From: Siniperca chuatsi
Lineage: Eukaryota; Chordata; Actinopteri; Centrarchiformes; Sinipercidae
Assembly: GCF_020085105.1 (NCBI RefSeq)
Contig: NC_058062.1
Location: forward strand, 24,330,562-24,394,561
DNA: 64,000 nt
Direction: 5' to 3'
Of the stretch, positions 1 through 64,000 are shown in pieces. Position 1 is the first letter of the stretch; the number at the start of each line of letters is the position of its first letter. Below the pieces are notes generated by a model. It had not been told where the DNA came from. It made no database searches and saw only the letters and a program-made list of their open reading frames with translations. The position numbers and the translations under genes are program-made.

Positions 1-429
1 TGGAGCTCTTCAGCTTAGGTGTAGCAAAGCTCTTCGTGTGTAGGTTGACCTCACTGATGGTTTTAAATTTAATTTTATTTAATTCCAATTTTGCATTCTA
101 AAACTCACATTTTAAAGTAAAAATTTTTTTATTAAAATGTAACTTACCAATTAATAATTCTATTTCCTTATTATGCTTTAAATTATGAATTCATAACTGA
201 CTCCTACAGTCCTACACAGAGCAGCAAGAGCTCTGATTGGCCAGACTCCTGATAACACATAATGGTTAGCCAATCAGAGCTCACAGCGAAATTACCAAAA
301 GAAAAGTTTAAAAGCCTCTTTCAATTAATTCTGCAATTCATATTAAAATTCAATTATTAATCTGTCAACCACTTTTTGATGTAAGCTGTGTGTTTGTTGT
401 GACAGATTGTAATTGTTGGATGTGTACAG
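1..429 (+). other. ppl intron (partial), AT-rich
   Basis: This stretch lies upstream of the first recognisable periplakin exon and ends in an acceptor (tgtgtacag) at 421-429. It is AT-rich. I see no exon or RNA gene in it, only the inverted repeat at 228-282, listed separately. The 5' exons of ppl must lie outside the window. Confidence 0.6.
228..282. repeat. Perfect 14-bp inverted repeat containing CCAAT/ATTGG
   Basis: GAGCTCTGATTGGC at 228-241 is the exact reverse complement of GCCAATCAGAGCTC at 269-282, with a 27-bp spacer. It could be the ends of a short MITE remnant or a cruciform-forming site. The CCAAT boxes in each arm are probably incidental because the site is intronic. Confidence 0.75.
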
Positions 430-3400
430 GGGCAGATTTTGCGTGGGGAGAGGTACACTCTGCTCCGTAACAATGGGACCAAATGGGACGTGAAGGATGC
501 AGCTGGACATAAACTCACTGCCCCAGCCGTCTGCTTCATGATCCCCCCCACCGACCCCGAGGCAGTGGCCATCTCTGACAAGTGAGTGTGTATGAACATG
601 TACATACACGTGTACATACAGTATACAACATTCACTGGATGAAAAACTCCATTGCATTGTATTCTGGTGCAGCTGTAGCAGTTTGTTATATTGTGTGCTT
701 GCAGCCTGGCTGGACAGCAAAAGGCAGTCAAGCAGAAGATGGCAAGCAGCAAGGGAATTCTGCTGAAACGCTTCAATGAGCTGAAGAAGGAGACTGGGAC
801 TGGCACAGGTACAGGACACTTCCAATTCTGCTGTATTGCAGCTTTTAGGCAACCTGTCATGCACACTCAAGCAACTTGATTTATTTCTTGCTGTAATTTG
901 ACCTCATACAGCTTTGTGTGAATTACAATTACAAATCAAGATTTGATATTGTTTCATATTACATTGTACTGCTGAGTTAATATAGCAAGCTAGCAAGGGC
1001 TAACTTGGCTATACAAGGCTGAATCACCACCCAGGCAAAGTGTGACACTGCCCCAGGCCCCAGATCCCCAGGTGCTAAAGCCCCAGGTTCACTGTTTGGC
1101 CGTTGGTTTGTGGTAATTACATTATTTGTAATTTTGTTTGATAATATAGGAATATTCTACTAAAGCACACTATGCATTGACATAAGGTCCTGAAGGTGGG
1201 TGAAGCGTTATCACTTGACCTTGCAGCTTTGTCTTGAAGAGGGTCCCTGTGTCAAAATCTAGTTTCACGACAGTGACATCACTAAAAAGAGGTCTGATGG
1301 GGCAAGAAACACAAGCTGTCATGATCAGAGAGGTTAGAAACAAACTTCCAGATTACTCACACTTATTTGGAAGAAAAAACTGAGGCGAACAGTAAAATTA
1401 TTGCCCAAACAGTTTGTTCTAAACATCAGTCACAGGTTAGAGACCTACTTCCTGCTTCAACTTTGAACTACTGTACTTACTGTACAGTACACACTTCCCT
1501 GCACAATGAGGGAATTATTATCGACATTTCAGGTGCGCTCACTTTCAAGTTTGTTGTAAGGATGTGAATGCTATCATAACCAAAATGACGAAATCTACGA
1601 AAATAAGACACACGTTGTAGTAAACATCCTTTAAATTATAAAAAGCAAATGGTGCGCTGCCTTTTGCTTTAAAAGGTGTTAACAGCATCTTCCTAAACTT
1701 TCAAAGTGATGTCATTCAGCTATGACAGATTTGCATGAAACCTGGCAATAATTTACCATGAAACAGAAGTATTGGCTACTGGGTGTCAGACAAAGATTCC
1801 TGTTAAGCATGCTTTACTGCCGACAAGAGCTGTCACTCTCATCATGTTGTGTGTGATTGCGTGTGACCTCAGACAAGCAAGAGCAGCAATGCCGCCAGCT
1901 GATGGCCGGTCTGGATAAGGTCGTCAGTGACCTGGACAAACAGGAGAAGGCCATTTATGCTCGAGTGCGCCCGCCACTGGAGCAGAACAGGCCACTGCAG
2001 GACAGCGCTGACCGGCTGCAGGATATGAGGGTAATGCTTTCCACTTCGTTCTGTTGTTGGATTTAAATGCTGTTTCGCACAACCCCTACATGTCTCAGTT
2101 TAGCTCCAACAGCTGAGAGAGAGTGTGTATGCATTTTACAACTCACCAACCCTGACATCTCCCTTCAGGACATTGTTGGTGCTGTCAGTAAGATTGAACC
2201 AGAGAAGTCCTCCAAAGTGCAAGAAGCAAAGAGCTTCTTGGTCTCAAATCCAAGTTGTGCCAGTGCTCCTCAACTTCACAGCAAAGTGGATGAAGCCAAC
2301 AAGAAGTACACCAAGATTGAGCAGCTACTTCAGTGCTCTCAGGAAAAGTATGGGACTTGATCTCAGTATCTTATCTTCTGTGGTAGTTGTTGCGAGAGCA
2401 GTATTCCTCGAGTTTTTCTGTTTCTGAATTGCTTTTATATCTGCTATAAATGGGTTCAAATCAGGTGTGTAATTCAAATTTGGTGAATGACATGCATTTC
2501 TACTAACTGCACTTACCTTTGTTTTAGACTGAAGAATTCCAACCAGCTGGAGACTTCCCTTCAAAATGGAAAAACTTTCCTGTCCACCTATGAGAACAAG
2601 CTGGCCAGGGAGGAGGTTGCTCCAGCTGACATCTCCTCACTCGAGAAAACGCAGCGGGAGCTTGCAGTAAGATGGCTCTTTTATTCTTTGGCATGCATTA
2701 CAATGATATCTCACTCTAACTGGAAAAAAAAGAAATACTGGTAAATAGAACGCTAAAGGTACACCGTGGAATTGTTGATCACTAGTAGTGCTATGGAGCA
2801 ACGTAATGATCAGCAGGTCCCCAAGGTTTACAAAGGTAGTGCAAACATATCATTTCCGCTTAAAGATCATATTTCCCCACATGAATAAACAATACTTAAT
2901 ATGTTGCTGGTAAGAGGCCACACTATAGTAGCCTGACACGCCTGGTTATAAAACTCATGCACTCTACATTCACATCATGCTTTGTTTTTCAATAACTGCA
3001 TGACTATTACAGGATTATTATCTCTTACCGAAGCTGGATTATCAATCAGACAAAGCGAGGAACTGCCCCAGGGCTGTAGACCACCAGGGTACCCAAAAGC
3101 CCCAGGTCCGCTGCATGTCAATTGGTTGCAACACAAAGTTACAATATCAACTGAGATGGATCCTGCATTAGGTGAACCTGTCTTTTAGAGGGGCCCTGTG
3201 TCAAAATCTATCTGTCATCTATCTAATTACCATTGGGTGTCCTGATAGCCGAATGTTTAAGGGGCATACCAATGGCAAATAAAGAAAAAAATGACAAACA
3301 AAATCATCTTTTAAAAAAAAGAACATAATAATTTTAGTTTATAATATGCCCCACTGTTCTTGTGGGGCATATTCTTAAATATAGTTGTGCTTAATCAAAT

Positions 3401-5710
3401 TGCCATTCATTGACACACAGAAAACCTGGGGCCAGGCAACAGGTGGGGAGTCAATAGGGGCCAAACAACAATTTTGCTCCAGGGCCCACTAACAAATGAA
3501 TCCAGCCATGTTCCTTACGTACACAGGTAAAAAGATGGTGTCTTTATCACCAAATATATGGTATCAGATTAGTGGAATTATTGCACTCACACAAACATTT
3601 AGCAAGTGCTAGATGCAAGAGATAAACTCTAAAAGGGATAAAGCCTCCACATTTCTCATTCTCATTTTATCATTGACATGTCTGTATTATACTTTCCTAA
3701 AGAACATATTACTGTGTATATTCAGTTAGTCTCCTTTGCTACTCTGGCAGGATGTTACATCAGACCTGAGGTCCAAGAGGTCAGTTATCGCTGAGACGGA
3801 GCAGAACCTACGTTTGACCAAAAGCAGCTGTGACAACATGGCCACCAAATTCCAAGAGCACTGCCCCGACATTGAGAGGCAGGAAGCGGACGTTAAGAAG
3901 CTCAACAAGCGCTTCAACAACCTCAACAGGCAGATCGACACCAGGTGAGAGGGTCAGGACAAGTAGGGGAAGTTCACTAAAATCTGTGCATCAACAATTA
4001 TTGGAAGAAATTCTGAGCAACACACTGCAAAAACACATATCACATAGACCTACACATAAGATCTGCATAATCATCTCTTTTACTGTGTGTTGCAGGTCTC
4101 AAAGCTTGCAGAGAGCCAAGATGGCGTACAACAATTACAGCAATGATTATGACAATTTGAACAGCTGGTTGTCTCGTGTCCCAAACTACGAGCCTCGTGA
4201 AACTGATGACATGAGACAAGTGGAGACCAAGCTGAAGAATCAGAGGGTGAGAGTGATGAGCAACAGGGCGATTCATACTTTGCATATTTCCTGATGTAGA
4301 GGAATATTCTGTCAGTGGTGCTGTAGAAAAAGGCTTTTAACAACTTCTCTGTTTTTGTCAGAACTTGCTCTCTGATATTGCAAGAAAGGAGTCTGACTTG
4401 AACAACGTCTCCAAAAATGCCCAGCTTTACCAACAAGCTGTCAAAGTATGATATTCTACATTGATTTTTTTACCACCACATATCTACCTTTTAATTTGCA
4501 GAAATACAATAAGATGAAGGTTTGATTAATGGTTTCATGATTCTTCTTTGTAGGACTATGAGAATGAAACTGAGAAGTTCAGATCTATCCTTGACCTCGA
4601 GGATGGACTTGTACCTCAGACATACAAGAGGAGCAGACTGGAATCACCTGCACTGAGAGTCAAGGCAGAGGTGAGGCTTTCATGACGTGTCAATTCAGTT
4701 GAAACAATATATCTTCTGTAGGTGACTGTAGTGAAATGAGCAAGTATTTGAAAGTACACAGCAAAGACATACGATCTGTCCCAGTCTGCTTCATCCATGC
4801 CTTCGATAACTTTAAAAAAAGAATAATCAAAATCTAAGCAGTAAAGGCTGAGATATCCTGACTTTTAGTCCCTAGTGTGAATCATAACCTCAGAAACCCT
4901 GGATCATACAGTTCCCATAATGCAACTAGATAGCGTTTTTCTTAGACACTCCCTGCCTGATAAACGCTCACATCTTTCAAACTCCACGCTCCCAGTTTGT
5001 ATCACAGCCTCTCTGATAAAGATTTAAAGTCTCAAGCCAAAATCAAGATATTTGCTTTTTACCTGCAGTTTTTAGGTTTTAAGTGTTTGATTGAATTGTG
5101 CAGGATTGATAGACAAGAGGTGCTCCCACTTGCTCCAGCCACACAAATTTTATTTCAAGGCAAAAAACAGATATATGAACAGATATATGAAAAACACGAA
5201 GGCTTAACTATTACTAGGAATAGATATAAGAGAGGTAGAGGTAGTAACTCAGTGTTTTCCAACCTGTGGGTCAGGACCTCCCAAAGGATTGTGGGATAAA
5301 GATTGAGGGTTCACAAGAGGATTAACAGGGTTAAAAATAAGAAAATAAAAGTATACTGTTACATAAATTCTCTTTCATTTTTCTAGACTTTTCTCTAATC
5401 ATTGCTTCTTTTTTGTGAATTACCAGATAGTTTTCCCCTCTTCATGCTTCTAAAAACTACTCAATTCAAACAATCTAAGTTACATATTGAATGTAAAGGG
5501 TCATGAGCCAAAAAGGTTGTGAAGTAACTTAAGGATTTACTGTATGTGCTTTCCACAACATCAATCAGTGTTTCAATCTTTACAGGAAGCTGCTATTGAG
5601 GCTAGGTTTACTGAGGTGAATGCTGTGAACAAGCAAAGGCTGCAGAATCTAGAGTTCGCCCAAGGTCTTCTCAACCAGGTGAAATATTTTCACATAATAA
5701 TGATGATGAC

Positions 5711-5743
<33 letters not shown>

Positions 5744-8426
5744 TGTCCCTCTATAGCAACCTGAGACCCCTATGATCCAGTCTACAAATGTCAAGTCAGT
5801 CCATGCTGCCCCGGGAGAAGAGCCTTGGAGAATCAGGAAGCAGCTGGAAGATGAGATCCAGAGGAGGGAGCAGCTAGAGAAAGAAATTGAGATTATCCAA
5901 ACTGACATCTATATCCTTGAAGGACAGAAGCCCCAGGACACAATTGTCAAGAAGGAGCTGATCAAAAAGGTTCCTGACCCCCAGCTGGATGAGGAAGTCC
6001 ATAAGGTCCAGCAGAAACTCTCAGAGGAGCGCCGCACTACTCGTGTCCTGGAGAATGACCTTGAGGTACTAAAGTTGAAGCTGCGTGGCCTTGAGACAGA
6101 GGTCAAAGAAGGGGCACAACAATACACAGTGAAGGAAGTCCTGCGTATAGAAAAAGACCGTGGTCAGGAGGAAGAGATTCGTAAGCTTCGGGAGGACCTG
6201 GAGGAGCTAAGACGGCAGAAGTTGATGAAAGACAATGAGCTGGTTCAGATACAAAAGCAGGTGACAATCCTGGCTGAGGAGAAGAACAAAGAACAGGAGG
6301 TGATCACTGAAGAGGAGGTGATCAAAGTCCAGAATGATCCCCAACTTGAAACAGAGTACCGGGTGCTCCTTGACAGGAAGCAGAAGGAAATGGATGGCAG
6401 GAAGCAGCTGGAGGATGAACTGAAATTTCTTCAGGAGAAGCTTCGAAGGATGGAGAAGGAGAAAGCAATGGCAGAGGAGAAGATCTCGATCAAGGAGGTG
6501 CTGAAAGTAGAGAAAGATATTGCCTTTGAAAGGGAGGTAGAAAACCTCAGGAGGCAGTATGAAGAAGAGAAGGCCAAACGAAGATCATCACAGCGAGAAA
6601 AGGCTGACCTCCAGAGGAAAATTACCAGCCTAGAGGAGGATAAGTCCAAGGTTGTTATTCAGGAGAAGGTGCGGGAGATTGTGCGCCCTGACCCAAAGGC
6701 TGAGAATGAGGTGGCCAATCTCCGGCTTGAACTTGTAGAGCACCAGAGGCGCTATAAAGATGCAGAGCTCCAGCTTAGATCCCTGCAGGATGAGCTGACC
6801 ATGCTGAGGAACAGAGGACCTCAAGTGGAGGTTAAAGAGATCATCAAAGAAGTAATCAAATACAAGACAGATCCGCAGACTGAAAGAGAACTGGAGAGAC
6901 TTCGCAATGAAATCGTAGATAAAACCCACCAGACTGAGAAATCTGAGATGGAAATCCGCCAACTTCGTAATGAAATTCAAAGATGGAGAGACACCAAACC
7001 CCAAGTGCAGACTAAAGAGGTAGTCAATGAAGTTCTGCAGTACAGAGAAGACCCCAAGACTAAGGAGGAAATCGAGACTCTCAAAAGGAAACTGGCTGAT
7101 GAACAAAAGAAACGCCTCGACCTTGAGAGAGAACGGTCAGCCCAAGAAGAGAAGATCAGACTGAGGAAAATGGATCTGTCTCAGGTCCGTGAGAAGATTG
7201 TACAGCAAGAAGTGGTCAAGATGGAAGAAGATCCTCTCCTCAGGTCAGAGTGCGACACCTTCTCACAAAACATCAGCAATGAGCAGAAACAAAAGGAGAG
7301 CCTGAAAACGGAGCTCTATCAACTGCAGAGACAAAGGGCTGACCTGGATCTGCAACTGGAAGAACTGGAGCGTGAGCGCAGGGCAAGGCGCGATGCAGAA
7401 TTGGAGATCCAAAGGCTTCGGGTCAGACTTAATGAGCTGGAGATCCACGACAAAGAGAACCGTGAGAAGGTAACTGTCAAACAGAAGGTAGTCCTGCAGC
7501 AGGATCCCCAACAGGAGAAGGAACACTCCATCCTCAAACTACAGCTTGATGAAGAGAGGCACAAACGCACTCTGCTTGAAAAAGAGTGGAATGCCCTCAT
7601 CCAGCAGCAGCTCACCCTGGAGAAGGTGGATGTGAAGGAAAGAGTTGTCCGCACTGAGAAAGTTCAAGTTGAGAGGGACCCAGAGGCAGAGATTGAGATT
7701 GAGAACCTAAGGAGGACTCTGGAAGAGGAAAAAAGGAGAAGGCGAGAACTTGACCAGGAGTTGGCCACCCTCACTTCCAGGCTTTCTGATATGGAGTTCT
7801 CTAACACCAAGTCTTCTAAAGAACTGGACTACATCCGTGATGAAAGTAGCCGCCTGCAGCAAGAAAACCAGAGGCTGCAAAATGAGATCCGCAAGCTTCG
7901 GTCTGAGATCGAGATCACCAGCAAAGAGACTCGGCTTATAACTGAGTCTGCGCCAAGGGAGGATGGAAAGAACCTGGAGTTGAGGCTTGATTCACTACAG
8001 AAGGAACTAGCAGAGCTCAGAAGCATAACCACCCAGAAGGATGAGGAGATCGAGAGGCTTCAAAAGAACCTGGCAGCAGTGAGAATTAAGAGGGAACAGA
8101 GGGAGAGCCATCTCCGTAGGTCTATTGTGGTCATTGACCCGGATACAGGCAAAGAGATGCGACCGGAGGAGGCCTACAAACAAGGGCTGATCGACTGGAA
8201 GATGTTCGTCAACCTACAGAGCCAGGAGTGTGACTGGGAGGAGATCACGGTCAAGGGCCCCAAGGGAGAATCCTCGGTTCTTCATGACAGAAAATCAGGG
8301 AAAAAGTTCTCCATCGATGATGCGTTGCGTCTCGGGCACATCACAAATCGGCAGCTTCAACAGTACATAAACAAAGAAATCTCAATCCAGGAGTTTGGTG
8401 TAATGGTGTCGGGCAAGAACAAGTGA
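430..8426 (+). CDS. ppl: Periplakin, 3' portion (partial, 11 exons)
   Basis: Periplakin is a plakin-family scaffold of desmosomes and the cornified envelope that links intermediate filaments to the cell cortex. Exons: 430-581, 705-808, 1873-2030, 2169-2347, 2528-2666, 3751-3944, 4096-4246, 4362-4445, 4554-4670, 5586-5678, 5757-8426. All junctions are GT-AG and the phases join into 1346 codons plus stop; mammalian periplakin is about 1750 aa, so the N-terminus is missing. The first exon encodes the end of the SH3 fold within the plakin domain (WDVKDAAGHKLTAPAVCF), followed by spectrin-repeat helices to about residue 457. The last exon encodes a charged coiled-coil rod (about 458-1235) and a C-terminal linker with IVVIDPDTGKEM, GLIDWKMFVNLQSQE and the ending VMVSGKNK. 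There are no plakin repeat domains after the linker, which separates periplakin from desmoplakin and envoplakin. The next gene, glyr1, is on the same strand. The small 430/436 acceptor ambiguity does not change the frame. Confidence 0.95.
1021..1265 (+). repeat. Dispersed repeat, copy A (ppl intron)
   Basis: This segment has GCCCCAGG-rich blocks followed by a 'gaggGtCCCTGTGTCAAAATCTA' type ending. The same succession recurs in the same orientation at 3055-3215 in another ppl intron. The two are diverged, so this is an old dispersed family or a local duplication. The family name is unknown to me. Confidence 0.5.
3055..3215 (+). repeat. Dispersed repeat, copy B (ppl intron)
   Basis: This is the second copy of the element at 1021-1265, sharing CTGCCCCAGG, AAGCCCCAGGT and CCCTGTGTCAAAATCTA in the same order. 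It is shorter than copy A. No coding capacity is seen. Confidence 0.5.
3236..3275 (+). repeat. tRNA-like A-box fragment, probable SINE relic
   Basis: The segment around GATAGCCGAATGTTTAAGG resembles the D-arm and A box of tRNA-Leu/Ser-type genes (TRGCCGARYGGTTAAGG). No B box, anticodon stem or acceptor closure follows, so it is not a tRNA gene. A degraded tRNA-derived SINE head is the likely explanation. Confidence 0.35.
3343..3373. repeat. Perfect 12-bp hairpin, 7-nt loop
   Basis: AATATGCCCCAC (3343-3354) and GTGGGGCATATT (3362-3373) are exact reverse complements around a 7-nt loop. The hairpin lies in the long ppl intron between the exons at 2528-2666 and 3751-3944. Its function is unknown. 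Confidence 0.7.
5711..5743 (+). repeat. (AAT)11 microsatellite next to a ppl splice acceptor
   Basis: This is a perfect 33-nt AAT array inside the 78-nt intron 5679-5756. Only 13 nt (ttgtccctctata-type tract) separate it from the AG of the final-exon acceptor at 5755-5756, so the array occupies the usual branch-point region. Confidence 0.9.
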
Positions 8427-8857
8427 ATGCTAACATGCTAAGACAGCGCATTTTCGGTTTGATTCTACAAGATTTCCTCTCTGTTTCATCACTGTTTAAA
8501 AATCTCCTTGGGCTTAACTGTACTTCCATTCTGACTTTAATAATATGGTGACTTGGCATTATTTTTTACTTTATCCATGATTCTTAAATGCACTATGTAT
8601 TTATTTGCTTATGCATATTCAGTTTTGTGGTACTGGCATTAATATATGGATTTATATTACTATCGTTACAGTCAACTACATAACAGTTTTTTGTGGTAGG
8701 AAAAGTTTGCTCAGCTGAGTTTTAATTTCTTACACTTGGTACTAGGGTCGAGAACATATATTTGATTTGGTATAGCCATTGAAATTCACTAGGGTACTAT
8801 GTTTCATTTATTTGTGGGGGTTTCCCAGGTTTATCTGATGTGTGCTCTGTAAGCTTC

Positions 8858-8863
8858 AATAAA
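8858..8863 (+). terminator. ppl: ppl polyadenylation signal AATAAA
   Basis: A canonical AATAAA lies 432 nt after the ppl stop codon, followed by T/GT-rich sequence (tttttgtgtgtaat) 30 nt downstream. This implies a 3' UTR of about 450 nt. Confidence 0.75.
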
Positions 8864-8959
8864 AGTCAAATCAAACTGGAAAAATTGTATGTTTTTTGTG
8901 TGTAATCTTATGGTGTAACATATTTATAGATTTTCATGGTATTGCTGTGGAAAATTAAA

Positions 8960-9312
8960 GGTGGGGTATGCAATTCTAATCCAGTACACATCTTTTTGTC
9001 AAATTCAGCAATTATCTCTTCATGGTCCACTAGCTGTCCGTTCAGTGTGAGCTCTGAAAAAACTCTGGTGTTTGTACTCAGCCCTGACTCTGTAAATGGG
9101 AAACTATCAAAGTGGCTCAGACCGAGCCACACAGCACTATTCCAGCCATGATTTGCGTGTCAGGTGACGTTAAATAACTTGCCCACGGACGTTCAGCTGA
9201 CTTTGTAGTTTGCCAAGATCTGCTGTTGTTGTGATGTTAGCTATAGCAGCAGGAGAGTTGTGAGCATCGCTGTCTGGAGCTGCTGTGCTGGCTCTGGGAA
9301 ACCGTCTCGAAA
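8960..9312 (+). repeat. Dispersed repeat, copy 1 (second copy at 43150)
   Basis: About 340 bp match 43150-43492 in the same orientation. Shared blocks include CTAGCTGTCCGTTCAGTGTG, CCGAGCCACACAGC and TGCTGGCTCTGGGAAACCGT. Copy 1 is the more diverged and is truncated after 'ccgtctcg'. No ORF is seen. It looks like a non-autonomous fish repeat. Confidence 0.75.
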
Positions 9313-9386
9313 TGCTCAAGTAAAGTTCAAGTACCACAGAATTGTACTCAAGTGCAGTACCTTAGAAAATGTACTATATGTCTCTA

Positions 9387-9414
9387 TAGATAGATAGATA
9401 GATAGATAGATAGA
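9387..9414 (+). repeat. (TAGA)7 microsatellite
   Basis: Seven perfect tetranucleotide units lie just after the dispersed repeat. This is a simple sequence with no other function evident. Confidence 0.9.
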
Positions 9415-9749
9415 TGAGGAAATATTACAGCTCTAATTGCATACATTCAGAGGTTTTTTGCATTTTTTTCTGATTATTTTCTTTATATACCTTTTTTCAG
9501 ATTGACAAAATAATTTGAACTCAAGATCCCTTTCTCTCGGTCTTCATCGGTGGATGGAGTACAAAAATCTTTCACACTCAACATACAATTTTCGTTTAAA
9601 AATAGGTTTTAACAGATCCACGCTAACTTAACTAACTCTATAAATAACTTTTTCAAAGTTATTTAACTTTGAACTCAGTTATTTATACATCTTTGTAAAT
9701 ATATTTTTAAAAATACTTATATAATACGCTTTTGGTTTTGATGTTGTGC

Positions 9750-10145
9750 TGCAAGAGTACCTTAATATCCCTTGAAACTTTAGAACATTTGTTCTTTGCT
9801 TATAATTATACAAGATCTTTTTGGGTATCGTTTCAAAATTGGATATCTGAACAGGACTTTAAATCGCCCCAAATTGGAATATAATGATATTATATTTGGA
9901 GTTATAATAGAGGATAAAAAAGAGAAATGATGTACAATAGCCAGATTATTATGGCTAAACAATGTATCCACACATGAGTTATATTGATTTCTCATTAGAC
10001 CTCTGACCCTTTTATTAATTAATTTATTGTTTTTTCCTTATTTTTATTGCTTTGTGCTCAGTCTGTGATTTGTACTGTTTGTACTTTGTTGTCAACTTGA
10101 TAGTGTAATGGCCAGACTTTGCTTATATAATAAAGACATATATAG
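9750..10145 (+). mobile_element. L1/Tx1-type LINE 3' end, degraded
   Basis: Plus-strand translation gives pieces typical of the C-terminal reverse-transcriptase tail of fish L1-type LINEs: a TLEHLFF-like motif at about 9779-9800, then YTRSFWVSFQNWISEQDF. Frameshifts and stops follow, and the segment ends in an A-rich tail (ataataaagacatatatagaaaaaa). It is 5'-truncated and dead. Confidence 0.65.
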
Positions 10146-10559
10146 AAAAAACAAAGAGTAGGCCTACCTTAATATCCACTGACCAGCAGCTGGCGATAAG
10201 ACCTAAGAGACCAGGAACCCATGGAGATGGTCGTCCTCCCACCAACAGGTGGCAGTAAGTCCAAAGAGCTGAACATAGAAGCACCCGATGGCTACAGAAA
10301 CAGAAATTGGTCTTATTTGAAATTAAAGCTCGTTAAATATAAAATCAAACTATAATATGGATCATATAATATACAACTATATACACTTATTTATTTGTGG
10401 CATGTAGATTTACCACAGCATCTGTTTTCATTTTGGTTCCTTTTGGTTCCTTTTCTCTGATGTTTTTAAAGCCTATATGAAATATAGTTACTGGTTATAT
10501 ATATATATATATATAGTATATTTCATTGCTTTTGTGTATTTTATGTATTTTATTTCTTT

Positions 10560-10670
10560 ATATTTCGTCATTCACTGTGGTATTTTATTTCTCCTGTTGT
10601 GAAGCACTTTGTACTTTGTTTTGATAAGTGCTCTATAAATAAAGTTTTATTATTATTATTACTATATAAT
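10560..10670 (+). mobile_element. L2/CR1-type LINE 3' tail
   Basis: The segment GAAGCACTTTGTACTTTG...AAGTGCTCTATAAATAAAGT followed by (TTA)n is the signature 3' end of vertebrate L2-type LINEs and related SINE tails. The same signature ends the copy at 45590-46441. No coding sequence is kept here. Confidence 0.65.
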
Positions 10671-10739
10671 TTTAGGCTTGTTAGAAACTAGTTTTGAACA
10701 TTATGCCAGTAATAATAAACACAGTAGCGGATGTTACAT

Positions 10740-10830
10740 GAGAGGAAGGGCTTGTCCTCACATGTGATTAGTGGGTGTGTGTTGTCTTTTCCCCTCATTC
10801 AGTGCGACGTTTTATTAAAGATATAAGATG
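10740..10830 (+). promoter_or_regulatory. glyr1 promoter-proximal region with YY1-like site at the ATG
   Basis: There is no TATA box at a usual distance. The start codon is embedded in AAGATGGCG, which matches the YY1 consensus often found at +1 to +30 of TATA-less housekeeping genes. CpG content rises downstream of it. The transcription start is inferred, not seen. Confidence 0.4.
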
Positions 10831-13800
10831 GCGTCGGTGCATCTGAGGATCGGGGACCTAGTGTGGTGAGATAACCTTTAAACTTTGTTAAACGCCTCTG
10901 TTTCTGCATAAAGTAGCGTGTAGTTAGTTTGACGTTAAAGGCTCGTGTTGCTGTTAACCGGACGTGTTCGCGTGCTTGGTTAGTTGATGGTCAACCCAAA
11001 CAAATTGCTAGCCAAGCTGACTCAGCCAGCGCTGTCGTTAGCTGCTAGCTAGCGGACAAGCTACAGAAATGGTTAAACGCTAGACCGAAACGAGATAGTT
11101 TTTCCGGATACAAACCTGTCGTTTATAGTTTTTATTTTTGCTCCGGTGTTTTATCTGTAAAACTTAATCAAATACTTTTGATTTTCTACTGTTATAGTAA
11201 TGTTGTGGTCTGACGAGCTTTGCTAGCAGCACCGTAGCTTAACGTTAAGCGGATATCTAACTTACTGTTTCTACTTAGCATCTGCTCGGCTTCCGTGTTA
11301 ACTGTTGCAGCTAACGTTATTTCTCTGCAGCTAACACTCGTTTATCTATATTGATTTGCAAGATCCCCTTAGAGTCTGGATTTAGGTTAATTTAATCCAC
11401 ATTTAGTTTTATGTCTGCAGAATAACGTCGAACTGGTCGTCTCATGTTACCTTGTAGCACCAGTTTGTGTTACTCATAATGGCATCATCATCAACATTAC
11501 AGAATGTCAATACATACACAAGAGAGAATATGCGGCTAGTTTCCTTGTATATAACGTTAAGCCACACACACATCGAAATGTTGTTGCTCATTTGTTACTT
11601 AAGACCCAGTTCATCGACAAATTTCAGTAACTTTACACCAGCAATTCAAGCAGGGACTGTTAGCGTTCATTTGATCTTGTTGTCTTTTAGTTGCCTAAAG
11701 TCTTGTTTTTAAACGTTGCCCTCCGTCCGACTTAACTTAAAGCTGACACATGGCTACTGCTAAATTACATTCAACTTAACACGACTGGGTTGTAAGTGTG
11801 AGGTACAATAGTTGCTGTTGCATCTCTCACAAACACTGCAAAATCATGTAATGTGGCAAGAGGAAATGTTTCTACAACATATGAGGACATAATGGTAAAC
11901 TAGGAGAGACCAAAGGAACAAGTAGAGCCCCGTCAACACTGACTGAAAAACACCATGATGATCATTTATTAACACCTCTGACAGCCTCACCAAGATGACA
12001 CGTCATGCGCCTCACTAGATTAGGTATCACCGCACTTCGATTGTATTATGCTGTAAGATTTTTGTTAATTTGTCTATTCTCTGTAAGCCAGTAGCTTAAT
12101 ACAGTTGACCTGAGTTTTGGTACAGATACAAAACAATATATAGTTTTCTATAAAACACTTTTTTTAAGTATTTAAATCTGAAACTATCTGATCAAAGAAA
12201 CAAGAATAATATTTTGACAAGAATGTCCTATTGAGGCTCAATACACAGCCCTGGCAGCGAGTAGTGTAGTTGGTTAGCTGAGATTGAATGTTGAAATACA
12301 ATAAAGTGTCTTAAACATGAAATCATCATCATCTCTGTACTAGAAATAGACATATTCCAGGGCTAAATGTATCCCTCTTCTTTCAGGGGGAAGCTTGGTC
12401 GTTACCCACCATGGCCAGGAAAGGTAAGGAGTGAAAACATGTCAATGGCTCGTTCAAAGCTAAATAAGTAGAGACTTTTGCATGACAAATCTTATGCTAA
12501 TGTTGGACTACAATATGTATTTACATTTCAGATAGTAAGCCCTCCCAAGGATCTGAAAAAGCCCAGGGGCAAAAAATGCCATTTTGTGAAATTCTTTGGA
12601 ACTGAAGACCAGTAAGTCTGGGTAGTGAGGTGCCTGTTCTGATTGACCTTGCATTTCCCTCTCCAGCGAATGTGTAAGAGCTGTGTTTCTGTGTGCCTGT
12701 TCAGTGCCTGGATCAAAGTAGAACAGCTGAAGCCCTACCACGCCCACAAAGAGGAAATGATCAAGATAAATAAAGGAAAGCGCTTCCAGCAGGCGGTCGA
12801 CGCTGTGGAAGACTTCCTAAAGAAAGCAAAGGGGAAAGAACAGGTGAGGGGGTTTTCCTATAACTCTTAATCCAGCACTTTAAAGTAATTCCTTTAGACA
12901 GGCTGTCATTAGTTGTATACTCCTGTTAATCCACTTGAAATACTGTAACTCGAGCTGCCCTCCAAACGTTAAGGATTCGAATTATCAGCCGAGGAGCGAA
13001 TCTTTCACCAAGACTAGTTCAGAAAAAGAAACAGAAAATCTCACACTTGACCAGTTACCTAAATATTGGCTAATGTCGAGACATACCCCAAGTCCCACAG
13101 ATGGAATGTGATAACAGTAGCCATATATGTATTTTGAAATCTATTACTAATTTTGGTTGTTGCAAGAGATGTGAAACATCATTTTACTTAGATTTTCTAT
13201 TTTAGCAAACAAATGCCTAAAAATTCTCTTAACTGAATGTTATTCAATGTTACGCATCATAATTCATGATTTTATGATTATTATTCCAAGCAAATGTGAC
13301 CATAATGGTGTTATTGCCCAGCCCTTTTGTTATACCACTACAGCACAACCAAAACAAACAGATGTGGGACATGATTGTTTTCACCACTGAAACTGATGGA
13401 ATCAAATTTAACAGTTGATGAACCAATGAGTCCTGCTCCATGAAATACTCTGAGGTGTCACATTTAGTCAGGTGGACACATGGTCTCCGTGAATGAGTGC
13501 ATTCAACATTTGGGAAATCAGTTATCCCTTTTGCTCAGTGAGAACTGTCTTGACATGCAAACAGAGCAGCACAAAATGATGATCTGTGTTTTTAACAGAA
13601 CTCAGATGGCAAAGGAGATTCAAAAGGAAAGAAAACACCTAACAAGCCACTGAAAATACTGGAGGAGGATGATGAGGATCTCAGTGCCCTGAAGGACCCC
13701 TCTGAGAAGGTCAGTAGGACACTGATAAATAAAAAATATTGTCCTGTCAAGCATTGGTGAGGGGATTTTACTCAAATATACACTATTTAGAATAGACAAA

Positions 13801-16800
13801 AAAGATAGCAAAACAGGGACTGAAACATTTGAAGCAAAGAGAAGGAGACGCAGTGATTTACAGACAGTGAACCCCATCCTTCCCCCCTCAGTGCATTGAG
13901 CCATGCACAGATCCTGTGATCTGTAAGACATGTCACCATTTTTGAGAATAAGATCTGTGATCTACAGTTCTGTACACCTTCAAAACAAACCAGACATTAG
14001 CATTTTGGACACCGCTCAGATGATGATACTGAATCCAAGTTCTGGGTAGTGTCGGGGGTTGCCTGCAGTGCTGGTCACTGTGATTGGTCAATCAGATGTG
14101 ACATCACATTACAACAAGGATGACTATTTTACTGCGGCATCTATATCAACCAGGACAATCGGTACTTCCAGGTCCTTATTAGTATTTGTGGAGTGGAGGT
14201 CATGCAGGGAGCTGGAGTCAGTGGTTAGAAACCAAAAGGTGGAGCAGAAGATTTCTTAGTGTTTGGCAGAACGGGGATACAACACACAGCCAAACAGTGC
14301 AAGGAAAATTCAAAAGATTCTAAAAAAAATAAAGGATTACGCTGTTAAAAGTTAAAAAGATTGGGTTGTTAAGTTGTTGTTTTTTCCCACATTCTGACTA
14401 TTTTCCTGTTAGTTTCTGAAGTTGAGCATTAGTGTAGTCATGAAAGTGATATGTACTCAGTGTCTTGTTTGCATAACCCAGCTATCAATTAGTTTTTGTT
14501 TTTATCAACTTCACTTCAGAAGAGTTTTCACCTCCATTTTATGATACCTTCAAATAGCACATGCAACCTGGGTGATACCTACACTGTCGCAGGTTGCACT
14601 AAAGAGCAGCAGAGGCTATGGTGCTAATGTTACAATACCACACGTCTGACATCTGTAACTTACATATTTTCTCTCTTACCTCCAGTGGTATCTGTCCTTG
14701 CAGATCAGTTTGGTTTTATTTGTCGAGGGTTGAAGATACCTGTCTGAGATTTCTGCTTCCATTCCAATACAATGAAGTTGAATGGAATTTTATATTTGGT
14801 CCTCAAAACTGTCCCCCACTACAGCAGACATGGACCTCTACAAATTCACCCTTTGATTTAGAAGGTGAATATGTGTCTCTCTCCTCCTTAAGGACTTAAC
14901 TGACTCTGACCCCGAGCCGTCCACTATTGAGAGGCTGGGGGCTGGACCTGGCTCAGGATTCAAATGGGAAAGCAGTGTAGGTGAACCCCCCCTTCCACCA
15001 AGCCTGCCTTGCCTTGCTGTTCTTCTACCTGACCTTAATCTTTGGCTTTAATCACCACCAACTGCAGACCTTTCCCTTCTGACCTGTTTGGTGCTCACTC
15101 TTGACTACTGAAACTGTTTGTTTGGCATGTGCTGTTGAGATGGTCACCAACTCTGTATGTGGAGGCTCAATAGGAGGCTGAGGTTTGGTTGCTTTGACCC
15201 AGAAATGAGTGTTTTCCTGGTCAGCTTCCTGCTTTCTGTGAGCGTCTGGTAGTAACGAGAGCCAAGCTGCTCCTCAGGGCCTGGGTTGATGACCACTCTG
15301 AATATAATGCTCTTAAACGCGCGCGTGTGTGTGTGTGTGTGTGTGTTTTTTAGGTTGTCTGAAGTATCAATACTTTGATACTGTTTCAATATCACATGTT
15401 TAAAACAGTCTCCTTTAATAATACATTTGATAGTATTGAAAGTACCGAAGCTATAAAAAAAACCAGATCTACAATCTTTAGACGGCGGTCGGCACGCCCC
15501 CAGTTTGGAGAAGCAGACCAGACCAACACGGAAGCTAAGCAGTGCACTGCAGTGGACGGGGGCAGCAACAAAACCTATTTTAGCCACCTAAAAAACGCCC
15601 ACCTAAAAAGTCAATATCAGTTTAAGGGTGCGCTATATTTAGAACATTTCACCACTTTACCTTGCTGTCAGACAGCCCTTTCTGACGGGAAACTGAAGTC
15701 ATTATATCCATATCTATGCTCTCTTCAATGCCACCAGACTCCATTGACAAAAACAGTAATTTTACCTCCCACAACACGGGAGTTGCTGGTCTTCCGCTGC
15801 TTTGACCTGCAGCAACTAACGTGTTAAAACACCAAAGTCACACAATAACACAAACAAACTAACCGTTCGAGACTGGTGGACCAGCAACTCCAGAGGTAAA
15901 ATTACTGTTTTTGTCAATGGAGTCTGGTGGCATTGAAGAGAGCATAGATATGGACTTCAGTTTCCCGTCAGAAGGGGCTGTCTGACAGCAAGGTAAAGTG
16001 GTGAAATGTTCTAAATATAGCGTACCCTTAAACTGATTTTTTTTTTAAGGTGGCTAACATACGTTTTGTTGCTGGCCCTGTCCACAGCAGTACATTGCTT
16101 AGCTTCTGTGCTGGTACTCCTGTCTGCTTCTCCAAACTGGGGGTGTGCCGCCATCTACTCTAGGTATTTATACAGGGGAAACCCATGGAGACCTCTGTAC
16201 TGTGTTTACAAGTAAAGCAACATTAGAGAAAAATAAAGAAATAATACTAAAAGCAATAATAACGACATAAACAATGTGTAGGGCTACAAGGTAGGGAAAA
16301 CATTTAAGAATATTAATAATGTTAACTGCTTTTAAGATTATTACAAATGTGTTGGTATGTGTTGAGCAACTTTTTCTGTACCAGAACTGTGTGCAGGTTG
16401 TTAATTAAAAAAAGAACAAAATGAACCTATTTTGTGTGCCTAGGACTTTTTTTCCTTTTTGCTGTGGTATCGAAAGAGGTATCAAGTATCGTGTTTGTTT
16501 TGTTTTTTTTATGCTTGTATTGTATCAAAGTTTAAAATTCTGGTATCGTGACAACCTTTGTGTGTGTGTGTGTGTGTGTCACAGAAGACAAGACGCGCGT
16601 ACATACGCTCGTGTGATTATTTACTAATTAGTACAACTCGGCTTGGTAGAGTACTAATCACACACAGACACGCTTAGTAAATAATCACACGAACATATGT
16701 ACGTGCGTCTTGTCCTCCATGACCCATTACACCCCCCATAGTTTCTGTGTGTGTGTGTGATAAACAGCACACCCCCAAATGAAAGTTGAGTCATGAACTG

Positions 16801-19800
16801 TTGATCTAGATGTCAGTGGAAACATTCTTACAAGCATAAAAAATGGCGAGGTTGTAGTTCCAGCACCACAACTTTGGAATTCCAGAAACCGCATAAAATG
16901 ATGTACTGAGAGTCCACAAGGCCTAAACTGACATTATTATAAGTAGTAATTTTTCATGGAGGAAACAGTGTCATCTAATTTGAATGTGGTTCGTGTCAGT
17001 TAAAACAGTCAGCCAGTAGAGAGCTCACAACGCCAGCTGCTGCTGCCCTCAACAGAATCAGGTCATTTTCTTGTTTGAGTTTTCAATATTTTGCACAGAA
17101 TGACTTTTCATAACTACAATACTGTAACATATTGAATAAAATCTATGCCTGTTGTAAATTTGATCATGTTTCCTTGCTTTTAGAAACCTGAACAACTAAA
17201 ATCATGTTGATAGCTTTCATTTTGTTTGCAGGCCAAAATGGAACTGTGAAGGCTAACTCATTGTGTTGTACAAAACTAATCAGTTTCCACTAACATCAAG
17301 AGAATCAGATAGTGACTGGCTTTGTGGGTTGAGCTGATCGTATTGATGAGGTGCACCGTACCGGAAGCATTTGTATGAAAAGCCATCTAGTTTCAGAGGA
17401 CTCGTACCCAGTCATTGTGTCATAGATAAACTGCAAAAAAGATTACATTATGCTTAATTATTTTCATTCATTTTGACTTATTGGTTGGAGGATATTAGCT
17501 ACATAGTGATCAGTGTAGAACGTGTGTAAAGTAATGAATAGAGAGAATTCATGGACTTAGGCCAGTCATGCCATACAATATATAAAGCATGCACATTTGT
17601 GTCAGATATAAAACTTATTGGTGCACCTCTAGTTCTTTTTAATAGCAAAACTGTGTTTTTCTTAATCTGTATTGGTCTGAGTATCCTAAAAGTCAGCCCA
17701 GGCAGCGAACATGCTGCTGCTGTTTTTTGTTTAGTTTTTTAGCCTGAATGCTTTGCACAGCAGTTAAACACATACAGGGTTATGGAGTTTCTGCTATATT
17801 GTAGAGTTTTGAGAAAGAATTGTAAAATTCACCTGGGAAATTTGGAACATTAAGGAATTTGAATTAGCCTTTAACACTCGTGGGTAGAATCAGATTTTTA
17901 GGCCATGAATGGAATCACTCCCAAATTTCTTACCAGAAACTCTAGAAAACCATGGTAGTTTGTAGGAGCATGGTGGGAGCCCGTAGTGTCAGCACTGTGG
18001 GGTGTAGACTCAGCTATATTCTCCGTCAGGTCAGTACATATGCAAAGAGAGCACTGTCACACTGAACTCTTTTTCTGTTGCAGCCTGTGAAGGATGACCC
18101 ACATTTCCATCACTTCCTACTCAGCCAGTCCGAGAAGGTAAGAGGAAGCATGCCGCTCAATATTTTGACAGCCGCACCTTTTTATTTGTATTTTTTTAGG
18201 TTTGGGTTTCTAATTGTCCGTTAGCACTTTGTCAGATCTTGTTTGATAACCAGTCTAAGACCCTGTAGTCTTTCGTTCCCCTCTGAATGTGTCGGCTTGG
18301 CTCTTCATCCCTCTCTGGACACCCAAGCTGAGTTTCCCAGAGGCAGTAGTGTTTACCATGCCCCCCCATGGGCCCGTAACAGTTAAACTGAAACAGACTG
18401 TGGCTAAACTGATACGTCCTTTGTCAGCCTGTGAAGGGTTTGCTCAATGTCATTTCTACATTCAACACTCAATGTCCCGGGGGGCCGGTCCATGTTAAGT
18501 CTAGTTTTTTTAATACCAATGAAATAAGATGAAATTGCGGTTACAAAATACACAGAAGTAACAATTTCATACATTATTAGATTGTATGACTTAGTGATGC
18601 ACCAATCAAATACACCAACTCAGTACACAATATCGGACCAGGTGTTGCCTAGATGTGACTCATCTGCATTAAATGCTGTTTGTTAGTAGCTGATGTTATT
18701 TTATCAAATTTTTACTACATCATTTTAGAATTCTGTAGTTAGGGTTGCTTTAGGTATAGTGAATCTGATTTGAAATTGGCATTATGGTGTGATGTGTCTG
18801 TAGAGTATATTGTTCACCTCTTGTCTGACTGTTTCCTCCCTGCCCACAGCCAGCCTCATCAATGGAACCTATTAGCAAGCGCCTGAAGATCATTGAAGAG
18901 GTAAAGTAACCTGTGATTTTTAGTTAAACTAATCCGTCAAAATGTTGCAATGTTTATGGATTTACTTTAATATTAACTTTAACTTTTCACTTTTACAAAT
19001 TCGTTTGCTTTACATTTTAAACTGTAGTAGTGTTTTCAGTAACAACATTTCAGGAATATATTTAGTTTCATAAATAAAGCATAGCAAAGCTAGGTAAGGC
19101 TTCACTTTCCCTTCAGTGTGAAATTGACAGTGTTGCCTTTGATTGTGCAGGACACAGGGTCAACATCTATCCAAGCAGCAGACAGCACAGCCATCAATGG
19201 CAGCATCACACCCACAGATAAAAGGTGTTAACACATCCTCACTGCAGCGTTACACAACACCATTATCAAAATGACTGAATAACAAAATAATTGAAAGAGT
19301 GAGCACAAGGTTAACCCCTAGAATTACTGTTACTGATTGTATTACTAACCTTTTTGAAGGGGTTCTTGGATTCTAGCTTAGAGCACACAGACATATGAAT
19401 GCAAAATTTTCATTTCAGTGTTGGCTTGTGCAGGTTTTGATTTTCGTTCTTTTTGGACTTTGCCCTCCAGGATAGGGTTCCTAGGTCTGGGGCTGATGGG
19501 TAGCGGTATAGTTTCCAACCTGTTGAAAATGGGTCATGTTGTCACCGTGTGGAACCGCACAGCAGAAAAGGTACTGTAATGCAGCTTACAGTCACTGTCG
19601 CACGGGCAACGGCATCATTCAGTTTAAATGATTACTGATGCTGTGTCTGAGGAATGAGGTCTCAGTAACGTCAGACATGTTGCCCTGTTTGACTGATAAT
19701 ATATTTCATTTGAAACTTCTGATCATCTGTTTCTGCTGATGTTCAGTGTCTTCAAAGTTGATCACTTGCATGTCACTTGCATAAATAGGATCAAATAGTT

Positions 19801-22800
19801 TCTAAGAACTCACATCTGATTACAGTAAACTATATATTTACAATGCCTTTCAGTTAGCATCACTGTAATTATAGATTTTTTTTCAGCAGTTGATTTAATT
19901 CATAAACTCAAAATGAAATAATTGAAGATATACAGTATATTTATGATTTTGACTTGTGTGTCTGCCCATTACATTTTATCTCACAATTCAATTATCTCTT
20001 GATTAACCATTTCCAGTTTGTTCCATCCAGATTTTAATGTTGCATCTGTTAAAAGAACTTGATTTAAAGAGCCTCTCTTTAACTTAGTTATTCAGCCAGT
20101 GTGGCACACTAAAAAGAAGAGGGTTCCATCTACAGAACAGCAACGGCAGCTTTCATTTTCTAGCTGATGAGACAGACACACACACACACACATACAAAGA
20201 CAAAGACACATGGGTCATGTCAGGCTGTAGTGAGGACAACCATCTCTACTGGGAAAGGAAAAAACAAGTTAAAGTCAAGTCAGTTTTATTCATATAACCA
20301 CAAAAACCTCAGGAAGAGCAACAGAGAAGGGGTCTCTCTTTCAGGAAGGACAGCAGTGCAATAGATGTTGTAATATGGACAAGAGTAGCAGTTGTAGAAT
20401 TATAATCGCAATATAAAGTAAATAAAGCACAAATATATATATATTAAGCAAATATTAAGGCTAAGTGTACACAAGTGTAAATTAAAGAGTTTGAAAGTGT
20501 TTGGAGTGAAAAATGTGGATCAAAGAAGACATCTAGCAAGGTGGCTCCAAGCAGTGATAGAACCTGGACCACAAAACTCCTCCTCCTGAGTTCAGGCTAC
20601 ACGTAGATACAAGAGCAAGAAATCCTGGGGAGAAACACCAACTGATAAACATTGCACATTAGAATCAGTTTAGAGTTTCCCAAAGATGAAGCATTGATCA
20701 ATTCCACAATAAAGGTTATCAAACAGCATTACATTTATTGTACCAAAGGTTGGCAACAGTGATTCTTAATAAAAAAAGATTGGATGCATATGTTGGCAAA
20801 CCATAGACTGATCGTGAAGGTCTGTGTTGGCATGCTGCTGATGGTTCATTAGAAAATGACTCGTGCCTGCTGTGTTCCAGTGTGACCTGTTCATCCAGGA
20901 GGGTGCCAGGTTAGGCCGGACTCCTGCAGAGGTGGCTTCCATGTGCGATATCACTTTCTCCTGTGTCTCTGACCCAAAGGCTGCCAGGGATGTGAGTACC
21001 ATCTCAACTACAGTAAATGGCTTCCTGTGGAAGTGTAAATCACTGACTTGTGTTTAAAAAAACAACCTTCTCTGTGTACTTGTCTTTGTTGCTCTCCAGT
21101 TGGTATTGGGACCCAGTGGAGTGCTGCAGGGAATCAGACCGGGCAAATGCTACATAGAGATGTCAACTGTAGACCCAGAGACCATCACAGAACTCTCCCA
21201 GGTATACACTAACACACGCCCACACACCAACATTTTGAAGTCTAAACAACCTCATCGTAGGTACACAGTCTAAAGTGATGCAAAATAGGCATAGTTTCAA
21301 ATCTTTTTACCATCAGGAATTATCCCAAACCCTAAAAATGATTGTGGCTTTTCTTCTCCATCTGAAATATATACAGTAGTAGCCACATTATCATCGTTGG
21401 AGTAGTATAAGTATTACTGTATCAAATTGTTATCAATGTTTGAATGTTAGGTGATCACGTCGCGGGGCGGCCGTTTCCTGGAGGCTCCAGTGGCAGGAAG
21501 CCAGCAGCTCTCTAATGATGGAATGCTGGTCATCCTGGCAGCTGGTGACAGAACAGTCTACGAGGACTGCAGCAGCTGCTTCCAGGCCATGGGCAAGACC
21601 TCCTTCTTCCTGGGTATGTAGAGTGTACTGATACAAGTCGGCTCGCAGTTCAGTATGACACGTGTACAGGCTTCACTGTTGGATACACTCATAAATAGTT
21701 TTATCAGAGATGAACATCAACAACGTCCTACCTACAGTGGTGTGAAAAAGTGTTTGCCCCCTTCCTGATTTCTTATTTTTTTGCATGTTTGTCACACTTA
21801 AATGTTTCAGATCATCAAACAAATTTAAATATTAGTCAAAGATAACACAAGTAAACACAAAATGCAGTTTTTAAATGAAGGTTGTTATTATTAAGGGAAA
21901 ACTAAATCCAAACCTACATGGCCCTGAGGAAGGGGGCAAACACTTCTTCACACCACTGTATGTCTTGGCTCTGAGCAGTTGGCAGACAACCAGCAGAAAC
22001 TCCAGAAAGGTGCTGATTTCGTCCAAGAAATATCCCGGCACATAACCCCCTGTAAAACAGTTTAATTGTCCTTTTTGCACTTTGGTTTTTGTAGGGATTA
22101 AACAAAAGCGGTATAACGTGTTAACTTTTAGAGGTGCTGCTAGGCGCATTCTGTTACCGTTGGACAGAGCTGGGCTGGCTCTTTCCCCCTGTTTCCACTC
22201 TTTGGGCTATCCATGGTAACAATCTTTTCATCCAACTCTCATTGTAAACCTGCAAATGGTGTAGCTGACAATCTCCAGTTCTTGTTAGTGAATGATCTTG
22301 AAAGTATCCTCGGGTTTCTGTTTCCACATTTTGTGTACATTCATTGGTAGAGCTTTAACTGCAATTCCCTGCTCTGTGGCTGCCCAACATGAGTAAAAAG
22401 CCAACACCAGGCCAACTGAAATTTAGGCATGGACACACACTCGTCATTTCAGTGTGGATGCTGTTGCCTATTTCTACTTTTATGTGTGTGTATGTGTTTT
22501 CAGGTGAAGCAGGGAATGCAGCGAGGATGATGCTGATCCTCAACATGGTGCAGGGCAGCTTTATGGCCACCATTGCGGAGGGGCTAACCCTGGCCCAAGC
22601 CACCGGCCAATCACAGCAGACCTTCCTGGACATCCTGTGCCAGGGCCAGATGGCGAGCACCTTTGTGGACCAGAAATGCCAAAGTAAGTCAACACAAAGG
22701 AAGTTTTAAGTCATGGGTCTACTGACATACCTGCACCTTGCTTACTTGTTGTCTTTTATTAACTGTGTGTTAATAAATATATGTAAATGTATGTTAATTA

Positions 22801-25800
22801 ATAAAACTGCACCTTCAATCTTAAATGGTAAAGTTTTGAGTTTGTGGCCATAGAAAAACGGGTTACATGAACACTATCAGATAATTTCAAACTAAAAATA
22901 TTAGAAAATATTTAGGCTTACAATAACCTTTCTTCCTATCTCTTCCAGATATTTTACAGGGCAACTTTAAGCCAGACTACTATTTGAAACACATTCAGAA
23001 GGACCTGAGGCTAGCCATCTCCATGGGCGACATGGCTAACCATCCAACCCCAATGGCTGCAGCTGCCAATGAGGTACAACTGTGTGCTCTTATTATTTTT
23101 CAGTTGTAAACTTTGCTTTTTTGTTTTTTGTGTGCTCATTTTATGCATTTGTCTTAGGAATTTTGTTACTTTTGTAAAGATTTTACAATAATAAAATAGA
23201 ATTTTTACCTGTAAGGTGGCGCCCCAGCATCTCACCAGGTAGAGCGTGTACTACACATGAACATGTCAGAATGCCTGCAGGAAAAGAGGCCTATTCTGGC
23301 CTTTTCTATTCTCAACTGAGAAAGCCAGGCCTTTATTTGACACTAGGTTTGTCACTTTTTGAACAAACTAACATGCAATTACTAGGAATTAATTCAAACG
23401 ATAGCATAATGCTGTCGTAGAGTAAGGCAGCTGCTTTTTAAGTCGGCAAACAGCCCTATCTTTGTTGGTAATTTTGTCATCTACGCTGTAGAACCCAAAA
23501 TACTTCACTCACTGCCTCTCACAGATGCTTCGGTGTCTTGATTGTCTGATCAGCATGGCTTCACTAGTTTCCCACATTTTTATGTATTATCTTAGTTTAT
23601 CGAGAGGTCAAACTTACAGGAAATTTTAAGAACACCCTCTGCTGGGCTTTCTAAATACCCCGGTATACCGTAATTCCTTGATACCGCCCCAAGCTTAGTT
23701 ATACTCACCACTCTATTGCTCAGAGTTTCACTTTTAATAAAAATACTGTTTTCATTCACCAACTCTTTCCCGTCACTTCTACAGTGCCATTTTTGGATTG
23801 CTGTTAAGCTTCCATCAAGGATGCTAACACTTCCTGCATGTTTCATTTTAAGTCTCCCAAGGGCACAATTGCTCCGCTGTTTGGTGGGCTTTTAATGTGA
23901 AAAATCTGCAGGAAATGTCAAGTTTTATTGACTTCAGCTTAACAGCGATGGGGGGGGGGAAGCAAAGTAGAAGTGATTGGACATAACTGATGAATGAAAA
24001 CAATATTTCTATTATGAAAACAGTATTTGTGTTGGAGAAGCGTAAGTGAGAGCAGCAGAATAGTGAGTATGACATGACTCTGTTGTTGTACTGATGGAAT
24101 TTGTGCTGTGGAAATGTACATTACGATGAATTTACCATGCAAGCCATTATAGTACAGGTTTTTATTGGTTTGTGCTGGCTATTATTTCAATACAGGATGT
24201 TATTTGAGAATTTATATCTTCATGGTTCATAGAGGATGACTAAAACTTTCCTTTAGCTCCACCATCATGCCAAAACTTAAGGGGTAAATCTTTAAGTTAC
24301 TTTATATCAAAATCTTTAAATAGTTTTTGCTGACCTTGAGTAGTTTAACTTCTCACCATTCTGCAGTGATGTACAGGTGTACTTCAGGACATCAACGTTG
24401 GCTCTTCACGTACAACAAAGCACAGTTGTGACCACACCCAAAAAGTGAAACAGACTGAAACTTTCAGTAAACACTGTTTACAGAAAATATGTGAACCAAA
24501 TGTAGTGGTCACTAAAATAACGTCCATTATTTTGGAGCCACCCTTGTGGAAAAAGTTTTCTGTCCTGTACTGGTAGTAAGGTTGAGGTTCAATAGCATTT
24601 TATCAAATCAGCATCAAATTCACATCGAGTTTTATTAGGTTTACCTTTTGACATTGTTTAGCACCTAAAGGCTATACGATGTCACTTTTTGTTGCCTGAG
24701 ATGGCAGAAACACTACAGTTTTTAGTGACGGTCTAATTCAAGTTCACAAGCTGTAGCTCCAACCTGAAAATGAGATGAGCAGTATAAAATATGAAATGTT
24801 GATTTTAAATGTATCTGACAAATTCAGTTAACAGCTGTAGCCTCCTGTGCTTCACCAGCTACTGAGCGCAAAGACTGAAGCTCCTGATTCACAACTATGA
24901 AGTTTATCAGATTCAAATGTTGATCTGATATGAATCAAAGTTTAACTGGGAGATTCTTAAACTGGTGGGAGGTGATCAGCTGATCAGTCTCCACTCTGCT
25001 GGCCCCTCTTGAACTACAAAAACACACAGTGGTGTTACAGGCTGATGTCTTGTCACTCACAAACAGTCTGTCCTCTGCTTAACGTGCTGTCTGCAGCTGG
25101 TCTCTGTGTTCAGACAGACAAAATTTCCATTGTATCATTACAGAATGAACGTTAATTAGCTACAGCTGATCTACTCTCTACCGCTCAGTGATGTTTGTGA
25201 TTTCATTTTAAACGGCAGAAGTGACCGTCGGCTCCAGCTAAAAAGAAGAAGTCTGAATGTTTTATACATCTCTGCTAATAAAGCGTGAGGAGAGAGAAAA
25301 GGTTAGATAGAGATTCGTTAGCATGGGAGCTTAATGAATCCAGGTGTTCTGCCAAATGGCAACCAGAACCAATCCCTAACTGGTTGGGTTTATGAGAATA
25401 CCAAATTCTTCATGATGTTACATTATCAGCCAGTCTAGAGGACTCTCGGGTGCACCCAAGACGTTTGTCCTTCTCCCACTTAAGTATGGTGGGGCGTGTT
25501 GAACGAAGCCACTAGCCAGGCTCTAGTACTGTAACTTTTTCTCTCCAAGTCATCGTGTGGTTTGGCAGTGTGCAGGAAATGCCTTGCTTTCTCCATTCAA
25601 ACTGTCTTTCATCCACCTGCAGTAATTCTGAATCCTTTCTAATAATAGATGCTAAAGTAACACTAGGAGTGAAGCATGTGCAATACAACTGAACTCTTTG
25701 TTGTGTTTTTGTTTTTTGCTGTTCCTGTGCAGGTATACAAGAGGGCTAAGGCACTGGACCAGTCAGACAATGATATTTCTGCAGTCTACAGAGCCTACAT

Positions 25801-25807
25801 TCACTAG
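10828..25807 (+). CDS. glyr1: GLYR1/NPAC: PWWP plus dehydrogenase-like chromatin protein
   Basis: Nuclear chromatin reader and cofactor of the LSD2/KDM1B H3K4 demethylase. Coding exons: 10828-10865, 12387-12423, 12532-12611, 12705-12843, 13599-13709, 14893-14976, 18084-18137, 18850-18900, 19151-19224, 19471-19570, 20881-20991, 21100-21201, 21451-21613, 22504-22683, 22949-23073, 25733-25807. They join in frame to 507 aa. Residues 1-98 form a PWWP domain ([19 protein letters not shown]), followed by an acidic/basic linker. From about residue 223 comes an NAD-binding Rossmann fold ([11 protein letters not shown]) and the all-helical domain of the beta-hydroxyacid dehydrogenase family, ending in SAVYRAYIH. 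The motif [16 protein letters not shown] has Met where active family members carry the catalytic Lys, as known for NPAC, so it is probably not an active dehydrogenase. No AT-hook (RGRP) exon is visible in the linker, and mammalian proteins are longer (about 550 aa). The exon ending at 14976 uses donor GTAGGT; using the next GT would give a stop in the following exon. Confidence 0.96.
15325..15346 (+). repeat. (GT)11 microsatellite, left flank of foldback element
   Basis: A pure GT run directly precedes the AGGTTGTC end of the element at 15352. A matching TG run begins immediately after the other end, so the element appears to have inserted into a TG tract. Confidence 0.85.
15352..16557. mobile_element. 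Non-autonomous foldback transposon in glyr1 intron
   Basis: The outer ends AGGTTGTC (15352-15359) and GACAACCT (16550-16557) are inverted. Inside, about 15478-15800 and 15876-16165 form a long imperfect inverted repeat. For example GACTCCATTGACAAAAACAG in the left arm pairs with CTGTTTTTGTCAATGGAGTC in the right, and CCCCCAGTTTGGAGAAGCAGA pairs near the arm tips. The repeat encloses a loop of about 75 bp. No transposase ORF is kept. It resembles the GGTTGTCACGATACC repeat common in fish genomes; the superfamily is uncertain. Confidence 0.75.
16559..16579 (+). repeat. (TG)n microsatellite, right flank of foldback element
   Basis: A pure TG run immediately follows the GACAACCT end of the element. 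See the left-flank run at 15325-15346. Confidence 0.85.
16588..16713. repeat. 39-bp inverted repeat with nested inner stem
   Basis: The arms at 16588-16626 and 16675-16713 are reverse complements with about four mismatches; each contains GTGTGATTATTTACTA or its complement. Inside them ATTAGTAC (16627-16634) and GTACTAAT (16651-16658) form a second stem. The structure is flanked on both sides by TG runs. It may be a second small palindromic MITE. Confidence 0.75.
21735..21958. mobile_element. Tc1/mariner-type MITE, short copy (glyr1 intron)
   Basis: The element begins CAGTGGTGTGAAAAAGTG and ends with the inverted CACTTCTTCACACCACTG, flanked by TA on both sides, the target duplication of the Tc1/mariner class. 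The left arm matches the longer copy at 39686-40181 over about 165 bp. The right arm is cut to about 55 bp. No ORF is present. Confidence 0.8.
23214..23275 (+). repeat. Possible tRNA-derived SINE head
   Basis: The segment GGTGGCGCCCCAGCATCTC followed by ACCAGGTAGAGCGTGTAC resembles the A-box region of fish tRNA-derived SINEs (GTGGCGCAGTGGCTCAGCAGGTAGAG). It is degraded and no clear B box is seen. Confidence 0.35.
23690..24205 (+). repeat. Dispersed repeat, copy 1 (glyr1 last intron)
   Basis: This segment is homologous over about 500 bp, in the same orientation, to 60740-61282 in cog1 intron 5. Shared blocks include TACTGTTTTCATTCAC or similar, AATGTGAAAAATCTGCAG, GAGCAGCAGA and GTGCTGTGGAAATGYACAT. 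No ORF is seen. The family name is unknown to me. Confidence 0.7.
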
Positions 25808-26825
25808 AGCGAGGTGGGACCTACCCTCTGGACCACAGTCTTTAACCCCCTATTATTTCTCCCTCGTCATGTAATGGGTTTTTTCATTTTAAATTCTAGA
25901 CGTTTTATTTCCTTTTGCCCCAGCGCCAGCCATGTTACCCTGCCCACAAGTCATGGGATTGTAATTTTTTTGTTAGTGCAATGACTGTACTGGGGGAATA
26001 TACGCTGTAAGTGTGCTCCAAGTGTGATTGCACTTGCTGTGGGGGCGGTTTGTCTGGTTTCTGACAACTAAAAAGACGGTAGAAGTAATGCAGGGTGTTT
26101 GGCAAGGATGTCGGGTCCAATGCCACTGTGAAGAGCAGGGTGTCCAGCTCAAGCCAGAGAAATAGCTGTCAGGTTTTGTGGATGCATAAACCCTGAAGAA
26201 GATTTTTTTTTTTTCATGTGCAAATGATGCGTTTATTTAATTGAGTGTGATCTTTGCTTTGCTTTTAAATGTCCAGAATTCCATGAGAGAAAACACCAAG
26301 AACATGCCGCTGCATTGCCTTAATATTGTAACCCCTCAAGTCTTTCAATAATAGATGTATTTATTTATGTTTCTTTCTAGGTCTTCTTGGTGCAGTTTGG
26401 CCATGGCTTGTTTCTGTATTTGACAAGATGATTTATGCTTTCGTTGGTGTTAATGATCTTTCTTGAACAGGTCAAGGACAGAGCAACAGATGTGTTGAGG
26501 CCTTAAAATGCAGTAATAATTGATATTTCTCATCAAGACATGAGATTTCCATGTTTGAAACCCTTCGTTCTTGTTTGGAAGAGTTCTGATTCCCTGGACT
26601 GTGTTTTTCTTATATTATGTTTTTAATATATTAACTCTGAAACTAGATAAATCCACTTTTTGAGTAGAATTTTAACCGAAGGTTAAGCCCCGACCTCAAT
26701 TATGTTTGTTTTTTTTCTTCTTTTTGTTTTTCTGGTAGAGATAAAAAGTTGTGGCTGGGTTTTGAAGGCCAATTTTAGACTGTCGTGGGACACAAGTACA
26801 TGATTAAAATCCAGACCAATGTAAC
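25808..26825 (+). other. glyr1: glyr1 3' UTR (probable)
   Basis: The sequence after the TAG stop has no further coding signal. A variant poly(A) signal ATTAAA at 26803-26808 is the first good candidate. Canonical AATAAA hexamers at 27197-27202 and 28888-28893 could give longer forms. The end is inferred. Confidence 0.4.
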
Positions 26826-29800
26826 CGTTTTAAGTGGGTTAGTGGTTGGAAGGTTTCATTAGTTTCAAAAAACTGAGACTTGAAGCTGTAGGATAGATAC
26901 ATCTTCAGCTCCACAGTCAGTCGCTGCAGTTGGAATGTCAGTATTGCCAAACATCAGTCTAACCCTAATACACACGCACACAACTCACTTAAGCAAAATA
27001 GTTTTACATTTCCATATTGCCCATATTGATCAGGTCCCTAAACCAAATGTTAACATGGATTTATTTCATACCTTGGTCTCAAACAGATGGTCACATGACA
27101 GGGCTGCTATGTTGTAGAGGTCTTCACAAGTCCATTTGGTTCTTAGTGAACGAGAGCGAGCTCACGTCTGGAACCTGACCGATAAATTGGCCAGCAAATA
27201 AAAGTCATGAGCTTCTATCATGGCGGATCCATCATTTATGTCTGTCCGTACAGAAATCCCAAAGGTGTCTCCATTCCATCGTCTGTCCGTCAGAGCGCGC
27301 TGACAAGTTTCTTTTTCCACTGTAAAATCCCCACGCTCACTACATATCTTGGTAACAATGCTTCAATAAACAAATTTAAGGTATTGTTAGAAACAATGTG
27401 TGTTTTGTTAAAAAGCGGATTTTAGCGGGGGGCGGGGGTTACATCGGTATCTGCTTCAAAAATTCAGTACCAGTCGTTTTCAGTCTCACCCGGTCAGCTG
27501 GGGTCCCATTGTGTTAATGCAGATCTGAAGTCTGTGTGTCAGTATGTAATACCCGAGCGGATCGACGCGGACTCTTCTCCGCTCTGATGGCTTATGATCG
27601 GAAAGTGTGGACTGCAGTGCAGGAAGAATGGCACGCATTGATGCTGTCTTCCAGTGTATTTGCTTGTTTATTCTGGATCAGGTCTAATCATCCTTGAGTC
27701 TATACCAATGGGGTGTCTTTATAAAAAATAAAAATTATATATATATTTTATGCACCTCAGGTTTGGGTAGTTTTTCTATGGGTCCATTTTGGATTCGGTC
27801 CAGAATAATGGACCTGTGAAGACCTCGACTACGTAGCTTAAAACACACAAGTACGCAAGAAACGTGGCGCAGTTGTGCATACTCGGCCTGAGGTGTTGCG
27901 TACCTGCGAGGATGAAACAGCTGACTTCTTATATCTGAGTTCTGATAGAAGCACAAATCGAAGAAGGCCGCTTTAATCTGTTGGAGCGCTCTTTGTTCCA
28001 CTACTAAAAACGGTTGAGCAAACACAAAGCATCGCTTAAGGCGTCTGTGGTAGCAAGTTTTGGGCTTTTCTGCAGAGTTCATTTTCTGTCAGATTTGACC
28101 AACGGCTCCATGGTGCAAGAAGGATGTGGGTATTATTTTTGGGCTCTAACCTATCACACGGTGCCAGGAAGTAAGTGCAGAAAAGGGTGCATCAAGAGGG
28201 CAAATCTGTTTTTCTTTTCTTTTCCTTCAAGAAGAACATAGAAAAACGCCTCCTCAGAAGGAGCACAGCAGTAGTCGACTGTCACCATCATCACTTATCA
28301 TCACTGATAAGCTGTAGCAGCCCTGCTGTTCTCTCACTAGAGCCCCGAGAAAGAGGCCATGAAGGCGCAGAGCTCCGAGTGCCCCGCCTCCCCTGCTGTA
28401 AAAAGACCTCATGGTGTTTTGTTTCTTTAAGGCCTGTGGTTTTTATCTCTTTAAACTGTAAATGAATTAGTTTCTCACAAAACGGAATCATTTTGTTGCA
28501 TGTTAAGAATCCAACATCCCATTTCGAAAGATTTTCTGATGTTTTTAAGTTAGGTTCCCCTTACACACCAGTGTAAAGACATGTAAATAGCACATTAGGT
28601 TTAGTTGGGTTTCTTTTATATCTACAATAACTGGGATTAATGAAAAGAACTACTTTTGGTTTTGACTCTACAGAGGGACTGTCTGACATCTTTGTGTCTT
28701 AACACTGTAGATTGTTCAGTTCAAGTGAAAATGGTTTATTAATATGTGGCTTATATAATCTGGCTTATTATCACATTTAAATGACAATGAGTTGGATCCC
28801 GTTAAAGGAAGGAGGGTGTTACTTTGGTTTTGGGGGATATTTATGATTTTGTGTACATGTGGAAGTATCAAGACTTTTGTGCTGTTTAATAAATCCTCTC
28901 CTGATTACTGACATGTATGCATGTTAAATCACTGATCCAGTGTTATCTTGTTCCGTTAATATTATTTGGACCGTTCATTCTCGACGCCTCTCAGAGGCAA
29001 AAGTGTGTGTGTGTGTGTGTGTGTGTGTGTCTCTGTGTGTCTCTGTGTGTGTGTCTCTCAGTACCCGGTCTGTGCCGCTCTGCCCCGTCCACCGCTTCCT
29101 ATTAAACATACGTCTTTTAAAACAAGTCACAAAAATATAGTTTCATTTTTAATTCCTAAAAACAGCTGGCCACGTTTAGTTTTTACCAAACGTTACTCAA
29201 GCAGGAGGCTGCAGTGTTTTAACAGCTTCTGGACAGCGGTGGAGCTCTATGGCACAGAGGAAGAAGATGCATCCGGCTGGGATTCACACACCTGTCAGTA
29301 TTTTGGTCTTTACTTGGGATTTGTTCACAGTAGGAAAAATTACATCGCCATCCTTATCCTTGACTGTAAATGCAACAGGCCTTGTTGGCTCATTATGGTG
29401 TACTTGGTCTAGAAATGTCAAGCCTCTATTTCCCATCATCCACTTTGAGGTGAAGCCTTCTCAACTGAAGGTAAGAACCCCCATATCTGGAGGCAATCAC
29501 TGTGCCCATTTCATCGCCTGGTGGTGTGCTGCTTCCGCCTGCCAAAGCGTCTGAGGACATCAGGCTTATCTCACGTTAGGCTTGAGACTACAGCTTCAGA
29601 ACAGAAAGCCTGAGTTACAAACTGGAGCTGTGGACTTCTAAAGATGGAGTCATTCACCCGGCAGGGAAGGTCAAACAAAAGAAAAGATGCCATTAAGCTG
29701 CGTTTTGGGAGGTGTAGGAGCCTACGAGTCAGAATAGCTCTATCTGACCAAAAACTCTTTATGGAAGTGCCTTCTTAAATGACTCGAACACCCCTTTAAA

Positions 29801-31031
29801 ATGGGACCGTCGTCACACGGTGGTGGTTAAAAGGTGACGGACCCGTGTGTTCGTACAGAGGTGTGTTATAAACACGTCTGCTGATATGAACTGCAGGTCT
29901 GTAACAGCTGAGAGATCAGCAACCATGGCAAGGGTCATTGTAATGAACCAAGTACCCAGGGCCCCAAAATAGGGATTTAACTGAGTCCCTGCAGTAAGAG
30001 CAGCCAGTCTGTGACAGCAGCTGCAGTATTGAAAGTGTTTTCACTTTTAATACTGCAGCTGCCTTTTGTGTATATATATATATATGCATCGTGCCTTTAA
30101 GTTTGGACAGTTTTATTCTACTAGTCTATGGTGCAGCAGACTGGGCAAGCACTTGTAGGAAACTAGTTCACCTCCAGAGAAGTCTTACTCAGGTGTCTTT
30201 TAGTGGGAAATACAGTCGTGCTTTCTCGGTCCCACCGTGGCTTATTCCCAGGGTGGAAATAAGGTTCCATAATTCTGTAAAACTTCATAGTGGAAGCTTC
30301 ACACAGTAGTTAGGATGTTTAGAAAAGAGGGCTAACAGATTGCAGACTTTCTTGAATATGTTATAAAGCGTAATAACCACTAGGGATGCATGTGTTTGTA
30401 CAGGCATGGCAGTGCGCGTGTGACGGATTTGTTGTGCAGGAGCAAACTCCCAAATGCTGAAGGTGGAAATCAAGTGTCTCAGCCTTCCGCACCGTCTGTT
30501 TGCGCGACTCTGGGCGGAAGTTATATGCCCATATAAGGACTAGTAGGCGGGTCCACGTTAATAGTGAACGTGTGACCAGCCTAATGCTGCATTCAGGGGT
30601 TCTCGTAAAGCCCTGTACATACCCTCATAGTGGTTTGGTCGGAATTAATAACAAAATGCATTGATGTTCTTTTAAGACAGCAGCACGCGCCTGCTTTGTG
30701 CCCCAGTGGGAGAAAGAAGAGGAGAACTGCGTGTGCAGCAGAGCGAATGCTTAATATGTAGCTGAAAATACAGATCGTCTCGAGGTCCAAATGGTCATTT
30801 TGTCATTTGTACTTGCCGCTGAATGGGGTCGTACAAGTGGGTGCTCGCGTTATTTCCGACAGCACTTGAAGGCCACAGATCTCTGATAAACGCGTACGCA
30901 GCGAGGCAGCGAGGCAGCTTCACTCCAAGGAGAGGGCACTGCTTCAGGCTTCAAGGTGGTATTCGAGGCTTCGCTTCTGTTTGCTGCACAAAATGCTCAA
31001 CCCGCAGAGGTCTCTGTCTGAGCTGCCCAAG
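26826..31031. other. glyr1-rogdi spacer
   Basis: I see no gene here. It holds a strong hairpin (30017-30062), GT-rich microsatellites (about 29001-29058), a short TA run (about 30071-30086) and a diverged repeat at about 29650-29760 related to those in rogdi. The rogdi promoter should lie in the last few hundred bases; no TATA box is evident. Confidence 0.55.
30017..30062. repeat. 21-bp hairpin with TTTT loop
   Basis: The arms 30017-30037 (starting GCAGCTGCAGTATTGAAAG) and 30042-30062 (ending TAATACTGCAGCTGC) pair along all 21 positions except one G/T, which is a wobble pair in RNA. The loop is only four T. It is followed by a (TA)n run. It is too short and tight to be a normal pre-miRNA. 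Confidence 0.85.
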
Positions 31032-34000
31032 ATGTCCGCTGCCAGTCAAGTGGAGAGAGCTGTGTTGGTACGCTGTTCTGCGGGCAGGCGGGGACGCGCA
31101 GGGCTGTTTGGCTGTACGCTAGCTGCTTTACCGATCGGCCCGTCGGTTAATATAGCGCGTTGACATTCGTAATTGATATTCTGACAGAGTGTAGCTGGAC
31201 GTAAGTGACGTAGCTGCTGTTAGCCCTCGCGCTGCGGCGCAGGTGCGCCGGTCCCGTTAGCCAGGGCTCGCGCCGCCGCGCTGCCGCCGCGCCGCTGCCG
31301 CCGTCGCCGCGCCGCTGCCGCCGCCGCTGGGCCTGTTTGTGTCGGGCCACTTGATAAACTAAGCAAGTCGTGACCGTGAACATCCTCATGGAACCCGGGC
31401 TGTGAGCTCCGTTTCTCGGTCAGCGGCTCAGGGAAAGTGAGCTATGCTCCGTATTTCCTGCGCTGCTTCCCCCTAAACGGCCCATATTTGCATGTTTTAG
31501 CCCATTTGCTGCAAATCACACGAAGCGATAGTGTACATTCAGCAGTACGAAAAGCAAACATGCTGTTCACTGCCATTAATGCACTGTGATGAAAATGCCG
31601 AGCCAAGGATATATTGTTGCTCTGTAATAAATGGCCACCTGAAACCATGATATATGAATCGGGAAATGGTTATTAGTGATCAAAAGCAGGCCTGGTTTAT
31701 AGGAAATAACCTGGGAAAAGACACTTCCAAGTGTCTTCTGATGTTCCCCCTTTTAAATGTCCCTGCTGTTGACCAGTGGAGACCCAAAGTGCTCAATGAA
31801 AGGAATATTTAAGACATAATGAAGTAAATAATCATAGGGTTAAATACAGGTGAAATATCTAACCGTGAAATACTCAGTTTTCATTCCTTCGTGTCTTCCT
31901 TATGGAATGTTGGACACTTTGGGTCTGACGGAGGAGGGAAAGCCCTGTGAGTCTGCGTTCCTTGGTCCTCCTTGGGAATAGTTCTGATGCAGGTCTAGGG
32001 TCACTGACCAGCAGGGAAATGAGTCCTCTTCTACATGTTTAAGTCTGTAAAGTTTGATTCATATGTTAACAAATGATTGCATTATATTTAGTCTACCCCC
32101 GTCAGCACCTCAGCTGAATCTTTATTTACTGCAGGGCTGTTGTGTTATACTGCCTGACTTTTTGCTAGGAGCACCTGTAAACCGGCCCCTGGCTGTATAC
32201 ACCTGTAGAATAAAGTGAGGCGCAAAGAACAAATGACTGAAAGTGCAAGCTAGGAAAAAGCTGCATGTATATTTTAGAATGGAAAATGCATGGACTGTAT
32301 TAAGGGTTGCATCACACAACGCGTAGGAAATGAGAGCTGCTGTCCATGACGCTCCATTCTCTCTGACACCTCCACCACAGAATCCAGTTCCACCCCCAGG
32401 ACAAGCTCATCGGGAAGCCTTCCTGCATGAAAGAACATCTGCAGCATGCTACTGCAGATGTTGAACAACTAGAACCCCCTCAGAAAGTACAGTCAGCTCT
32501 GAGTCTTCTCGTACAGGGTCTCAGTGTTCCAAGCTTAGTCCACTCTGTGGTCCAGGTGGACTCCCAGGTACTTTTAGTCCTCAACTGCCTCTATGTCTCC
32601 TTTGCTGGAGACAGAGGAGTCTTCTTTCGCCTGAGGCAAAGACTTGTGAGAGTCACCTGTGTAGAGACGTCCACTGACATGGTGGTTTGGATGTCGCTTT
32701 TTGGCCCAGCCCATTTTCCAGTTTGTTTTCGACGATCATGTTGGAGTTGAATCGTTATTTCTTCTTTTTGGTAGGAGGAGGAATTCAACTGGCTGCTTAA
32801 AGAAGAAGTGCACGCTGTCCTTAAGCAGCTCCAGGATGTCCTCAAGGTAAAACTTAAGCTTTCATGTATACAGCTGCGTTTAGGCCTGAGGGATGTGCTT
32901 GAAGTCAGTATCACAACGTCAAAGGGCCATTCCACCAGTTTTACACACGAAGGTGCGTTTACTTGTGATGGTGAGTCCTACTCAACCTGCGAGAACACTT
33001 GTAGAGGCTCGTCTGGAAGTCTGGAGGAGCCCTGCCTGGGCTTGGAGACTTCACATTGAGTTTGAAAGACGTGAGTGTTTACCAGGCAGGCAGGGTCTAA
33101 CGTCCAGACGCTATCAAGTTGCATTATGGGAAATGTAGGATCCATTTTTTCTCTTAGCATTACCCACACTAGGGACTACAAGTCAGGATATCTCGGCCTC
33201 TGCTGCATTGATTTTGAACCCCAACTTAACTGATAAGGAATAATCAAAGAGTGCCGTTCAGTACAGTGAACTGTGTCCCACTGTGATGCACTTTGATGAG
33301 ACCAAGCGCCTCACACATGTAAAATAGTTTTTATTTACAGTTTGGTCAAAATCATTCATTTGGTCAGCAGAAATTTGTAAAATGATAAAAGAAAATGATC
33401 TGATCATCACCATATGATACCAGTGAAAGTGGATAAATGATATTGCATTATCACCCAGTCCTAGCTGTAATGGATTTTCAGTGGGCGTCGAACACTATTT
33501 ATTATAGTGATTATAGACCAGACACAGAATTAGTAGAAACATTCAGTCTGTGGAATTGTTAACCCACACCTGCAATGATGCATCTACAGTGTGAACTCTG
33601 GCCGTGACTTCACAACACTGAGATTAAGAGTGGATTCTGATTGTAAGTTTGCTCTGCCATCAACAGGAGGCATCGAGACGTTTCTCCATGCCGACACCCG
33701 GCCTCGAGAGTCAGCTCAAACAGGAAAACTTCATCCTCGGCAGCTCAACGTAATACCCCTCTCTTTATGGTGTTCAGTTACTATGGCCATAGTGAATGCC
33801 ATACAATGATTAGCTCGTCCTGAGTGAAATAAGTAAGCCGTGTCTGTTACATAACAATGTCTTCCTGTGGAGGAAGTGGCTAGATGGGTGATAGATGGAT
33901 TGAAATATGCTGAGACACAGAATGAGGTGCCCTCCCTCGCACACTGTAAAGCCTTCCCTTGCCATAATTTGTCGTTCCTGTTGTTCCTCTGCTGATGTTG

Positions 34001-37000
34001 AAATAATAATGGGATGTGTTGTTTGGCAGCATGGATCAAGTGAAGGGGGTGCTGACTCTGCAGGGAGAGGCTCTGACTCAGGCTGTGAGTTTGTCTAGTT
34101 CTCACTGAGGCTGCATTCCCCTTATGTGAAAACAAAACATTGATTTAAGCTGATGTGCCCCTTGTTAATGATTTGCTTTTCTTAACAGGACATAAACCTG
34201 AAGGTTGCAAAGAGCAGCCAAGTGCTGCACTTTCAGTTCAGAGAGGACAAGCAGTGGAAACTGCAGCAGGTACAGTATGTCAGTGTGTAACGCTACCAGA
34301 ACCATGGAAACAAAGCTGTAGCTTTTTTTCCTCTTATAAGGGGTTTTTTCCACTTTTTGTCCACTACAATGGACATTTTGACTTTAAAATAATAGCAGCA
34401 GTTTGGTCTATATATTTGTATTTCATTACACAGCTGATTATAGGCCAGTTAGTGTTCTGACATCCTCTGAGCAGAGTTTGTTGAAACCCACAGAGCAGAT
34501 AAGCCATCAGGTCAAACATCTCAGCCGACAGGTATGGCAAACACAGTATACATAGCTGTAAATAGGCTATGATGCAATTTAATCATTACATTTGACATTT
34601 AATATATTGGATCACAGTCTGTACCTTTTTATAAAAAAAAAATTCCCTCATTTTTAGATTCCAAAGATGAACGTTCCCTCTCATCCCACATATCCAAGCA
34701 CTCACTGTGTGGAAGTTCATTTACAAGAAGCTCAGTAACCTCTGCAGGTGTACACTCTGAAGTATTAGAAATGTTATGGAATTATCTTGCTAACTTAAAT
34801 ATTAACTTGATACTATTTAAATAATTGTTTTCAAAAAAAGAATAATTTTATGAATGAAATTATCTGTCAGATTAATGATATCAGCTGCCTTTTCACGTCA
34901 CTGCGGACATTTGGGATGGGCATTCAAGTTTGAAACAACCCTGTGTTCGCCACTTTGGGGAAATCTCCAAATAAAATGTTTGCTAGCGTATTGTTGCCTG
35001 TGAGGTTGCAGACACGAGTGTATGCTTTGTTAAGGTGAGGTTGTTGTCCAGGGATAGCAACATGCTAGTTAGCTTAACATGTTGTTAGCTGGGTCCAGTT
35101 GGGCCAGCCATCATAGCTTAGCCTAAGCAGAGACAATGTAGATAGAAGGCCTGCCTAAGCAGCTGAGTATCTGCTCTTTGCTAAGGTGAGAGCAGGATTT
35201 AAAGGCAGGGCTAGAGAACGGCACAGCCTCATACCCACTGCAGGGCCTCATAATAGGCTTCCATAGGAATGCTCATCCAAATTTGGGCACATTTCACCAT
35301 GTATATTGATAACTAATACAGTCTGACATACTTTCTTATCTTGGCTTTAAATACAAAATGTCTCCGTTCATCCATCAGATCCAGGATGCCAGGAACCATG
35401 TGAGCCAGGCTCTCCAGCTGCTCAGCAGCCATGATGAGAGCTACCACTTCAAGACCGGGGCTGAGGTTAATAAGGTCTGTGCTCTATTTCCTCATGGCAA
35501 CCATGTCCTGTTCCAATCAGTACAGAGCTGAATATGGAAGACATCCCAGTCTTTTACTGTGATACTAGCTTCATCTTTCTATTACTGCCATAGCTCATGG
35601 ATGCAGTGATGCTCCAGCTGACGCGAGCACGAAACCGCCTCACCACCCCAGCCTCCATGACGCTCCCTGAGCTGGCCACCAGTGGTCTGATGGTACAGGA
35701 CATAAGACAGTACACATTACACACACACTGCTTTAACACACTGAGGACCAGCATATTCATTCTGATAAAATCTGATAATGAAGATGAAGAATATTAATAT
35801 TAACAAACTTACAAAAGCATTACATGACATTACATTTATTTAGCTGATGCTTTCATCCAAAGTCACTTACAGTAAGTTAATTTCAACAATGTGGATACAA
35901 CCCAAAAACTCCCAAAGTACATCTTCATCAAATATGACTGCTTCAAACAATGAGAGAAAGACTTGTGTTTTTTTATGGGCCAAGGTGCAGTCTGAACAGT
36001 TTTCAGCCTTCGACGGAAGATGTGTAGAGTTTCTACTGTCCTGCTGTCAGTGGGGGGCTCGTTCCACCATTGTGGAGCAGTCGTTATTTTGCTGAGCGGT
36101 AGCTGGGCGCCGCTCGTAGTGAGGGAGTAGCAAGCCGATTGGCAGTAGCAGAGCGTAGAGGACGGGCTGGGGTGTTTGGTTGGACCATGTCTTGGATGTA
36201 AGATGGGCCTGAGGGTGGGTAGGTGAAGGCTGAGGAGACTCTTCGTATGGCCGACTCTTCGGCTTCGTATAATGAGGCTGCCACTTCAAACAAGGAGTGA
36301 CTTGTTAAACTAAAGGGCTGATTGCTCAACTGGCTACAGAAGTATATACCAAGATTATAAGAATAGACTCATTGACAGTTACGAGACACAACACAATTTA
36401 CTAATACCGATGGTTAAAATTCAATAAAACTGAAAAGGCCAGAGCAGGAGACTAACTAGATTATAGTCAGCTGACACCAAGAGCAAGCGCAGCACACAAT
36501 TAGACTAAATGATTAGTTAACCATCACAGCAGATAGAGCACAGTCAAGCAGAGAAAATGCCTATTTGAAAAGTGTATGTGTGTGTGTGTGTATATATACA
36601 TATACACACTGTATGGCCAGAAGTATGTGTAAACCTATGTCTTCATACTTTGTGTACCTTTGGTTTCGGCTGTTTACCTGGTTTGGTCTGGACCCCTGTA
36701 GTTTCAATGAAAAAAACCTTAATGCTCCATCATACGATGCTATTTTAGACCACTGGTTCCCAACTGTTTTGGCTTTTGACCCACATGAAGCTTTGTCTAC
36801 TTGTGACCCCTGAAATTGTCAATGCGCAATGGCCAATTAAACCAAAGATTGAAATTGTTTTATTTGGATACTTTTTAGGGGCCTGGAGATGTAAAATTAT
36901 AACTCACAGGCAAAAAGCAAAGAATAGAAAAAAAATCTGAAAAATGAAACAGAATTGCGTGTAGCATGTTTCAACATGACAATGCCCCCGTGCACAAAGC

Positions 37001-40000
37001 AGTTCCGTAAAGAAATGGTTTTCCCAGTTTGGTGCGGAAGAACTTGACTGGCCTGCACAGAGTCCTGACCTCAACTCCGTCAAACACCTTTATCATACTC
37101 GTCAGTGCTCTCTGTGGACAAACTACATCACACACACCTAAAGACAAAATGTCAGTTTATGTGGCATGAAGCCTCGTACTGTTATTCCATATTCCCCTTC
37201 TTCCTCTGTTCACCCTGTTTGTCTCCTTCCATCTCCAGAAAATGTTCACTCCTCCCATGCCTGGGGATGTGATGGTGAACTTTTACATCAACTTAAGCAA
37301 ACTGTGTCTGACTGTCTACCAGCTTCATGTGCTACCTCCCAACACCACTAAGGTTAGAACTTGTGACTCTGCAACACTATATGAAGCTACACACAGCATC
37401 ATGTGACTGATGATTTCATGTTTTGTCTCTCATCTTAATAGAATTTCAAGCCAGCTGGAAGCTCAGTGTTGCATAACCCTGGAGCAATGTTGTAAGTCCT
37501 GCTTCATTTCTTTTCTTCTTTCTGTAGCATACAGTATACATAAACAGATTAAAGTAAATAGTACATACAGTGCCTCTGGAAAGTATTCACATTGCTTCAC
37601 TTTTTCCACATTTTGTTATGTTACAGCCTTATTCCAAAATGGATTAAATTCATTATTTACCTCAAAATTCTACAAACAAAACCCCATAATGACAATGTGA
37701 AAGGAGTTTGTTTGAAATCTTTGCAAATTTATAAAAAAAAAAAAACACATGTAGATAAGTATTCACAGCCTTTGCTCAATACTTTGTTGAAGCACCTTTG
37801 GCACCAGTTACAGCCTCAAATCTTTGAGTATGATGCTACAAGCTTGGCACGCCTGTTTTTGGGCAGTTTCTCCTATTCTTCGGTCAGTCGGGTTCAGGTC
37901 TGGGCTCTGGCTGGGCCAGTCGAGGACATTCACAGAGTCCCGTAGCCACTCCTTTGTTATCTAGGCAGTGTGCTTAGGGTCGTTGTCCTGTTGGAAGATG
38001 AACCTTCGCCCCAGTCTGAGGTCCAGAGCGCTCTAGAGCAGGTTTTCATCAAGGATGTGACATTGCTGCGTTCATCTTTCCCTCGATCCTGACCGGTCTC
38101 TCAGTTCCTGCCGCTGAAAAACATCTCCACCGCATGATGCTGCCACCACCATGCTTCACTGTAGGGATGGTGTTGGCCAGGTGATGACGGTGCCCGGTGT
38201 CCTCCAGACATGACGCTTGCCATTCAGGCCAAAGAGTTAAATCTTTGTTTCATCAGACCAGAGCATTGTGTTTCTCATGGTCTGAGAGTCCTTCAGATGC
38301 CTTTTGGCAAACTCCAGGCAGGCTGTCGTGCCTTTTACTGAGGAGTGGCCTCCGTCTGGCCCCTCCACCATACAGGCCTGACTGGTGGAGTGCTGCAGAG
38401 ATGGTGGTTTGTGCTCTGACATCCACTGTTAACTGTGGGACCTTATATAGACCGGTGTGTGCCTTTCCAGATCATGTCCAATCAGCTGAATTTACCACAG
38501 GGGGACTCCAGTCAAGTTGTAGAAACATCTCAAGGATGATCAGTGGAAACAGGATACACCTGAGCTCAATTTTGAGTGTCATGGCAAAGGCTGTGAATAC
38601 TTATGCACATGTGATTTTTTTATTTGCAATAAATTTCAGATTTCAAACAAACTTCTTTCACGTTGTCATTATGGGGTATTGTTTGTAGAATTTTGAGGAA
38701 AATAATGAATTTAACCCATTTTGGAATAAGGCTGTAACATAATATGTGGAAAAAGTGAAGCGCTGTGAATACTTTCCGGATGCACTGTACATTGAATGCA
38801 TTAAAAAAGAAGTGATAGTAAATGGAAAGCAACAGATAGTTACTGATAATACTTAAATTGAGAAATACTACACTGGCTTTCCAGGGCAGTTTGGAAATCA
38901 GTCTGGAAATCCTGGAACTCTTTTAGGCACTATACCACTTTCAGCAAGTGTATCTTTAAGGTCCCTTTAATCTCTCTTTGCTGTTTGCTGTGAACATTTT
39001 CCTCCACAGCGAGCTCAACAACAACCGGTTTGAGGTGAGCCACGTTCACAAGGTGGAGTGTGTGGTGCCTTGGCTTAATGATACCCTGGTATTCTTCACC
39101 ATCTCCCTGCAGCTCTGTCAGCAGCTCAAGGACAAGGTGGGTGGTTCTCCTGGAAGATGACTCTGAATATTTTAAAAACACATTAAAGAATCGATTTTGA
39201 ATCCAATTGTGACACCAAGAATCAAATTGTGATATTCCCAAAGATTCCTACCCCTCATTAACAATGGATTCAATGACTATGTGTAATATGAAAGGTGTCA
39301 CTCATAGTGATGAACCCACAGAGAATTATCACCATCTCTGCAGTTCCCCTCAGCTCTATGGAGCGTTTTAGCCCCATATTTTTCTCAGGAGTTGGTGGAG
39401 ACCAAAAACAGCTATAACAAGAGTGAATATTGGACTTACATTCACCAGGGCAACACGAACATGACTCCAAATAAATACTAATGTTGCTCTATGACTTTAT
39501 CAACATTATAAGGTGATAATATGTCAGATGTTGGGTTTACAGCTTGTTCCACTCGCTCCAAGTGGCTAAAAAAATCAATTAACACAGCCTCAAGGTATTT
39601 ATTAATCACAGTACATAGATTTTTAATTCTGCTGCCAATGTCCACAAGGGATCTGGTAATTGGCAAAGCTTGTGTCTCTCATGTACAGTGGTGTGCAAAA
39701 GTGTTTGCCCCCTTCCTGATTTATTATTTTTTTGCATGTTTGTCACACTTAAATGTTTCAGATCATCAAACAAATTTAAATATTAGTCAAAGATAACACA
39801 AGTAAACACAAAATGCAGTTTTTAAATGAAGGTTGTTATTAAGGGAAAACAAAATCCATACATGGCCAAAATTCCTCCACAGCACTGTAAAAGACTCACT
39901 GTAAGTTATCGCAAACACTTGATTGCAGTTGTTGCTGCTAAGGGTGGCCCAACCAGTTATTAGGTTTAGGGGGCAATCACTATTTCACACAGGGCCATGT

Positions 40001-40368
40001 AGGTTTGGATTTTGTTTTCCCTTAATAATAACAACCTTCATTTAAAAACTGCATTTTGTGTTTACTTGTGTTATCTTTGACTAATATTTAAATTTGTTTG
40101 ATGATCTGAAACATTTAAGTGTGACAAACATGCAAAAAAATAAGAAATCAGGAAGGGGGCAAACACTTTTTCACACCGCTGTAAATAGCTAGTGATTAAG
40201 TGACTACTTGAAGGCTTCTGTTGGCCTGAAATACAGCATATGGCTAACACAGGTTTATTTAAGCTTTGCCCGGTTGGTTGGTAAATATACATCAAACTAA
40301 GCTCCTCTGTCCTCCCATCCCTGCAGATATCTGTCTTCTCCAGTTTCTGGAACTACAGACCTTTCTAA
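31032..40368 (+). CDS. rogdi: Rogdi atypical leucine zipper protein (complete)
   Basis: ROGDI is the metazoan relative of yeast Rav2, part of the RAVE-type complex that promotes V-ATPase assembly; loss in humans causes Kohlschütter-Tönz syndrome. Coding exons: 31032-31067, 32775-32846, 33667-33749, 34030-34084, 34189-34269, 35379-35474, 35594-35692, 37239-37352, 37442-37491, 39010-39136, 40327-40368. They join in frame to 284 aa, against 287 in human. Exon 1 gives [12 protein letters not shown], joined to [20 protein letters not shown]. Other landmarks are [75 protein letters not shown] and the C-terminus [10 protein letters not shown]. Every one matches the vertebrate family. Exon 6 has a weak donor (GTCTGT). 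The gene is on the same strand as glyr1. Introns carry two Tc1-type elements, an L2 fragment and several MITEs. Confidence 0.96.
31225..31332 (+). repeat. GC-rich (GCC)n-type tract, CpG island in rogdi intron 1
   Basis: This imperfect GCC/CGC array contains repeated blocks of the form CGCGCCGCTGCCGCCG, spanning about 31268-31330, inside a CpG-dense stretch 160-260 nt downstream of the rogdi exon 1 donor. It marks the CpG island of the rogdi 5' end. The minus strand is open but codes only low-complexity sequence. Confidence 0.8.
32430..32590 (-). mobile_element. LINE reverse-transcriptase fragment (rogdi intron 1)
   Basis: The minus strand reads [24 protein letters not shown] and SMLQMFFHA, interrupted by stops. 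This is the thumb/C-terminal region shared by many fish non-LTR reverse transcriptases (YLGVHLD...KGQSRLYFLRRL). It is short, 5'- and 3'-truncated and dead. It ends about 185 nt before rogdi exon 2. Confidence 0.7.
32923..33212 (+). repeat. Percomorph-type dispersed repeat (rogdi intron 2)
   Basis: It starts GGGCCATTCCACCAGTTTTAC and ends near CAGGATATCTCGGCCTCTGC, with GTTGCATTATGGGAAATGTA between. A related, interrupted copy lies at 40872-41815. I recognise the type from other percomorph introns but know no name. Non-coding. Confidence 0.65.
35820..36260 (+). repeat. Dispersed fish repeat (rogdi intron 7)
   Basis: It begins ACATTTATTTAGCTGATGC followed by ATCCAAAGTCACTTACA, a motif widespread in fish genomes, and continues with a block containing GAGCTCGTTCCACCATTG-like sequence and GGGAGTAGCAAGCCG. 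Probably a composite of two dispersed elements. No real ORF is seen. Confidence 0.5.
36606..37115 (+). mobile_element. Degraded Tc1/mariner-type element with nested insertion (rogdi intron 7)
   Basis: The left part CACTGTATGGCCAGAAGTAT resembles an element terminus. Near the right end the plus strand reads [13 protein letters not shown] then, after a frameshift, [19 protein letters not shown], the C-terminal catalytic region of a Tc1-like transposase. Between them lies another common fish repeat (CACTGGTTCCCAACTGTTTTGGC, about 36750-36810). Nothing here is functional. Confidence 0.6.
37568..38787 (-). mobile_element. Tc1-like transposon, near full length, inactive (rogdi intron 9)
   Basis: The element is about 1.22 kb, flanked by TA, with inverted termini (CAGTGCCTCTGGAAAGTATT and AATACTTTCCGGATGCACTG) and inverted arms of about 200 bp. 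The minus strand keeps transposase pieces such as [11 protein letters not shown], the segment around a catalytic Asp of the DDE domain, but is broken by stops and frameshifts. It lies between rogdi exons 9 and 10, opposite to gene transcription. Confidence 0.85.
39686..40181. mobile_element. Tc1/mariner-type MITE, long copy (rogdi last intron)
   Basis: About 496 bp flanked by TA, starting CAGTGGTGTGCAAAAGTG and ending CTTTTTCACACCGCTG. The arms at about 39686-39860 and 40005-40181 are near-perfect inverted repeats of each other. The 145-bp middle derives from a larger element, as it has a second internal CCCTGTGTGAAATAGTG end at about 39990. It is the same family as 21735-21958. No ORF is kept. 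It ends 145 nt before rogdi exon 11. Confidence 0.85.
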
Positions 40369-40871
40369 TCCACCTCCTGTCCATGTTCCAGAGACCAGTC
40401 AGACCCAAGTGTAACCGCACAAGTGTAAGGGACTTCCTGGGAAAGTGTTTCTTTTTTTAAATATATTTATCATATGGTCATTCAGTTTCAAGTGTTGCAT
40501 GATTAGTTGAAGGAGCCAGTCAGACCCCACTGTTTGTCAGGTATCACTGTTTGCCTTTCCCAGTTGTGTTAGCCCAGCTGACTGACATTTCCCTGATGTG
40601 TGTGTGTGTGTGTTGCATTCCACAGCGCTGACTTGAACTTCTGAATGCATGAATGTGATTGTTGCTGATTTATTATAATGATTTTTTGTTACATTACTAC
40701 TTGGTACTTACTGAGTCTTTATCTGGTTCTTATCCCAAAGTTATCTTCTGAACTGTGGAACACTAATTTGTGCACTAAGGGTTGGAAGACTAAACAGCAC
40801 TAAGAGGTCACAGTGGGAAGTTCTTGTGTTTTTCCTTCACAATATTGTCCTAGTTTCTTTCTCACAGGCTT

Positions 40872-41815
40872 CAAAATGGCATTCCACCAATTTTACATGT
40901 CAAAGTCAATTTTGTAGTCATGGTTAGCACTACTAAGTCAGTATATAATATCTTCTGTGGCTCTGGGGGAGCTTTGTCAAGTCTGAGAAAATAAGTGACA
41001 TCACATGAGTAATCTTGGGGTGTTTTCAAACCTATAGTTAGTTCGCGCTGATCTGAATCAGTGGATGAGATGGTAAACTTGTGTGTTCTCCTTGGTTTGG
41101 TTTCTTTTCACAGAAAATAACTTAAAGCGAACCAAAATGCATCACTGAAAGTCAGGTGAGAACGTTCTCTCCACTCATTGGTTAGATGCGTCTGGGGCGA
41201 GAGCAAGAAAGTAAACACAGGAGGAAGGTCCTGACCAAGGTCCTCTCTGCCCAGATATCAAGAAGGCTACGCACTTGGTTGCTAGTCCAGGTCAGACCTC
41301 GATTCATTCTCCAGCTAGCTGCTAACAACAACTGTTCATTCGCATCCCAGAATGCAAAGCTCACCTGGATATGGGAGCCGTTTAGCTCAAACTTGCAGTA
41401 CGCCTTGTAGTTGGGTCAGATCGAGGTCAGATCACGTTCCCACCACAAACGAACTGCTTCAGAATTTATTTGTGACCGGACTGAGATCACTTCCTCTAAA
41501 CAGTCTCGGTGCAGTTGTTCAGTCGACACTGAGGTAGGATTGCTATGTTCAGATCTGCGCAAACCAATCGTACCAAGAGGGAAACTGAACGTGAGTCTGA
41601 ACTAAACAATGCAGGTTTGAAAACGGCCTTAGTTTGAGTTTGGGAGCCCACATATTTCTAATAGAAAGTAGAAGAAGAAACTGGAAGGGTGGAGTTTGAA
41701 AGAAGTGGGCATTTACTCGGAAGGAGGGTCTAACAAAAGACACTGTTGAGTTGCATTATGGGATGTGTAAGATCCAGTGTTTTTTGTGAAGTCAGGATAT
41801 CTCGACCTGTGCTGA
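40872..41815 (+). repeat. Percomorph-type dispersed repeat, interrupted copy
   Basis: The left part (GGCATTCCACCAATTTTACA, 40876 onward, and GCTCTGGGGGAGCTTTGTCAA) and right part (GTTGCATTATGGGATGTGTA, CAGGATATCTCGACC) correspond to the element at 32923-33212. They are split by the insertion at 41022-41624. Confidence 0.6.
41022..41624. mobile_element. Nested non-autonomous DNA transposon, 11-bp TIRs
   Basis: GTTTTCAAACC (41022-41032) and GGTTTGAAAAC (41614-41624) are perfect inverted termini, and the subterminal sequence (TTAGTTCGCG versus TTTAGTTCAGAC inverted) also matches partly. The 603-bp body has no transposase. No clear target duplication was found. It interrupts an older dispersed repeat. 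Confidence 0.6.
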
Positions 41816-42702
41816 CCATCTTGTTTACTTATTTATTTATCTGTCTGTTGTAAGTCCCCTTTATTGAAGTGCAATACAAAGTCACCGGAGTCATCTCTGC
41901 ATTTACACAACATCCACCTGTACTAAAGAAGCTGTCCAGTATCTGTATCTGGTCGTGGTTTTACTAGATGACACTACTCACTTCTTTCAGAAAAAGACTC
42001 AAAAGATTTGTTTCAGCTTCACTAATCCATAATTATGCTTATGTGACAGGTCACAGGTTACTTTAGGTTACGTTTAAAGCGCTAGGCGTTGCATGTATAT
42101 TAAGAATGCAACAGTTTTGCAAAAAGTTTTATAAGTTTTAAAAATGTCATAGCTGTGAGGGGATGCAATAGTATTAGGAAAACATTTCCCACTGTGATCT
42201 TTGAGGTGATACAAACATGTTGGTGACAGAAAATATGTTTCCTCATTCACTGACAGTATAGTATCATCTGTTTGTGGCCCAGTTCCAATGTCCGTCCTTC
42301 CAGACTCAGCTGAGTCGCAATTACGACTCGGATGTTGACATGAACAAGTTGGTAACTGGAAAATTACGATAACTCCGATATGACGTTAACGTAGCATTAA
42401 GGTGGACATTGGAGCTGGGCCAGTTTCGTTTGTTTTTGTTGTTTTGCCCAATTTGGTGGAAATGACACAACTCACGTTCCCTGTTTGTTACTACACGGAT
42501 ATGTCTAAATAATAAGCTACTTGTCATAACTTTGTCACTGTTCGTCTATGATCATATTTATTTTACACATTTTGCACATATGCTGTTGATTCCCTGTGAA
42601 CCAAACACTAATCCAATCATGAACAAATGACTTCATTCCAGTAAGTGTTAATCTATTTTGAATAGTTGCTTATCATATTGAAATTATTTATGATGTCTGT
42701 GC

Positions 42703-42708
42703 AATAAA
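42703..42708 (+). terminator. Candidate rogdi poly(A) signal AATAAA
   Basis: This plus-strand AATAAA lies 2.3 kb after the rogdi stop. The distance makes it only a candidate; an unnoticed variant signal nearer the stop is possible. Confidence 0.25.
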
Positions 42709-43149
42709 AAGATTCTAAACAATAAGCTGTCCACGTTGAACTCTTCCTGTTGACCTGTGAAGCTATATAAAACGATGTCTCCATTAAACCGCAGTTTGTC
42801 TCCACTAGGCAGATGCATTACTGCCAACTGTGTTTTAGTGTTCAAAATCTCAAATGCACTTTGTTAGCTGTGAATGATGTCTGGTTCTTTTTACCACTTT
42901 TTCCTTTTTCCACAACTATGACATTAAAAGCATTCTCACTCTTGTTCCTAATGAAGAGAAATCTGATTTCTCACATGGTAAAGAACAGGTATAAAACTTT
43001 CACCTCCATAATCAGTATGCAGTCGCATGTAAACACTCCAGAGTTACTTGGGTGCAGTTTCCCAAAGACAGACTTTGGCTTTATTTGAGTAAAATTACCA
43101 ATACCACAAATAATACTCCATTAGAATTGCATTCAAAATTTTGGGGTCA

Positions 43150-43492
43150 GTGATTCAAATCCAGTACACGTCTTTTTGTCGAATTCAGCGAATATCTCCT
43201 CTCGGTCCGCTAGCTGTCCGTTCAGTGTGAGAACTGAAAACCCCAGGTGTGTGTACTCAGCCCCGGCTCTGTGAACAGGAAACACACAGAGAGGCTCGGA
43301 CCGAGCCACACAGCGCTGTTCCAGCCATGATCTGTGTGTCAGTGACGTTAAAGGACTTGCCCACGGACATTCAGCTGACTTTCTAGTTAGCCAAGCTGTG
43401 CTGTTGTTGTGATGTTAGCTGTAGCAGCAGGAGAGTTGTGAGCGTCGCTGTCTGGAGCTGCTGTGCTGGCTCTGGGAAACCGTCTCGTCCTC
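43150..43492 (+). repeat. Dispersed repeat, copy 2 (first copy at 8960)
   Basis: This is the better preserved copy of the element at 8960-9312, in the same orientation, sharing CTAGCTGTCCGTTCAGTGTG and TGCTGGCTCTGGGAAACCGT. It is followed by a GCTAAC-rich stretch and the common fish repeat at 43640-43998. Confidence 0.75.
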
Positions 43493-43639
43493 TCTGGCTG
43501 TTAGCTTCGCAGCAGCTACTGTAGGGGCAGGTTGCTAACCCACAACCTAGCTAAGCTAACCCACCACCTAGCTAACATTAGTTACATTACTTGCTGTGTC
43601 GCTGTTCGCTCTGTATCATGGTGTTGGATTTCTGCAGAA

Positions 43640-43998
43640 TCGCAGACCCCTCCTTTAAAGTAAAAGTACATATGTATCATTAGCAAAATGTACTAGAAGT
43701 AAAATACTCATTATGCCGCAGTTGCCCCAGTTATTGTTGATACATGTGTAAGCAGCATGTTACTGTTGAACGTAGCTGGTCAAGGTGGAGCTAGTTTAAA
43801 CTGTTATACACTGTTGGTAATTTAATCTGTAACAATGCATCATATTTTCTATGTTTTGAATGAACATTTTAATGTGCAAAGTAACTACAGTACTAAGTAT
43901 AGCTGTAAAATAAATGTGCAGTAAAAAGTACAAGTACCTTAAAACTGCACTTTAGTAAGGTACTTGAGTAAATGTACTTAGTTACTTTCCACCACTGC
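43640..43998 (+). repeat. Common fish repeat ending ACTTGAGTAAATGTACTTAG
   Basis: AAAGTAAAAGTAC at the left, and GGTACTTGAGTAAATGTAC followed by TTAGTTACTTTCCACCACTG at the right, match a dispersed sequence I recognise as frequent in teleosts. A fragment of the same kind occurs near 9315-9380. Non-coding. Confidence 0.6.
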
Positions 43999-44992
43999 AA
44001 ACTACTAGTCAGACTTCAGATAGATGTGTAAATGAATCCGTTGCACAAAGCTGTCTAATTTGCAGTGAAACCTGGGTAAAGGACATTTTACAGGGAAAAT
44101 TCAGCAGAGTCCAACAATACGATAAGTAGCATAAATGTCGGTGCAGAGCTGTGGCACAGCTGAGTGCTGGGGCAGATCTCAGTGCTCCTGCTGACTCAGA
44201 ATCAGGACAGTTTCATTGTGCAAATGAAAATGACTGAGTGTCCTCACTGCTGTATATTTCCCTTGCCCTTTTGAAAAAGGTTATTTTGAAATACAAATGT
44301 CTATACTGAAATAAAAATGATATCCAATAAAATTCAGTCATCATGAAAATGAATGATGAAATAACATTTCATAATAGTGAGTTGAGTTTTAATAATCTCT
44401 TCAATTATTTCACAAATTATTGGTTTAAATATCTACACAATTTATCCATATGATTATTTATTTCAGAATGTTTTTTTATTTATTCAATATTAAACACTCT
44501 GGGGTTCCATAGACATGTACCTCAAGTTTGCATCAATACTACTGAGTTTTAACGGGAGGCATTTCGCCAGGACAGTGAGATCTCTGCACACAAACATGCT
44601 GGTAAATTGTCAAAGGAGAGACTTAGTTGTGCTGAAATCCTCTGTTACATTCTGAGAGAAATAAACACTATTCTGAGTTTCACTAGAGGAGTGAAAGATT
44701 AAAGATAAAAACAGTGACAGAGAGGTCTTTCAGGCCACAGAGCAGGGCAGCAGCAGTTTACTGCCCTATGTGATCCAGCCTGGACTGAGCCTAGAAACCC
44801 TCCTGCTGTCCTCAGAACAACACAAACACATATTCCTCCTGTTTTATGATTTATGCCTTCATGATTTTGTGTACTTTGTCCTCTACAAATGTCAAACAAT
44901 GTGTTTGTTTGCTGAGAAAGGTACTCCATAAATGAGCATGGCATGATGAGAAGGAATACACCAATACATAAACACAGAGCAAAGTTTACATT

Positions 44993-44998
44993 TTTATT
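44993..44998 (-). terminator. smim22 poly(A) signal candidate (AATAAA on minus strand)
   Basis: TTTATT on the plus strand, read as AATAAA on the minus strand, lies about 375 nt beyond the smim22 stop codon. It is the nearest canonical signal I found downstream of the gene. Confidence 0.45.
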
Positions 44999-45370
44999 AC
45001 TTGTATATATTTATTACTAAGGAAAACCTTCTAATTGAAATTTTAACATTCTGTCAACAAACAAAAGAAGAAGTGACATTCAAATCTGCAGAAGCATAAA
45101 AACACAGACAGTTGAGTGTTTCCAGCTCCTCCGTGGTATCCTAGCAATAAAGCCCACATAGCAGTGACTGTCAACAAGATCACGTGTTAAATTTCCAAAC
45201 TGGGTAGCAAAGGGCTTGTGAACAGCAATTCATTCTATGTGCAAGTAGACTACATTTGTTTACAGACTGGTCCAGTAAAATCAAAGCTTCTGCTTTGGCA
45301 CAGGAGTCAAACTATAAGGCTCTGCTTCTAGCTTCATCAACCTTCACAATACTTGATCAGAGTTCAGCTG

Positions 45371-48300
45371 TTAGGGCTCCAGAGCCATGTTGTCTATCCC
45401 GACCTTCCGTCTGCGAGGCTGTTGAGGAAACAAAGGAATCATTTTCTTTCATATGACACTGCTATCATTACCAGAGTGCATAGTCCCAAATGACCTCAGC
45501 TCACTTTCAGTTCATTTCACTACTACTTGTCTGCTTATAATTTATTAATCAAAAAAGAGACGAGTTCTGTTTAACACCATTGATCGACTTGTAAACCCTG
45601 CTCCTTCAACTGTTTCGGCCTTGGTCATCGGCCCACACCGAGTTTCAAGGAGAATTAGTCATTGTAGAAATTCTAATAAAACCATCTGCTAGACATCTTG
45701 GTGTTGTGTTTGATCAAAATCAGAATTTTGATCATCACATTAAGAAATTGGTTCAGTGTTGCTTTTTGCAACTCAGAAATATTGCCAAAATCAGTTCAGC
45801 ATTGCATAAGAACATCGTAGAGCCTGGATTACTGTAACTCCTTATTTTCTTGTTTAAGCGGGTCTGAAATTGCTCGACTTCAGTTGGTTCAGAATGTGGC
45901 AGCCGGGCTTCTGACAAACACTGAGCCCCCATTCTGGCCCACTTACATTGGCTTCCTGTACGCTTCAGAATTCAGTTAAAGATCCTCCTGATCACATTCA
46001 AAGCCCCCTTATATTTCATAATTTATAACCCAATATTCTGCACCAAGATTGCTAAGATCTGCAGACCAATTGGTCTCAAATGTCCCACGGTCCAGGCTCA
46101 AAACAAAGGGGCACCGTGCTTTTACCGCTTTAACACTGTGGAATTGCCTCCTCCTCACTGTCAGGTCAGCTGAGTCTGTACCACATTTTAAAAAACTTTT
46201 AAAAACCCACTTGTATAGGCTGGCGTTTTTATAAATTCGCAGCTTGTAATCCCTATTGGTTTCATTTGTCTTTTAATTTTGTTTTGTTTATTATAATGCC
46301 TTTATCGCTGAGTATCTGTTTCCATTTATTAAATTGTAGTTTTCACTTGCTGTTTTATGCTGTGTACTATTATGCATTTTTATTAACTGTGAAGCACTTG
46401 GAAACTTCTGTTTTGAAAAGTGCTATATAAATAAAGCTTATTTACTTACTTACATAACAGGATCAATGACGACACTTCGTTTTCTCTAAGTTGCTTAAAC
46501 GTCGGTATTGAATGCCAGGAATAAGTTTAGGAATGGTCCTGTCTTTGATACATAAGGAATGAGAAGGTTGACTTGCCGAGGTGAGGTGAGGAGGTGGATT
46601 CAGAGCCTAGCTGATTTAATGAGCCATTCGCAGTGTCACAGTACCGGCCGTGTGTACTTAGACTTGCATGGCTTAATCTTTGAGACAAGCATATGCTACT
46701 GGCAGGATCAACTTGGTTCAACCACCTCTCTGTTTCCCCGTCTTTATGCTCAACTGATCATGTGAGTGGTATCAATCTTCTCATCTACCTCTCAGCAAGA
46801 AAGTTATTAAGCATATTTCCCAAAATGTCAAACTATCCCTTTAAACATTGCATGTGTAGCTCAGATGTTAACGGTGAGTCCTCCGTGCACGCCAAAGTTA
46901 GTCACGGAGTTCAAGGTTCTGTGCTTGGACCGATTCTATTCACCTTATATATGCTTCCTCTAGGCAATATTATTAGGAAACACTTCATAAACTTCATTGT
47001 TATGCGGATGATACCCAATTATATCTATCAATCAAGCCAGATAAAACTAACCAGTTAGCTAAACTTCAAGCATGCCTTAAGGACATAAAGACCTGGATGA
47101 CCTGCAATCTTCTGATGTTAAACTCTGACAAAACTGAAGTTATTGTACTTGGCCCCAAACACCTCCGAGACACATTATCTAAAGATATAATTACTCTAGA
47201 TGGCATTGCCCTGGCCTCCAGCACCACCGAAAGGAACCTCAGTTATCTTTGATCAGGATTTATCCTTTAACTCCTACATGAAACAAACTTCAAGGACTGC
47301 CTTCTTTCACCTACGTAACATTGCAAAACCAGGCACATCCTGTCTCAAAATGATGCAGAAAAAGTAGTGCATGCATTTGTTACTTCTAGGTTGGACTATT
47401 GCAATTCCTTATTATCAGGCTGCCCGAATAAGTCCCTTAAGACTCTCCAGTTGATCCAGAATGCTGTGGCACGTGTACTGACAAGAACTAGGAAAAGAGA
47501 TCATATTTCTCCATTATTAGCTTCTCTGCACTGGCTCCCTGTAAAATCCAGAATAGAATTTAAAATCCTTCTCCTCACCTACAAAGCTCTTAATGGTCAG
47601 GCACCATCGTATTTTGAAGATCTTATAATACCTTATTACCCGACTAGAACACTGCACTCCCAGGATGCAGGGTTACTTGTGGTTCCTAGAGTCTCCAAAA
47701 GTAGAATGGGAGCCAGAGCCTTCAGTTATCAAGCTCCTCTCCTGTGGAATCAGATCCCTGTTTGGGTTCGGGAGGCAGACACCATCTCCACATTTAAGAG
47801 TAGGCTTAAGACTTTGCTCTTTGATAAAGCTTATAGTTAGGGCTGGCTAAGGTGAGCCCTGAACCATCCCTTAGTTATGCTGCTATAGGCCTAGACTGCC
47901 GGGAGACTTCCCATGATGCACCTCTTTCCTCTCTCCTCCTCTCCATCTGTATGCATTTTTAAACCATTACTGCATGTTACTCAACATCTTCTCTCTCCCG
48001 TAGTTCTGTGCTTTCTCGTTTCTCTCCTCTCTCCTTCTGTCTCTTTCAGCAGGTATTTCTGCCTCTGGAGCTGCAGAGTCTGGATCTGTGGTTGTGGGCC
48101 GCCTGCTGCACCCGTGTTCCTGCTCGACAACTGCTACTACAGTAGTTGTTATTGGCTCTGTTACTAATACTGACATTATTCTTCCTATAGCTGTCATTCC
48201 TATTATTACTAATTTATTAATATTAACGCTACAATTACATTTCTACTATTTTAAAAATTATAGGTGGTATTGCATTGCATTGTGCCCTCTAAAATTGAAT

Positions 48301-50317
48301 TGCATTGAATTGCATTGAATATATATAGATTTGTATTTTGTGGATTCATTACCTAATTTGAGCATAAAGACTAAAAATATTTTTGGGGGATTTTTACCCT
48401 GTATTTCCCTACTTTGTGCTGGTTGGTTCTTAGATATGTGGACATGTTTTTGTTGCAGGCCTGTCTTGGTTATGAATGGCTTCTCTATGGACTCTATGGC
48501 TGTGTCCGAAATCACCCCCTCATCCACTACTCCCTATATAGCAGACACTCAGCAGTTTACTAAGTCATCAGTCACCCAACAACTGTAATTTTCACATCTA
48601 TAAAATGTACATGCCATGGACACTACTTTTTGTTCCATTGAGGGAATTTTTGAGGCACTGTATAGTAGTATAAATGTCAGTCAGGTGACTGTTGGATTTC
48701 ATCCTGAAGAAGGCAGTGTGCCCAAATATCAATCTTTAGAACTTGAAATATGAGTGTTCAGCTTTCCCATTCTGTCTGTGAAGTCTGCCTGCGAGCCAGC
48801 ACCTCACTACGACAGCTGTGTGTGCTCCTTCACTTCTCTCTTGTATGTGTGTGTTTACCTTCTCGTCATCACAGCAGCAGCAGCAGCAGCAGCGGATGAG
48901 GACCAGGATGACCAGCAGCAGAACCATACCTGACAACACACACAGCACAACAGTGACAGAGCAGACAGAGTACAAGTCTGCAGTGTTCACTGCAGAGCTT
49001 TATTCTTGTCAGGCTGGAAAAGCTCCTACATCTGCAGCCAGACCTTCACATCAAGCTAAAACTGCAGTGACACAGATTCATGAAACTTTCAGGGTGTGGT
49101 TTAGCAGACACGTAAAGGACTACATTTTTGTAAGAATTTGGTCCATTTGTACCATGCAGCATGCAGTAGCTGCAGATTTAGTATGCTGTATTCTAGAAAA
49201 CTCCTGGCAACTAGCATTATAGATAAGAATGCAAAAAATAAAGCCAAAGCTAGTATTGGCTTTCCATGAGAAACCAGACCAGAAATGATTGTTCCCATTC
49301 ATTTTATAATGGACATTTGTGTTGTTGCTGTCTAGTTTGTAGCGCCGGCATTGATGTATTATGAGCTCTGGTTAGCATCATAGCTAGGCTAGTGTTAGCG
49401 TTAGCAGACGCCTGGAACAGTTGGCTCAAAATGGTAAATGGACTGTACTCACATAGCTCCTTTCTAGTCTTTCTGACTACTCAAAGCACAAAAGGAAGGA
49501 GCCATCTGATTGGCTACAGACACTTACCTGTTGAAAAAAATGCATATGTGAATCGAGCCAGAGGAGTCTCAAAACACACACACACAAATGCAGTGAAGTT
49601 CACCAGTGACAGCAGTTGGTATATAAAAGTAACAACATCCAAATATGTTTTTGATGAAAATTGCAAGTACTTTTAACTACATATATATTTGTGGATTTCT
49701 ATTACATTTATTTAAAACTATTTGTGTGTGCATCAGAAATACTTTTGTCAACCATATCTTTTTATATGTGGATTTGTTTTACATTTATATACAACGATAA
49801 ATATTTTCATGTGCATTATAAAATATTTTTGTGGAGTCATTTATATATAAATCCCGAAATCACCTGGCAGTGTAAGCATCTGACATATCAGTGAATGAAG
49901 CTGGACATCCGCTCAGCTCAAAAGTTGTTTGCATCTTTACTAACAGAATACTGTCCCAGTGGGAATGACTGACTCGCTGACTCAGTTTTCTTCCTCCTGA
50001 CCACCCATCATGTCTGTGGCTGAAGAGGTTGTGGGGAATATTCAAATGTAAACGTTTCATTGCTTTCTGCTCATTTTCTATTTTGCATTTGCCTTCAGTA
50101 AAAACAGGTTTATGAATATGGACCCTGATGCTTATGTGTTATAGAAAGCATCAGCGTTTTTGCCTGTAATCCATTTCCTTCACTCACCGATGAAGATGAA
50201 GAAGACTGCAAAAGAGGCGATGTCCCAGTCAGACTGGAAGAACTGCTTGGACTGCAGTCTAGAAACCACATCGTTGAACTGATCCTCAAACTGCTGCTGC
50301 AGGTTCCTCCGCTCCAT
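45371..50317 (-). CDS. smim22: Small integral membrane protein 22 homologue (82 aa, 3 coding exons)
   Basis: Coding exons on the minus strand: 50317-50188, 48929-48859, 45418-45371, all GT-AG with matching phases. The protein starts [18 protein letters not shown], then [20 protein letters not shown], then a single membrane span ([18 protein letters not shown]). Seven consecutive Cys and DDEK follow, then [15 protein letters not shown] and the stop. Human SMIM22 (CASIMO1, 83 aa) has the same plan: QFFQS-W before the span, a Cys cluster after it, and a basic tail ending in DNLALEP. It also sits beside ROGDI in the same convergent orientation. The human microprotein is membrane-associated and reported to interact with squalene epoxidase; any such role in fish is inference. 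The Cys cluster is a likely palmitoylation site. A noncoding first exon ending at donor 51047/51046 is probable. The second coding intron holds two LINE relics. Confidence 0.92.
45590..46441 (+). mobile_element. L2-type LINE 3' end, inactive
   Basis: The plus strand shows reverse-transcriptase C-terminal pieces: [16 protein letters not shown], a YCNSL-like motif, [30 protein letters not shown] and TLWNCLL. All are split by stops. The element ends with GAAAAGTGCTATATAAATAA and AGC, the typical L2-type tail. It lies antisense inside the smim22 intron. Confidence 0.8.
46862..48325 (+). mobile_element. L2-type LINE, longer 3' fragment, inactive
   Basis: The plus strand begins within the reverse-transcriptase palm ([20 protein letters not shown]). 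The catalytic YADD box follows only after a frameshift ([11 protein letters not shown]). Next come [15 protein letters not shown] and a 157-aa open stretch (47367-47840) with [37 protein letters not shown] and LLFDKAYS. The 3' end has AATTGCATTG repeats at about 48290-48322. It is a 5'-truncated CR1/L2-clade copy, antisense to smim22. The long ORF is a relic, not a host gene. Confidence 0.85.
48872..48893 (-). repeat. CAG/CTG repeat encoding the poly-Cys of smim22
   Basis: Seven plus-strand CAG units are read as TGC on the minus strand and encode most of the Cys7 run in smim22 exon 3. Length variation here would change the number of cysteines without a frameshift. Confidence 0.8.
49425..49510 (+). 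repeat. Common fish repeat fragment (smim22 intron)
   Basis: AAATGGACTGTACTCACATAG followed by TTTCTAGTCTTTCTGACTAC and TCAAAGCACAAAAGG matches a short dispersed sequence I recognise as frequent in teleost genomes (…TATAGCGCTTTTCTAGTC…). It is non-coding. Confidence 0.5.
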
Positions 50318-50333
50318 CGCTGTCTGCTTTCAG

Positions 50334-50336
<3 letters not shown>

Positions 50337-50366
<30 letters not shown>
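50337..50366 (-). repeat. (TG)15 tract at the smim22 3' splice site
   Basis: Thirty nt of perfect CA on the plus strand are read as TG on the minus strand. They end about 10 nt upstream of the CAG acceptor for the exon with the smim22 start codon, in the place of a normal polypyrimidine tract. Tandem acceptors (CAG then ACAG) follow; both keep the same ORF. Confidence 0.85.
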
Positions 50367-50368
<2 letters not shown>

Positions 50369-51046
50369 ACCAGTCGGCACACTTAATGCCACATAGTAAC
50401 TTATTAATAACAGTTCACAGAAAAAAGTGGGAATGTTGGAAAAGGTGAATGTTTCTCCTGAAGAGGAAAGGCAACTGACCTCTCCCCTTTCGATCTGAAC
50501 AAATGTTTTCCTACATGCTAACCTGTATGAGAGCGCGTCAGGGACCAGAAAGACCAACCCTTCAGGAGACAGGGGCCCTCAAAGTTGACCCACATTGGAC
50601 CCCCAGCCCACCAAAGACACAGATGTCTTCTTCAAAAATAAACAGAACAGTTTGGTTCTCTGATTATGGAGACACAAGGTTATCCACAATGTCACTACTT
50701 CTGGTCCAAAATAAAGAACTAAATGTGGAAACGCAGATTTACTACTTTCTGTTTTCACGTGTTGGTTCCATCTCCTGAAGGTTTCCTGTTTGCCCCTTTT
50801 GCACAGCGAAAATCCACCTTTAACCACTTTCTCACACCAAACACCGTGCTATTCGCCACAGCGGTCCGCGCGCTTCCTGCTGTGCTGGCTGGAATCCGTC
50901 GCCATCATCGCATTAAGGCAGCAGCCTTCATTCACGCGCACGGTTTGAAAGATAGGATTTGATAAAACATTTTAACGTAGCTACAGCAAATGAAAGCACG
51001 GTCGTTATAAACTATACAGTGTTATTCGGAAGAGCAGGTTGCTTAC

Positions 51047-51120
51047 CTGTAAATGGAGTCGCTTGTTTTGACCGTTTCCTTCCGGGTACGAGGTGTACCT
51101 GACGCACTGATTGGATTCTA
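51047..51120 (-). promoter_or_regulatory. Probable smim22 noncoding exon 1 and promoter
   Basis: On the minus strand there is a CCAAT box (51114-51110) and an ETS-type CCGGAAG (51085-51079), followed by a strong donor ACAG/GTAAGC with the cut between 51047 and 51046. It is the only convincing upstream start for smim22. No TATA box is seen. The decamer minisatellite begins about 55 bp further upstream. Confidence 0.55.
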
Positions 51121-51167
51121 CCTGCCGCGTTTCGCGCTGGCATCAAACGGCCGTCCACCGCTGCTGA

Positions 51168-54100
51168 GATGACTCTGAAGCAGACTGAAGCAGACTGCTG
51201 GACTCTGAAGCAGACTGGTGGACTCTGATGCAGACTGGTGCAGACTGCTGGACTCTGGTGCAGACTGGTGGACTCTGATGCAGACTGAAGCAGACTGGTG
51301 GACTCTGAAGCAGACTGGTGGACTCTGAAGCAGACTGAAGCAGACTGGTGGACTCTGATGCAGACTGAAGCAGACTGCTGGACTCTGAAGCAGACTGGTG
51401 GACTCTGGTGCAGACTGGTGGACACTGATGCAGACTGGTGGACTCTGATGCAGACTGGTGGACTCTGATGCAGACTGGTGCAGACTGGTGGACTCTGATG
51501 CAGACTGGTGGACTCTGATGCAGACTGGTGGACACTGATGAAGACTGGTGCAGACTGGTGGAGAATGGTGCAGACTGGTGGACTCTGATGCAGACTGGTG
51601 GACTCTGATGCAGACTGGTAGACACTGATGCAGACTGGTGGACTCTGATGCAGACTGGTGGACTCTGATGCAGACTGGTGGACTCTGATGCAGACTGGTG
51701 GACTCTGATGCAGACTGGTGGACTCTGATGCAGACTGGTGGACACTGATGAAGACTGGTGCAGACTGGTGGAGAATGGTGCAGACTGGTGGACTCTGATG
51801 CAGACTGGTAGACACTGATGCAGACTGGTGGACACTGATGCAGACTGAAGCAGACTGCTGGACTCTGAAGCAGACTGGTGGACTCTGATGCAGACTGGTG
51901 CAGACTGGTGGACTCTGATGCAGACTGATGCAGACTGGTGGACACTGATGCAGACTGGTGGACTCTGATGCAGACTGGTGGACTCTGATGCAGACTGGTG
52001 CAGACTGGTGGACTCTGATGCAGACTGGTGGACTCTGATGCAGACTGGTGGACACTGATGCAGACTGGTGGACACTGATGAAGACTGGTGCAGACTGGTG
52101 GACTCTGATGCAGACTGGTAGACACTGATGCAGACTGGTGGACTCTGATGCAGACTGGTGGAGACTGATGCAGACTGGTGCAGACTGATGCAGACTGGTG
52201 GACACTGATGCAGACTGGTGGAGACTGGTGGACACTGATGCAGACTGGTGGACTCTGATGCAGACTGGTGGAGACTGGTGGACTCTGATGCAGACTGGTG
52301 CACTCTGATGCAGACTGGTGGAGACTGATGCAGACTGGTGGAGACTGGTGCAGACTGGTGGAGACTGGTGCAGACTGGTGCAGACTGGTGGAGACTGGTG
52401 GACTCTGATGCAGACTGGTGCACTCTGATGCAGACTGGTGGAGACTGGTGGAGACTGGTGGACTCTGATGCAGACTGGTGCAGACTGATGCAGACTGGTG
52501 GACTCCGATGCAGACTGGTGCAGACTGGTGGAGACTGGTGCAGACTGGTGGAGACTGGTGGAGAATGGTGCAGACTGGTGGACTCTGATGCAGACTGGTA
52601 GACACTGATGCAGACTGGTGGACACTGATGCAGACTGAAGCAGACTGCTGGACTCTGAAGCAGACTGGTGGACTCTGATGCAGACTGGTGCAGACTGGTG
52701 GACTCTGATGCAGACTGATGCAGACTGGTGGACACTGATGCAGACTGGTGGACTCTGATGCAGACTGGTGGACTCTGATGCAGACTGGTGCAGACTGGTG
52801 GACTCTGATGCAGACTGGTGGACTCTGATGCAGACTGGTGGACACTGATGCAGACTGGTGGACACTGATGAAGACTGGTGCAGACTGGTGGACTCTGATG
52901 CAGACTGGTAGACACTGATGCAGACTGGTGGACTCTGATGCAGACTGGTGGAGACTGATGCAGACTGGTGCAGACTGATGCAGACTGGTGGACACTGATG
53001 CAGACTGGTGGAGACTGGTGGACACTGATGCAGACTGGTGGACTCTGATGCAGACTGGTGGAGACTGGTGGACTCTGATGCAGACTGGTGCACTCTGATG
53101 CAGACTGGTGGAGACTGATGCAGACTGGTGGAGACTGGTGCAGACTGGTGGAGACTGGTGCAGACTGGTGCAGACTGGTGGAGACTGGTGGACTCTGATG
53201 CAGACTGGTGCACTCTGATGCAGACTGGTGGAGACTGGTGGAGACTGGTGGACTCTGATGCAGACTGGTGCAGACTGATGCAGACTGGTGGACTCCGATG
53301 CAGACTGGTGCAGACTGGTGGAGACTGGTGCAGACTGGTGGAGACTGGTGCAGACTGGTGGACTCTGATGCAGACTGGTGGACTCTGATGCAGACTGGTG
53401 CAGACTGGTGGAGACTGATGGACACGGATGCAGACTGGTGCAGACTGGTGGACTCTGATGCAGACTGGTGCAGACTGGTGGACTCTGATGCAGACTGGTG
53501 GAGAATGGTGCAGACTGGTGGACACTGATGCAGACTGGTGGACTCTGATGCAGACTGGTGGACACTGATGCATACTGGTGCAGACTGGTGGACACTGATG
53601 CAGACTGGTGCAGACTGGTGGACACTGATGCAGACTGGTGGACTCTGATGCAGACTGGTGCAGACTGGTGGAGACTGGTGGACTCTGATGCAGACTGGTG
53701 GACTCTGATGCAGACTGATGCAGACTGGTGGAGACTGATGCAGACTGGTGCAGACTGGTGCAGACTGGTGGACTCTGATGCAGACTGGTGGAGACTGGTG
53801 GACTCTGATGCAGACTGGTGCAGACTGGTGGAGACTGATGGACACGGATGCAGACTGGTGGACTCTGATGCAGACTGGTGCAGACTGGTGGACTCTGATG
53901 CAGACTGGTGGAGAATGGTGCAGACTGGTGGACACTGATGCAGACTGGTGCAGACTGGTGGAGACTGGTGGATACTGGTGCAGACTGGTGCAGACTGGTG
54001 GAAACTGGTGGACACTGATGCAGACTGATGCAGACTGGTTCAGACTGATGCAGACTGGTGGACACTGATGCAGACTGGTGGAGACTGATGCAGACTGGTG

Positions 54101-54760
54101 CAGACTGATGCAGACTGGTGGACACTGATGCAGACTGGTGGACTCTGATGCAGACTGGTGGACACTGATGCAGACTGGTGCAGACTGATGCAGACTGGTG
54201 GACACTGATGCAGACTGGTGCAGACTGGTGGACACTGATGCAGACTGATGTAAACTGGTGCAGACTGGTGGACTCTGATGCAGACTGGTGGACACTGATG
54301 CAGACTGGTGGACACTGATGCAGACTGGTGGACACTGGTGCAGACTGGTGGACACTGATGCAGACTGATGCAGACTGGTTCAGACTGATGCAGACTGGTG
54401 GACACTGATACAGACTGATGCAGACTGGTTCAGACTGATGCAGACTGGTGGACACTGATGCAGACTGGTGGAGACTGATGCAGACTGGTGCAGACTGGTT
54501 CAGACTGATGCAGACTGGTGGACACTGATGCAGACTGGTTCAGACTGATGCAGACTGGTGGACACTGATGCAGACTGATGCAGACTGGTGCAGACTGGTG
54601 GACACTGATGCAGACTGGTGCAGACTGATGCAGACTGGTGGACACTGATGCAGACTGGTTCAGACTGATGCAGACTGGTGGACACTGATGCAGACTGATG
54701 CAGACTGGTGCAGACTGGTGGACACTGATGCAGACTGGTGCAGACTGATGCAGAGTGGTG
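51168..54760. repeat. Giant decamer minisatellite (about 3.6 kb, roughly 358 units)
   Basis: The array is built of 10-bp units in near-perfect register: CAGACTGGTG alternates with GACTCTGATG, GACACTGATG or GAGACTGGTG. Minor variants are CAGACTGAAG, GAGAATGGTG and AAGACTGGTG. The left edge (to about 51400) and the right edge (from about 54000) use different unit mixes. Because 10 is not a multiple of 3, all three minus-strand frames encode the same cycling peptide (TSLHQ, SASES, PPVC motifs) without stops; these are not genes. The array lies between the smim22 promoter and the cog1-side spacer. Confidence 0.97.
51771..53350 (+). repeat. Perfect 790-bp tandem duplication inside the minisatellite
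   Basis: Units 51771-52560 and 52561-53350 are identical over all 79 decamers that I compared block by block, including rare variants such as GACTCCGATG, CACTCTGATG and CAGACTGGTA. Matching stops at both outer edges. This is a recent unequal exchange or replication duplication, or an assembly artefact. Confidence 0.93.
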
Positions 54761-54766
54761 CAGAGG

Positions 54767-56180
54767 ACGCAGGGGACGCAGAGTCCACCTACTCCAGCTG
54801 ACCCGTCTGGAAAGTGAAGGCTCCCAGTTCTTGCACTGGCTGAAAAACGTGCGGCTCTTCTGTTAACCTGCTGCGGAAGATCATTTCCGCCAGGAAAAGA
54901 ACAAAATGACTCATACTCTTAGTAAGTCCAAATTTTGATTTACTATCACATCATCATGAAATAAAAAGTCATAATATGACATTTGATCTCATAATTTTCA
55001 CTTAACCATGAGCATTGTTATTATGATTAACTTTAATGTTTTAACTTTAATTTCCTCGTGGAAATGGGCTTCCATAACTGCGTCATCAAACACCTGATGA
55101 GCCCCTGAGTCATTTTATTTGATTAAGTTTATTTTGGTGTGAGCCAAATTCTACACTGATAAATTGAAAGCTATCATAAGTGAACCAACTCCTCTGATTA
55201 TACATTTCATGAAGGCAGGATTTATTGCAAGACTGTCGTATTAGATGGGCGGAATGTGTGTGTGGTGATGGAGCTGATAAATACTGTGACATAGCTTACA
55301 TTGTTGATGTTGATGAAGTGGCGTTTGCTTGCTATGGAAATTCCCTCTCTGTTCCTATTATAATGTGATATATATATAATATAATATAATATAATGTGCC
55401 TGCGAGCATAATGTATATCACATGTATCACATCACAGTCAACCACTCACCATTTATTTTTTGTTCTTTGAAAGAATAAAACAAAGAGAAGTGGAAATCAC
55501 TTGATAAGTTGTCACAACTGCCAAACGTTGTGTATTTCGGGATCAATTAAAGGGGGAAGAGCAACCAGACCAGGTGGACTGTGTGTGTGTGGATTTCTCA
55601 GTTGTATCCTTAAAGCCCCCTTCCTCTCAGAAAGCTGTTTTGCTTATCATTGCTTGCTGTGATGCCTGAGCGTCACTGTGCAGAATGATGTATTCACATT
55701 CATCTGCTGACGTCCCAGCAGGTTTTCACACATCACGACTAGTTTGGAGCCGATCACGGTTCAGTTTACAGCTTACATAAGTGCGATGTGGAAACTTGAA
55801 ACCTCCAGGTCACTTCATGGATGTATTATTAGATCTGGGTACCAGACCACTGAGAGTTGCTCGCCCGGTGCATACGCCAAAAAAGCTTCTGGGTTTACTT
55901 CCGGGGTCTGCGGCCCCCTGTGTTTCTCCCGCTCCGCCCATAGACTTTATGTTGTGATGACGTCACAGATTTTGAAATCGCTTTTCTCGGCTCGAGGATA
56001 CAAATATAAAACCTCCATGGATCAAAAATTCATAACAGAGTCACGATTGTCCTTGTTTGCAGTTCGAGGTGTCGTGTCAACAGTTTTACAGACGTCTCTG
56101 TTATAATGGCGGCCTTTGGGGAAAATGCTTTTCACTGCAATACCGCGAGTGGCCACTGGAAAACAATGGCTGCGAGGCTG
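54767..56180. other. Spacer between minisatellite and GGATCC array
   Basis: I see no gene here. It contains a TATAA-rich run (about 55368-55395) and, at about 55830-56180, a dispersed fish repeat with CCATAGACTTTATGTTGTGA and TGACGTCACAGATTTTG. The sequence after 56100 (ATGGCGGCCTTTGGGG) runs directly into the minisatellite. Confidence 0.55.
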
Positions 56181-56181
56181 A

Positions 56182-56513
56182 GCGGCGGGATCCAGGGGCG
56201 GATCCAGCGGTGGGATTCAGGGGTGGGATCCAGGGGCGGGATCCAGGGGCGGATCCAGCGGCGGATCCAGGGGCGGGATCCAGGGGCGGGATCCAGCGGC
56301 GGATCCAGCTTCGGATCCAGGGGCGGATCCAGGGGCGGGGTCCAGGGGCGGATCCAGCGGTGGGATCCAGGGGTGGGATCCAGGGGCAGATCCAGCGGCG
56401 GATCCAGGGGCAGGATCCAGCGGCGGATCCAGGGGCAGGATCCAGGGCGGATCCAGCGGTGGGATTCAGGGGTGGGATCCAGGGGCGGATCCAGGGGCGG
56501 GATCCAGGGGCGC
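56182..56513 (+). repeat. GGATCC (BamHI-site) minisatellite
   Basis: About 28 irregular units of 11-13 bp: GGATCCAGGGGC, GGGATCCAGGGGC, GGATCCAGCGGC and GGGATTCAGGGGT. The plus strand is G-rich with frequent GGGG and GGG runs. Both strands are open in at least one frame (GGIQGRDPGA-type plus, PGSAPGSRPWI-type minus), a low-complexity effect. The array joins directly to a LINE tail on its right. Confidence 0.93.
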
Positions 56514-56539
56514 GCTCAGCCCCAACAGAACGTAGCAAA

Positions 56540-57045
56540 ACGTTTATGGAGACGGAGACGGTGGTCTGTCCAACGATTTATTGTAACTCCGATGAGACAC
56601 AACAGCACCTCTTGATGGACTGCTACAGAGCTCAAGAGGTCTGGACCACCTTGAAAGGACTCGGTCTCTCTTTTGATATGAATTACAACTCAGGCATGTA
56701 TGGACTCCTAGAAGACAAAATGCCTCCGAAACAAAAAGAAGCTGATGAGCTTCAGCTGCTCATCAGCATTGTGTGTGTACACATCTGGAAAACCAGATGT
56801 GCCGTGGTTTTAAATCAGTGCTGACGGACCTCCGGAGGAGGACTATGGATAAAAGACTTTTACTCCCCTGGGACACACTGGACTTTTAATATCTTATCTC
56901 TCGCTTGGCCCTTCATATTAGCTAACACTTTTACCACTTTGTATTATGTTTAATATTCATGTATGAATTGTATTGAAGTATTTATGTTGTGTTTTTGTTT
57001 TTGTAAACTTTGTATAAACTTGTTGAAACTTAATAAAGATTTACA
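56540..57045 (+). mobile_element. L1/Tx1-type LINE 3' end
   Basis: The plus strand reads CPTIYCNSDETQQHLLMDC then YRAQEVWTTLKGLGLSF and LISIVCVHIWKTR. This is the Cys/His-type C-terminal tail of L1-clade reverse transcriptases (C-x-C, ETxxHLLxxC, VW). A stop at 56821-56823 is followed by a 3' UTR ending in AATAAAG near 57032. The tail frame is intact but the element is 5'-truncated at the minisatellite. Confidence 0.75.
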
Positions 57046-57430
57046 CCCCGCACTGCCTCTTTAGACCTGCTGTTTCTGCACACTCTGCTGCTGACACCTC
57101 TGACACCTGCTCACCTTTCGAGGAAACGTGCGTTCAACCCGGAAGCTGGAGCAAAGCGGTGCACGCCATGTTTTGTCTCGTTATCCATCCATGGCTCCCA
57201 CGGGAGAACGGGTCTCCAGCAGTTAAAGTTTCAAAGTGAAAAATCTTAACATATTCATAGAGTTGGGATTTTTGAATGAGGCAGAAGGAGGAATGTCATT
57301 AACTAGTTCATATATAATTTTTGTGGAAAAACCATATCAAACACAAATTATTATTTGTACATGTCAGGGGGGGTAGACATGAGCAACAAAGATGTGTGTG
57401 GATGGAACTTGTAAGAAATGGATTGGCAGG

Positions 57431-57479
57431 TTTATTATTATTATTATTATCAGACGGTTATAATAATAATAATAATAAA
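57431..57479. repeat. Perfect 20-bp (TTA)n/(TAA)n hairpin
   Basis: TTTATTATTATTATTATTAT at 57431-57450 is the exact reverse complement of 57460-57479, with a 9-nt spacer (CAGACGGTT). It lies 210 bp upstream of the cog1 start codon. Confidence 0.9.
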
Positions 57480-57489
57480 ACACTTTGGG

Positions 57490-57689
57490 GTGATTTGATT
57501 GGCTCGGCAGTGTGGGTAGGCGGCACCCAACCTACACGGAAATGTTCTCTGACAGACAGCTTTTGTGACCAATAAACACATCGTACTCGGTCGTCGTCAC
57601 ATTATTGCTTACGTGGAGGCAGGAAGTGTACTTCCGCAGGTCTTCCGGGTTGGAGGTCCTGCAGCGTCTGAAGTTGTTTTGGAGGTGCG
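57490..57689 (+). promoter_or_regulatory. cog1 promoter region, TATA-less, ETS cluster
   Basis: An inverted CCAAT box (ATTGG, 57498-57502) and a direct CCAAT near 57569 precede three ETS-type cores within 30 bp: AGGAAGTG (57621-57628), ACTTCCGC (57630-57637) and CTTCCGGG (57642-57649). They lie just before the cog1 ATG at 57690. This is typical of housekeeping promoters. The TSS itself is inferred. Confidence 0.5.
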
Positions 57690-60600
57690 ATGGCCGAGGA
57701 TCCTGCGCTGGCTCTCCGGGTCTCGGAGATCAAGGACCCGGCGGTACTCTTCGAGCGCTACAACACCGAGGAGATCCGCCGCATCGAGCGTAAAGTCCGC
57801 GGGGAGATCGAGCAGAAGAAGGAGGAGCTGAGGCAGATGGTGGGGGAGCGCTACCGGGACCTGATCGACGCCGCCGACACCATCGGAGAGATGAGGCAGT
57901 GCTCGCAGAGCGTCGTCCAGGCCATCCAGGACATGCACCAGTACTGCCACCGGCTGAAACAGGGCAGAGCCGGCGGGAGCTGGCCCAGCCGCGGCCAGGA
58001 GGTACGCTGCGTGTCCGTCCTGGGAACACTAAACTTCATTTAGAAATGTGGCAATTCATTATTATGTAAATGATATGCAAACATACACCCCAGCCCCAAC
58101 ACCACGTTCTACTAAGTGCTGACCTGGTTCCACGGCTCTCTGGAACCAGGACTCACAGTAGCCAAAACGCGCTGCTGGTGGACGACTTGTATGCCTTTAC
58201 CTGAAGGTCCTTCTGAGTTATACACCTCCTTACCACGTGTTCTGATAGGTGTGTGTTATGCAGGGGGATATTAAATACTCATATTTTAAAATGAAAAGTG
58301 GGGACACATCTCCATAAAGGAGATAATGGAATGTGTAAACCCCGATCAGCTCTATGGAGGATTCTTTACTAGTGCACAATGACCTGATTCACACACATCC
58401 TAATAGTGTGCATCTCTCCTTTGTCACTTCATGGTCTAGTGTTGGTACTTACTATCCTCATCATTGCTTCTCTCTCTCAAATGAAACCCAACACACGTGT
58501 ATCACACTGGTATAAACGTGCCGTGTGTCGTCCTGTTGTAGAGCCAGAGGCAGTGGCAGGAGAGCTTCTACACCATGGCCTCTCAGATCAAGCTCCTCCT
58601 GGAGATCCCTGAGCGCATTTGGAGCGCCATGGAGGCATCCCAGTACCTCCAGGCCACCCAGCTCTACCTGCTCTGCTGCCACCTGCACAGTCTGCTGCAG
58701 CTGGAGGCCGCTACAGGGGGCCACTACAGCCCCGTCTTGGCCCGCTTCCCCATCCTGGTCCGGCAGGTAGCCACCACCGGACACTTCAGGTACTAGATTT
58801 TTTTGTGTCTTTGGGCAGACACAAAGTCACCAAGTAAAAATCCTGCTTGGGGGCTAGTGATCCTAATGGAGAAATTCCAGACCCTCAGACCCGAAAGGAT
58901 TAGTGATGGATCCACTTGCAGCAGACCCAGCTAGGTCCAGTTAGTGGAAGCTAAGTAAGTAAGCAAAGTAACGAGTCTGTCCTGTTGCAGGTCCACCATT
59001 CTCCTGGACAGCAGGTCTCTGCTGCTGGGCCGTGCGGTGTCAGACCAGGCCATCGCTGAGGCCCTGGTGTCCACCATGCTGCTGGAGGACAGCTCACCAC
59101 GCCAGGCCCTGGCTGACTTCCTGCTGGCCCGCAAGGCCTCAATCCATCAGCTGCTCAACCAACCACAGCACGGTATTCTACCATTTGTAACACCTGCCAA
59201 CATGCATGCATTTTATTATCAGAGTGCCAAACGCAAACGGCATGAAGCAGGAAATGTGGCTTTTAATGAAGAGCAGAGCAAGTAAAGCAAAAATGGCCGT
59301 CACAAATGTGTACCGGTTCATAAACATGTGTTTGGTCCAGGTGCGGGGATCAAGGCCCAGGTGTGCAGCCTGGTGGAGCTGCTGGTCACCACTCTGTTCC
59401 AGGCCTACGCCGTCTTCTACCTGCCCCCAGAGGGAGGCCCCAGGCCGGGGGAGGGGGCTCTGAGCTGTGGCATGCTCTTCTCTATCCTGGAGAATGTCAC
59501 CTCCACCACACCTGCAGGTGAACAGCTGGGATGTCCTGGAAGTCAGGGTCCTTTTAGTGATTTCCTTACCGAGAGCGACAGCAGTGTTAATAAGACCTGT
59601 TAATACAACTCCCTTTATTAACAGGCACTACATGTCTTAGCACCACATGTGATGTATTGTTACTTTCAGAATAGGTAGAAATGCCATTATTAGGCCTGTC
59701 AGTTGTACTATACATGTTCTAGGGCGGTTTTTCGTGTCTGAATGTCCAGGGGTTTGCATGGATAGGGGAGAGTATCCGTGTTTCAAGGGTGTAAGAACCA
59801 CGTTGGCGGGACATTCTGAGCTAGGTTTGCCATCATGCTTTGGCAGTATGTAAACAGAACGTATAACGTTGCCATGGAGTTAACTATCTTTTTGCATTTT
59901 GCTGAATCTGTACCATGAAGGGTCATGCTACATTAGCTACAAGCAGTCCCTGTCTGTACTGTTAATACTGATGGAAAACTCGAAACATGATGTTTATGGG
60001 GCTTGCATTTTTTGATTTCTCAGCAAATTTGTGAATATTTATCATTTTATCAGGAGAAAGACCACGCCAGGCTCATTGCTTTATGTGTGTGACATCTGTA
60101 GGTTCTGATTTTTGATGAATTTTGACTCCTAGAAGAAGAGTGTTTTTTGATGCATCAGTTGGGTTCAAAGAGTTTAAATACAGCATGTCTTAAAATGCAC
60201 TACGTGGAAAGTAAGAAAATCCAAAGTCAGACTTAGGATCCGTTAATGTGTTCTGAAGCACAAAAATCAATGCATAAAGACAACGAGGCCATCAGTCCCA
60301 TCCCTCTCCTCAGCGAAAGGCAGGAGGGTGTTGCAGGAGGAGACGAGTACAGGCAGCTGGTTCAAGTACCTGCCTCCCTCCATCACTGAGTTCCAGCCCG
60401 CCCTTCGCACCCTGGCTCAGCCAATCCAGAGAGAGCAGCTCCGGGACACCCTGCAGCAGTGGATCGATACGTAAGCTCCAGCCAATCAGGACACTGCTCA
60501 TCTTTGTCATATTTGCTCTGTTTCCTTTTGTATTAGGTGTTTTTCATTCAGTTTGACATTAAATGACTAATTATTAGAATAATATGCAACCACAGACTAG

Positions 60601-63600
60601 TTGAATGATTTTGCTTGTACTGCAAAACATGGAAATCGCATGTCAGGACCCAGTTTGATTTCTTTATATTTGAAGGAGCAGGAGGCCGAGTCAGGCTCCT
60701 GCTCCTGCCTGTTACGCAGGATTCATTGGTTAATAATGAAGTAGTGAGTCGGTTTATAGCCATTGACTGCTGCAGAGCCATGTCACGTCACCCCTCTGCT
60801 GCTCTGAGCTTCTCTTCCCCAACAGAATTGCTGTTTTCATTCACTCATTATTTCACAATCATTGTCAGCTGCAGTTAAACACACAACGCTTGCTGCACAG
60901 ATGTTTCACATTAAAAGCCTTCCAGCGGCTCAGTGGGCATAATCCCTCCCTTTGCTGGCAGGCTGGTAATGTAAAAAATCTGCAGAAAAGGTTGATTTCC
61001 ATCGACAGTAGCATGAACAGAGGTTGAACAAACGCCAAGTAGAAGCAAGTGGAATGAATTAGTGTATAAAACAGTATTCCTGCTGAAAAGAGAACGTGAG
61101 CAGCAGAGTGGTGAGTACGACACGACTCTGTTCCATCAGTTGTAGTCTACTGATGGAGTCAGTGCTGTGGAAATGCACATATACTGAATTTACCACGTGA
61201 GTAATTCTGAGGGTTTTTACCTGGCCTTTATTTGTTTGTGCTATTGCGACTTCACCATTATTGGAGAATTTACAATATATCTTTGCTCTGCTCTCAGCTG
61301 TAAAGAGGACATCGGCCGTGGCGTTGGCAGCCTTCTGGTCTATGTGAAGACCCTGAAGGGGTTGGCAGCCATTAGAGATTCTGTGTGGGACCTCCTGTCC
61401 ACAGACTCCATCAGTCAGCACTGGGGCACTGTGTGCCAGCGGCTGCTGGAGCGCCCCCTGGCTGTCTGGAATGACTTCCTCCAGCAACTCTTCCTTCAGC
61501 GCCTGCAGGTTAGTGCTCTCCTAGCTTCACAATTATTAGCGCCTTTAACGGTTTTCGAGATCTAGACGGGTCTGTCCGTTGACTTTGTATGGATTCATGC
61601 TTCCTTGACATTCCTGTGTCGTGTTCAGTCTCAGAAGTGACAGGCCTGCCTGGTGATGCACTAAAAAATGTACATATTGTAATATTCCAATGATTTCTTC
61701 CTCCCATTCCCCGAGGCCATCACCAAAGAAGAAACTGAAGCCATCTCCACAAGCTCCGTCCAGCTCCTCACCTCGGCTGTGAGAGATCTGGAGGGGGGCC
61801 AGACCATCCATACCCAGTACGAGGCAGATGTGGCCTCCTTCCTGTGGTCGGAGTCTCCAGGGGACCTGCTGAGTGATGCAGGGTGGGTCAGTGTGACCCA
61901 GCGGGGGCAGCAGCACCAGAGGAGTAGCCTGGCCATGAAGACCCAAGCCCTGACACCCTGCGTTCAAAACTTCTGCTCCTCCATGGATGCTAAGCTAAAG
62001 GCCAGGCTTGATGACCTCCAGCACTACCTTCCCTGCCAGGACACAGGTAAGGGCAGTTCAAACTTAGCTACTGTGTGCTAAGTCAGACAGACATCTTCCT
62101 TAGGACAGGCAGTGGGTTGTCAGTCCCAGCCTAGTCTCCATGAGGTGGTGTAGTTCCCAATATCCAAACACCTGTTACTGATCTTGGCGATTTGTCATGT
62201 AGCCTGAGGCAGAGGCCATCATTGTCTTCCACTGGCATTGAATAGGCCTTCAGCAAACGTATCTGATGGAACATAGGACATAAGACTTAAAGTCTAGAGC
62301 CCCACAAGTGGCTCATTGAGGCTGAAATGGTCACTGCAGCTCAAAATAACAAAATGCCAGCTAGAGTACGAATTAAGCAGACAGTTTTGCTATCATTAGT
62401 GGCAGGTCAGACCCATAGACTGTATAAAACTTGGACGTAGTGTCCGTGACGTCACCCGTAGGTTTCTGAAGAGCCGCTGTGAAGCTCAAAGTGGACCCCA
62501 CCTGTCACTCAAAGCGGCCACGCCCTTAATTAAGCAGAACTTGAAGCCTTAATATAATTTAAACGGGTGAGTTCTTCTACTGTTGTCATGAACGGGGAAA
62601 TTAGCTACAGAGACCAAAGCCATTTTTTGTACCAGGCTGTAAACGTGTTTACTTCTGCTGTAAAGTCGGGCATTTTAACACGGGGCTCTGTGGGGACTGA
62701 CTCGCTCTTGGAGCCTGCCTCAAGAGGCCATTGGAGGAACTGCAGTTTTTGGCACTTCGTGTTGGTACTATAACTGGTACGCTAACTGGCAACATAGCCA
62801 GCAACATGCTAGCATTAGCCAGCCCAACTAGCCTGTCTTGCTAACTGGCTTGCTAGACATATTTGTGCCATCAACTAATGTCTGACATGTCTGCAAACCT
62901 CTCTTTGAGCGTGTTACACTCCTGCAGAGTAATATCTCAAGAACTATTTGATTGATTTGCCGTGACATTTTGTCCACACATTCGTAGTCCCCAGAGGAAT
63001 CTCAATGAAATTTCCTTGTAGCGCCACCATGAGGTTGACATGTTTGGTTTTGAGTGAAAAGTTTCAACAACTATGGGATAGTTCGCCTTGTTGATCCAAC
63101 CTGACTTTTCATCCAGCGTCACTAGGGGGTCATAATTTTCACTTGTCCAGTGAAAGATTTTGACATATTTTTACTCCTGCCACCAGCAGGTTGACATTTT
63201 TGGTTTAGAGTGAAATGCAACAACTATTTAATGGGTTGTCGTGAAAATCGGTACCGACGTTCACTTTCCCCTCAGAATGAATTGTAATATGGTTTGGTGA
63301 CTTTCCATCTAGCACCATCATCAGGTCAACATGTTAATGTGTCCAACACTTTGGTTTCTGACCAAATAACTGCAGAACTAATGACATTTCAGCCTCAGCT
63401 GTATTTTGTGTTTAGTGCTAATTAATAAACATTGTAACAATAGTAATGGTAAACTTTATCATTATGAGCATGTTATCATACTGACATTAGAATACAGCTC
63501 AAAGCACCGCTGTGTGTACTTGCAGCTTCACAGAGCTGCCAGCTGGCTATATATAGACTCTGTGTTAAGTAAATGTATACAGACCCAGTGTTACATCACA

Positions 63601-64000
63601 TCCTAAACAGCGATACGTGTTCATCTTTCATGCTGTGCTCGGCAGGGCCTGACTCCATCTCAGCCACAGTCACCTCCTCTGGTCCCACCGAGAGCTCGTC
63701 AGCGTCCTGTTTTAACCGTTTCACGGACTCGCCGGCAGTGGAGGAGGCTTTACGTGAAGGCTGCCTGGCCTGTGTTCGCCACATCCTGTCCTCCATCCGC
63801 TCTGAACTGGCCATAGCCTCACCGGACCCCAGCCGTGCCCGCCTTAGTTCAGTTCTTTTCATGGCCAGGCTGTGCCAGTCCATGGGTGAACTCTGCCCCA
63901 ACCTGAAGCATTGCATCCTGGGAAAACAGAACGGGCCCGAGGCCACAGTGAAGGGGAACCCCAGACAGGGCAAGAAGCTAGGCAAAGCCAGGGCCGCTAC
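57690..64000 (+). CDS. cog1: Conserved oligomeric Golgi complex subunit 1, 5' portion (partial, 8 exons)
   Basis: COG1 is a lobe A subunit of the COG tether for intra-Golgi retrograde vesicles; human defects cause CDG type IIg. Exons: 57690-58001, 58542-58789, 58991-59172, 59341-59517, 60314-60470, 61298-61508, 61716-62046 and 63646 to the window edge. They join in frame to about 657 aa; human COG1 is 980 aa. Landmarks are EIEQKKEELRQMVGERYRDL near residue 50, then IKLLLEIPERIW, ATQLYLLCCHLHSLLQLE, SPVLARFPILVRQVA, SSPRQALADFLLARKASI, GAGIKAQVCSLVELL, SWFKYLPPSITEFQPALRTL, VYVKTLKGLAAIRD, ASFLWSESPGDLLSDAGW and LFMARLCQSMGELCP. All closely match the vertebrate family. The start is the first Met of the conserved N-terminus. 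The reading frame is clean. Introns carry dispersed repeats at 60740-61282, 62410-62560 and 62920-63330. Confidence 0.96.
60740..61282 (+). repeat. Dispersed repeat, copy 2 (cog1 intron 5)
   Basis: This copy is homologous in the same orientation to 23690-24205 in glyr1, up to GAGAATTTA near 61263-61271 and perhaps to ATATCTT at about 61282. It ends some 15 nt before the acceptor AG of cog1 exon 6 (61296-61297), so the branch-point region of this splice site is probably repeat-derived. Confidence 0.65.
62410..62560 (+). repeat. Common fish repeat (cog1 intron 7)
   Basis: CCATAGACTGTATAAAACTTG, GGACGTAGTGTCCGTGACG and TCACCCGTAGGTTTCTGAAG match a dispersed sequence I recognise as common in teleost introns. 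No coding capacity. Confidence 0.6.
62920..63330 (+). repeat. Common fish repeat with internal near-duplication (cog1 intron 7)
   Basis: The blocks CGCCACCATGAGGTTGACAT (63022 onward) and GCCACCAGCAGGTTGACATT (63179 onward), and a third, CACCATCATCAGGTCAACAT (63313 onward), recur about every 140-155 bp with AACTAT…GGAT(G)-type spacers between. This is a dispersed repeat made of about three diverged internal units. Confidence 0.6.

What the first reader, a model, noticed from the sequence alone, without database searches (positions are those of the whole stretch)
45371..50317. A complete 82-aa smim22 gene spread over 5 kb on the minus strand
Three short exons (130, 71 and 48 coding nt) reconstruct a microprotein with QFFQS-W, one membrane span, Cys7 and a tail ending in DNMALEP. 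No single open frame reveals it, and its second intron is filled with antisense LINE relics. Phase-perfect joining and its position convergent with rogdi make the call strong. Fish SMIM22 is easily missed in annotation.
Basis: partly seen in the sequence, partly recalled or inferred. Interest (0 to 1): 0.75.

Follow-up and report, generated by a model that had tools for sequence, protein, structure and literature searches.

The report
Fish copy of microprotein gene SMIM22
The sequence holds what looks like an intact fish version of SMIM22, a small membrane protein already known in humans, split into three short exons; the call is right but ordinary, apart from a hint that its family is related to a known calcium-pump inhibitor.

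Summary
Three minus-strand coding exons (50317-50188, 48929-48859, 45418-45371), with GT-AG introns, join in frame into 82 aa. The product matches Pfam PF15831 (SMIM5_18_22) at 86.1 bits, E 2.2e-24. Exon 1 alone covers profile 4-36 and exon 2 covers 37-56, a seamless join. Among 380 candidate acceptors after exon 1, the proposed one scores best against the same genome's smim5 and smim18 (27.9 vs 19.0 bits). Exon 3 rests on its acceptor (2nd of 322) and on a tail that I recall as SMIM22-like.

It is smim22 rather than smim5 or smim18: those lie on C20, and beside gtf2e2 on C3. The window gene sits tail to tail with rogdi, then glyr1-type domains and periplakin. smim5 has an intron at the same profile position and phase.

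Likely function, inferred from human papers: an epithelial single-pass membrane adaptor. No RNA or ortholog data could be tested. A lead: an smim6-like (endoregulin) frame beside smim5 also resembles this family, just under Pfam's cut-off, hinting at common ancestry with a SERCA inhibitor.

The parts
50188..50317 (-). smim22 coding exon 1 (130 nt): N-terminal segment, QFFQS-W motif, first half of the membrane span
   Evidence: PF15831 profile 4-36, 45.4 bits alone; genome-wide hit 47.1 bits; donor TCG|GTGAGT
48859..48929 (-). smim22 coding exon 2 (71 nt): rest of membrane span and Cys7 tract (TGC x6 + TGT)
   Evidence: PF15831 profile 37-56, 19.1 bits alone, under the cut-off of 29.3; best of 380 candidate acceptors; Cys codons
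45371..45418 (-). smim22 coding exon 3 (48 nt with stop): [15 protein letters not shown]
   Evidence: acceptor 2nd of 322 candidates by an approximate weight matrix from recalled frequencies; tail resembles human SMIM22 by recall only
48930..50187 (-). intron 1, 1,258 nt, phase 1
   Evidence: same profile position and phase as the smim5 intron of this genome
45419..48858 (-). intron 2, 3,440 nt, phase 0
45010..45015 (-). AATAAA, candidate polyadenylation signal
46977..47840 (+). LINE fragment, antisense to smim22
   Evidence: partial RVT_1 match at 46977-47249, 24.5 bits, below cut-off 29.6; 47319-47840 shows no relevant Pfam domain but has 39 other scored copies at 95-96% identity (3,586 candidate places, 40 scored)
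45600..46450 (+). second, older repeat, LINE-like by eye, antisense to smim22
   Evidence: no Pfam domain in 45595-45834; 61 other matches from 40 scored of 702 candidates; the nine longer than 500 nt are 66-81% identical, shorter ones reach 95%
46608..46718 (-). fragment of the 5' end of 18S rRNA inside intron 2
   Evidence: Rfam SSU_rRNA_eukarya 83.1 bits in a 501-base scan; not listed in the first scan of 14 kb at E 0.01
32775..40368 (+). rogdi exons (from an early exon to the stop codon at 40366-40368), convergent with smim22; first exon not placed
   Evidence: PF10259 hit at 37227-37352, only hit in genome; PDB 5xqh Protein rogdi homolog, E 2.4e-59 for concatenated exon pieces; end of frame

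Best explanation
An intact fish ortholog of SMIM22 (CASIMO1). Shown: a three-exon coding sequence whose product belongs to the SMIM5/18/22 family, with one strongly hydrophobic span (residues about 33-55), a run of seven cysteines at its end, then a basic stretch and a short tail; and the neighbours rogdi, glyr1-type domains and periplakin. Inferred: the protein crosses the membrane once with the cysteine/basic side in the cytosol, the cysteines are lipid-modified and help sorting to endosomal membranes, and the helix binds partner membrane proteins in epithelial cells. By analogy with human SMIM22 this would include squalene epoxidase, with effects on lipid droplets and the actin cytoskeleton (passages of reviews PMC12190854, PMC7565808, PMC10199267; the original Oncogene 2018 paper was not seen).
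For: Joined product PF15831 86.1 bits, E 2.2e-24; exon boundary falls exactly between profile positions 36 and 37; proposed exon 2 ranks 1st of 380 acceptors against a profile built only from this genome's smim5 and smim18; smim5 intron is also phase 1 at profile 36; rogdi ends tail to tail 5.0 kb away, glyr1-type domains and periplakin beyond it; smim5 (59.0 bits) and smim18 (54.5 bits) located elsewhere; 19-residue hydropathy maximum 3.45.
Against: No transcript, protein or other-species data were available. Exon 3 is not covered by the Pfam profile, and one rival acceptor (45050) scores slightly higher (8.5 vs 7.9). The exon 2 acceptor is only fair: 18 of 466 AGs, itself included, score as well or better. 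The human tail, sequence and gene order are recalled. The topology is weakly supported: charge -2 before the span, +3 in residues 56-73 but only +1 over the whole tail 56-82. One human paper places SMIM22 in the nucleus with GALE (PMC11364787 passages), which does not fit a membrane adaptor. All functional steps are by analogy.
Confidence: 0.93

Rival explanations
1. The gene is smim5 or smim18 (another member of the family), not smim22.
For: PF15831 covers all three and does not tell them apart; the next gene on the other side is cog1-type (Vps51/EXO84/COG1 N-terminus, 67.6 bits), and I recall human COG1 on 17q25, where SMIM5 also lies.
Against: The same genome has a clear smim5 (72 aa by the acceptor I chose, 59.0 bits) with an smim6-like frame beside it on C20, and an smim18-like gene beside gtf2e2 on C3. 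Rogdi, glyr1-type and periplakin neighbours fit SMIM22.
Confidence: 0.03
2. Exons 1 and 2 are right but the real 3' end differs (read-through of the exon 2 donor, or another exon 3).
For: Exon 2's frame runs on past the donor to 48736; acceptor 45050 scores slightly higher than 45418 and is followed by 17 open codons.
Against: The 45418 acceptor is 2nd of 322 and its short frame ends in a tail that matches human SMIM22 by recall; total length 82 aa against 83 in human and 86 in mouse (table passage of PMC10199267).
Confidence: 0.06
3. A dying or dead copy, broken up by repeats: LINEs in intron 2, a 3.6 kb minisatellite upstream.
For: Two LINE-like pieces of different age and an 18S fragment in intron 2; 20-bp minisatellite 51184-54760 less than 1 kb upstream of the ATG.
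Against: Frame, splice sites, span, cysteines and a polyadenylation signal are intact, and the genome search listed no second smim22-like match.
Confidence: 0.03

Closest known systems
SMIM22 / CASIMO1 (human K7EJ46, 83 aa)
   Same: Family (PF15831), size, single span followed by cysteines, convergent rogdi neighbour; tail ...DN-ALEP (human span, cysteines, tail and gene order recalled)
   Different: Cys7 encoded by a TGC repeat; young LINE in intron 2; function not tested in fish
SMIM5 (this genome: C20, 72 aa, 59.0 bits)
   Same: Same family; intron at the same profile position and phase
   Different: Other locus, no DN-ALEP tail; 14 of 56 aligned positions identical to the window protein. 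A second acceptor would make it 95 aa
SMIM18 (this genome: C3 beside gtf2e2)
   Same: Same family (54.5 bits)
   Different: Coding frame in one exon, longer tail
SMIM6 / endoregulin (SERCA3 inhibitor, PMC10199267 and PMC8818594 passages)
   Same: The smim6-like frame of this genome matches PF15831 over the membrane span (27.0 bits, E 5.9e-6); 39.4 bits against a profile of the three paralogues, 0 of 1,000 shuffles as high, highest 27.7
   Different: Below the Pfam cut-off of 29.3, and not among the 3 matches of the genome search; its start was not found; the name SMIM6 rests on adjacency to smim5 and recall; no SERCA role of SMIM22 is known to me

Membership tests
SMIM5/18/22 (PF15831) | Whole-protein score over the curated cut-off (29.3 bits) | tested here: met
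   86.1 bits, E 2.2e-24, profile 4-56 of 56
SMIM5/18/22 (PF15831) | Single hydrophobic span followed by clustered cysteines | tested here: met
   19-residue hydropathy maximum 3.45 starting at residue 37; CCCCCCC follows
SMIM22 | Not the ortholog of smim5 or smim18 | tested here: met
   smim5- and smim18-like genes found at C20 and C3; their names rest on recall and neighbours; no tree with other vertebrates possible
SMIM22 | Neighbourhood with ROGDI (convergent), GLYR1, PPL | tested here: met
   rogdi, glyr1-type domains, two of three below their cut-offs, periplakin; the human order it is compared with is recalled
SMIM22 | C-terminal tail DN-ALEP | tested here: inconclusive
   Tail present, but the human tail is recalled; a text search for tail and QFFQS strings found 0 papers
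SMIM22 | Spliced, translated transcript | not testable with these tools
   No RNA-seq or ribosome profiling
SMIM22 | Interaction with SQLE, effect on lipid droplets and actin | not testable with these tools
   Known only from review passages on the human protein
Regulins (SERCA-inhibiting micropeptides) | SERCA binding and inhibition | not testable with these tools
   Only a possible family link through the smim6-like frame

The most novel reading that the evidence does not exclude
SMIM5, SMIM18, SMIM22 and endoregulin (SMIM6) descend from one ancestor, SMIM5 and SMIM6 by tandem duplication. SMIM22 would then be a regulin-like protein whose helix docks on a membrane enzyme or pump (a SERCA or other P-type ATPase, or squalene epoxidase) in epithelia.
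Probability: 0.15. Interest if true: 0.55.

Novelty: new member of a known kind. Interest (0 to 1): 0.22.

Why it matters
It shows that a microprotein gene with three tiny exons can be called from sequence alone, and gives a fish locus for SMIM22, whose human protein the papers seen here treat mainly in cancer cells. The more useful by-product is the possible kinship of the SMIM5/18/22 family with endoregulin, which would give these proteins of unclear mechanism a concrete, testable mode of action.

Tried and rejected
Rejected: smim5 or smim18 identity (both found elsewhere); pseudogene (signals intact); chance join. The 18S fragment in intron 2 was tested as a possible rRNA-headed repeat family: of 20 matches listed in the genome only the window copy spans the whole 271 nt, 18 others lie within the 18S part (two of them pieces of one place), and 1 matches a different part, so no family was seen. 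A scan of viral contigs found no relative (96 pattern matches, none confirmed). A text search for five strings found 0 papers. Fish literature: a six-term search gave 15 listed papers with no smim22; smim22 with zebrafish gave 6 papers, none about a fish smim22 gene by title (listing seen, plus passages of one of the six, PMC6868825). A kinship of SMIM6 with SMIM5/18/22 was not seen in the listings or in the passages read; full texts were not read, so this is not a claim that it is unpublished. NCBIfam gave nothing for smim22 and only a spurious weak hit for the smim6-like frame. A comparison with evpl near smim5 was planned but did not complete. Structure prediction was not run: by my reading of its rule, a spliced protein, not readable in one stretch from the window, is not accepted.
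Full report
What was checked. The stretch was read on the minus strand and the three proposed exons joined by script. Lengths are 130, 71 and 48 nt, the sum 249 nt codes 82 residues and a stop, both introns begin GT and end AG, and an in-frame stop lies upstream of the ATG. AATAAA starts at 45015, 356 nt past the stop codon.

Is it more than chance? The joined product matches Pfam PF15831 (SMIM5_18_22) with 86.1 bits, E 2.2e-24, over profile positions 4-56 of 56; the next family has E 0.029. Exon 1 alone matches 4-36 (45.4 bits) and exon 2 alone 37-56 (19.1 bits, under the cut-off of 29.3), so the two pieces abut without gap or overlap. As a control I joined exon 1 to each of 380 AG acceptors downstream and scored the products against a profile built only from the smim5 and smim18 of this genome: the proposed exon 2 came first with 27.9 bits, the next had 19.0, exon 1 alone 9.3. 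With approximate splice matrices (recalled frequencies), the exon 3 acceptor is 2nd of 322 candidates downstream of exon 2; among 466 AGs in 45000-51000, 2 score as well or better, itself included. The exon 2 acceptor is weaker: 18 of 466 score as well or better, itself included. For the two donors the counts are 6 and 12 of 363.

Which family member? In the 718.8 Mb genome the PF15831 model gave 3 matches from 28 scored candidates. C3: a single-exon smim18-like protein (54.5 bits) beside gtf2e2 (TFIIE beta in the PDB, E 4e-27; frames). C20: smim5, whose exon 1 ends in a phase-1 donor at profile position 36, the same place and phase as in the window gene. Two acceptors were possible for its second exon, giving 72 or 95 aa; I used the 72-aa form, which scores 59.0 bits. 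Window: rogdi lies on the plus strand (only PF10259 hit in the genome; PDB 5xqh) and ends at 40366-40368, tail to tail with the window gene. On its far side are PWWP and NAD-binding frames as in glyr1 (18.8 and 22.1 bits, under their cut-offs; 38.4 bits, over it) and periplakin (PDB 4q28, E 2.4e-45). By recall, human chromosome 16p13.3 has SMIM22, ROGDI, GLYR1 and PPL in this order. On the other side of smim22 is a cog1-type gene (67.6 bits for its N-terminus), which by recall lies on human 17q25.

The intron. Two LINE-like stretches lie on the plus strand, antisense to the gene, together 1,715 of 3,440 nt by ends I set by eye. The 47319-47840 part has 39 other scored copies, 95-96% identical (3,586 candidate places, 40 scored), so it is young. 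For 45600-46450 the nine matches longer than 500 nt are 66-81% identical, while shorter ones reach 95% (62 matches with itself, 40 of 702 candidates scored), so it is older. Only one frame showed a Pfam domain, a partial reverse transcriptase at 24.5 bits, under its cut-off; the frames 47319-47837 and 45595-45834 showed none of relevance, so their LINE nature is read by eye. Between them lies about 110 nt of the 18S rRNA 5' end (83.1 bits; the first, wider scan at E 0.01 did not list it).

Function. The protein has one span (hydropathy maximum 3.45), net charge -2 before it, +3 in residues 56-73 and +1 over residues 56-82, seven cysteines and a short tail. Reviews on the human protein (passages only) say that SMIM22/CASIMO1 has 83 residues, is expressed in stomach and digestive tract, co-localises with LAMP1, binds squalene epoxidase, and affects lipid droplets, actin and proliferation (PMC12190854, PMC6868825, PMC7565808, PMC10199267). 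One paper reports binding to GALE and co-localisation with it in the nucleus (PMC11364787 passages), which fits poorly with a membrane adaptor. I infer a membrane-adaptor role in fish epithelia; none of this was tested here.

A lead beyond the finding. About 1.6 kb past the smim5 stop on C20 (20329831-20329634) is a frame that looks like smim6 (endoregulin, a SERCA inhibitor: passages in PMC10199267 and PMC8818594). It matches PF15831 at 27.0 bits, E 5.9e-6, just under the cut-off of 29.3 (26.3 bits in a longer form), and scores 39.4 bits against a profile of the three paralogues, against a maximum of 27.7 in 1,000 shuffles that keep the composition of each segment. The genome-wide search did not list it, and its start codon was not found. 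The SMIM6 name rests on position and recall; a human study groups SMIM5, SMIM6, RECQL5 and SAP30BP under one expression signal, which fits their being neighbours (PMC7449091 passages). This suggests that endoregulin and SMIM5/18/22 share ancestry. Whether this is already in print was only checked by listings.

Verdict. A correct, well-made call of an ordinary gene: an intact fish smim22. What remains open is transcription, the exact 3' exon and function.

Noticed in passing
L025, genome C20 20329831-20329634, minus strand: An smim6-like (endoregulin-like) frame about 1.6 kb past smim5 resembles the SMIM5/18/22 profile, just under the Pfam cut-off, suggesting common ancestry of the two groups.
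   Followed up: partly
window 51184-54760: A 3.6 kb minisatellite with a 20-bp unit, about 183 copies, less than 1 kb upstream of the smim22 ATG; all three minus-strand frames are open for 973-1,175 aa, a by-product of the repeat. A genome search for the unit did not complete.
   Followed up: no
window 46608-46718: A lone fragment of the 18S rRNA 5' end between two LINE-like pieces; 18 other matches in the genome lie within the 18S part only, no repeat family seen.
   Followed up: yes
window 47319-47840: Young LINE family: 39 other scored copies at 95-96% identity, 3,586 candidate places of which 40 were scored.
   Followed up: partly
window 48874-48891: The cysteine run is coded by six TGC codons in a row, a triplet repeat that could vary in length between individuals.
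   Followed up: no
window 56181-56512: A second, G+C-rich minisatellite (13- or 25-bp unit) between smim22 and the cog1-type gene.
   Followed up: no
   Followed up: no
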